Shown here in pieces: positions 1 through 39,317 of a stretch of 39,317 nucleotides of DNA. The stretch spans positions 1 to 39,317 of the IMG/VR virus record IMGVR_UViG_3300030104_001243; one strand, written 5' to 3'. Every line of letters starts with the position of its first letter. Positions within the stretch are counted from its first letter, which is position 1. The DNA is from a virus. Made by a program: the position numbers and the translations under genes. The notes below the pieces were generated by a model. That model searched no databases, had not been told where the DNA came from, and worked only from the letters and a program-made list of their open reading frames with translations.

Positions 1-312
1 CTTGAGTGCATTTATCGTCTTCAGAATTACTTGGGCTCTCATCTGCACTCCAAATTTTCTAGCGATTGTCCTAACATGAACCTTCGCCGTGTTCTCAGTT
101 ATCTGTAACCTTTTTGCAATGTCACCGTTAGTAGCTGATCGACAAAGCATTTGGATAACCCCATGTTGCTTCGTCGTAAAACCTGCAAGCACAACCTCTG
201 GCCTTTCGTCTGCATCCACAACTTGTGAACTAGCTTGTCTTGTTGCAAGTCCATTACTTAGCTTATCTATCAGATTATCTATCTTCCACTCTATTCTATC
301 TAGTTGTTTCAT
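1..312 (-). CDS. LuxR-type (GerE) helix-turn-helix regulator, 3' end cut by window edge
   Basis: Reading leftward from the ATG at 312 gives 104 codons with no stop before the window edge. Residues about 45-104 match a GerE/LuxR DNA-binding domain: a segment beginning GFTTKQHGVIQML, then the recognition region GDIAKRLQITENTAKVHVRT and ARKFGV. Only a few residues are probably missing. The N-terminal 40 residues are a short charged, coiled-coil-like segment; there is no autoinducer-binding or receiver domain, so this is a solo DNA-binding protein. AGGAG lies just upstream of the ATG, and the start overlaps the stop of a 32-codon upstream ORF (ATGA), so translation is probably coupled. A promoter with a palindrome lies about 260 bp upstream. 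It is likely a phage transcription regulator; the target is unknown. Confidence 0.85.
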   Translation of the reverse strand, partial: MKQLDRIEWKIDNLIDKLSNGLATRQASSQVVDADERPEVVLAGFTTKQHGVIQMLCRSATNGDIAKRLQITENTAKVHVRTIARKFGVQMRAQVILKTINALK

Positions 313-407
313 AGTACTGAACTCCTATGAAGTTGACGTAGATTTTTTCCGAAAGCATACTTACCATAGAGGCTTCCTTTATTTCTTGTATTGAATAATA
401 CATTCAT
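309..407 (-). CDS. 32-aa leader-like ORF upstream of the LuxR-type gene
   Basis: Manual translation from the ATG at 407 gives a 32-residue basic peptide (starts MNVLFNTRNKGSLYGKY) whose TGA overlaps the ATG of the LuxR-type gene. A good ribosome-binding site (ATAGGAGA) precedes it. No family is recognised. Its size and coupling suggest a leader that sets translation of the regulator, but it could also be chance. It overlaps the 3' end of another small ORF by 29 nt in a different frame. Confidence 0.4.
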   Translation of the reverse strand: MNVLFNTRNKGSLYGKYAFGKNLRQLHRSSVL

Positions 408-522
408 TTTTTTCTCCTATTAAATTATGTTGTAATCTAATAGTTTTATTCTTTGCCAGAAGACCCATGCAACGTCGCCTTGATTTCCTTCTGTCGGCAA
501 TGTATATTATATTTGTAAACAT
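379..522 (-). CDS. 47-aa basic hypothetical protein
   Basis: ATG at 522 preceded by GGAG at 8 nt spacing; 47 residues starting MFTNIIYIADRRKSRRR, rich in Lys and Arg (a run RRKSRRR near the N terminus). No family is recognised. It would be the first ORF after the promoter at 577-605. It overlaps the following 32-aa ORF, so one of the two may be spurious; the ribosome-binding site is the only positive support. Confidence 0.35.
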   Translation of the reverse strand: MFTNIIYIADRRKSRRRCMGLLAKNKTIRLQHNLIGEKNECIIQYKK

Positions 523-566
523 TTAACTATCTCCACTATTAGAATTTCTTACTGCTCTACTCAAAC

Positions 567-584
567 TGTATAGTATCCTATACA
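567..584. repeat. 18-bp operator-like palindrome on the -10 element
   Basis: Perfect inverted repeat TGTATAG-N4-CTATACA (567-573 and 578-584). It overlaps the -10 hexamer of the promoter just upstream of the LuxR-type gene, the usual place for a repressor operator. GerE-type proteins bind dyad sites of about this size, so autoregulation is a natural inference but is not shown. Confidence 0.55.
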
Positions 585-605
585 CACCGAATACACCACT
601 GTCAA
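577..605 (-). promoter_or_regulatory. sigma70-type promoter for the LuxR-type gene
   Basis: On the minus strand a perfect -35 TTGACA (605-600) is followed after exactly 17 bp by TATAGG (582-577), four of six matches to the -10 consensus. Transcription would start near 570 and run leftward through the 47-aa and 32-aa ORFs into the LuxR-type gene. An 18-bp palindrome covers the -10 element. Confidence 0.6.
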
Positions 606-631
606 GACTATTTCGGTTACGTTCAATTTAA

Positions 632-1087
632 CTACTTATTAAAGTGTTTATCACACCACCTATTAAGATCGTTCCAATTCGTCTTCGAATCTGGACTATT
701 AAATTGAGGTGATAAATTTTTCAAATCATTGTATCTATTACCTACTAAATCAGCACAATCCGTGTTATCTCTGACACACACTACATACGTCTTATCTTTC
801 ATTATGATAATCAACTCACCCTCATCTACTGTAGTGTAATCCTTCACCATTGTTCCTTCAATCCTTGCAATCATTGTCTTCTTCGGATCGAAACCAGTAA
901 TGTGCTTGAAGCTGGCATTCCTCCAAGACGGCCTCCACCCCCTGGCTTTCTTAGGCTTACTCGTCTGGCTAGGCAACAAGTTATCCTTCATTAACTTCTC
1001 GCCTAGCTGGTTGTATATAGTAACCCTTTGATCGTCTGCCAGACCATCAAAGATCGTGTGTATTTTATCGTAGAATTTCTGGATCAT
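632..1087 (-). CDS. hypothetical protein, 151 aa
   Basis: Last gene of the leftward operon. The start overlaps the upstream gene's stop (TAATG) and GGGGGA precedes it. The N-terminal half is helical and basic with a Trp-rich patch (ARGWRPSWRN, residues about 48-57); the second half looks like alternating strands (ARIEGTMV, GELIIIMKDKTYVVCV). No family is recognised. No terminator is visible after the stop; the LuxR-unit promoter begins 27 bp downstream. Confidence 0.75.
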   Translation of the reverse strand: MIQKFYDKIHTIFDGLADDQRVTIYNQLGEKLMKDNLLPSQTSKPKKARGWRPSWRNASFKHITGFDPKKTMIARIEGTMVKDYTTVDEGELIIIMKDKTYVVCVRDNTDCADLVGNRYNDLKNLSPQFNSPDSKTNWNDLNRWCDKHFNK

Positions 1088-1311
1088 TATTCCCCCTTTA
1101 CCAAAACACGAGATAAGATTTCTTCTACCTCGTCACAGATCTGACAATAATGAGTGCTACCCTGATAGCTTTCTACTGATGTAAAATCCTCATACTCTAT
1201 ACGACTCCCATCATCATTGTGAGTTTTTCTGTCAGGGAAAAGTTTATTCTCAACATAGCTTGCTAATTCAGAATAAAGTTCCACCCATTCTTCACTTTTA
1301 ATTTTAGTCAT
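1087..1311 (-). CDS. hypothetical protein, 74 aa
   Basis: Acidic small protein with a helical N terminus (EEWVELYSELASYVENKLF) and a CQIC pair near residue 58. The ATG at 1311 is chosen over the one at 1317 because AAGGAG sits 7 nt before 1311 but only 1 nt before 1317. The stop overlaps the start of the 151-aa gene. Function unknown. Confidence 0.7.
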   Translation of the reverse strand: MTKIKSEEWVELYSELASYVENKLFPDRKTHNDDGSRIEYEDFTSVESYQGSTHYCQICDEVEEILSRVLVKGE

Positions 1312-1313
1312 AC

Positions 1314-1544
1314 TCATTCTCCTTCCTTCAACTGTTGCATTGTATCTGCATTGGCTTTTAATACTTGATAGCTTTCTTCACCATGTCCGTCTGATGAACA
1401 CATCCAACATGAGCATAGACGCAAGTGGTCTGCTATTCTTCCGTAGTTAAAATCGTCACCATAGGTTTTACCTATCTGACTTCGCTTTGCTTTATCTATT
1501 GCACGTTCTCTCTGTGAGCGTCTGAATGCTCTATCCCTCATCAT
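1314..1544 (-). CDS. hypothetical basic protein with Cys cluster, 76 aa
   Basis: Strongly basic N terminus (RRSQRERAIDKAKRSQ) followed by LCSCWMC at about residues 43-49, with His at 54, a possible metal-binding knuckle. It overlaps the 3' end of the Zn-ribbon gene by 14 nt and is followed by the 74-aa gene. Nucleic-acid binding is possible from composition alone; no family is recognised. Confidence 0.65.
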   Translation of the reverse strand: MMRDRAFRRSQRERAIDKAKRSQIGKTYGDDFNYGRIADHLRLCSCWMCSSDGHGEESYQVLKANADTMQQLKEGE

Positions 1545-1755
1545 TCTCTTTCCCTTCCTTAATTACTTTGCCCCACCTTCTGTGTGGCAATCCCTTTTCC
1601 TCTAACCAATTACGAAATTTCTTTGTAGGTTCTGGCACTTGGCATACCTCACCCTGACAGCAGTCATCGACATTTGATTTGCACATGGGACATTGGTAAT
1701 GCCCATGCACAAAAACTAAACTCACCACACTCTGGCATCGAGGACATCTAGTCAT
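1531..1755 (-). CDS. small Zn-ribbon protein, 74 aa
   Basis: The N terminus carries CPRC (residues 4-7) and CPMC (22-25), the two CxxC knuckles of a zinc ribbon, with His at 18 and 20 between them and further Cys at 32, 33 and 38. The C-terminal half is basic (FRNWLEEKGLPHRRWGK). AAGGAG lies 6 nt before the ATG. Zinc-ribbon proteins this small are usually nucleic-acid or protein adaptors; no specific role can be read. Confidence 0.75.
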   Translation of the reverse strand: MTRCPRCQSVVSLVFVHGHYQCPMCKSNVDDCCQGEVCQVPEPTKKFRNWLEEKGLPHRRWGKVIKEGKENDEG

Positions 1756-2027
1756 GTCTTCTCCTTCAGTCTGTCTCTGTATTGCTGACTCTCAAACTCG
1801 TTCAATAAAGTTTTGGCTTTCTGATCCCCACGATTTGCCATGTCTCGTAAGTAACTCCTCAAATCATCATCCAATTCGTAAGAAGACATTTGGGTATTAA
1901 AAGTCTGTCTCACTTGGTTAACATAGTTATAACTACAACCCACTCTATCTGCTATATATCCGCTAGGCATATTAGGGGTTCTTGATAGTATATCCCTCAC
2001 CTTATCTCTTTTATTCTGCTTCTTCAT
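1752..2027 (-). CDS. putative helix-turn-helix DNA-binding protein, 91 aa
   Basis: Residues about 8-42 have the pattern of a winged or homeodomain-like HTH: DKVRDILSRTPNMPSGYIAD then a second helix VGCSYNYVNQVRQ. The C-terminal half is a charged helix. GAGGTG lies 7 nt upstream and the start overlaps the upstream stop (ATGA). Probably a small transcription factor of the operon; target unknown. Confidence 0.7.
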   Translation of the reverse strand: MKKQNKRDKVRDILSRTPNMPSGYIADRVGCSYNYVNQVRQTFNTQMSSYELDDDLRSYLRDMANRGDQKAKTLLNEFESQQYRDRLKEKT

Positions 2028-2308
2028 GTCTTCACCTCAAAATTTAATCCAGTGTATGCTGGTATTGGTTCACTTGTATCAACATTGCTAACCTCGACAG
2101 TGACCCTACCATCTTCGTCAACTGCAATGTAATTGACATCCCACGCTACCTTTATCAAAGCCTCGTTCAATTCATCCCACGTCATGTATCTAGTCTCCTT
2201 ATTATTGGCATGATCTTTCTCTGATCTAACTGCCGTATGTTTTTCTTTCGAACTGCCTTCCCAACCTTCAACCAGAACTGCATGTTCCATCGTCTGCGTG
2301 GATACCAT
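2024..2308 (-). CDS. hypothetical protein, 94 aa
   Basis: Unrecognised; mostly polar N-terminal half, then a helix (MTWDELNEALIKVAW) and two short strands. The ATG at 2308 is preferred because GGAG sits 8 nt upstream; a GTG at 2317 would directly abut the GGAG. It follows the CobT-like gene by 39 nt. Confidence 0.6.
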   Translation of the reverse strand: MVSTQTMEHAVLVEGWEGSSKEKHTAVRSEKDHANNKETRYMTWDELNEALIKVAWDVNYIAVDEDGRVTVEVSNVDTSEPIPAYTGLNFEVKT

Positions 2309-2347
2309 TGCATCCACTCCAGACGGACAACTGTCTTCGGTTTCTTT

Positions 2348-4375
2348 TTAAGCGACTGCATCTCTAACCTTCAGCAAGTCTTTGTTGTCAACTTCGTATC
2401 TCTCGCCAAGCAGTGCCTTGGCTAACTTGCTGATGGCAGTCTTCTCTAACTCCTCAAGGTCATAGACAACCACATAGTCTGGGTAATATTGCCTAACTGA
2501 ACTATCCATTATCCCTATTCCAATACACTCAACTCCACTCTTGATAGCTTGATCGACTGCATATCTGACATGGTCATATCTGCTCATCAAGTTCCCCATG
2601 TCAAATTGCTGTGCTGTGGGAGAACCGTCGGAAAGAACCATCATAACTTTCCTCTTCTCTGGTTGCTCATTCAACCTATGCAAAGCCCAGAGTATAGCCT
2701 CACCATCCACGTTATTGTCACCAGTACAATAACGCATATTACCTATCGAATTCTTGGCTCTGTTCAAAGGTTCATTGAATTCCTTGAAGACATAATGTCT
2801 TAGTGGTTGTATTCTACCCCAACTATTCTGACATTCTTCTGGTGATAGATATCTCCTACCATTCCTAGTAGTAAACCCTAGTATCTCATATCGAACTTGC
2901 GTTCTCTCTACTGCTTCGGCTAAAGCAATAACAATCTTCTGAGCAAGGTGAACTTTACTCCCACCCATAGAGCCCGACATATCTATCAGTATGGTAAAGG
3001 CAGTATCCATGTCTGGTATTTCTTCCTTCTCCTTGTAGACATTTGGCTGACAATTATATGCGGCAACCAGACGCTTGCTATCCAGACGACCAGTCTCTCG
3101 TCCGTGATCCCAACCTCTATTCATGTGGGCAGACAGGGCTCTCTCTAACTTTCGTCTGATAACATTGGGAGTACCTATCATACTACCAATTTCTCTTTGA
3201 TAAATTTCCTCACCATCCACATCATTCATCCTTGACGCTTCACTTGAATTGTGTCCTGAGTGTCTTGTGATTACCTTGTCTTTAGCAGTACTCAACACTC
3301 TGTATTGATTACCTCCTCCATCATTGAGATGTGCATCACCGACTGTATTCTCGACTGCCTTGTTCAGGTCAGTCGTCTGGACATCGTGGCTTCCCCATAA
3401 GCCACCACCTCCTACTGCGTCCGTATCCACCTTATCATCTTTGTTATCATCTTCTTCTCTATCTCCAGCACCTTCCTTGCTTGACTGTTCTGTCGATTGA
3501 GTTTCGTCAGCACCTTTATCTTTCTCATCACACTGCCCTTCTCCCTTTGAAGATCCATCATCTCCTTCTGTTTTTGGTGTGTTTTGATCTGTACCTTTGT
3601 CTTCTCCCTCTCCACTATCGGCATCGCCGTCTCCCTTGTTTGTTTCATCTCCATGAGGATCATCTTGGTCTGGTGTACCTTGTCCGTCACCATCACCCTT
3701 GTTATCTTCTGGCTCTGGCTTCCTCTTCTCAGCTTCCTTCATCACCTCATCGTAAATCTTCTTGGCTAACTTATGATTGTCTGCGGTGTTCTTACTCTTC
3801 TCAATCTCCTTGACCCAACCCTCTATCCTTTTTCTCAGGTCATCATCTAATAGTGCCTGACATTCGGCAGTGTTCTCGATACCAGCATAGTCCTTTCTGC
3901 CTTCCCATGTTATCGCCACTGGTAGTATTGCCATCCAATCTTTGGCTATCTTGTCTGCGTCTTTCATATCCTTGAACTCACCATTGACGGCAGACGCAAC
4001 GGCAGACAAGTTCTTCTCACTCCCTGGATATTCCTTCATAACTCTTTTCTCTAGCCAGACATCCTCGATGCCATTGCCAAGACCAAACATAAAATCATCT
4101 CTCGTTCCGTCTGGTTTCGTGCAATGCTCTTCAGCAAATTTCTTTACTGCCTTGAAGTCTGTGTGTCTTACATGACCTGCTTCGTGGTCTGTGTATCCAC
4201 GCATGATGTTGACTGACTTATCATTAATATCAATACCACTTGATATACTTGGTAAGTTAATATTGTTTCCGTCTGTGTAAGCACCATTGCCACTAAACAC
4301 CACACGCACCTTGGACTTACGTCCAAAGATGCCTGATGTCTCACTCATTTCGTGTGTAAATAATTCTGATTTCAT
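2348..4375 (-). CDS. CobT-like VWA-domain protein with HExxH-like site
   Basis: 675 residues. N-terminal domain (1-215) with HEAGH at 64-68 and NGIEDVWLE at 101-109, resembling a gluzincin-type zinc site with H64, H68 and E104 as candidate ligands. Residues about 217-320 are a very acidic, low-complexity linker (Asp/Glu/Gly/Lys). The C-terminal third (about 455-650) is a von Willebrand A domain: MIDAS DMSGS at 465-469, Thr551, and VLSDGS with D583. This order (helical/metal domain, acidic linker, VWA) is that of CobT, the VWA subunit of aerobic cobalt chelatase. GGAGG precedes the start, which overlaps the upstream stop (ATGA). With the AAA+ partner at 6598-8442 it forms a MoxR/VWA-like pair. 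No CobN is visible, so cobalt insertion is doubtful; the substrate is unknown. Confidence 0.85.
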   Translation of the reverse strand: MKSELFTHEMSETSGIFGRKSKVRVVFSGNGAYTDGNNINLPSISSGIDINDKSVNIMRGYTDHEAGHVRHTDFKAVKKFAEEHCTKPDGTRDDFMFGLGNGIEDVWLEKRVMKEYPGSEKNLSAVASAVNGEFKDMKDADKIAKDWMAILPVAITWEGRKDYAGIENTAECQALLDDDLRKRIEGWVKEIEKSKNTADNHKLAKKIYDEVMKEAEKRKPEPEDNKGDGDGQGTPDQDDPHGDETNKGDGDADSGEGEDKGTDQNTPKTEGDDGSSKGEGQCDEKDKGADETQSTEQSSKEGAGDREEDDNKDDKVDTDAVGGGGLWGSHDVQTTDLNKAVENTVGDAHLNDGGGNQYRVLSTAKDKVITRHSGHNSSEASRMNDVDGEEIYQREIGSMIGTPNVIRRKLERALSAHMNRGWDHGRETGRLDSKRLVAAYNCQPNVYKEKEEIPDMDTAFTILIDMSGSMGGSKVHLAQKIVIALAEAVERTQVRYEILGFTTRNGRRYLSPEECQNSWGRIQPLRHYVFKEFNEPLNRAKNSIGNMRYCTGDNNVDGEAILWALHRLNEQPEKRKVMMVLSDGSPTAQQFDMGNLMSRYDHVRYAVDQAIKSGVECIGIGIMDSSVRQYYPDYVVVYDLEELEKTAISKLAKALLGERYEVDNKDLLKVRDAVA

Positions 4376-4575
4376 TTAGTCCTCCATCCCACGACTAGAA
4401 AATCTATGTCGGTAAAATCATGTTTGTCTAAAGTCCCCTCTGGTAAATATTCAGCTATTGAATGGTGCGATTTACCACCGAACCAAGCCGCACCATTTTC
4501 AGACTCCATAGGTTTCCACAGTGTCTTGGTCTTGAGCATCTTCATAAATGCTTTGCTTATTTCCTCATCCGTCAT
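4372..4575 (-). CDS. hypothetical protein, 67 aa
   Basis: Small protein with a helical N terminus (TDEEISKAFMKMLK) and a Trp/Gly-rich middle (WKPMESENGAAWFGG). The ATG at 4575 is chosen because GGGAG is 7 nt upstream; the ATG at 4581 is too close to it. Its TGA overlaps the CobT-like start, so the two are translationally coupled. No family is recognised. Confidence 0.65.
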   Translation of the reverse strand: MTDEEISKAFMKMLKTKTLWKPMESENGAAWFGGKSHHSIAEYLPEGTLDKHDFTDIDFLVVGWRTK

Positions 4576-4753
4576 TCTCATTCTCCCATAATCTAATTGA
4601 TGTCAGCAAACCTTCAGCAAGTTGCTTTCTACCGAATAATAGATCAGGTGACTCGGCATCATTTGATAACCATTCTTCGTATTGATTAACCTCATCTCGA
4701 AGCAACTCTTTAACTTTCTCTAATATGACTGACCGCCTAATATCATTGTTCAT
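4565..4753 (-). CDS. hypothetical protein, 62 aa, paralogue of the gene at 5084-5272
   Basis: Helical acidic protein: ILEKVKELLRDEVNQYEEWL, then FGRKQLAEGLLTSIRLWENEN. The same plan (KVK-x2-L-x3-EV, then GR-x2-(L/V)AE-LL-x2-I-x2-WE-x-EN) occurs in the 62-aa product of 5084-5272, so the two are tandem paralogues separated by one unrelated gene. The ATG at 4753 is favoured because it lies 2 nt after the upstream stop and has GAGAGG upstream. Function unknown. Confidence 0.65.
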   Translation of the reverse strand: MNNDIRRSVILEKVKELLRDEVNQYEEWLSNDAESPDLLFGRKQLAEGLLTSIRLWENENDG

Positions 4754-4755
4754 TC

Positions 4756-5091
4756 TCAATACCCTCTCGCTTTCTTCCATGTCTCGTAGTATTCGTCATG
4801 GTCTTTGTAACCAAATAGCCTTGCGTCTTTATCGCTCCATAGTTCTAGTAAAATGTCCTTCGGGTGAGGAAATTTCTTATGCAATAGCAAGGCATCTTTG
4901 AGGGCATCACGATAGTTTTGTGTTGCCTCTGCTTGTGTTGCTTCTCCGTCTCTGGCTATACATTCTGGTGACGTATACCCTTCGATCTGCTCCCAACATT
5001 CCCTAGCCTCGGCTTTGGTCTTAGGAAAAGCACCTCGAACACAGTTCCATCTTGGATCGTCGCTCGGAAATATAATTTTAACTCTACCCAT
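4756..5091 (-). CDS. hypothetical protein, 111 aa
   Basis: Starts MGRVKIIFPSDDPRW; the ATG overlaps the upstream stop (ATGGGTAG) and follows a GGGAG. The middle is Ala/Glu-rich helical (residues about 45-70), and the C terminus has a Tyr/Trp-rich patch (LFGYKDHDEYYETWKKARGY). No family is recognised. It is sandwiched between the two paralogous 62-aa genes. Confidence 0.65.
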   Translation of the reverse strand: MGRVKIIFPSDDPRWNCVRGAFPKTKAEARECWEQIEGYTSPECIARDGEATQAEATQNYRDALKDALLLHKKFPHPKDILLELWSDKDARLFGYKDHDEYYETWKKARGY

Positions 5092-5272
5092 TCTCTTTCT
5101 CCCATTCATCAATTAGATTGAGCAAACTCTCGGCAACCTCATGTCTGCCAACACATATCTCTTCATCAGTAGTTATTAAAACATCTTCACCATTCTCGTA
5201 GGCATCAACAATTTCTTGATGCTCTTTGACCTCATTCTTTAGCCAGTCTTTTACTTTATTCATTACTGTCAT
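5084..5272 (-). CDS. hypothetical protein, 62 aa, paralogue of the gene at 4565-4753
   Basis: Acidic helical protein: KVKDWLKNEVKEHQEIVDAY, then CVGRHEVAESLLNLIDEWEKEN. It aligns by eye over its whole length with the 4565-4753 product. GGAG precedes the ATG at 5272, and the gene overlaps the upstream gene by 17 nt. No family is recognised. Confidence 0.65.
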   Translation of the reverse strand: MTVMNKVKDWLKNEVKEHQEIVDAYENGEDVLITTDEEICVGRHEVAESLLNLIDEWEKENG

Positions 5273-5816
5273 TCTTATCTCCCTTCATCACTACCTTGTA
5301 ATGCTTGTGACCTTCACCTACTCTGAACACATATTCATCTTCCAATATGTCCTTGAGAAACCAATGGAAATCCTTCCTTATACTAGGTGCTCCTTCTTCA
5401 TCGTGCTTCCCTTTGAATATGAAACCTGCACCCTCCATGATGTCGTTGAAATAGGTAGTCATAAGCCTGACCATTAACTCGTAGTCTTCTGAGTTTATGA
5501 TCGCATCATCACCCCTGATAAATACTTTGCTCATTACATCCCTCAGTACTGCAACCATCTTTGGCTTCTGTGCTACATGAGGGGTCATTATATGTGGATA
5601 CATCTGAGCATACTCATCAGACGTTGTGATCTTCCGATCAAACTTTCTCGGTATTGACGGCTTGTAAGGTGTTGTCTTTGTTCTGGCTCTGCCAGTACTA
5701 ATACCAGACCTTCGAGACGGCTGATGCAAAGGCATCTCCGTCTGGGTATCTGTCTCTGTCTTGATGCCCATGTCGTTGAGCATCGTGGATGCTATCGCTT
5801 TATCTGAATCGCTCAT
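5256..5816 (-). CDS. hypothetical protein, 186 aa
   Basis: The N-terminal 60 residues are polar and basic (SRRSGISTGRARTKTTPYKP) and probably disordered. Residues 65-186 look like a compact alpha/beta domain with aromatic helices (YELMVRLMTTYFNDIM, FHWFLKDILEDEYVFRVG). No family is recognised. It overlaps the upstream Zn-finger gene's stop and the downstream paralogue's start, consistent with one operon. Confidence 0.7.
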   Translation of the reverse strand: MSDSDKAIASTMLNDMGIKTETDTQTEMPLHQPSRRSGISTGRARTKTTPYKPSIPRKFDRKITTSDEYAQMYPHIMTPHVAQKPKMVAVLRDVMSKVFIRGDDAIINSEDYELMVRLMTTYFNDIMEGAGFIFKGKHDEEGAPSIRKDFHWFLKDILEDEYVFRVGEGHKHYKVVMKGDKNDSNE

Positions 5817-6090
5817 TCATTTTCCTCTCTATTACTTGAGTTATTATGTTTACGAGGCCGTCAGATAACCCAACGCCTTCGATCTTTTCTCGTTCTTTGT
5901 CTGCCCACTCAATGATGTGTCCACCTCGGTTACAAGGGCATTCGTCTGGTATCTCATCGTCTCCAAGACACGCAGACCATTCCAATCCACATTCTGTGCA
6001 TGTATATCTGCCGTTAATCTCCTTTATTGTGTTAGGAAATACCTTGGCAAACACTTCATCGAGTATGTTTTCCATCTGCAACTCAGTCAT
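5800..6090 (-). CDS. small Zn-finger-like protein, 96 aa
   Basis: Residues 31-34 CTEC and 51-53 CPC, with His58, give a C-x2-C-x16-C-x-C-x4-H arrangement typical of a small zinc-binding module. Flanking segments are helical. GGAAGG precedes the ATG, which overlaps the stop of the 111-aa gene at 6087-6422. Role unknown. Confidence 0.7.
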   Translation of the reverse strand: MTELQMENILDEVFAKVFPNTIKEINGRYTCTECGLEWSACLGDDEIPDECPCNRGGHIIEWADKEREKIEGVGLSDGLVNIITQVIERKMNERFR

Positions 6091-6422
6091 GCCACCTTCC
6101 TAAGTTCTTTGGGTAACATCATAGGAGTTTGTGTCACAGTCATAGCTTTAGTGTGAGAATCACCTGCTATAGAGGTAAACAATAGGTAGTCTCCTATACT
6201 TGCAATGTTCTTGAGGTTCTTGATGCTCATGCGTTTGTCACCACGCTTGGTCTTGTAGAACCTGATGGTTGTCTTACCCGTCTGTGTATATGGATCGAAG
6301 ACATCAACCGATTTGATTACTGGAAACACAAGCACTCCGAATAGTTTCAGCACATCAACCTTGGCATCAATGATATACTTATTCAGCATCGTCTCAGTTA
6401 TTTTAATGTGTGGTATCTTCAT
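6087..6422 (-). CDS. hypothetical protein, 111 aa
   Basis: The start at 6422 (MKIPHIKITETMLNKY) is chosen because GAGGAG lies just upstream and the ATG overlaps the TGA of the 59-aa gene. The sequence alternates hydrophobic strands (VLKLFGVLVFPVIKSVDVF) and basic stretches (YKTKRGDKRMSIKNLKN). No family is recognised. Confidence 0.7.
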   Translation of the reverse strand: MKIPHIKITETMLNKYIIDAKVDVLKLFGVLVFPVIKSVDVFDPYTQTGKTTIRFYKTKRGDKRMSIKNLKNIASIGDYLLFTSIAGDSHTKAMTVTQTPMMLPKELRKVA

Positions 6423-6598
6423 TCTATCTCCTCTACTTCTGTTAGTTTGAAACACAATTCATTGTCCCAAATTTCTCTTTCTTCATCCCAAGTTTCTGCA
6501 TCTTCATCTGCTATGACTACCTCTGTCGGGTGTATTCTCAACACCTCGCCATAGATCTCTTGGTCTTTAACTTTTATTCTGTCACCAACTCGTATCAT
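6419..6598 (-). CDS. hypothetical acidic protein, 59 aa
   Basis: Found by manual translation. Starts MIRVGDRIKVKDQEIYGEVL and ends in an acidic tail (DEDAETWDEEREIWDNE). The N-terminal pattern resembles a small SH3-like beta barrel, but that is only an impression. The start overlaps the AAA+ gene's stop (TAATG) and the stop overlaps the next ATG, so the AAA+ gene and downstream genes are coupled through it. Confidence 0.65.
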   Translation of the reverse strand: MIRVGDRIKVKDQEIYGEVLRIHPTEVVIADEDAETWDEEREIWDNELCFKLTEVEEIE

Positions 6599-8442
6599 TA
6601 CTTCACCACCCTTTGTGTAATGCCCTTGAATACTGCGTGATCTTGGGTTGTTGCTCGCTCCAAGATTGTAGTATCGAAGGCTCTTTGTATTGCTTTGGTC
6701 GGGTTGTTAGGATCAAGTGCAGTAAACGTAGCTACTGCATTACCCAATGAGATCATTCCTCTTGGGGACATAGGTTGAAACACTCTTGAGTCCTCGAATG
6801 CTTTCATGTGCTCAGTCACATACTGACAGACCATGTCGATATGGTTCTTCTCAAGTGAGGGACATTTCTTTTTCAGCAACTGCTTTCTCTGTGTGGAATT
6901 TAGATAGTCAACCTTTGCCCATACAGTAAAGCGATCAAGCAATGCCATGCTCTGGTTTCTAGCACCTGCATACATTCCCTTCTCGTCTCCCTGACCCTGA
7001 GTATTTCCAGTCGCAAACATCCTGAACATAGAGTGAGGTTTAACGATACGACCTCCATCTTCCATGAGTGTCAGGCCGTTGCCCTCTAAGGCAGACTGCA
7101 TAACGTATGCAGTATCTGGTCTACAGAAATCTATCTCGTCACAACACAGAACAGTTGGGTTAGCCATAGCTTGAGGCAATGCACCCTCTATGAACTTAGA
7201 TACTGTCCGTGTTCCATCTGAGATTAATGTATCTCTACCAACCAGATCAAACCTACCGATATCACTATCGAAGTTGATACGATTGAACATATAGTTCATC
7301 CTTGCACAACCTTGCTCGATTAGTGTTGTCTTACCCGTACCCGTGTCACCCCAGAAGTATGCCCTCTGGTTCATAATCATAGCGTACAAGAACTTGAATA
7401 GTTCTTCTGGCCTGAAGATGTAGTGAGGATCAATCTCTGGTACATGAGGATTAGGTGCATCCCATTCCCACACGTTGATCTCGAAATCAAAATCCTTCTT
7501 CGGCATATCAAACAGTTCATGTGCTTTCTTGAGTACAAGTTTGCCGTTAGGAATTGTGCCGTTACCCTTTGTCTCCTGACTTACTTGTGTGCTAGGAGCA
7601 AGGGCAGTTTGCTTTACTCTCTGTTCAAGTTCAGCAATCCGTGTATCCCTTTCAGACATATCGTCTGAGGATTTATTCAGTTTGTTTATCACGTCCTCGA
7701 TATTAGGCAGACCTAACTTGGTCATTATCGTATTCACAATCGCCGCAGACGTATCGTCTGGTGTCTTTAGCTTTCCGTCTGTTTGTGCTGTAGTGGTTGC
7801 CTCTCCAGTAATGTATGAACAACTGGCATTGTGGCAGTCACGCAACTTGTCAAAGGCATCAGCACTCCAGTCATCAACCTCATCATCAGATATAGTGTGA
7901 TCCATCCATGTCTCTCTGGCTGAGTTAAAGACTGGCTCGAAGCTAGAGTGTATTCGACATGCTTTACTTACGGCAGTAGCAATCATGCCGTTGTCTTTGC
8001 ACCCAGTCTCATTGGCAATATCAACGAACATTCGGAAGAGATCTGTAACAGTCACTCCCTCTAGCAACGGCTTGTCGTTGTCGTTTGCCTCTGCGACCTC
8101 ACCATGAGGTACTCTAGGTTGGGTGACATAAAATCCGTTGAGGAAAGTGTCCCTCAAGGTTTCAAAGTTGCGATCATCGAGATCAAATATATTCAACACT
8201 TCATTAAGTGTGAGATCGAGAGCATCACCATATCTATTCTCGTAGTATGCAATCAGGTCAGCTAACAAAAGCAAATTTGCCTTAGACATTGGACTAATCC
8301 AATTTGAATATGTTTTGCCAGATTGTGCCTCGATTTCTGAAGCGTTCTGTATGCACCATTCCTTCACAAAAGTCCTTAGTGGCTGACGTTGTTCGGCAGT
8401 TGGTAGTAGTAAAATGTCGTTTAATTGTCGTGTTAATTTCAT
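6598..8442 (-). CDS. CobS-like AAA+ ATPase
   Basis: 614 residues from the ATG at 8442, chosen because GAGGG lies upstream; an in-frame ATG at 8475 lacks this. The C-terminal half (about 340-600) is a MoxR/CobS-type AAA+ domain: Walker A GDTGTGKTT at 365-373, Walker B VLCCDEID near 431-438, sensor FATGNTQGQGDEKG, and LLDRF arginine-finger motif. CobS proteins are about 330 residues; this one has an extra ~300-residue N-terminal region, helical, with a short coiled coil (DTRIAELEQRVKQT). It is in the same operon as the CobT-like VWA protein, and the two probably form a ring ATPase plus metal-ion-dependent adaptor. With no CobN in view, a remodelling or maturation role is as likely as cobalamin synthesis. 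Confidence 0.85.
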   Translation of the reverse strand: MKLTRQLNDILLLPTAEQRQPLRTFVKEWCIQNASEIEAQSGKTYSNWISPMSKANLLLLADLIAYYENRYGDALDLTLNEVLNIFDLDDRNFETLRDTFLNGFYVTQPRVPHGEVAEANDNDKPLLEGVTVTDLFRMFVDIANETGCKDNGMIATAVSKACRIHSSFEPVFNSARETWMDHTISDDEVDDWSADAFDKLRDCHNASCSYITGEATTTAQTDGKLKTPDDTSAAIVNTIMTKLGLPNIEDVINKLNKSSDDMSERDTRIAELEQRVKQTALAPSTQVSQETKGNGTIPNGKLVLKKAHELFDMPKKDFDFEINVWEWDAPNPHVPEIDPHYIFRPEELFKFLYAMIMNQRAYFWGDTGTGKTTLIEQGCARMNYMFNRINFDSDIGRFDLVGRDTLISDGTRTVSKFIEGALPQAMANPTVLCCDEIDFCRPDTAYVMQSALEGNGLTLMEDGGRIVKPHSMFRMFATGNTQGQGDEKGMYAGARNQSMALLDRFTVWAKVDYLNSTQRKQLLKKKCPSLEKNHIDMVCQYVTEHMKAFEDSRVFQPMSPRGMISLGNAVATFTALDPNNPTKAIQRAFDTTILERATTQDHAVFKGITQRVVK

Positions 8443-8490
8443 TCGTTTTCCCTCTTTAATGTTAAAAGGTGACAACCTAATAACAGATCG

Positions 8491-8519
8491 CTTGTATCTC
8501 AGTCTGTACAGATTGTCAA
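8491..8519 (-). promoter_or_regulatory. sigma70-type promoter for the cobS/cobT-like operon
   Basis: On the minus strand TTGACA (8519-8514), a 17-bp spacer and TACAAG (8496-8491; four of six -10 matches), about 50 bp upstream of the CobS-like start. The spacer holds the perfect 10-bp palindrome TCTGTACAGA (8503-8512). The whole element is flanked by the 7-bp inverted repeat CAACCTA/TAGGTTG (8473-8479 and 8521-8527). It has the same -35 and spacing as the promoter at 577-605, suggesting a common class. Confidence 0.55.
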
Positions 8520-8541
8520 ATAGGTTGCTTTAAAGGTGTGT

Positions 8542-8748
8542 TTAGAGCCACACTACCTTGTTCTGGTATTGAAGTTCGTTTTTGTTTGCGAGCCACGTCG
8601 GAACGTGGATCACATTGGTTATGTAGTTGTGCCTAACTTTGGACTTAGGAAGTACGGCTGAAGTACCATCAAAGCAGATCACCTTGATGGCCTTTTCGCT
8701 AATGTCCTCCACTTCCTTTGGCTTGAGTTTGCGATAAGGGTTAGCCAT
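8542..8748 (-). CDS. hypothetical protein, 68 aa
   Basis: Basic small protein; starts MANPYRKLKPKEVEDISEK, then strand-like segments (IKVICFDGTSAVLPKSKV, VIHVPTWLA). AAGGAG lies 7 nt before the ATG, and the start overlaps the upstream gene's stop. No family is recognised. A terminator further upstream (8943-8971) means its expression may need read-through. Confidence 0.65.
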   Translation of the reverse strand: MANPYRKLKPKEVEDISEKAIKVICFDGTSAVLPKSKVRHNYITNVIHVPTWLANKNELQYQNKVVWL

Positions 8749-8918
8749 TACTCACTCCTTATTGGCTTGTGCTTGAACCCAGTCGGGAATACGAGAAGGC
8801 TCATCACTACGTCTGGCATCTCGTTCTTGTTTGGGCAGACAATATCGTCTGCGTTATCCCAATCTTCTTCGATTGCAGGTATGTCGTTGTCGAGGTTGAT
8901 TTCTTGTGGGTCTGTCAT
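8748..8918 (-). CDS. hypothetical acidic protein, 56 aa
   Basis: Found by manual translation. Starts MTDPQEINLDNDIPAIEEDW; very acidic first half, then a hydrophobic stretch (VVMSLLVFPTGF) and basic end. AAGGAG lies 6 nt before the ATG; the TAA overlaps the ATG of the 68-aa gene (TAATG). No family is recognised. Confidence 0.65.
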   Translation of the reverse strand: MTDPQEINLDNDIPAIEEDWDNADDIVCPNKNEMPDVVMSLLVFPTGFKHKPIRSE

Positions 8919-8942
8919 ATTACTCTCCTTATTTTAGGCATT

Positions 8943-8971
8943 AAAAAACCCTCAGTCGTCACAACTGAGGG
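8943..8971 (-). terminator. rho-independent terminator overlapping a stop codon
   Basis: On the minus strand an 8-bp perfect stem (GCCCTCAGT side paired with ACTGAGGG), 7-nt loop, then six Ts (8948-8943). The TGA of the 73-aa gene (8954-8952) lies inside the 3' arm, so the terminator is embedded in the end of that gene. It separates 8952-9532 from the genes to the left. Confidence 0.8.
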
Positions 8972-9173
8972 CTTTGGTGGGTGAAAACTTCGTTATTTTA
9001 GCGAGGACATTTTCGACCTCGTCTATGGTTACGTTATCGACCACAGACCCAACCGAAATCGGCATACAAGTGTATGTCATTGTGAATAGTGGTTGTGTGT
9101 CATGGTCAACTTGAGTTAGTCGTAAGCCTTCTCGATTGGCTACGTTCTTTGCTATTGCAATTCTGTCTGTCAT
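8952..9173 (-). CDS. hypothetical protein, 73 aa
   Basis: Starts MTDRIAIAKNVANREGLRLT; alpha/beta pattern with a middle strand-rich part (LFTMTYTCMPISVGSVV) and a helix (IDEVENVLAKI). GGAGG is 5 nt upstream, immediately after the upstream gene. Its last codons form one arm of the terminator. No family is recognised. Confidence 0.65.
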   Translation of the reverse strand: MTDRIAIAKNVANREGLRLTQVDHDTQPLFTMTYTCMPISVGSVVDNVTIDEVENVLAKITKFSPTKALSCDD

Positions 9174-9428
9174 TTACCCTCCAAAGATGTTGATGATGAA
9201 AGCTAGTGTGTTGTGAAACCCAGAGTAGGCGTAAGGAAGCCAAAGTTCGTAGACGAGTACGGCAACTATGAAAGCCACAAACAAAGCGAACTCTCCAATT
9301 TCTCGTCTGTAAAACTTACGCTTTGCCTTGAGTTCTTCGGCTCGTCTTTTCTCGTTTGCCTCAAGTCTGACTTCAGCCAGACGTTGAGACATAGCAATGT
9401 CGATTTCTCGTGATAGTGCCTTGTTCAT
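9174..9428 (-). CDS. one-helix membrane protein, 84 aa
   Basis: The start at 9428 (MNKALSREIDIAMSQRLAEV) is chosen because GAGAGG is upstream and the ATG overlaps the stop of the 35-aa ORF. The first 45 residues are a charged amphipathic helix; residues about 46-66 are one transmembrane segment (FALFVAFIVAVLVYELWL). A cytoplasmic coiled coil plus one membrane anchor suits an early host-takeover or membrane-associated protein, or a spanin/holin-like factor. It is far from the lysin, so a lysis role is less likely. Confidence 0.65.
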   Translation of the reverse strand: MNKALSREIDIAMSQRLAEVRLEANEKRRAEELKAKRKFYRREIGEFALFVAFIVAVLVYELWLPYAYSGFHNTLAFIINIFGG

Positions 9429-9532
9429 GCTCGGCCTCTCTTTCGAGCAAATACAAGACGCATGATTAAGTGCATTGCATTTGGCTGAGTTCGTAGCCAA
9501 GCAACTATGTGATTGTCATGTTGAATGTTCAT
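9425..9532 (-). CDS. 35-aa leader-like ORF
   Basis: Found by manual translation. ATG at 9532 with a perfect GGAGG 4 nt upstream; 35 residues starting MNIQHDNHIVAWLRTQPNAM and ending basic (ARKRGRA). Its TGA overlaps the ATG of the membrane-protein gene. The ribosome-binding site directly follows the U-tract of an attenuator-like hairpin. The strength of the site and the coupling argue it is translated; function unknown, possibly a leader peptide. Confidence 0.6.
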   Translation of the reverse strand: MNIQHDNHIVAWLRTQPNAMHLIMRLVFARKRGRA

Positions 9533-9541
9533 GTGACCTCC

Positions 9542-9574
9542 AAAAAAATGAGGCCAGACGCATTGTCTGACCTC
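9542..9574 (-). terminator. terminator/attenuator hairpin before the leftward early genes
   Basis: On the minus strand GAGGTCAGAC, 5-nt loop, GTCTGGCCTC (10 bp including one T-G wobble), one A, then seven Ts (9548-9542). Directly after the T-run comes GGAGG and the ATG of the 35-aa ORF. Because it precedes genes rather than ending one, it may act as a transcription attenuator, or end a transcript from the hairpin-rich region to the right. Confidence 0.75.
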
Positions 9575-10040
9575 GTAAGTTTCAGTAACCTAAGAGAAGT
9601 TCGATGTTTCCGTTGCTCTCGCAACGCTGTGTTACAGCTTTTAGGGAATAGCAGTTGCTATGCTTGGTGTGTTTTGTACTACACCTTTGTTGTTTTTCCC
9701 TGACCAGCGATACATTTCTGTTTCTGGCATTTGATTGGCAACAGAGCCTGATAACGCCAACGAACTTCGTTGGCTTTGTACTATTCCAGGTGATGTCTTC
9801 CTCCTTGTATGTTTGGGACGACAGATTTTTGTCGTTTTGGTTAAGTGGTTGATATGTTAGGTGCTAACCCATTGTTCTTGGCCTCGTGGAGAGGTTTTCA
9901 AAACGTCCGAGAAGCCAAAACCCAAGAACACTTCCCTATGAGGGATATACAAACTCAACAAAAACAACGGCTTAGTCGTTGTGGTGTCGAGTTGTTGTCG
10001 TTTTTCTTGGGAAAAGTATGCGTTTCCACATACTCATCAC
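9575..10040. other. hairpin-dense region without a credible gene
   Basis: No ORF here has a good ribosome-binding site and normal composition. There are at least nine short inverted repeats with tiny loops: 9611-9626 (6 bp), 9626-9638 (5 bp), 9649-9660 (5 bp), 9666-9685 (5 bp), 9756-9774 (GCCAACG/CGTTGGC), 9818-9835 (6 bp), 9856-9868 (5 bp), 9933-9945 (5 bp), 9964-9982 (6 bp) and 10015-10034 (6 bp), plus a long-range pair TGTTCTTGG/CCAAGAACA (9873-9881 and 9922-9930). AGGGAA (9643-9648) can pair with TTCCCT (9696-9701) around two of the smaller stems. It is bounded by two minus-strand terminators. It could be a structured RNA, a replication origin or a packaging site. Confidence 0.6.
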
Positions 10041-10073
10041 AAAAAAAAGGAAGGAAGGCTTTCGCCCTCCTCC
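10041..10073 (-). terminator. strong rho-independent terminator of the 120-aa gene
   Basis: On the minus strand a GC-rich stem (GGAGGAGGGC with GCCTTCCTTCC, slightly imperfect) closed by a GAAA tetraloop and followed by eight Ts (10048-10041). It lies 15 nt after the stop of the 120-aa gene, making that gene a monocistronic unit. Confidence 0.85.
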
Positions 10074-10087
10074 CGTGTGTGTGGGGA

Positions 10088-10450
10088 TTATTTTGCGAGA
10101 AGCTCAACGAAAGCCATCACCTGTGCGACTTGAGCTTTGCTCAACTTCGACAATGGGTTGTTCGCAACTTCGAGAACCTTTGCGTCCATGCTCTTGCCTT
10201 TCGCCTTCGCCTTCGCCTTCGCCTTTGGCTTGTCTGCCTTTGCGAAAGCCATTGCGACAACCTCAGAGCCGTCTGCACCTTTGTTCAGAGCGTCAATCGC
10301 CCTTGTGTAGCGAGCGACCCAGCCCTCAGATTTGCCCTCACGATCACGCCTTGCCTCGAAGGTCGAGTAGACGGTTTCGAATTCGACCTCGCCAGCGTTA
10401 TATGCGTCCATGATGTCCTTGATTGATTTGCCGTTTGTTGTAAAAGCCAT
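10088..10450 (-). CDS. 120-aa two-domain protein with Lys-Ala linker
   Basis: The start at 10450 (MAFTTNGKSIKDIMDAYNAG) has a perfect GGAGG at 5 nt spacing. Residues 1-70 are a helical domain with a charged middle (FEARRDREGKSEGW); residues 74-88 are a KAKAKAKAKGK linker encoded by a tandem TTCGCC-type hexanucleotide run (about 10197-10226, plus strand); residues 89-120 are a second small helical domain (LSKLSKAQVAQVMAFVELL). Histone-H1-like Lys/Ala linkers often bind DNA or RNA. Own strong ribosome-binding site and terminator suggest high expression, for example an abundant early or DNA-binding protein. No family is recognised. In-frame hexamer repeats may vary in number between relatives. 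Confidence 0.75.
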   Translation of the reverse strand: MAFTTNGKSIKDIMDAYNAGEVEFETVYSTFEARRDREGKSEGWVARYTRAIDALNKGADGSEVVAMAFAKADKPKAKAKAKAKGKSMDAKVLEVANNPLSKLSKAQVAQVMAFVELLAK

Positions 10451-10603
10451 GCGTTCCTCCGTTTGGCTGATTGATGAAAAAGGAAACCGAAATTTCCAAC
10501 CCATCAAGTTCCCTTATCGCCTACGGGGGGCACACACCCCTTCCCGCCGTTCACGTTTTCCAAGTGTCACCTCCCCCACCCCCAAAACTAATCGGAGCAA
10601 AAA
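10451..10603. promoter_or_regulatory. divergent intergenic control region, G-rich on minus strand
   Basis: Separates the leftward 120-aa gene from the rightward packaging genes. The minus strand has G-runs (GGGGGTGGGGGAGG at 10570-10583) and a GGGG-loop-CCCC hairpin near 10526-10541; there is also an inverted repeat GGAAA/TTTCC (10480-10495). No TTGACA/TATAAT-type promoter is visible in either direction, so promoters here may be read by a phage or modified polymerase. Being next to the terminase genes, it is also a candidate packaging-initiation region. Confidence 0.4.
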
Positions 10604-11077
10604 TTGAAACGTCGAGGCGTATATAAGAAATGCGAAACATGTGGCAAGGAGTTCTATGTCAAAGCCAGTAAGGACGACTGGGTCAAGAATTGTAGCCTAG
10701 AATGTAGGCGAAACGCTCCAGCCAAAAGAAAAAAGCAAAGAGAGTTAGAGGAAATGAAAAAAGTATCAGCTTTAGCTACCAGACATGAGTTAACACCCAT
10801 GCAATCTTCCCAGATCAGAGGCCAGATTGCTGGCTTCGTGCGTAATCAAATAGATATAGCCAATGAAGTAGTAATGGGTGGCACAGATTGGTCGCCAACC
10901 CAGGCTCGTGTCTTCGGTATATTACTTAATAAGGTAGTTCCAGACCTAAACGCCAGCTATGTCCAGCACGAACACAACAATAAGGACGTAATAGACATGT
11001 CCCGTGAGGAATTAGAACGCATTGCCTCTGGTATTGACGCAATAGATGTAAAGGAGAACCCAGATGAGAGTGAATAA
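10604..11077 (+). CDS. Zn-finger protein, probable terminase small subunit
   Basis: Begins with TTG: CGGAG lies 7 nt upstream and there is no early in-frame ATG that keeps the Cys motif. Residues 10-13 CETC and 30-34 CSLEC form a C-x2-C-x16-C-x3-C treble-clef-like zinc finger. The rest is helical, with a segment (TQARVFGILLNKVVPDLNAS, then DMSREELERIASG) typical of phage small terminase C-terminal halves. Small terminases recognise the packaging site and load the large subunit. The position directly before the large terminase supports the call; the zinc finger is unusual and could bind DNA or simply be an extra domain. Confidence 0.65.
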   Translation: MKRRGVYKKCETCGKEFYVKASKDDWVKNCSLECRRNAPAKRKKQRELEEMKKVSALATRHELTPMQSSQIRGQIAGFVRNQIDIANEVVMGGTDWSPTQARVFGILLNKVVPDLNASYVQHEHNNKDVIDMSREELERIASGIDAIDVKENPDESE

Positions 11078-11294
11078 CCCCCAGAAAGAGGCACATCTTT
11101 CCAAGATTGGCGTAGAAGACTTCGGTTATGCCATGAAAAAGCTAGATCTTTCCGTAGTTCCAGCAGAAAAACGTGCAGATGCTATCAAAGATCACCTAAT
11201 GGGTATCATGTCTGAGACAATCCTTAACCCCACTGCACGTTTCGACATAGCAATGGCACGACAGATGTACCGAAAGACAAAGAATGGCGGCTAA
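11064..11294 (+). CDS. hypothetical packaging-region protein, 76 aa
   Basis: Small basic helical protein starting MRVNNPQKEAHLSKIGVEDF. AAGGAG is 6 nt upstream. It overlaps the upstream gene by 14 nt and the large terminase by 11 nt, so all three are coupled. No family is recognised; its place suggests a packaging accessory or a split part of the small-terminase function. Confidence 0.7.
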   Translation: MRVNNPQKEAHLSKIGVEDFGYAMKKLDLSVVPAEKRADAIKDHLMGIMSETILNPTARFDIAMARQMYRKTKNGG

Positions 11295-12912
11295 TACCCA
11301 ACGTGAGGCCGCAAAATACCTACTAAAATTACGAGATGCCCAAGAAAACTTCCTTGGCTTCGTGAAAGTTAACTATCCTGAGTGGGAACTTGCAGATTTC
11401 CAGCTAGAATTAATAGATGCCCTAGATAAACTGGAGAAAGGTACGCTCGGTACGAACAATCTCCTCATTACCATGCCACCCAGACACGCAAAGTCTACAT
11501 TCGGCACGGTTCTTTTCCCTGCATACTTCATGGCTCGCAATCCAGAGAGATATATTATGTCTTGCTCCTATAACTCCCAACTCGCCACAGACTTCGGACG
11601 ACAGGTACGGACAGTCGTGGAAGCCAAGCCCATTCACCAAGCCTTTCCAGACTTTAATCTCTCGCAAGACAGCCGTGCGGCTGATGTCTGGCGTACAGAG
11701 AACGGAGGTGCATACTTCGCAGTCGGTATCGGAGGTACAACGTCTGGTCGTCCAGCAAACCTGCTCCTCGTAGACGACCCCATCAAGTCAAGAGAAGACG
11801 CAGAGTCTATGACCCAACGCAACAAGACTTGGAACTACTACACATCAGCACTAGCCACACGTCTCCAGCCAGAGACAGACCGTACACCCCCAAAGCAAAT
11901 AGTAATCCTAACTCGCTGGCATCCAGACGACCTTGCAGGTCGCCTTATCGAAAGTGACGACTGGGAAGAAGGACGCTGGACGCACGTTAACTTCCCTGCA
12001 ATTAAGAAAACATTATCGGGTAAAAAGATAAGCAGACGTAACCTGCCTGAAGACCACCCCATGTATATCAAGGCTGGCGAACTTCCAAACAATCCGTCCA
12101 AACGCTACATCAAGGAAGAAGAAACAATAGCCCTGTGGCCTGACCGTTTCTCCCTAGAAGAACTACACAGACGGGAACGCCTGAACCCACGAGAGTTCGC
12201 ATCTCTCTATCAACAACAGCCCTACATCGAGGGTGGTAATATAATTAAATCAGATTGGTGGCAGTCATACCCAGAAGATCTTTCCCCAGAAAACTTTCAA
12301 ACCCTTGTAATCGGGGTGGACACAGCATTCAAGAAAACAGAAACAGCCGACTACTCCGTAGCAATAACTGCTGGCATAGACAGGAACGGCGACATTTATA
12401 TCGTAGACATTATGCGAGGGAAGTACGACTTCCCCGAATTGAAACAACGCCTGATCCGTTTGAACAATAAGTGGCGAGGAAAAGGTCTTCGTGCCATGTA
12501 TATAGAAGACAAAGCATCTGGTCAGTCAATCCTCCAAGAACTCAAGCGTGAGTCTGGCATGTCCGTAATCCCCTATAAGGTAGTCAACGACAAGGTAGCC
12601 AGAGTAAACTCAGTGCTTCCCCTTATCGAAGGAGGCCGTGTCTTCCTACCTCAAGCATCATCTTGGCTCGATAGCTTCGTAGACGAAGCGGTAACATTCC
12701 CCAACGGAAACCACGACGACCAAGTAGACGCACTTTCAATAACTCTTGATGTCCTCTCAAGGACATCAATCTCAGTAGACGCATGGGATCTTCAGGGTGA
12801 TGTGGCCCAGTCTTTAAACAATACAAGCGACTTTGAATCTTCTTTCGGTAAATCTCTTAAACTCCGTGTGAGTAAAACATTACCGAAATGGGCAGGGTGG
12901 GGAACTCTATAG
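11284..12912 (+). CDS. terL: terminase large subunit
   Basis: 542 residues, the ATP-driven DNA packaging motor and headful/end nuclease. ATPase domain: Walker A MPPRHAKST (64-72), Walker B LLLVDDP with D164/D165, coupling motif LTRWHPDDLAGR (209-220). RNase H-like nuclease domain: D346 in GVDTAF, E408/D409 in YIEDKASG, D478/D479 and D482 in HDDQVDA, the expected metal-binding acids. All key residues are present and the length is normal. No clear ribosome-binding site precedes the ATG; translation is probably coupled to the 76-aa gene. The next gene is the portal. Confidence 0.97.
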   Translation: MAANTQREAAKYLLKLRDAQENFLGFVKVNYPEWELADFQLELIDALDKLEKGTLGTNNLLITMPPRHAKSTFGTVLFPAYFMARNPERYIMSCSYNSQLATDFGRQVRTVVEAKPIHQAFPDFNLSQDSRAADVWRTENGGAYFAVGIGGTTSGRPANLLLVDDPIKSREDAESMTQRNKTWNYYTSALATRLQPETDRTPPKQIVILTRWHPDDLAGRLIESDDWEEGRWTHVNFPAIKKTLSGKKISRRNLPEDHPMYIKAGELPNNPSKRYIKEEETIALWPDRFSLEELHRRERLNPREFASLYQQQPYIEGGNIIKSDWWQSYPEDLSPENFQTLVIGVDTAFKKTETADYSVAITAGIDRNGDIYIVDIMRGKYDFPELKQRLIRLNNKWRGKGLRAMYIEDKASGQSILQELKRESGMSVIPYKVVNDKVARVNSVLPLIEGGRVFLPQASSWLDSFVDEAVTFPNGNHDDQVDALSITLDVLSRTSISVDAWDLQGDVAQSLNNTSDFESSFGKSLKLRVSKTLPKWAGWGTL

Positions 12913-12947
12913 GACGACAGCATAATATATAAGAGGTAAAAAAAACT

Positions 12948-14882
12948 ATGGCACAATCTTCTGCAACACAAAATTATAGATCTGCTAACTATCAATCTGG
13001 CCCGAATGAGGGAATGATCTGCGACCTCTCGGAACATGCAGAGAAGTTAATAGCTTACGAAGACATCTCCTCCCTCCTGACAGAGGAACAGGAACGTAAG
13101 ATCGTAGACTACGTTAAGTCCATGATGGATATGTCATACCACAAAATTTCAAAACGCTATGACCATTGGAAGGAAGCAGACAGAGCCCATGATGTTTATG
13201 TCCCTCCTGAAGCTACAGAATACAGAGAAAAGGCAGTCATAGCAGACACTCGTGCAATTGCAGACACAGTCCTCACATACATGATGGCGGCACTCTCTGG
13301 ACGTAATCCAATGTTCCAGCTTGAGGGTATGAACCGTAAATCCCGTCAGTCATCAATGATACTGGAGCGAGTACTCCATCAGCAGATGAGAAGAACAGCA
13401 GGTGAAGCTCGTCTTGCCCAGATGCTTCTCGACTCAATCCGTTACGGCTTTGCCCCAACAAAAATTGTATGGGACGCAAAAGCTAACCAGAATAAAATAG
13501 TAAACTTTGACCCACGCAGAGTATTCCCCGATCCCCGTGTCAACTGGGGTGACTGGGACAACATGCAATACATAGTTTTCTCTGACTACGTCAGCTTTAA
13601 TTCCCTCCTCTACTCTGGCCTATATCCCAAGTTGAAGCAGTTCCCTGCTCTTCGCCACAAACTTACACCTCCAAAGAACGCATGGAATGCTCATCACTGG
13701 CACAAGGAGGAGGGAAGAGGGCTTTCAATAGACCCTGCCCAACCAAATCAACGAGAGAGGAATGACCATTCATACTTCACTCTCGGAGATGCTCGTGTTG
13801 TTGACGAGACTTGGGTGCGTCTATCAGGCCATGAAATAGGTATACCTTCAATAGAACAGATCTATCTTGTCCTTACAATCCTAGACGAGAACGTAGTTAT
13901 TCGTATGCAACTCAATCCATACGGGCAACAATTTCCAATCGCCATTGGCGGTCTGTACCAAGATACCCACAAAACATACGGGCAATCTTTGTATGACCTT
14001 TTGCTTCCTATGCACGATATTGCAACTTATCTTCTACGTTCTCGGATAGACAACGTGTCTGCCGCACTCAACAATTTAATCTTCGTTGACCCGACACAGG
14101 TGTCTGTCCCAGACCTCATAGACAGGAATCCTTGGGGTGTCGTGCGTACACTCCCTGGAACAAAGCCTGGGGATGGTGTCTTTATTGCTCAAGTGCCAGA
14201 CGTAACACGAGGACATTTCAACGATATTGCGGCAATGGGCGAATTAAAACAGCGTGTGTCTGCCGCTTCAGACGCACAACAAGGTATGCCAACCTCAGAC
14301 GGGATACGGACGGCGACAGAAATCCAGCGTCTGACACAACTCGGATCACAGCGTCTGGGCGTTATCAGCCGTGTAATGTCTGCCACAACCATACGACCAA
14401 TGGTACGCATGATGGTCAACAATATTCAGGATGCACTTTCTATGGAAGGATCTATCAAAATAGATCCGACCAATATGCCCACTCAATTATCATCTGTAGT
14501 AGATGACGGCTATCTCGATTATGAAGTATCCAAAGACCTGCAAGGCGACATTGACTATTTAGTCATCGACGGGACACTCCCACTCGAACCAACTCGTAAC
14601 GCAGAGACTTGGATGAACATGCTCCAGATCATGCAACAGACTGGCCTCAATATGGAATACGACGCAGGTCAGATTGCAGAAGAAGCCATACGAGCTATGG
14701 GCATAACAGACATGGACAGGTTTAGAATTAGCGAACAGGAACTCCAATCCAAAGGAGCTTCCCCATCTCAGCAGATTTCTATGATGGAGAAAATGAGAGG
14801 GGCAAACGTCCAGTCCCAACAAGACATACAGAACCAAGTCCAGAAGGGTAACTTAGTCCCAATGAAACAAGCGAGGCGATAA
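12948..14882 (+). CDS. portal protein
   Basis: 644 residues, directly after the large terminase and preceded by AAGAGG. Assignment rests on position, size and typical portal-like segments: an N-terminal helical region, the block DSIRYGFAPTKIVWD (about 165-179), FDPRRVFPDPRVNWGDWDN, and a long helical crown region in the second half ending with a Gln-rich tail. Portals form the dodecameric ring at one capsid vertex, through which DNA is packaged and ejected. The C-terminal ~45 residues (QSKGASPSQQISMMEKMRGA onward) look flexible. Confidence 0.88.
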   Translation: MAQSSATQNYRSANYQSGPNEGMICDLSEHAEKLIAYEDISSLLTEEQERKIVDYVKSMMDMSYHKISKRYDHWKEADRAHDVYVPPEATEYREKAVIADTRAIADTVLTYMMAALSGRNPMFQLEGMNRKSRQSSMILERVLHQQMRRTAGEARLAQMLLDSIRYGFAPTKIVWDAKANQNKIVNFDPRRVFPDPRVNWGDWDNMQYIVFSDYVSFNSLLYSGLYPKLKQFPALRHKLTPPKNAWNAHHWHKEEGRGLSIDPAQPNQRERNDHSYFTLGDARVVDETWVRLSGHEIGIPSIEQIYLVLTILDENVVIRMQLNPYGQQFPIAIGGLYQDTHKTYGQSLYDLLLPMHDIATYLLRSRIDNVSAALNNLIFVDPTQVSVPDLIDRNPWGVVRTLPGTKPGDGVFIAQVPDVTRGHFNDIAAMGELKQRVSAASDAQQGMPTSDGIRTATEIQRLTQLGSQRLGVISRVMSATTIRPMVRMMVNNIQDALSMEGSIKIDPTNMPTQLSSVVDDGYLDYEVSKDLQGDIDYLVIDGTLPLEPTRNAETWMNMLQIMQQTGLNMEYDAGQIAEEAIRAMGITDMDRFRISEQELQSKGASPSQQISMMEKMRGANVQSQQDIQNQVQKGNLVPMKQARR

Positions 14883-15151
14883 TGGACAAGAAAGAAGCAT
14901 TAGCCGCAACAGTAGACGTAAAGGTCAGAGACTATGTCGAAGAGGTTGAAAGAGTACTGCATGGAGAACTGAGTGTCTTCAAGGAAGATATACGAGGAGA
15001 ACTGCGTAAGTTCTCAAAACAAATCGCTAGTATCGAAAGTCGTGTAGCCAGTTTAGAGGCTGTACAGAATGTTGCCAATTCGGACGACAAGTATGCCCTT
15101 ACTAAGGCAAAGTTAATCAGGTTAATGAAAGACATGGGGTACTACGAATAA
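14882..15151 (+). CDS. coiled-coil protein, 89 aa
   Basis: Start overlaps the portal stop and stop overlaps the next start, so it is coupled on both sides. Residues about 15-65 are an almost uninterrupted coiled coil (VERVLHGELSVFKEDIRGEL, ASIESRVASLEAVQNV). The C-terminal ~20 residues form a separate basic segment (LTKAKLIRLMKDMGYYE). Probably a structural or assembly factor between portal and fibre genes; not recognised. Confidence 0.7.
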   Translation: MDKKEALAATVDVKVRDYVEEVERVLHGELSVFKEDIRGELRKFSKQIASIESRVASLEAVQNVANSDDKYALTKAKLIRLMKDMGYYE

Positions 15152-17004
15152 TGGCTGTTACAACTCCCAAAGGCGAACAGATACAATTTGTATCTTCGAA
15201 GACAGGAACACATAACCTCGATACATACCTAGAAGCGGCAGAAGTAGGCAACCGTCAACTCTCGGATCTTATAGATGATCTCTTCGATTCTTCTACTGGC
15301 GTATTCAAGTCAGACAACTTTGAATTTCGTTTCAATGCCACAGACGACAAGATACAGGTTCGTATCGGGCAATTCGCAACTTCCTCTGCTGGCTGGGCAG
15401 ACGTAACAACCTTCTTCAGTATAGAAGGTGCTTTCTCCACCTCAACATCTTATAACAACTTTGATATAGTAACAGTCACAAACGGTGACGGGTATATAGT
15501 TCACGGACTTGCTTCCGCACAGACATTCGGATCGGAGTCTGCTTTCACCTCGTCTTCCAACACATACAAACTTATAGACGTTTCTGGAGCACAGGACTGG
15601 GCAACCAAGACAAGTGCGGCTGTATCAGGTTCAGATTACTCAGCAAAAGAATACGCACAAGGAACGCAAGCAAGCACAGGAGGCTCGGCAAAATCATGGG
15701 CTCAAGACGCAGACCAAGTGAACGGTGCATCTACCAACGACAGATCTGCAAAGGCTTGGTCGCAAGGTGCAAGCATGACTGGTTCAACCCTTGGGGGTTC
15801 AGCGAAGGACTGGGCTCAACACACGGGTTCAACTGTAGACGGAACGAACTATTCGGCAAAACACTGGGCAACACAGGCAGACGTAGGCACAGTAGCGTCT
15901 GGGATTTCCAACATCAATGCAACGGCAGGTGGATTAACTAACATTAATACAGTTGCTGGCAATATTTCTAATGTAAATACAGTTGCTGGCATAAGTTCAA
16001 ACATAACTACAGTAGCTGGAAAGGCATCACTGATTACGTCTGACTTTGTTACAGACCTTAACTTAGTTACCTCGGACTTTATCACAGACCTTAACCTTGT
16101 AACTGCTGACTTCATAACAGATATGAATCTTGTTACTGCTGATTTTATTACTGACCTAAATCTGGTTACTGCTGACTTCATAACAGACATGAACCTCGTA
16201 ACCTCTGACTTCGTGTCAGACATGAGTCTCGTCACCTCCGATTTCGTTACAGACGTAAATACCCTTGCTGTCAGCAGTGTGATTACAGACATGGATATAC
16301 TTGCCACATCAGCGAATGTGACAGCGATGGGACTTCTCGGCACATCTACAAATGTTACAAATATGGCAACCGTTGCCACAAACATTACAAATGTAAATAG
16401 CTTCGCAAATACCTATGCGATATCAGGTTCTGCTCCAGCCTCCCCAACGGAAGGCGATCTCTGGTACGACACAGGCAATGATAAGATGAAAGTTTACAAT
16501 GGCTCTGCTTGGGTAAACTTTATTGCTGGCGAAAACTCAGACGCTCTATCAGAGGGAAGCAACAACAAGTACTACACAGACACAAGAGTAGAGACATATT
16601 TAAGTGGTCAATCTGCAACGCCAGACTTTGCTTCAGGTGTCAGTCAGGGAAACTGGAAAGTTCTCGGGCATCTTCAAGGGCCAGCAGTTTTTACGATTGA
16701 CCCTGCCGCACTTGGCGACAATACGGGCAAGGTGGTTATTGCTGGAGATTTACAGGTAGACGGAACACAGACCACCGTCAACAGCACAACCATGAGTGTA
16801 GCAGACCTTAATATAACTGTGGCTAATGGGGCTGGTAATGCCGCCGCCGCAAATGGGGCAGGTCTGACAGTAGGAGGAGCAAGTGCAACGCTTACTTACG
16901 CTAGTGCAGACGACACTTGGAACTTTAATAAAGCAGTAAAAATTAATTCATCAGCAGTGGCAACCGTAGACGACAGTGTGGCTAATGCAATCGCCCTTGG
17001 ATAG
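15151..17004 (+). CDS. tail fibre protein with hendecad repeats
   Basis: 617 residues. Residues about 20-95 form a virion-anchor-like domain with the motif YLEAAEVGNRQLSDLIDDLF, also found in the fibre at 29179-30744. Residues about 150-245 hold five (S)AK-x-(W/Y)-(A/S)-(Q/T) repeats. Residues about 247-295 have NI-x-TVAG-type repeats. Residues 296-372 are seven 11-residue repeats of the form T(S/A)DF(V/I)TDLNLV (nt 16036-16266), which suit a right-handed coiled coil. A GDLWYDT...MKVYNGSAWVNF segment follows, then LQVDGTQTTVNS and a beta-rich C terminus. This architecture is a trimeric fibre. It opens the large receptor-binding cassette. Confidence 0.85.
   Translation: MAVTTPKGEQIQFVSSKTGTHNLDTYLEAAEVGNRQLSDLIDDLFDSSTGVFKSDNFEFRFNATDDKIQVRIGQFATSSAGWADVTTFFSIEGAFSTSTSYNNFDIVTVTNGDGYIVHGLASAQTFGSESAFTSSSNTYKLIDVSGAQDWATKTSAAVSGSDYSAKEYAQGTQASTGGSAKSWAQDADQVNGASTNDRSAKAWSQGASMTGSTLGGSAKDWAQHTGSTVDGTNYSAKHWATQADVGTVASGISNINATAGGLTNINTVAGNISNVNTVAGISSNITTVAGKASLITSDFVTDLNLVTSDFITDLNLVTADFITDMNLVTADFITDLNLVTADFITDMNLVTSDFVSDMSLVTSDFVTDVNTLAVSSVITDMDILATSANVTAMGLLGTSTNVTNMATVATNITNVNSFANTYAISGSAPASPTEGDLWYDTGNDKMKVYNGSAWVNFIAGENSDALSEGSNNKYYTDTRVETYLSGQSATPDFASGVSQGNWKVLGHLQGPAVFTIDPAALGDNTGKVVIAGDLQVDGTQTTVNSTTMSVADLNITVANGAGNAAAANGAGLTVGGASATLTYASADDTWNFNKAVKINSSAVATVDDSVANAIALG
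16036..16266 (+). repeat. seven 33-nt repeats coding for 11-residue units
   Basis: In-frame repeats inside the fibre gene. The peptide unit T(S/A)DF(V/I)(T/S)D(L/M/V)(N/S)-x2 is strongly conserved, yet the codons differ between copies (for example GACTTCATAACAGAT versus GATTTTATTACTGAC). The protein repeat is kept while exact DNA repetition is avoided. Confidence 0.8.
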
Positions 17005-17017
17005 TCAGGAGTAAATA

Positions 17018-17365
17018 ATGGCAAATACATTTAAGAACGCACATGCTCAAAAGATAGGTACAGGATATACCGAAGTCTATGGAGCACCAGCATCGACAAC
17101 AACTGTAATACTAGCTGTATCTCTCTGTAACAGAACAACAGGAACGATTACCATAAGTGCGTATATGCGAGACGCAGGGGTAGACGGAAGCAGTAATGCA
17201 AATCACCGAATGCTCTTAAATAATGTTGAAATACCTGCTGGCTCAACGCTCGAAGTACTCGCAGGTCAAAAATACATACTCGAAGCAACAGACGACATAT
17301 ATATTAAGTCAAGCGTGGCAGACAGCCTCGATGTTGTCATGGGTGTGATGGAGATTGATAACTAA
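17018..17365 (+). CDS. small virion/fibre-associated beta protein, 115 aa
   Basis: Starts MANTFKNAHAQKIGTGYTEV; CAGGAG is 8 nt upstream. The sequence is strand-rich with Gly/Thr/Ser turns (TVILAVSLCNRTTGTITISA, then VEIPAGSTLEVLAGQKYILE), like small head or tail decoration proteins. Its stop overlaps the next gene's start. A decoration or fibre-linked role is inference from position and composition. Confidence 0.65.
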   Translation: MANTFKNAHAQKIGTGYTEVYGAPASTTTVILAVSLCNRTTGTITISAYMRDAGVDGSSNANHRMLLNNVEIPAGSTLEVLAGQKYILEATDDIYIKSSVADSLDVVMGVMEIDN

Positions 17366-18603
17366 TGCCATTTCTAGGAAACAAACCCACAAACAATTTC
17401 ACGAGCTTTGAAAAGCAAGACATCACTGGGTCTGGCACAACTTCGTATACTCTGGCCCATGCAGTCAATAACGAGAAGGACATTGACCTATATATAAACC
17501 ATGTCCACCAAGAGCCAACCACCGCATATTCTGCGTCTGGCACTACCCTGACGCTGACGGAAAGTATTTCAAGCTCAGATGATTGCTATATTTTATTCCG
17601 ATCTCGTGCCATCCAATCAGCAACACCTCCAGATGGCTCAGTAAATTCTGCAAAGCTGGCAACTGATATAGCGATTTCTGGGGATTTGACTGTAGATACT
17701 ACTACACTAAAAGTGGACAGTTCAAATAATCGCATAGGTTTGGGAACAGCAAGCCCGACTGCACAACTACATATTGTTGGTGATGACACAAGCAATCAGG
17801 TTATTATAGAAAACACAGCTACGTCTGCTAGTTCTGCACCTGATTTAATGTTGCTAAGAACTTCTACAAGTAGTGCGGCAGATAATGATGTAATAGGTAG
17901 AATAGATTTTGCAGGGCTTAATGATGCTAATGAGCAAATAAACTATTTTACTATTTCAGCACGCATAGATGATGCTAGTGATGGTACAGAAAATGGTCAG
18001 TTGCGTTTACAGCATATTAAGGATGGAAGTTATGTAGAGCCAGTTGTTATAGATGGTACTGGTGGATTAAGAGTTGGTTTAGATACCAATATTTTTAATA
18101 CTGCCGCTTCTGAAAAAGCCTCAATTAAAAACACCACAACTGGCAACGCACTTACATTACAAGCAACAGATGTTACGGGGGGTTATCCAATTTTGTGGCT
18201 TTATAGTAGTGATAGTACCGCTTCCCAAAATGCCATAACTTTTCAAAGGAGTGGTGGTGGTGTTGGAACTATTACAACATCTGCCTCTTCAACTGCCTAC
18301 AACACTTCGTCAGACTACCGTTTAAAAGAATCAATCAATTATTCTTGGGATGCTACATCAAGACTTAAACAACTCAAGCCAAGTAGATTTAACTTTAAGG
18401 TAGACAAGGATACAACTGTAGATGGTTTCTTAGCACATGAAGTTTCAAGTATAGTTCCTGAAGCTATAACTGGTGAAAAAGATGCTGTAGATAAAGATGG
18501 CAAACCAATTATGCAAGGCATAGACCAATCAAAATTAGTACCTCTTCTTGTCAAAACAATACAAGAATTAGAAGCTCGTATCACAGCACTGGAGGGTAAA
18601 TAA
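17365..18603 (+). CDS. receptor-binding fibre with S74 self-cleaving chaperone
   Basis: 412 residues. Residues about 12-85 are a connector-like domain (GTTSYTLAHAVNNEKDIDLY, then a TTLTLTESI strand). The middle is beta-rich. The last ~97 residues are an intramolecular chaperone of the Peptidase_S74 type: SDYRLKESINYSW (Ser316-Asp317 dyad), KPSRFNFKVD, DGFLAHEVSSIVPEAITG, and a terminal coiled coil LVKTIQELEARITALEG. In this family the chaperone helps trimerisation and then cuts itself off. From about nt 17660 the gene becomes clearly more AT-rich than its own 5' end, a sign that the distal part was replaced by recombination. Confidence 0.88.
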   Translation: MPFLGNKPTNNFTSFEKQDITGSGTTSYTLAHAVNNEKDIDLYINHVHQEPTTAYSASGTTLTLTESISSSDDCYILFRSRAIQSATPPDGSVNSAKLATDIAISGDLTVDTTTLKVDSSNNRIGLGTASPTAQLHIVGDDTSNQVIIENTATSASSAPDLMLLRTSTSSAADNDVIGRIDFAGLNDANEQINYFTISARIDDASDGTENGQLRLQHIKDGSYVEPVVIDGTGGLRVGLDTNIFNTAASEKASIKNTTTGNALTLQATDVTGGYPILWLYSSDSTASQNAITFQRSGGGVGTITTSASSTAYNTSSDYRLKESINYSWDATSRLKQLKPSRFNFKVDKDTTVDGFLAHEVSSIVPEAITGEKDAVDKDGKPIMQGIDQSKLVPLLVKTIQELEARITALEGK

Positions 18604-19662
18604 ATGCCAATATCAAGATTACTACCAGCCAGTTTTGAGCAACCTAATCCAGTTAACTATGTAATAAATTCAGATATGGAGGTTAGCCAGAGGGGAACTT
18701 CATTTACAACAGCGAGTGGCTATGGAGACTATACTTTAGATAGATGGATGTCTGGACACACTGTAACTGGTAAATTTTCTATCGCCCAAGTTACAGATGC
18801 ACCAACAGGATTTAAGCATAGTCTTAAAGCTACCTCTGCTTCAGCGTACTCAGTGGGAACTAATGAAGAATTTGTTATAAGACAAAAGATTGAAGGACAG
18901 AATTGTATCGCTTTGGCTTTAGGTACTTCATCAGCAAAAACTGTTACACTAAGTTTCTGGGTTAAATCATCTTTAACAGGAACTTTCTCAGGAGCATTTT
19001 TAAACTCTGCGGAGAACAGATGTTATGTTTTCACTTATGATATCTCATCAGCGTCAACTTGGGAGAAGAAAGAAATCTCTGTTGCTTTAGATACTTCAGG
19101 TACATGGCTTACTACAAATGGAATTGGGCTTACTCTTTATTTCTCATTAGGTGCTGGTTCAGGGTTGCAAGCATCGGCTGGGTCTTGGATAAGCACAAAG
19201 GATTTGACTACTAGCAGTTCGGTTAATTTAGTTGGAACTAATGCGGCTACTTGGCAAATAACAGGGGTCGTTCTTAATGAAGGTTCTAAAGCTGAAACCT
19301 TTAAGGAAACCTACGCAGAGACATTGGAGAAGTGCCAAAGGTATTATACAAGATTTCAAGCTACCTCTGCCTACTCTTATTTTGGTTCTGGTGTATCTTC
19401 TGATACTAGTACTGCTAGAATTTTTAAAAGTTTTCCTGTGGAAATGAACCATATACCAGTGCTTGAACAGTCAGCGAATAATACTTGGAATATTTACCCC
19501 CCTGGAGCAGGATTTACTGCTGATGCAACAATCAATAATGCTAGTACTTGGGGTAGTGCAATCAACTGTACTACTGGTGCAACTCAAACTGACAAAGGAG
19601 GTTCTCACTGCACCGCAAATAATACAACCAATGCTTATTTCGCTTTTGAATCGGAGTTATAA
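18604..19662 (+). CDS. receptor-binding/tail fibre protein, 352 aa
   Basis: N terminus INSDMEVSQRGTSFTTASGY followed by YTLDRWMSGH, a pattern common at the start of carbohydrate-binding jelly-roll domains of phage fibres; then GQNCIALALGTSSAKTVTLS and FWVKSSLTGTFSG. Residues about 220-245 contain FKETYAETLEKCQRYYTRF, which often precedes a C-terminal receptor-binding head. AT-rich and lacking the CAGACG hexamer common elsewhere. It follows the S74 fibre directly and probably recognises a surface glycan or protein. Confidence 0.8.
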   Translation: MPISRLLPASFEQPNPVNYVINSDMEVSQRGTSFTTASGYGDYTLDRWMSGHTVTGKFSIAQVTDAPTGFKHSLKATSASAYSVGTNEEFVIRQKIEGQNCIALALGTSSAKTVTLSFWVKSSLTGTFSGAFLNSAENRCYVFTYDISSASTWEKKEISVALDTSGTWLTTNGIGLTLYFSLGAGSGLQASAGSWISTKDLTTSSSVNLVGTNAATWQITGVVLNEGSKAETFKETYAETLEKCQRYYTRFQATSAYSYFGSGVSSDTSTARIFKSFPVEMNHIPVLEQSANNTWNIYPPGAGFTADATINNASTWGSAINCTTGATQTDKGGSHCTANNTTNAYFAFESEL

Positions 19663-19663
19663 A

Positions 19664-19855
19664 ATGGAATTTAAAAATGCAAAATATGTTAAAGATTATA
19701 TGGACGCAGAGAAAAAGACTGAACCTTGTATCACTATATCTTGCACTGTAAATGATATAATACTGTCTATTCCTACAGTCATAGGCAATCGTTACTATGA
19801 CGAGGCTATGAAACAAGTTGCAGACAAAAAACTAACAATCAAGGAGGCCGATTGA
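19664..19855 (+). CDS. small fibre-associated protein, 63 aa
   Basis: The ATG at 19664 (MEFKNAKYVKDYMDAEKKTE) is 1 nt after the fibre stop; a longer reading from 19463 lies inside the fibre gene and is rejected. The C terminus NRYYDEAMKQVADKKLTIKE resembles short proteins that often follow fibre genes in marine phages. GGAG at 19653-19656 serves as ribosome-binding site. Possible fibre-assembly helper. Confidence 0.65.
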   Translation: MEFKNAKYVKDYMDAEKKTEPCITISCTVNDIILSIPTVIGNRYYDEAMKQVADKKLTIKEAD

Positions 19856-20319
19856 TGCCCTACATTGGCAAAGAATTAGTAAGCGGATCTTTTGTCAGCC
19901 TCGATAGTATAACGGCAGACGGATCGACAGCATATTCACTCACTAAAGGTGGCACGGCTTATGATGCTGGGCAAGCAGAGAGACTAATCGTGTCTGTGGA
20001 CGGAGTAACCCAAGCTCCAAACTCAGCATTTACCGTGTCTGGGAATACGATCACCTTCAGTGAATCAGTCCCTGCGAGTAGTTCTATCGACTACATAGTC
20101 TCTATGGGAGACGTAATGGATGTTGGCACAGTCTCCAACGGAACGATTACGTCTGACAAATTATCCAGTAATTTTTACAAGGAAGGTATCATTATCAACA
20201 GTGCCACAATCGACAACAATGTGACGATAGCTTCCACAGAAAGGGCGATGATCGCTGGTTCAATTTCGATTGCGTCAAATAAAACTCTAACAGTTAATGG
20301 GGAGCTTACAATTGTCTAA
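19855..20319 (+). CDS. tail fibre/connector protein, 154 aa
   Basis: The ATG at 19855 is chosen (AAGGAGG 7 nt upstream, stop overlap TGATG); a TTG one codon earlier is unlikely. Residues about 20-80 carry the same connector-like fold as other fibres here (STAYSLTKGGTAY, LIVSVDGVTQAPNSAF, NTITFSESVP). The C terminus has a repeating strand pattern (SATIDNNVTIASTERAMIAG). It keeps the usual base composition and has two CAGACG/CGTCTG hexamers, unlike its neighbours, so it may be an ancestral segment between swapped modules. Confidence 0.75.
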   Translation: MPYIGKELVSGSFVSLDSITADGSTAYSLTKGGTAYDAGQAERLIVSVDGVTQAPNSAFTVSGNTITFSESVPASSSIDYIVSMGDVMDVGTVSNGTITSDKLSSNFYKEGIIINSATIDNNVTIASTERAMIAGSISIASNKTLTVNGELTIV

Positions 20320-20836
20320 ACTTCATGTAAACGAAATCAACGCTAAAGGCTCTGCTAATACTGGTTTGTCTATCAACGACACAGGAAGAGTTACAACTCC
20401 GAATAAGATAGCATTTCATGTATTAGGCAATGTGCCAAATACGGCTGGTGCTTATTCATCAACTACACCAGTTATTCCAGGGACTATAAAATTTAATCAT
20501 GGCAATGGTTGGAATGCTGGCACAGGAAGATTTACTGTTCCAAGTGGAGGTGCTGGGCTGTATTTTTTTCATGTCCACATGGGAATTGTTCTCACTAATG
20601 CAAGCGGTGGAAATTGTGGGCCTAGGCTGTTTTTTTATAATGCGGCTGGCACACAGCAATACGCACCCTATTCTTACTGGAATCATCCAGCGTCGGCTCA
20701 TTACGGGTCTGCTCCTATAACTGCCACTTGGGAGATGGCTGAAGGCGATTATGTGTATCTAACCTTCTTTTCAAACAACGCAACGTATTACGCAGACCAA
20801 TCTGAATTAAGTTTCCAAGGGTTTTTAATAGGATGA
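20312..20836 (+). CDS. fibre-tip protein with jelly-roll-like domain, 174 aa
   Basis: Start taken as TTG at 20312, giving MSKLHVNEINAKGSANTGLS, the common N terminus of small fibre proteins; GGGGAG is 7-8 nt upstream. An ATG at 20297 would place this site inside the coding region. Residues about 35-174 look like a C1q/TNF-type jelly roll: NKIAFHVLG, GRFTVPSGGAGLYFFHVHMG, and the C-terminal strand SELSFQGFLIG. Such domains form trimers that bind receptors. Confidence 0.75.
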   Translation: MSKLHVNEINAKGSANTGLSINDTGRVTTPNKIAFHVLGNVPNTAGAYSSTTPVIPGTIKFNHGNGWNAGTGRFTVPSGGAGLYFFHVHMGIVLTNASGGNCGPRLFFYNAAGTQQYAPYSYWNHPASAHYGSAPITATWEMAEGDYVYLTFFSNNATYYADQSELSFQGFLIG

Positions 20837-20849
20837 GGAGAACGATATG
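20828..20849 (+). repeat. 22-bp direct repeat, copy 1
   Basis: Begins ATAGGATGAGG and ends AACGATATG; it spans the end of one fibre-tip gene, the ribosome-binding site and the start codon of the next. An exact copy lies at 21754-21775. Confidence 0.9.
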
Positions 20850-21377
20850 TCAGGAATAATTCAAGCAACAAATCTTCAGGTCACTAATGTTAAAAAGTTA
20901 GATGGCTCTGCTCCAACCTTAAATGATTTATCTATTGACCAATCTGGTAGTGTAGTTCAAGTTCAGCAGTATCATAGACCAGGGGCATTAAGTAGTACTA
21001 GTTATTTAAATGCACTAGATAGTTCTACTTTTGTGGATACAATGTCCAAAACAATAACAACTAAAATTGCAAATAGTAAAATTCTTGTGAAAGTACTTAT
21101 TGTTGCATATAATGGTGCTGAGAGTATAAGAGCAAAAGCTAGATTTTATAGAGATAGTACAATAATTGATTCTGATTCTTATGCTTTTTATGGCTCTTCA
21201 TCTACTATGTCAACTTACAGCCTTAATGTATTAGACTCCCCTAGTGCAAATGCTGGCACAACACTAACCTATAAATTACAAACGGGTAGAACTGGTTCAG
21301 GTACAATCATTATGGGATATGGAGATTCTAGTGGTGGTGCACATGCTAGTATAACACTTATGGAGATTGTAGCATGA
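20847..21377 (+). CDS. receptor-binding fibre-tip protein, 176 aa
   Basis: Starts MSGIIQATNLQVTNVKKLDG and shares NGSAP-type residues with the 21773 gene. The body (VVQVQQYHR, STFVDTMSKTITTKIANSKI, then ILVKVLIVAY) parallels the 22388 product, so both carry one fold. AT-rich. It is preceded by a 22-bp sequence repeated before the 21773 gene. Probably an alternative or additional receptor-binding tip. Confidence 0.75.
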   Translation: MSGIIQATNLQVTNVKKLDGSAPTLNDLSIDQSGSVVQVQQYHRPGALSSTSYLNALDSSTFVDTMSKTITTKIANSKILVKVLIVAYNGAESIRAKARFYRDSTIIDSDSYAFYGSSSTMSTYSLNVLDSPSANAGTTLTYKLQTGRTGSGTIIMGYGDSSGGAHASITLMEIVA

Positions 21378-21757
21378 TAAATGTAATTACAGCACTTAAC
21401 GCATTAGGCGTTAAAGAATGGGTTATCAGAGGAGAGCCAACAACTGAAGATGAATTTAATGCTATGTTCCGTAAAGTAACTGGAGCAGATAGCAATGGTT
21501 CAGCTATAGAAAGCGATAAAACTTCAGACTTTGGAGTTACTTGGAAGCAAGTGTCAGACAAGAAGAAAGCCTTAGAAGATGCAGAGCCAATGAGATTACT
21601 TAGAGTAGAAAGAGATAGACTTTTAGCTGAAACGGATTGGTGGGCGAGTTCCGACTTAACCATAACGGATGCTCAAAAGAAATACAGACAAGACCTCAGA
21701 GATATAACTAAGTCAGCTACGTCATTGGATGATGTAACTTGGCCTTCAAAGCCATAG
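21374..21757 (+). CDS. tail fibre assembly chaperone-like protein, 127 aa
   Basis: The C-terminal half is highly typical of phage tail-assembly chaperones: LLRVERDRLLAETDWWASSD, DAQKKYRQDLRDITKSATSL, DDVTWPSKP. The N-terminal part (NALGVKEWVIRGEPTTEDEF) is a small alpha/beta segment. The start overlaps the upstream stop (ATGA). Such proteins help fold or attach fibres and usually sit right after the fibre gene they serve. Confidence 0.85.
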   Translation: MINVITALNALGVKEWVIRGEPTTEDEFNAMFRKVTGADSNGSAIESDKTSDFGVTWKQVSDKKKALEDAEPMRLLRVERDRLLAETDWWASSDLTITDAQKKYRQDLRDITKSATSLDDVTWPSKP

Positions 21758-21775
21758 GATGAGGAGAACGATATG
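21754..21775 (+). repeat. 22-bp direct repeat, copy 2
   Basis: Identical to 20828-20849. It again covers the end of the previous gene, the GAGGAG ribosome-binding site and the ATG of the next fibre-tip gene. Confidence 0.9.
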
Positions 21776-22372
21776 ACAAGCACATTAAAAGTAGACACAA
21801 TACAAAAAACAAATGGCTCTGCTCCAGAACTTAGTGATTTAGGTATTAAGTCTCCTTATGAAATTCACTGGTGGGCATACGCTGGAAGTCAAACTCCTGC
21901 CGCCGATACTAATCTTTTATTAACTTCGTTTACTACTATAAATAACAGTAATGATTTCGATGCTGGAAGTAATCATGGTGTTTCATCTTTTACACAAGTT
22001 GGAACAGTTGATTTTAGTCATAGCAGTGGAGTTTTCACTTTTCCTCGTACTGGTGTTTGGAAAATTACTGCTACGTTAAATCTTCAAGATGACGATAATC
22101 ACTCTCGTCATGTAAACAGTTGGCTAGAAATAAGCACAAACTCAGGAACTAGTTGGTCACAATACAACCCTGGATATGGTAACTTTAACAGACCTGTTTC
22201 TAGTAACAACTATGAAACAATAACAGGTTGTAGAATTGTAAATGTAACTAATGTTTCAACTTTTAGATTCAGATGGCAAATTCTAACAAACACAGCAATG
22301 GATAGAATTAGAACTTCCGATGATGCTGGTGGAACTAATGTTGTTTTTGAGCGTGTAGCTGATGCACAGTAG
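21773..22372 (+). CDS. receptor-binding fibre-tip protein, 199 aa
   Basis: Starts MTSTLKVDTIQKTNGSAPEL, the standard small-fibre N terminus. Residues about 65-199 read as a jelly roll (FDFSHSS-like strand VDFSHSSGVFTFPRTGVWKI, TATLNLQDDD, WLEISTNSGTSWSQYNPG, FRFRWQILTNTAM). AT-rich. Its start region is the second copy of the 22-bp repeat. Likely receptor binding. Confidence 0.75.
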   Translation: MTSTLKVDTIQKTNGSAPELSDLGIKSPYEIHWWAYAGSQTPAADTNLLLTSFTTINNSNDFDAGSNHGVSSFTQVGTVDFSHSSGVFTFPRTGVWKITATLNLQDDDNHSRHVNSWLEISTNSGTSWSQYNPGYGNFNRPVSSNNYETITGCRIVNVTNVSTFRFRWQILTNTAMDRIRTSDDAGGTNVVFERVADAQ

Positions 22373-22387
22373 TAATAGGAGAACCAA

Positions 22388-22948
22388 ATGGCACTAACTA
22401 AAATAAATTATGCTGGTCAAGGTGTTGTTCCCCATGCGAAGATGCCTTCTGGAAGTGTGTTGCAAGTTCAATCAACGCATTTTACAAATCGGTTAGATAT
22501 AAATTCATCTGGTGACACAACTTTATTTTCTGTCAGTATTACTCCTAAGTTTTCAACTAGCAAAATTTTAGTCCGAATATCTTTATGTATTACTCATAGA
22601 AATTTATATAGTGCGTTAGTACGATGTAGCAGAGCAATATCTGGTGGTGCTACAACACAAATCGGAGGAGGTACGGCTAGTGGTAATAAGATAGCTGGTG
22701 TCTGGATGAATGTAAGGAAAGCTCATCTAGGAAATAGTTCTCAAACATTAGATGTTTATTCTTATCACACTTATTCAAACGAGCATTTAGATTCCCCATC
22801 AACAACTTCAGCAATCACATACAATGTACAAGGCCGTTCTGCTAATGGTGGTGCGAATTTATATTTAAATAGAACAGATGATAATAGCGATCAACAATAT
22901 AACAGTTTTGGTGGTAGCGTTATAACTGCAACGGAAATAGCCGCATGA
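22388..22948 (+). CDS. receptor-binding fibre-tip protein, 186 aa
   Basis: Starts MALTKINYAGQGVVPHAKMP, then GSVLQVQSTHF and DTTLFSVSITPKFSTSKILV, parallel to the 20847 product. The C-terminal strand SFGGSVITATEIA is typical of these tips. AT-rich. Last fibre gene of the cassette; its stop overlaps the holin candidate's start. Confidence 0.75.
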   Translation: MALTKINYAGQGVVPHAKMPSGSVLQVQSTHFTNRLDINSSGDTTLFSVSITPKFSTSKILVRISLCITHRNLYSALVRCSRAISGGATTQIGGGTASGNKIAGVWMNVRKAHLGNSSQTLDVYSYHTYSNEHLDSPSTTSAITYNVQGRSANGGANLYLNRTDDNSDQQYNSFGGSVITATEIAA

Positions 22949-23118
22949 TGGATAAGCCAACAATATCATCGCTAGACAGACGCTTAACAAAACTGGAAAC
23001 AGAGACATCAATCCAGTTCAAAGAACTTTTTGTCCGTCTGAAACGGATAGAGGGACTACTTATAGGTACTGCGTCTGCTATCATACTTTTATTATCAACT
23101 ATGTTATGGAAAATATAA
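22945..23118 (+). CDS. holin-like protein, 57 aa
   Basis: Found by manual translation. The first 36 residues are a charged amphipathic helix (SSLDRRLTKLETETSIQFKE, then LFVRLKRIEG); residues about 37-55 are one transmembrane helix (GLLIGTASAIILLLSTMLW). This coiled coil plus C-terminal membrane anchor resembles XhlA-type holin partners. The SleB lysin 1.5 kb downstream has no signal peptide and so needs a holin. ATGA overlap with the fibre stop; the stop overlaps the next start. Confidence 0.65.
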   Translation: MMDKPTISSLDRRLTKLETETSIQFKELFVRLKRIEGLLIGTASAIILLLSTMLWKI

Positions 23119-23246
23119 TGGGAAAACAGCCTAACTTAAAACCCTACATGGGTAGCATACCCCATAAAACTTCGTCTGGCCCGAAAGGTCATGGTGCGGT
23201 TATGGCAGGTAAAGCAATAAAGAAGAAATCAGCTAAGAAGAGATGA
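23118..23246 (+). CDS. small basic protein, 42 aa
   Basis: Found by manual translation. Gly/Pro/Ser-rich with a Lys-rich C terminus (AGKAIKKKSAKKR); pI would be very high. Start and stop overlap the neighbours (TAATG, ATGA), so it is part of a coupled string. No family is recognised; basic tails like this often bind DNA in the capsid. Confidence 0.6.
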   Translation: MGKQPNLKPYMGSIPHKTSSGPKGHGAVMAGKAIKKKSAKKR

Positions 23247-23512
23247 ACCCAAAGGCTTCGCTGAATGCGATAGATACCCTTGAGAATAGCAAAGGGTGGA
23301 CAGTCATGCGTAAAGTAATGGAGGAGGAAATCGTTTCTTCCGCAATGGCAATCGCAGAATCACCGACAATGTCTTTGGATGAAATCAACTTTAGGAGAGG
23401 AACTATATTTGCGGCGAAAGCTCTACTGGATATGCCGACAAAACTCAGGTCAAAGTTTGAAGCTGAAATAGCTTTAACGAGGGACGACAAGAGTATCAAC
23501 AGCAATACATAA
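23243..23512 (+). CDS. hypothetical structural-region protein, 89 aa
   Basis: All-helical protein with MEEEIVSSAMAIAESPTMSL and LDEINFRRGTIFAAKALLDM. The start overlaps the upstream stop (ATGA). Position between holin candidate and scaffold suggests a virion or assembly role. Not recognised. Confidence 0.7.
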   Translation: MNPKASLNAIDTLENSKGWTVMRKVMEEEIVSSAMAIAESPTMSLDEINFRRGTIFAAKALLDMPTKLRSKFEAEIALTRDDKSINSNT

Positions 23513-23537
23513 TGCCATCACATTCAATTTAATCGGG

Positions 23538-23549
23538 ACGCTACGGCCT
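23538..23549 (+). repeat. 12-bp motif upstream of the scaffold gene (copy 1)
   Basis: ACGCTACGGCCT, followed by CCAAGGAGTA, the ribosome-binding site of the scaffold gene. The same 12-mer occurs at 25485-25496 upstream of the capsid gene, which also uses CCAAGGAGTA. Confidence 0.7.
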
Positions 23550-23563
23550 CCCAAGGAGTAATA

Positions 23564-24571
23564 ATGGCTATAGACGACAAAGCAATAATCGACAGTATCT
23601 CAACGGCGAAGCTCGGTACGCCCAACAATATGCCTGTTGAACCTACACCAGCACCAGATCCAAAAGCAAAAGACAGTAACGAAGACAAAGCGTCTGCGAA
23701 AGCTAGTCCCGTTACAGAGGGGGACAAGATGCAAGCGGAAGCTGTTGTCTACGAGATAGACATGGGTGATGGCAAAACACGCAACATGACCCCAAAGCAA
23801 ATCTCTTCAACTATGCAGAGATACGCCGCATTGAATTATCAAAATGCAAACTTAAAGCCAGTCAACGATCTAGTAGCTAAAATTCTCAGAGCAAACCCAA
23901 ACATGCAACCGAAGGACGTAGCAGGTACGCTAGAAAATATCCTAAAATCTAGCAGAAAGAACCCTGAAATGGGGAACACCAAAGGCGATCAACCTGCAAA
24001 AGCAGGTCAAGAAAACATAGGCGACGCTTTGACAAAGTGGTCTGAGGACAACGCAATATCTCTTCCCCCTGGATATGCAGAAATGATGCAAGGCAATACG
24101 TCTGGCATGAATAGCATGGGCGACAGAATGGCAAAGATGGAAGGTATGCTTAATCAGGTTCTTCAGATGTCACAGGGCAACGTCAATGCCGCTAAAGACA
24201 CGATGGATAATGCAAACAATATGCAGATCCAAGCCATGCAAAAGCAAATCGGGAACAACATAGACAGGGTTCAACAGCAACTTGGTCTGCCAGACGAAGC
24301 GGCACAAAACTTTCCAGTGTTTATGGCAGAGCGTGGATACACAATGGAGGATCTTATCGACCCGTCATTAACAATGAAACTGATGCAAGATTATAAAAAC
24401 AATCTCAACTCTCCAGAAATGGAGCGTCTTGTTGAAATTGCGAAGAAGAGATCTGCTTATACAGGCTCTTTAGGAAGCACACCTTCTGCTAATGCAACAG
24501 GTGATGCCCCTACGGAAAGCAGGTTTGACCAATTCGCAAATCAAAAGATGGCACAAAAAGGTTTAGCCTAG
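23564..24571 (+). CDS. capsid scaffolding protein
   Basis: 335 residues; acidic, Met/Gln-rich and helical, with a Pro/Ala/Lys-rich N terminus (VEPTPAPDPKAKDSNEDKAS). The middle has KMEGMLNQVLQMSQGNVNAA and QAMQKQIGNNIDRVQQQLGL coiled-coil segments. Low complexity and position upstream of the capsid gene fit a scaffold that guides procapsid assembly and then leaves. It has a strong ribosome-binding site (AAGGAG) and its own terminator. Confidence 0.8.
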   Translation: MAIDDKAIIDSISTAKLGTPNNMPVEPTPAPDPKAKDSNEDKASAKASPVTEGDKMQAEAVVYEIDMGDGKTRNMTPKQISSTMQRYAALNYQNANLKPVNDLVAKILRANPNMQPKDVAGTLENILKSSRKNPEMGNTKGDQPAKAGQENIGDALTKWSEDNAISLPPGYAEMMQGNTSGMNSMGDRMAKMEGMLNQVLQMSQGNVNAAKDTMDNANNMQIQAMQKQIGNNIDRVQQQLGLPDEAAQNFPVFMAERGYTMEDLIDPSLTMKLMQDYKNNLNSPEMERLVEIAKKRSAYTGSLGSTPSANATGDAPTESRFDQFANQKMAQKGLA

Positions 24572-24590
24572 AGATTGTCTCTCTGAACTA

Positions 24591-24615
24591 GCCCCCTAAC
24601 GGGGGCTTACTTTTT
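24591..24615 (+). terminator. rho-independent terminator after the scaffold gene
   Basis: GCCCCC-TAAC-GGGGGC followed by TTAC and five Ts. It lies 20 nt after the scaffold stop and only 10 nt before the lysin ATG, so lysin expression depends on read-through. Confidence 0.85.
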
Positions 24616-24624
24616 CAGAAAACC

Positions 24625-25029
24625 ATGATCGAAGCAGTATTCTGGCTCGCACTTAACATCTACTTTGAATCTCGCAATGAACCATTGCAGGGACAAATAG
24701 CTGTCGCCGAAGTAACCCTGAACCGTGTTGCCTCCCCTCACTACCCAGACACAGTAAAGGAAGTCGTAACTCAAAAGGGTGATAGGGTCTGCTCCTTCAG
24801 TTGGTATTGCGACGGCAAGTCAGACAAGCCAAAAGAAAAGAAAGCGTGGGAAAACTCTGTCTTCCTCGCAAAGATTATGCTGGATGAATACACGGAGAAA
24901 GACCGTGTAACCTGCGTAGGAGAAACTGCCCTCTTCTTTCACGCCACATCTGTATCTCCTTACTGGCTTTCGGATGTATCAAAGATAAAGCAGATAGGTG
25001 GTCATATCTTTTATGAGAAGAATAAATGA
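24625..25029 (+). CDS. SleB-type cell wall hydrolase (endolysin)
   Basis: 134 residues, nearly all a Hydrolase_2 (SleB) domain: ALNIYFESRNEPLQGQIAVA with catalytic-type Glu at residue 13 and Glu18, EVTLNRVASPHYPDTVKEVV, and the C-terminal IGGHIFYEKNK. The family cleaves peptidoglycan glycan bonds. No signal peptide or membrane segment, so release needs a holin. There is no clear ribosome-binding site before the ATG, because the terminator lies just upstream; expression is probably low or timed by read-through. Confidence 0.92.
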   Translation: MIEAVFWLALNIYFESRNEPLQGQIAVAEVTLNRVASPHYPDTVKEVVTQKGDRVCSFSWYCDGKSDKPKEKKAWENSVFLAKIMLDEYTEKDRVTCVGETALFFHATSVSPYWLSDVSKIKQIGGHIFYEKNK

Positions 25030-25448
25030 CTGATAATATCCTTACTGGTCAGCTAGGAGAAAGCATTTGCTCGGTCAAGCTACTCAAGATGGACATACCT
25101 TGTACCCTCGTCCACCTACAAAAGACAGACATTCTGGCTCTAAAGGATGGCAAGCCTCTCAGGATACAGGTCAAATCAAGCAGAATGAAAAGGGCGTATG
25201 AGCGAAAAGGACGAGAGTATTTCTCATATCACTTCTCTATTGCCTCTGGTGGCAGACCAAAACAGCCATTAACAAAAGAAGTTTGTGATATTGTGGCACT
25301 TGTAGCCATAGATAGAGAGAGAGTTATCTTTAAAAAGGTTGAAGAACTGGATGGAAAGTTAACGAAACATATCACCCCAGACGATTTTTTTATTGGCTGC
25401 GATTTATTTTCTTGGAAAAAATGTTTCGATAGGGACGAAACCCTGTGA
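25026..25448 (+). CDS. PD-(D/E)XK-like nuclease, 140 aa
   Basis: Residues 8-12 GQLGE with E12, D35 in KTDILAL, and RIQVKSS with Q48-V-K50 fit the E...D...(E/Q)xK pattern of PD-(D/E)XK nucleases such as resolvase-like proteins. The start overlaps the lysin stop (ATGA). A nuclease between lysin and capsid could resolve branched DNA before packaging, or be a free-standing homing nuclease; the core is small and complete. Confidence 0.65.
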   Translation: MTDNILTGQLGESICSVKLLKMDIPCTLVHLQKTDILALKDGKPLRIQVKSSRMKRAYERKGREYFSYHFSIASGGRPKQPLTKEVCDIVALVAIDRERVIFKKVEELDGKLTKHITPDDFFIGCDLFSWKKCFDRDETL

Positions 25449-25580
25449 GAAATACTGTACCTTTCTAATCAAGTCACAAAATGTACGCTACGGCCTACAA
25501 GACTTATGAGTTTAGTGAAGGTAATTCCACAACACTCGTCAAATTTTTATCTTAACCTTTAAGCCAAGGAGTATTTTATT
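25449..25580. other. leader region of the major capsid gene
   Basis: 132 bp without a supported gene; a 24-codon ORF at 25481 has no ribosome-binding site. Contains ACGCTACGGCCT (25485-25496), also found before the scaffold gene, and CCAAGGAGTA as the capsid ribosome-binding site. Confidence 0.5.
25485..25496 (+). repeat. 12-bp motif upstream of the capsid gene (copy 2)
   Basis: ACGCTACGGCCT, identical to 23538-23549. Here it lies about 85 bp upstream of the ATG instead of 15 bp. Confidence 0.7.
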
Positions 25581-26771
25581 ATGGCGGCAATACAAGGGAT
25601 GAGAGGCACAGGCGAGTTCGGCACTGACTTCCGTCCAAAAAACTACAGAGAACTGCATACTTTGTTAGAGCCTAATGGTAATGCACCTTTGAACAGTTTG
25701 TTATCTATGGGTTCGTCTGAAAGCACAGACGATCCTGAGTACAAAAACTTCAGAGACGAATTACCAGACCGCACACTAACTGTGAATGGTGCAATCGCTT
25801 CTACATCTACTGCGTCTATTACTATTGATGCGGCAGACGACAACAAGTACGCTATCAAAGGTGCTATCATTATCAACCAGACAACTGGTGAGGTAATGCA
25901 AGCGACTGCTGATACTGCTTCAACAACCCTAGCTGTAACTCGAAACATCGGCGGTACATCTCACCAAATTGCAGACAATGCAGTCCTCTTTATAAGTGGA
26001 TATGCGGCGGCTGAAGGTGGGACAAGCCCAACAGCGATCTCTTTCGACGCTTCAGTAGTGTCTAACTACACTCAGATCTTTAGGACTGCATTCCAAGTAT
26101 CAAATACTTTGAGTTCAACATACCTAAGAACTGGTGATAAGATGGACGAGAGCATGACTAAAGCTCTCAAGCTACACATGAGCGACATTGAGAGAGCTAT
26201 GTTCTTCGGTTACAAGCATGAAGCTAACGGTTCAACATCTGCTCCAACCAGATACACAGGTGGTTTGGTCAACTCGTTAACAAACGTAGTTGATATCACG
26301 ACTTCCTATGCGTCTTACGGTGGTGCTAGTGCTGGCAAGATGTCAGAAGAAGGTTTCGACTCTCTTCTAATGTCAACTGTCTTCAAGTATGGAAGCAATC
26401 AAAAGATCGCTTTCGTAGGCGAAACAGTAGCTAATCAGCTACAGCAAATGGGTAAGGACAGATGGAAGCCTACAGTTGTTGAAGGATCTTATGGGGTTAA
26501 CCTCATCAGATACACAACATTTGCAGGTGACTTGATGGTTCACTTACATCCACAGTTCCGTCAGTTGGATCACATGAAGAATGCAATGGTAATTGTTGAC
26601 TTCCCATACTTGACCTATCGCTACCTTGAAGGTCGTGATACTTCACTCTTGGAGAACAGACAGTCACCAGACGCTGACTCAGTCAAGCACGAGTACCTAA
26701 CCGAATGTGGTTTGGAACTATTGCAAGACAAGGTTCATGCTTACATCAAAGGTTGGAACTCCAGATCATAA
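25581..26771 (+). CDS. major capsid protein (SU10/DUF5309-like)
   Basis: 396 residues with features of HK97-fold capsid proteins of the SU10/DUF5309 type: conserved middle (GDKMDESMTKALKLHMSDIE, then RAMFFGYKHE), and a C-terminal block HEYLTECGLELLQDKVHAYI. Residues about 60-150 form an inserted beta domain (LTVNGAIASTSTASITIDAA). AAGGAG precedes the ATG. It is followed by a terminator and is probably the most abundant virion protein. Confidence 0.9.
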   Translation: MAAIQGMRGTGEFGTDFRPKNYRELHTLLEPNGNAPLNSLLSMGSSESTDDPEYKNFRDELPDRTLTVNGAIASTSTASITIDAADDNKYAIKGAIIINQTTGEVMQATADTASTTLAVTRNIGGTSHQIADNAVLFISGYAAAEGGTSPTAISFDASVVSNYTQIFRTAFQVSNTLSSTYLRTGDKMDESMTKALKLHMSDIERAMFFGYKHEANGSTSAPTRYTGGLVNSLTNVVDITTSYASYGGASAGKMSEEGFDSLLMSTVFKYGSNQKIAFVGETVANQLQQMGKDRWKPTVVEGSYGVNLIRYTTFAGDLMVHLHPQFRQLDHMKNAMVIVDFPYLTYRYLEGRDTSLLENRQSPDADSVKHEYLTECGLELLQDKVHAYIKGWNSRS

Positions 26772-26804
26772 GGACGACCATTCCTTAAATTTAATCCATA
26801 TTAG

Positions 26805-26826
26805 AGGGGAGCTTCGGCTTCCCTTT
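26805..26826 (+). terminator. terminator after the capsid gene
   Basis: AGGGGAGC-TTCG-GCTTCCCT, an 8-bp stem with one G-T wobble and a stable UUCG tetraloop, followed by TTT. The short T-run suggests partial termination, letting tail genes be read at lower level. Confidence 0.75.
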
Positions 26827-26843
26827 AACATTTGGAGGACTAA

Positions 26844-27149
26844 ATGGCAGAAAATAAAAAAAGAGCAAGAACATCTAAAGGTCACTACAAGAAAGATGAC
26901 CCTTCAACACCAGACATAAACGAAGCATACGTTCAGGAAGAGGTTGTGAAACCTATGAAACCTATGAAACCTCAGACCGTCTGGTACGAAAGTCGTGAGA
27001 AAGAACCTAGTATGTTTCCTGTTGCAGATATTAACCCAATCAGAAACTTTCAGACAGGTCGGCTCGAATATGAAGTAGACGCAGACGACGTTGAAAGATT
27101 TGAACAGCATCATTTTTGTATGAACGCAAGGATTGTTAGGAAGAAATAA
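26844..27149 (+). CDS. small head-region protein, 101 aa
   Basis: Basic N terminus (NKKRARTSKGHYKKDD), a short MKPMKP repeat near residue 40, then a compact part ending FEQHHFCMNARIVRKK. GGAGG precedes the ATG. Position between capsid and adaptor suggests a head-completion or decoration role; family not recognised. Confidence 0.7.
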   Translation: MAENKKRARTSKGHYKKDDPSTPDINEAYVQEEVVKPMKPMKPQTVWYESREKEPSMFPVADINPIRNFQTGRLEYEVDADDVERFEQHHFCMNARIVRKK

Positions 27150-27667
27150 TGGCAGAAACAAGTAACACGAACCCACATATACGGACAAAGTATTCTCCAC
27201 TTAGGACGCTTGCCATGCAAGCTCTCAGACGTTTCGGAGATTTTAACGCAAGTACCGTAGACGGTGATGTCGTTCTTATGTTCCTAGAGTTTGCGAATAT
27301 GGTGATTGATGATATTCGTCAGCATCCGTATGCGGCAAGAACTACAACAACGACAACAACCAATGGGCAGAAGATTACTACAACATCTGCAAATGATATT
27401 AATTACTATACATCCCCAGACGAAACACGGGAGATAGACGATCAGATAATAGTTGCTGGCATTCTTGCACATTATGCTGTCCAGCAGGGCAGTGAAAAGA
27501 TGCAGATATATATGCCTAATTACTACAGAACTCTTAACCAACAACTTTGGAATGAGCTTAACGGCAACACCAGAATTAAACTTCGTGTTGTTGACGACGG
27601 AACGAATAAGAGAAATGCAAACGATATAAAAACTAACGTATATAATGGACTTCTTGAATCAACATGA
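27149..27667 (+). CDS. head-to-tail adaptor
   Basis: 172 residues, mostly helical with the pattern of podovirus adaptor/tail-tube A proteins: LRTLAMQALRRFGDFNASTV, FLEFANMVIDDIRQHPY, and a late Tyr-rich helix (IYMPNYYRTLNQQLW). A Thr-rich insertion lies at residues 65-80. It overlaps both neighbours. It would form the ring beneath the portal. Confidence 0.75.
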   Translation: MAETSNTNPHIRTKYSPLRTLAMQALRRFGDFNASTVDGDVVLMFLEFANMVIDDIRQHPYAARTTTTTTTNGQKITTTSANDINYYTSPDETREIDDQIIVAGILAHYAVQQGSEKMQIYMPNYYRTLNQQLWNELNGNTRIKLRVVDDGTNKRNANDIKTNVYNGLLEST

Positions 27668-29166
27668 GCACACAATCAGCCAGTGGTGTACCATATAAAA
27701 CATTTAGCTATGAAAACTTCCAAGGATTAGACACTTCGAGGGATATTACATCATTAGACACTGGGGAAGATCAGCACTTAACAAAGCTGGTAAACGGATA
27801 CTGTGACTGGCGTGGGCAGATTGTCCGTGATCCAACAGTTGCCTTTAGGAAAGGTAGCAACAAGGTTACGCACTGTTCTTTCTATGGGAAGGAAGCTGTT
27901 GTCTGGGCCGAAGAAACAGGTTCAGCGATTAACTTACGTTCCGACGACGACCATGTTCTTGAAAATGTTCACCCCATTGGCTCTATCATTTCTTCAATCG
28001 TTTTTAATCAGAGTGTTCACCTGACATGCAGAGGCAGAGCCACATATAGATATGATGGAACTAAGTTTTCTCGCAATCAATCTACCTCTTTAAATAGCCT
28101 CACACCTGCATTCATATCCTCTATCCAAAGACGCATGGTAGTTGCTGGTATTCCAGGGCGTGAAACCCAAGTTCATTTCAGTCGTGTGGATAATGATGAG
28201 GTTTTCCCAGAAGACGAAGATGTAAATAGTTCTAACGTACTCCGTGCTGGCTTTATAGATATAGCTAACCTACTAGGAACGGCTGACCAGATAACTGGTC
28301 TGGGCTCTTTTGAGCAAAATAGGCTAGTCGTATTTACATCAGACAGGGCAATCATATATAAGATTGACCCATCAATAGACAACTGGCTAATAGATGACGA
28401 CACATTCATAAACATTGGATGTGCTAGCCACAACACAATCTGTAACGCTGGCACAGACCTTATGTTCTGCTCTCGGTCTGGCATCCATTCAATTAAAAGA
28501 TCAGAGGAGAACGGGATACTTGTTTATTCCTACTCACTTTCAGACAAGATAGACATTTTATACCGTGAACTCTTTGCGTCTGTTGACGATCCTCAAAAGA
28601 TCTCAGCCGTATTTGACCAAGACACTGCTCAGTACCATATATTTTTCCCACAAGCTGGTGACATTAATACCAAGAGATTAACACTCGCTCTTAACCCAGA
28701 GGGTGGTGAAGGTGCTCAACCAAAGTTTAGCGAAGGCGATTTCCTTAACGCAAGATGCGGAGCTTTCCTTGGGGGAAAGCTCGTATTAGGGACAACAGGT
28801 GGAATTTATAACGTAAATCAGGTTGAAGAAACCACTGGCTTTGTTCCTACTCTAACCATAATGACTCCCCTGCTCTGGCATGGTTCACTTGTTGATACCA
28901 AGCAGACGCACAGTGTTATTATACAAGCGGCAGGTAAAGGCACGATAACTATGGATGCCCAAGATTTAGATGGCAATCAAATAGGTTCTTTAGTTTTCGA
29001 AGTGGACGACACTACGGACGACAACTATTTCGTTGGTGTGCCATTATCCAAACAGTATGAAAGAAAATGGAGCTACCGATATAAAGCGGCACAATATAGC
29101 TTTAAAGCCGAAGGAGGTGGGGGTCTTCTCCGTCTTATTGGCTTTGCAGTCAACATAAAAAATTAA
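27664..29166 (+). CDS. beta-propeller tail protein (P22 gp10-like)
   Basis: 500 residues; almost all beta strands with repeating blade-like segments (KVTHCSFYGKEAVVWAEE, FISSIQRRMVVAGIPG, LGSFEQNRLVVFTSDRAIIY, GTDLMFCSRSGIHSI). The pattern of FSRVD...F and FxxGxG blades matches packaged-DNA-stabilisation/tail-hub proteins of podoviruses. Directly after the adaptor, as expected for the tail-tube plug that holds DNA in. Confidence 0.78.
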   Translation: MSTQSASGVPYKTFSYENFQGLDTSRDITSLDTGEDQHLTKLVNGYCDWRGQIVRDPTVAFRKGSNKVTHCSFYGKEAVVWAEETGSAINLRSDDDHVLENVHPIGSIISSIVFNQSVHLTCRGRATYRYDGTKFSRNQSTSLNSLTPAFISSIQRRMVVAGIPGRETQVHFSRVDNDEVFPEDEDVNSSNVLRAGFIDIANLLGTADQITGLGSFEQNRLVVFTSDRAIIYKIDPSIDNWLIDDDTFINIGCASHNTICNAGTDLMFCSRSGIHSIKRSEENGILVYSYSLSDKIDILYRELFASVDDPQKISAVFDQDTAQYHIFFPQAGDINTKRLTLALNPEGGEGAQPKFSEGDFLNARCGAFLGGKLVLGTTGGIYNVNQVEETTGFVPTLTIMTPLLWHGSLVDTKQTHSVIIQAAGKGTITMDAQDLDGNQIGSLVFEVDDTTDDNYFVGVPLSKQYERKWSYRYKAAQYSFKAEGGGGLLRLIGFAVNIKN

Positions 29167-29178
29167 GTGAGAAGGTAA

Positions 29179-30744
29179 ATGGCAAGACTTAGACAACAAT
29201 ATTCGCAGAATTACGGTTCTTCTAGTAACATTAATACTGAGTTTGAGAACCTTGTTAGGTATTTAAACGCCGCCGAACTTGGTGAAAAAACTTTAGGAGA
29301 ACTCCTAGCAACACTCTTTGACTCTAGCGGTGTCTGGCAAGGCCCGATTGAAATGCGTAAAGACAGCAGTCTTGGCATACAATATCGTATCGGAACATAC
29401 ACAGATACAACGACAGGTTGGGTAACTATTGCTTCAATGGATGATCTTCGAGGTGCGGCTGGCTCGACTGCTGGTACTATCGGAGCACCAATCCTTTATT
29501 CCAGACAGGATGTGGCAACAACATCAGGGCAGACAGTCTTTGATTATGCTCACGATTCAACAGACGACCTTCTCGTATATGTAAATGGTGTCCTTAAAAG
29601 AGAAGGAAGTTCACACGATTACACAAAAAGCCACACAGCAGGTTCGGGTTCTGCTGGTGCAGTAACATTTAATTCGTCTCCTCATGCTTCAGGTGCGGTG
29701 GTTACAATCTATAAAGTCAGAGCGACCTCTGTTACTGGTTACACACGATCAGATACATTAACAACTGGCAACCAAGTACAGTTCGCTTTTGCTCACGATG
29801 AGGAAACTGTTCTCCAAGTATATAAGAATGGTATCTTGCAAAGAGAAGGTGGGTCAAACGACTACACAACCAGTCCACAAAACGACGTGGTTACATTCAC
29901 AAGCACAGTAGCCTCTGGAAATTTAATATCTATCATTACTGTTGAGAACACTTCTACTACTACTGTTACTGGCATTATGATGGAGCAAGATTTTGTTAAT
30001 ACTGCCACTGGCTTAATTGACTTTACAAAGTTAGCGATAGACAACAATGAAATCCCACAGGCGAAAGTAGCGAGCCTTGCTACAGATCTAAGTGCAAAAG
30101 CAAAGATAACTACAGCAAGCTCTACACCATCAAGCCCTGCGGCAGGGAACTTATGGCTCGACACAAGCTCGACACCTAATATCCTAAAGTTTTACACTGG
30201 CACACAATGGTTACAGACATCGCCAGACAGCACACTTCCAACATTTACCTCATCAGACGCAAGTAAGTATGTACGGGTGAATGGTGCAGGTACGGCTCTT
30301 GAATATGCTACTGTAGATTTATCGTCTGTACTTGCGACCTCGCAAAGAGGTGCGGCGAATGGCGTAGCATCACTTGACTCAACTGGGCTTTTACCAGCTT
30401 CACAACTTCCGTCTGCCCTAACGTCTGGCAATATGTACCTAAGTATAGCCTCGCCAACTAATACAACATACACAATAGAAAAATTCTGGAAAATGAAAAT
30501 CCAGATTACCGCTATTTCAGTAGCGACCACAGGAGGAACTATTGTTGTTCAGCCTCAAGTAAACGGGACACTGGCAGGGTCTGCTACATACACTGCAAAC
30601 TCGTCTGGCAGTGATACGACTTTAGGTACTGTTCTTGAGATTGACTGTAACACAGCCGCCAAGACAGTAGGTTTTACAACTACAAGTAACAGTTCTGCGG
30701 CAAACTTAGAGGTGGTTCTTGCGTACAACATTATGAGTTCATAG
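29179..30744 (+). CDS. second tail fibre protein
   Basis: 521 residues. Residues about 20-95 repeat the anchor domain of the 15151 fibre (YLNAAELGEKTLGELLATLF, then GIQYRIGTYTDTTTGWVTIA). Two tandem connector-like domains follow (about 110-190 and 192-260): FDYAHDSTDDLLVYVNGVLK and FAFAHDEETVLQVYKNGILQ. Then AAGNLWLDTSS...LKFYTGTQWLQTS and a beta-rich C terminus. It lies in the classical fibre position after the tail hub, so it may be the main fibre, with the 15151 cassette as an additional set. Confidence 0.85.
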   Translation: MARLRQQYSQNYGSSSNINTEFENLVRYLNAAELGEKTLGELLATLFDSSGVWQGPIEMRKDSSLGIQYRIGTYTDTTTGWVTIASMDDLRGAAGSTAGTIGAPILYSRQDVATTSGQTVFDYAHDSTDDLLVYVNGVLKREGSSHDYTKSHTAGSGSAGAVTFNSSPHASGAVVTIYKVRATSVTGYTRSDTLTTGNQVQFAFAHDEETVLQVYKNGILQREGGSNDYTTSPQNDVVTFTSTVASGNLISIITVENTSTTTVTGIMMEQDFVNTATGLIDFTKLAIDNNEIPQAKVASLATDLSAKAKITTASSTPSSPAAGNLWLDTSSTPNILKFYTGTQWLQTSPDSTLPTFTSSDASKYVRVNGAGTALEYATVDLSSVLATSQRGAANGVASLDSTGLLPASQLPSALTSGNMYLSIASPTNTTYTIEKFWKMKIQITAISVATTGGTIVVQPQVNGTLAGSATYTANSSGSDTTLGTVLEIDCNTAAKTVGFTTTSNSSAANLEVVLAYNIMSS

Positions 30745-30753
30745 GAGATTAAA

Positions 30754-33096
30754 ATGAATTGGCTAGAAAGTTTAGGATTAAAGTCAAGCGACGAGGACTG
30801 GGAAAGATTTTACAAAGATTGGGATAGGGTAAAGCAAGAAGTTCCTCAAGATCTAGCTTGGGCAGGTGAAAGGCTCAAGGACGTATACATAGACACTCCT
30901 AAAGAATGGCTCGAAAGTGGGACTAAACATACTTTAGACTTTACTGGAAATGTTGTTAAAAAACTTTTCGATCATATAGAGAATTGGGAAGAGTATGCAC
31001 AGAACCCACAACTGGGTTCAGCTTCTGCCACTCCGTCTGGAGATGAGTTACTCGTAAAGCCAGAGAAGATGGTTCAAGGGCAGAAGCATAACCTTGCCTA
31101 TATAACTGATGAAGAAGCTGAAATTTTAAAAGACTTTGGTGGTGCTGGCGTTGATAGTGATGACGATGGTGTCAAAGAATATTTTGTTTTAGATTGGCTT
31201 AATAATTTAGTGGGTGGGAATAACCCTGCTAATGAAGGTAAAAACTTTATTGGTGCAGACACATGGACGTATGGTGCTGACGATAAAGGTGAAGGGGGTT
31301 TTACTATGAGAACTCCTGAAGCGGCTAACAAATTAGATCCAGAACATCCAGACTATCTTTCAGACGCAGTGTATGAACAATACTTAAAAAATAATAAACC
31401 CGACGGATCTCAGAATGCTGGTAATACTAATCAAGCACCCACTGAACCCCCTGCACCAACTGTACCTTCTTTCGACCTCGGTAATTGGAACACAATGTAC
31501 GGAGACACGAGTTCAGCCGTAAGTGGGGCAGACATGTACTCATTTATGAACAATGGACTTGCTGACTCAAGAGGTAATATCAGTTCTGCTATAGGAGACT
31601 TGACTTCAGCATCAGGCGGTGAATGGTCTAATATGGATGCTATTAATGATTTGCTCGGCAAGTATCAAGGATTAGATACAACCCTGTCTGGTTTGCAAGG
31701 TCAGTACGATACAGCACTTACTGATACCAATGCACTAATTGACAACTACGAAAAAGGTTTAGCCAAATCACTTCTTGGAACAAGTGACTGGGATATGCAA
31801 GATGTCAACGCCGCAAGAGATCTTAGGACACAACTTCAAGGCTCAGACATAGACTTTGATTATGACACAGGTATAGACAGACGACTTACCGAAGGTCTGG
31901 GGTTAGCTGACGATTACCAGTCAGCATATAGTGACGCATTAGGAAATCTGAATACCATCATAGGGAACTATGACACAGCCGCCGAAGGTCTGGACACAAG
32001 TTTTAGGGGTATTGGATTTGGCGATCTTCTCAACAATGTTCGTGGTATGGACATGACTGGAGATACGGCAGGTTCTCGGAATACTTTAAATCAATACATC
32101 ACTGAAGCAGAAAGACTTGGGAATGCTACTGGTCTATCAGACAGTCAGATCGAAGCAATATTCCAAGACTCAGGAATAGGAGACAAGATAACCAATATCC
32201 AATCTGGCCTTAGTCAGACGGAAGCAGATAGAGCCGCCGAAGAATCCCGTATTGCGAGAGCACAGTCAGACGCATTGGCTGGTGCAAATACAGCATTCTC
32301 AAATATTGGTTCTTCAGGTTACTATAACAAGTCAATGCTCGACCAACTCCAGAACGCAATCACTCAGGGCCAAGGAACTTACGCAGACTTTTCTTCCCCA
32401 TTGGCCTATGATTTTACAAAGGCAACTAATCAATATGGTTCTGCTCAGACTGCACTTAATGATCTTCTGGCTCAAAGAAAAAGAAAACTTGATTCAATAG
32501 AGGGTGATCTTTCAGGAGCTTACAGTCCTCTTGCAGATTTAGATCTGTGGGAAGAAAGTGAAATGAATAAGATACTTGGAGGTATTGAAGACGTTGATTA
32601 CGACCTGGGATATTTTACAGGTGGAAGAGTGGGAGATATCTATTCGGATATGGATAGATATAAAAGAGATGTCACAAATAAGCTGGGCCAATTAGGTGAT
32701 TACCGTGAAGGTTTAGAAACAAGCTCTAAAAATCTTTACGACAGGTTAATGGGTGAAGATACGAACAGAGCAAACTATGATGCTTTCTTAGAAGAATTTG
32801 ATCCAATAAGGGCTGAGATAGATAAGTACACAGCATCTCAGGCGTATGATGAAAGAGGCGACATAACCGCAGAGCTTGCATCCCGTCTGGCTCAGATAGA
32901 GCAAGATGAATCAAATGTTGCCGCACGGACGGCAAGAGCTAATGCAGACAATAATGATTTTCAGTTTCAGGATTACAGATTGGTTGATCCACTTACATCC
33001 TTAAACAGAGGAGCTTTATATAGTGCAGATGAGGAAGAAGAGGAATTATTTAACAATCCAGCTTCGGCCTTCGCACAAAACATATTGAGGTATTAA
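30754..33096 (+). CDS. large internal virion (ejection) protein, 780 aa
   Basis: Starts MNWLESLGLKSSDEDWERFY. Acidic helical N terminus, a Pro-rich linker (APTEPPAPTVPS, about residue 230), then a long repetitive helical region with Gly/Asp/Ser-rich turns. The first of four large ORFs downstream of the fibre, the usual place of internal proteins ejected with the DNA. No enzymatic motif is visible. Confidence 0.72.
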   Translation: MNWLESLGLKSSDEDWERFYKDWDRVKQEVPQDLAWAGERLKDVYIDTPKEWLESGTKHTLDFTGNVVKKLFDHIENWEEYAQNPQLGSASATPSGDELLVKPEKMVQGQKHNLAYITDEEAEILKDFGGAGVDSDDDGVKEYFVLDWLNNLVGGNNPANEGKNFIGADTWTYGADDKGEGGFTMRTPEAANKLDPEHPDYLSDAVYEQYLKNNKPDGSQNAGNTNQAPTEPPAPTVPSFDLGNWNTMYGDTSSAVSGADMYSFMNNGLADSRGNISSAIGDLTSASGGEWSNMDAINDLLGKYQGLDTTLSGLQGQYDTALTDTNALIDNYEKGLAKSLLGTSDWDMQDVNAARDLRTQLQGSDIDFDYDTGIDRRLTEGLGLADDYQSAYSDALGNLNTIIGNYDTAAEGLDTSFRGIGFGDLLNNVRGMDMTGDTAGSRNTLNQYITEAERLGNATGLSDSQIEAIFQDSGIGDKITNIQSGLSQTEADRAAEESRIARAQSDALAGANTAFSNIGSSGYYNKSMLDQLQNAITQGQGTYADFSSPLAYDFTKATNQYGSAQTALNDLLAQRKRKLDSIEGDLSGAYSPLADLDLWEESEMNKILGGIEDVDYDLGYFTGGRVGDIYSDMDRYKRDVTNKLGQLGDYREGLETSSKNLYDRLMGEDTNRANYDAFLEEFDPIRAEIDKYTASQAYDERGDITAELASRLAQIEQDESNVAARTARANADNNDFQFQDYRLVDPLTSLNRGALYSADEEEEELFNNPASAFAQNILRY

Positions 33097-33097
33097 A

Positions 33098-34507
33098 ATG
33101 GTTTGGTCAGTTGTATTAAGTGGTCTTGGTATGCTCCAAGACATGTCTCGTGAAAACAAGGCACAAAGGAGATACGACTCTGCTGAAGCGTTCAATCGAG
33201 AAATGGCTCGTCAGTCAATGGATTGGATGGAGGAAGACAGAGCACGTTACAACAGACTTGATGACCTAAATCGTGGTATCCGTGGAGACGAGAGAGCATT
33301 CGCTGAACGAGAGTTAGGTGAATACAAATCCAGATTACTCAAGGAACGTGAGTTTGAGATTGAACGTATGCTTCAAATGGACAGGGAAGCCGCACGTCAA
33401 TACGCATTTAAGCTAGAACAGTATTTAAGAAATCAGGAAATAACTGGTCAAGAAAGAGAACGGGCTCTTCAGGAACTCGAAGATGCAAAGGCGATAGCCG
33501 CAGGTGAAAGAGACGAAGACCAACGAAGATTTGAAATGGCGAAGGCTCAAAAGGAAGTTGAAAGAGACTACCAGATCCAGCAGATAAATAATGCCAGAGT
33601 TGGATTCCAGCAAGAACGAAACGATATGTTACGTCAACGTAAGATGATTTCAGATCGCATTCAGGGTATGCAGACAGGTCTTGAGAATGTGTACGCTGGC
33701 TTACAAGATGTCCCAGAGGTAACACCAGTTACTCAGGCACGAATTGATGCAGAAGTGAACAAACGTACAGACCAATATATGGGAGACGTAGACCGTGCGG
33801 CTGACAGAGTTGCGTCTGTTGCTGAAGGTGGTCTGATAAACAGAGGCATGGACAACTCAACTCTGGCTAACTCGACCAGAGGGGACATAGCTTCACGTCT
33901 TGCAGACGAATATCAGAACGCTCGGTTCAGGGCGTATGATGACGCTATGAAGTATATTGGTGGTCAGCAGAATATTGAGAATACAGACATAAACCAAATC
34001 TTAGCTTCAAGACAAAGTCAGCTTGGTCAGTACGGAGAGACTATGAGTGCAGGGCTATCACAAATGGCTAACCTTCCAGACGCTCCGTCTGCTATGGGTT
34101 ATATGAATTATATGCCAGCCTCTTCTATTTACGACAGAGGTGTCGGATCTTCTGCTAATGCGTTCCAAGACAAGTATGGTCTGAGAAGCGGAATAAGCAG
34201 TGGCTACACAGACCTTGGTTCACATCTTTCTTCCCTAACAGGGGTAAATACAAGCGGTGCGGCAAGTGCAGGTCTAAATCTCGGAACTGGAATTTACGAC
34301 TATTCACCACAAAATTGGTCAGACCCAAGCTCCTATTCTGGAAACATATTAACCTCTGCGAATGACAGGTATAATAAAGCCATAAAAGAAGGAAAAGAAT
34401 CTGGAGGAACATTCGGTAAAGCATTCTTAGATTGGAATTATGGTACGGGAGAATATTCAGATATGACACCTAAGTACACCGTTCAAGATCTTTTTAATTG
34501 GAGTTAA
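33098..34507 (+). CDS. internal virion protein with long coiled coil, 469 aa
   Basis: Residues about 15-210 are a nearly continuous, highly charged helix (AERELGEYKSRLLKEREFEI, ITGQERERALQELEDAKAIA), followed by a Gly/Ser-rich region with helices and an aromatic C terminus. It begins 2 nt after the upstream stop. Probably part of the internal or trans-envelope channel proteins ejected at infection. Confidence 0.72.
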   Translation: MVWSVVLSGLGMLQDMSRENKAQRRYDSAEAFNREMARQSMDWMEEDRARYNRLDDLNRGIRGDERAFAERELGEYKSRLLKEREFEIERMLQMDREAARQYAFKLEQYLRNQEITGQERERALQELEDAKAIAAGERDEDQRRFEMAKAQKEVERDYQIQQINNARVGFQQERNDMLRQRKMISDRIQGMQTGLENVYAGLQDVPEVTPVTQARIDAEVNKRTDQYMGDVDRAADRVASVAEGGLINRGMDNSTLANSTRGDIASRLADEYQNARFRAYDDAMKYIGGQQNIENTDINQILASRQSQLGQYGETMSAGLSQMANLPDAPSAMGYMNYMPASSIYDRGVGSSANAFQDKYGLRSGISSGYTDLGSHLSSLTGVNTSGAASAGLNLGTGIYDYSPQNWSDPSSYSGNILTSANDRYNKAIKEGKESGGTFGKAFLDWNYGTGEYSDMTPKYTVQDLFNWS

Positions 34508-34510
34508 TTA

Positions 34511-37147
34511 ATGAGTATATTTTCAGCAATATCACAGGGGATGCAAGACCAAAAAGAGTTCAGGCATGGACAAAGACAACAGATGGCAGAAGCATTTGCT
34601 GACTACAAAGCGGCTAACCCTTATGCAACTGCCGCAGATTTCCAAAGTTTTATCGACTCATATTCTGGTGGAAACAATTACATCTCAGGTGGAGCACCAT
34701 CTGCAAGTGTTCGTAACAGGATAGCGGCAGAAAATCTTAGGCAAAAAGAAATAGCAGACAGAACCCGTCTTCTTGGAGAGATGGAAGATATGCGAAGAAT
34801 TAGTGATTTGTTTAGCTCTGATATAGACAACGCCTTGTTAAACGCACCAATAGGTAAAGACGGAACGATAGAATTTAACAAAGCATACGAAACTTTCATA
34901 GAAAATAATCCAAAGTTTGACAAGCTGGGGTTTGATATCAAGGGCCAATTTAACCAAACGAGATTTGATAAATTAAAGCAATCACGAATTGCGGCAAACT
35001 ATGAAAATGCCATGAAGTTTATTAACAATGCAAAAGACCCGAATGATATAAATGTCAGTATGTTTGCGGATATGTATGGCCTTAGTGATGGGATTGCAAG
35101 CGAGGTGTTAAACCAAGCAACAGTACAATGGAAAGAAGAACAGCAAGTAAAGAAAGACAATTTTAATACTACTGTCAATGCCAGAGTAAGAGAACTTGCA
35201 AAAGATGCTACGATAACTCCAGATAATCTTTTAGCCACATTAGAAAGTGAATTTGGGGGCAACCCATTATGGGATAAAACTGATACAGAATTTATTGGGG
35301 GTGTAGTTAAAGAAGGTGAAAATCTTTTAGCAAAAGCAAAAGACGCACGGTTCAAAGCCTTACTGACAGAAGCACAAGGCGAAGCAAGAAGTTTAGAGAG
35401 TATATACTCTGCACAGGGACAGGACGTATCACAAATCGAGAAAGATCTAAGGAGTAAATACAATTACCTTTTACAATCGGAAGACAAGGACTTCTTTGAT
35501 AGATTGTTTGCAGACCGTGACTGGCTAGATATGATTGTGAATAGAGCGACAAATACCCAATCGGTTGCCACACAAAATCGTCAAGATTCAGCAAGGCAAT
35601 TTGCTTACCAAGCTGTCCAAGAAGCTATCATTCGAGGAGATGATCCTTCTACTCTTCTTGCAACCGCACGGTCAAAATTGCCAGAAGAGTTTAAAGACAT
35701 ACTTGGCGTTGGCTCTGCTGGGATACCAGAAGATCTGGCGGCAATGATTACTGATGCTACAGAAAAATACGACTTAAAGGTCGATAAAGAACGGTCTAAC
35801 GAGTTACAGGAAATGAGGACTGAACTAATGTCTGACCAGAACTATAAACTCATATTAGGAAATCTTATGGCTCGTGGTGTTGAGGGAGCAAAAAAATCTG
35901 TTGAAGATATTATTGGAAGCCAGCTAACAGGAGAATACTGGCTTTCTGAAGAAGGTCAGTTAGAAAAATCAAAATGGATTGATAGCTACCTCAAAGGTTT
36001 TATTGGCACAGAGCAAGCTAATATGGATGTAAGTAGAGAGCAGTGGATTGAAACCACTAACAAAAGAGAGAAAGAACTTATTACTTCTGCCATATCCAAT
36101 AACCTCAAAGAAGCTGAAAGCCTCTTCACTGGCCCTAATGCAAAGACACTTGCTGGTGGTCAGGCGTTGATGCCAACAATAGTTCCAATGCTTGCAAAAG
36201 ACTTTTACTTTGATGACCGAACCAAAACACTACTGGTAGACTTTGCTAATAGCGATATTGTGCAAAACACTGAAAACCTTACAGCAGAAGCCGCCAAGAT
36301 TATGGCTCGCAACTGGTTGGTAGAAAACGGGGCAGTCACTTGGGCAGACGCACAAAGTCAGATTACCAGTGCTCACGACTCTAATCCAATGCAGAGAACA
36401 AGGTTCGCAGATTACAGTTCTGATTTAGAGAAACACATAACTTCAACGCAAGATGAGTTCGATAGTGCCGTTGATGAGATAAGTAGAAAAGAATATGAAA
36501 ATGTTAGCGAGATTGAATCTGCACTTCGAGTTTTAAAGGGTTTAAAATCTCAGTACAAGCTATTCACTTCTGAATTAAATAATCAGGTAGAGTACAACTA
36601 TGATACGAAATCTAAATGGTTAGATATCGAAGGGAAACTTTATGACCAAGATGCAATTAATTCTCTTCTTGAAGGGGCTTCAAACTATCTCTCAGGCGAA
36701 GATAGAATTGACCACCTTATAGACAGACTTGAAACACAAAGGTCTGAGGTAAGTAACAATTCGGATACTGGGCCTGATTCCAGAAACGTAGATTGGTATG
36801 AGAAGTATTATGACGAGAGTAAAACTGAAGGGTGGAACAGGACACAGAAGAGTCAAATGGAAACTGAGTTCGACCTAAAGATGTCTGGTTTTAGGAAAGA
36901 TCAAGCTCTAGGTGCTTCTTCATTATTCAAATCTTTTGATGAATGGAACTTAGGTAGATTTGATACTAGAGAAGGTATGGAGCAAAGGAAGCTACTTGAT
37001 AAAATTACAGGCAGTGCTGGTGTAGAAATATTCTTTAAGAAAAATCCAGAAATTTTTGATAAGTTTATTGAAGATCCAATGGCAACGATTGCTAACACTC
37101 CAGAACTCCAAAATTTAGCTAAAGCATTTGGGTATGAGAACCCTTAA
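34511..37147 (+). CDS. large internal virion protein, 878 aa
   Basis: Starts MSIFSAISQGMQDQKEFRHG; N-terminal 120 residues helical, then long, mainly helical regions rich in Glu, Lys and Asn with no recognisable enzyme motif. Its size and place match T7 gp15/gp16-like ejection proteins. The gene is more AT-rich than its neighbours and has only one CAGACG hexamer in 2.6 kb, so it may have a separate history. Confidence 0.72.
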   Translation: MSIFSAISQGMQDQKEFRHGQRQQMAEAFADYKAANPYATAADFQSFIDSYSGGNNYISGGAPSASVRNRIAAENLRQKEIADRTRLLGEMEDMRRISDLFSSDIDNALLNAPIGKDGTIEFNKAYETFIENNPKFDKLGFDIKGQFNQTRFDKLKQSRIAANYENAMKFINNAKDPNDINVSMFADMYGLSDGIASEVLNQATVQWKEEQQVKKDNFNTTVNARVRELAKDATITPDNLLATLESEFGGNPLWDKTDTEFIGGVVKEGENLLAKAKDARFKALLTEAQGEARSLESIYSAQGQDVSQIEKDLRSKYNYLLQSEDKDFFDRLFADRDWLDMIVNRATNTQSVATQNRQDSARQFAYQAVQEAIIRGDDPSTLLATARSKLPEEFKDILGVGSAGIPEDLAAMITDATEKYDLKVDKERSNELQEMRTELMSDQNYKLILGNLMARGVEGAKKSVEDIIGSQLTGEYWLSEEGQLEKSKWIDSYLKGFIGTEQANMDVSREQWIETTNKREKELITSAISNNLKEAESLFTGPNAKTLAGGQALMPTIVPMLAKDFYFDDRTKTLLVDFANSDIVQNTENLTAEAAKIMARNWLVENGAVTWADAQSQITSAHDSNPMQRTRFADYSSDLEKHITSTQDEFDSAVDEISRKEYENVSEIESALRVLKGLKSQYKLFTSELNNQVEYNYDTKSKWLDIEGKLYDQDAINSLLEGASNYLSGEDRIDHLIDRLETQRSEVSNNSDTGPDSRNVDWYEKYYDESKTEGWNRTQKSQMETEFDLKMSGFRKDQALGASSLFKSFDEWNLGRFDTREGMEQRKLLDKITGSAGVEIFFKKNPEIFDKFIEDPMATIANTPELQNLAKAFGYENP

Positions 37148-37169
37148 ATAAGGACGACCCACTCTTTTA

Positions 37170-37205
37170 ACTCCAGTATTCTGAGAATTATTCGGAAACT
37201 GGAGT
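37170..37205 (+). promoter_or_regulatory. 14-bp hairpin masking the ribosome-binding site of the last gene
   Basis: ACTCCAGT (37170-37177) pairs with ACTGGAGT (37198-37205) and TTCTGA (37179-37184) with TCGGAA (37192-37197), 14 bp with one bulge and a 7-nt loop. The GGAG at 37201-37204, 8 nt before the ATG at 37213, lies fully in the 3' arm. No T-run follows, so it is not a terminator. It could limit translation or be an RNase III site. Confidence 0.75.
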
Positions 37206-37212
37206 ACCGTAA

Positions 37213-39317
37213 ATGACATTTAAAAAAGTTACTTTTGATCTTACAGACCCTGTAGATCAAACCACCTCTCAAACAGCAGACCTTGGATACGCTTCTAATG
37301 TAGACAGACGAAGCATACTTAAAGACCCAAGGTTCTTAAAAGACCTTCAAGACCGTTACGACCCGTTGCAACAACTGTCAGACGAAGACCTTATCAACAA
37401 ATTTTATTCAGACGAGAACTGGGCTCAGTTAAATACTGTCGGTGCTGTAGGCAGAATGATGGAAGGCGGCGGAGACACCGACGAAGAGAAGATGAGAAAC
37501 GCCAGACTGACAGCAGTCTGGGATAACCTGCCTAACTTTTATCAGGAAGGTGGTCGTGGCTGGGGTGCTGTGCCAGACATAGCAAAGTCTGTGTTATTAG
37601 ACCCACTAAACTTAATCGGTGGTGTTGCGGCTAAAGGAGTTTCTCAAGGGGCAATGAGAACATCAACCGCCCTGGGAAAATCTGCTCCAGTTAAATCATT
37701 TCTTAAAGGTGTTACTGCTGGTGCGGCGACTGAGGGTGCAATATCTGGTGGGCAAGAAGCTCTTATCAACGTAAGTGAACAAGGGTACAGACAAGACATT
37801 GGCCTCCAACAGGAATTTGACTGGAATCAATTTGCTCAAGCAACTGCATTCGGAACTGCTCTTGGTGGTGCTGTCGGTGGTGCAATCGGTATTCCGTCAG
37901 CTATTGGAGGTGTCAGACAGGGACTGGCAGACGTAGAAGCAGGTAAATTCTTAGGCACGTCTGCTGAAGACATGGCTAACATGACCAACAAGCAAGCTCA
38001 ACAGATGAGAGCAGATGCTTCTTCTGCTACTGGCCCTTTCATGCCAGAAGACTTAGCACGAGCTAGGGCAGACCAGCCAGAAGAAGTTGCCCCTGAAGTT
38101 TTTGACGAAGCCCCCAAGACATCGACAGACGAGATACTTGGAGAGTTGGACGGACAGCAACCTGTATTTCAACAGCAGTTAAAACAAGCAAGGATAGCAC
38201 AAGAGGCAATAGTAGAAGACGGCTTAGAAAATACTACTTTGGGTAGAGAAATTGCGAAGGATGTATCACGAGCAGAGGTTAATAAAGAAATAGTAGAGCG
38301 TCTGAACAATGAGCAAGACCAGATTTCAGCCCTGATGCAGTCCAATAAAGTTGCTGACCAAAAGATGGCTAAAGCTATGCAAGCCGCTTTGGATGCAGAT
38401 GTGGCACATGCAAGAGTTGCGGCTAAGAAAGGCGACGCTCTAACTTCCGAAGCTATTCTTACTTCAGCAAAGAAGCGAGCAAAGAAGATAGATGAACAGG
38501 CTAAGAAAGCCTCTGCTAAAAAGGCGAGAGGAAAAGGAAAAGGTTCGGCCTCAACTACAACCGACGAGGCTGAATTGGCGACGGAGGATGGATCTGGCCC
38601 TTCCTCCACAGACGATTCCTCCGTCACCACTGAAGATATAGAGGCTGATGAAGCAAGAGTTGCTGATCTCAGGGAAAATAATCCTGATGGCTACAAGAAA
38701 GAGATGACAGCAGTTGTCGATACCTTGACTTCAGGCGACCCAGACGCAAACAAAATAAAAAGAAAATTAAAAAAAGCAAAAACACCAGACGAAGTCGATA
38801 GCATTATTGACCAAGTGTCTGAGAGATTAAAGACAAAGGTAGAAGACCCAGACGAAGCACCAGCAGCAAAACTTCCTGAAGTTAATTGGGGGAAGAAGGC
38901 TGGTCAAGGTGGACAGAAGAGTGTTGACGACCAACTTGCGAAGGCAGGGTTTACCCCAGAGCAAGCCGATCAGTGGCTGAGAGAAAACATTGCCAATGGA
39001 AACATCGGCACAACTGAAGCTGGTATAATCAAAGCAGGTGCTCCCAAGGTAGTCAGACAACTTCTAAAAGATACTGAAGCTCCAGCAGTTAAGGTAGAAG
39101 GAGAAACTTCCGTAGCCGAAGAAATAGCAAAAATAGCGGAAGACAATAGGAAAGTCACAGACCCAGTAAAGATGGCTGAGATTATCAAGGCTCAAGCAAA
39201 ACGAAATTTACCTAGCAAGAGCCAAGAGGAAATAGACTCAGTTTATGACGCACTCATGTCTGGTGGTGAGAAGCAGAGACTGGCAGACGATCAGACTATA
39301 TTGAATGCCAAATTTAA
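37213..39317 (+). CDS. large ejection protein, 3' end cut by window edge
   Basis: 701 open codons from the ATG at 37213 to the edge without a stop. Residues about 130-240 are Gly/Ala-rich and hydrophobic (LKGVTAGAATEGAISGGQEA, then FGTALGGAVGGAIGIP), a feature of large internal virion proteins that insert in or cross the host membrane. The rest is charged helix with Lys-rich (KKASAKKARGKGKG-type) and Ser/Asp-rich low-complexity segments (about 430-475). Probably the largest ejection protein. A lytic transglycosylase or other domain may lie beyond the edge. Confidence 0.75.
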   Translation, partial: MTFKKVTFDLTDPVDQTTSQTADLGYASNVDRRSILKDPRFLKDLQDRYDPLQQLSDEDLINKFYSDENWAQLNTVGAVGRMMEGGGDTDEEKMRNARLTAVWDNLPNFYQEGGRGWGAVPDIAKSVLLDPLNLIGGVAAKGVSQGAMRTSTALGKSAPVKSFLKGVTAGAATEGAISGGQEALINVSEQGYRQDIGLQQEFDWNQFAQATAFGTALGGAVGGAIGIPSAIGGVRQGLADVEAGKFLGTSAEDMANMTNKQAQQMRADASSATGPFMPEDLARARADQPEEVAPEVFDEAPKTSTDEILGELDGQQPVFQQQLKQARIAQEAIVEDGLENTTLGREIAKDVSRAEVNKEIVERLNNEQDQISALMQSNKVADQKMAKAMQAALDADVAHARVAAKKGDALTSEAILTSAKKRAKKIDEQAKKASAKKARGKGKGSASTTTDEAELATEDGSGPSSTDDSSVTTEDIEADEARVADLRENNPDGYKKEMTAVVDTLTSGDPDANKIKRKLKKAKTPDEVDSIIDQVSERLKTKVEDPDEAPAAKLPEVNWGKKAGQGGQKSVDDQLAKAGFTPEQADQWLRENIANGNIGTTEAGIIKAGAPKVVRQLLKDTEAPAVKVEGETSVAEEIAKIAEDNRKVTDPVKMAEIIKAQAKRNLPSKSQEEIDSVYDALMSGGEKQRLADDQTILNAKF

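Follow-up and report, generated by a model that had tools for sequence, protein, structure and literature searches.

What is the role of a noncoding, hairpin-dense stretch of DNA beside the terminase genes of a marine phage? The region in question covers positions 9575–10040 of the window—the whole 39,317 nucleotides analyzed here, IMG/VR virus record IMGVR_UViG_3300030104_001243—and lies in the gap that separates gene X from the leftward genes after it; the large terminase gene is about 1.3 kb away. The initial annotation had described about ten crowded hairpins between two terminators and had offered a structured phage RNA, an origin folded as a single strand, or a packaging site as explanations. 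Judged by its TerL, which is 77% identical to that of Roseobacter phage CRP-810, the window belongs to a relative of this phage. CRP-810 is an isolate of a worldwide marine phage family with at least eight subgroups (PMC11288001), and a text search of the same paper found no mention of noncoding RNAs, promoters, terminators, or intergenic elements. BLASTN against annotated phages matched nothing, the nearest-named phages by TerL show 31–35% identity, and a genome scan for prophages carrying the window's terL gave only a match of 33% identity. The neighborhood of the region comprises the following features:

11284–12912, plus strand: large terminase gene (terL; phrog_38, E 1.4e-119), the bait for relatives
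10604–11077, plus strand: probable small terminase gene (terS), directly before terL
10088–10450, minus strand: gene X, the leftward gene upstream of the hairpin-rich region
10049–10074, minus strand: intrinsic terminator of gene X (11 pairs, T8 tail), just before the conserved element
9550–9574, minus strand: intrinsic terminator closing the lower segment, from a terminator scan

The terS gene is named by its position and by the resemblance of its relatives. Its product has a zinc-binding N-terminus and only a weak HNH-family match (residues 5–53), with no match in Pfam. Immediately before terS, positions 10510–10590 hold a conserved GGAGGTGAC together with a GGCGGG...CCCGCC hairpin; this conserved element reads GTCACCTCC on the plus strand and resembles the 3' end of 16S rRNA.

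The excess of hairpins is real. Counting non-overlapping perfect hairpins with a stem of 5 or more and a loop of 3–8, we find 8 within 9575–10040—among them one at 10015–10034 with stem 6 and loop 8, present in the window's clade—against 2.26 ± 1.36 expected from 300 dinucleotide shuffles, none of which exceeds 6. The figure of about ten was hence slightly generous. The folding energy of the minus strand also lies outside the shuffled range, with z −6.1 for 9575–10040, −4.8 for 9576–10035, and −8.6 with both terminators included, and the excess persists in each half taken alone (z −4.1 and −3.3); the plus strand folds more weakly (z −3.7 to −4.5; −3.9 on 9575–10040). Both flanking terminators are genuine and act on the minus strand, and no conserved open reading frame spans the region. 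The further statement that no hairpin carries a T-run is only approximately right, as a pattern scan returns weak terminator-like sites, e.g., 9964–9982 on the minus strand and 9756–9774 on the plus strand.

The region is a composite of two parts and not a single unit. Its upper half, a DNA element, is shared by the whole family, and the lower half is common to the window's close relatives only. The features of the lower half are:

9575–9815, minus strand: clade-specific hairpin-rich segment with hairpins at 9756–9774, 9648–9661, 9626–9638, and 9611–9626
9792–9806, minus strand: ribosome-binding AAGGAGG followed by ATC, a small-ORF remnant; locus L008 has the intact form (with ATG), and indels disrupt it in the window's clade

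Where L008 reads ATG GAG GAA AAC ATT ACT TGG, the window reads AAG GAG GAA GAC ATC ACC TGG, and indels follow later. A hidden open reading frame at 9794–9585 with an ATC start was considered and rejected, as its frame is broken in relatives. We read the lower half as a decaying small gene with local hairpins that ends in the 9550–9574 terminator; it may give rise to a clade-restricted RNA.

The upper half, 9816–9999 on the minus strand, corresponds to an element of about 190 bp that recurs in CRP-810 (57396–57638) and about 90 IMG/VR loci with its place and orientation unchanged. Iterated nhmmer searches starting from the window detect it in 86 of 120 deduplicated loci, some of which are duplicate flanks of one contig, and it also occurs in further lineages fetched later. 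In the terL-fetched loci it always lies upstream of terL on the opposite strand; since terL was the bait, the informative part is its position and orientation near terL only. In most loci without a match, the contig ends too near terL. Real exceptions to a full match are the divergent clade of L147 and L149, in which only fragments of the pattern are present, and the clade of L138, L139, and L141; loci whose TerL is about 33–37% identical gave no match. In CRP-810, the element is overlapped on the opposite strand by gp63 (OR671924, 57299–57544, minus), annotated as a hypothetical CDS and probably spurious. Read along the minus strand, the element runs GNCACA-N5-GNCACA, AA....TTGATTTT, TTT, a CCC....AGGG dyad, ACGTTT, ACAATG, CATTTCAACANCTTA, and TCGTCC, and we divide it into the following blocks:

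9983–9999, minus strand: block A, direct repeat GNCACA-N5-GNCACA (GACAAC...GACACC in the window), its 11-bp spacing fixed in 64 of 64 aligned relatives
9962–9974, plus strand: IHF-type site B, AAACAACGGCTTA, one mismatch to the consensus WATCAANNNNTTR
9933–9945, minus strand: dyad C, TCCCTCATAGGGA, a hairpin kept across the family (z 10.4)
9901–9906, minus strand: block D, ACGTTT, from the alignment of relatives
9856–9875, minus strand: block E, ACAATG followed by a variable dyad (GTTAGCACCTAAC in the window) that is kept as a dyad but not in sequence (z 10.5)
9842–9854, minus strand: IHF-type site F, TATCAACCACTTA, an exact consensus match
9816–9821, minus strand: block G, TCGTCC, invariant in 64 aligned cores

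The invariance of TCGTCC is in part a product of the alignment itself, from which sequences lacking TCGTC were excluded. In almost all of the 64 aligned cores, block G follows the TTA of site F after 19–21 bp, and most gaps between blocks are constant or differ by no more than two bases. Two gaps vary more: that between C and D measures 24–28 or 36–40, and that between E and F 28–29, 18–19, or 8 bp, i.e., in steps of about 10 bp or about one helical turn. Such helical phasing is confined to the E–F gap and does not extend to the C–D gap. Some relatives lack blocks altogether—L130 keeps the D–G half only, and L125, L126, and L128 are without TCGTCC—so that individual blocks can be dispensed with.

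Two of the blocks match the IHF consensus, one on each strand and hence inverted. The distance between them is about 128 bp in most relatives; in the window, whose E–F gap is shorter, it is 107 bp (9854 to 9962). Across 34 non-redundant cores, 9 exact and 30 one-mismatch sites were counted against 0.24 and 5.64 in shuffles, and nearly all of them fall on the two fixed positions, i.e., the consensus is matched above chance at constant places. Among 3000 permuted consensuses only one matched equally well, WATCARNNNNTTA, and this one almost duplicates the IHF consensus itself. L255, an additional lineage fetched later, carries both sites in exact form along with TCGTCC. From these matches we infer candidate IHF-binding sites. 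No HU or IHF gene was found in the phages searched, so that host IHF would be used; the hosts of these phages presumably have IHF.

Is the conserved part a folded RNA or a DNA site? A structured RNA made from the minus strand, either a small RNA or a leader, would agree with the window's own minus-strand folding (z −6.1), with the two minus-strand terminators that bound the region, and with the two kept hairpins, some with UUCG-like loops. The relatives argue against it. Neither strand is favored by folding in 38 of them (mean z −1.9 for minus and −1.8 for plus, some near zero), there is no Rfam match at gathering score, and the consensus fold by RNAalifold is weak (−10.5). An R-scape-like covariation test with a tree-based null gave no significant pair in 50 sequences (best E 2.35); in a positive control, 15, 5, and 3 of 24 planted co-evolving pairs were recovered on the same tree at decreasing rates, which indicates a moderate power at which a slowly changing helix could be missed. 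A pseudoknot between GGACG and CGTCC was rejected, as variants with GCACG, GAACG, or AAAAT in place of the former retain TCGTCC. Moreover, the element is kept where it overlaps coding sequence, which points to a constraint on the DNA: in L075, TCGTCC lies inside a small ORF, and in L141 (3517–4050), the terS ORF sits in mid-element and splits the A–C half from the F–G half. Two segments, dyad C (z 10.4) and the E–F linker (z 10.5), keep a hairpin above shuffles, with z 1.0 to 2.9 elsewhere, and the E–F dyads differ in sequence between lineages. Taken together, the alignments provide evidence for a DNA-level constraint, with the two dyads as an unexplained residue. The structured RNA initially offered as one option fails for the conserved part and is, as a general explanation, improbable; we read the conserved upper half as a DNA control site rather than a conserved folded RNA.

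Which control would be exerted here? In our ranking, packaging initiation is the most likely role and control of leftward transcription the second most likely. We tentatively propose, at somewhat less than an even chance, that 9816–9999 is a cis-acting double-stranded DNA site, an IHF-organized platform beside terS that would most likely serve the small terminase at packaging initiation. Host IHF would bend the DNA sharply at both inverted sites, so that the outer elements, i.e., the GNCACA repeats and TCGTCC, would come to lie near the center; the folded DNA would offer a platform beside terS for a phage protein, probably the small terminase, which would load there and start packaging in the manner of lambda cosB. 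The GNCACA repeats are candidates for TerS-binding repeats. The sequences show conservation, near-fixed spacing, the IHF consensus, orientation, adjacency to terS, and lack of RNA covariation; that IHF and the terminase bind here and that the site serves packaging is inferred. The element adjoins terS and terL in constant orientation, and among the three explanations first offered the packaging site fits location and architecture best. The lineages that lack single blocks and the confinement of helical phasing to the E–F gap count against the proposal.

Physical genome ends within the element were considered and gain no support from contig ends, which do not cluster there overall (p 0.32). In L024, L027, L049, and L061, the contig end (locus position 1) is at most a few bases away from the ACAAT block, where assembly breaks are expected because the linker after it is variable. 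The CRP-810 record opens with an ATG and hence gives no information on physical ends.

The second reading, an IHF-assisted promoter or operator of the leftward early genes, is possible but somewhat less probable. Here, the GNCACA repeats would be regulator sites, IHF would supply the bends, and transcription would begin close to TCGTCC and, in the window's clade, cross the hairpin segment before stopping at 9550. The gene order bears on this. In type A (the window, L009, L010, L013, L075, and L155), gene X comes first and the element follows, with a strong terminator in between where inspected, so that the gene following leftward must have a promoter of its own. A second terminator downstream in the window implies a transcription start between the two, and in L009, L010, and L013 TCGTCC is followed immediately by a ribosome-binding site and an ORF. 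However, no sigma-70-like promoter was found in the region, and in L075 the ATG of the small ORF lies upstream of TCGTCC. In type B, which comprises most relatives, the element comes before motif M3 and gene X; the element thus changes its order with respect to individual genes while remaining close to terS, which fits a site for the whole region better than a promoter of one gene, though it may still be a promoter of the leftward operon. Motif M3, on the contrary, stays with gene starts:

10500–10515, minus strand: M3-like motif AAGGGAACTTGATGGG upstream of gene X, a degenerate version of CCGAAGGNACTTNNNGGGTGAG, the family motif

Throughout the family, this motif is found repeatedly upstream of leftward genes (L089:825–870, L089:1743–1788, and L088:7586–7631 (CRP-810)). 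It often forms a GAA-loop hairpin with another hairpin behind it and looks like a phage promoter or operator. An N4-like virion RNA polymerase using M3 as hairpin promoters was considered and rejected, as none of the large CRP-810 virion proteins tested against Pfam and PHROGs matched a polymerase. One protein of the virion module, the 2016-aa gp35 of CRP-810 (L159:4061–10111), has a sub-threshold match to the ADP-ribosyltransferase domain of polyvalent proteins.

The two dyads also invite a reading as a replication origin, in which they would act as single-stranded hairpins, e.g., for a phage primase-polymerase. IHF sites do occur in several replication origins, both dyads keep their pairing without keeping their sequence (z about 10)—the part of the initial single-strand proposal that survives—and the published CRP-810 annotation includes a primase-polymerase. 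The gene for this enzyme, however, lies far from the element, no link of the element to replication genes was found, and there is no iteron array beyond the two repeats, which makes an origin unlikely. A related idea, which we regard as quite unlikely too, is that IHF bending at the two inverted sites extrudes or exposes the two hairpins of variable sequence but conserved structure, which the terminase or the primase-polymerase would then read by shape instead of sequence; hairpins held in a complex by IHF would thus define the start of packaging or replication.

In the attP of phage lambda, IHF sites are combined with outer repeats, and the IHF-type sites and outer repeats seen here resemble this layout, as would be expected for the attP of a tyrosine integrase. 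The integration site of CRP-810, however, is a 13-bp sequence beside its tRNA-Thr (PMC11288001); this tRNA gene lies at 9328–9402 of its genome, away from the element at 57396–57638. This rules out an attP for CRP-810 only, and we consider such a role highly improbable.

Whichever role applies, the site is a sharply defined DNA target for the family, present in a cultured phage in which a packaging start, a promoter, and an origin can be distinguished. How does it compare with known systems? GOLLD and ROOL are large structured RNAs associated with phages, noncoding and rich in hairpins (cf. PMC12286853). Unlike these, the element is without Rfam match or covariation, and its conserved core of about 190 bp behaves like DNA. 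Further parallels are IHF-organized DNA sites. In attP, transposition enhancers, and early operators, IHF bends the DNA between outer protein-binding repeats; the proposed layout of the element is similar, and in CRP-810 its position differs from the attachment site. In lambda cosB (R3-I1-R2-R1), IHF at I1 bends the DNA between terminase-binding repeats and brings the R sites face to face (PMC4856287). Like cosB, with its spacing-sensitive arrangement beside terS (PMC4856287), the element is a compact site next to terS that combines repeats with IHF-type sites and in which a bend would bring outer parts together. Unlike cosB, no cosN was found and contig ends are unclustered, and two inverted IHF-type sites about 128 bp apart enclose two dyads of variable sequence. 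If the element is indeed a packaging site, it would hence be IHF-dependent with an arrangement unlike that of lambda—two inverted IHF sites around variable dyads.
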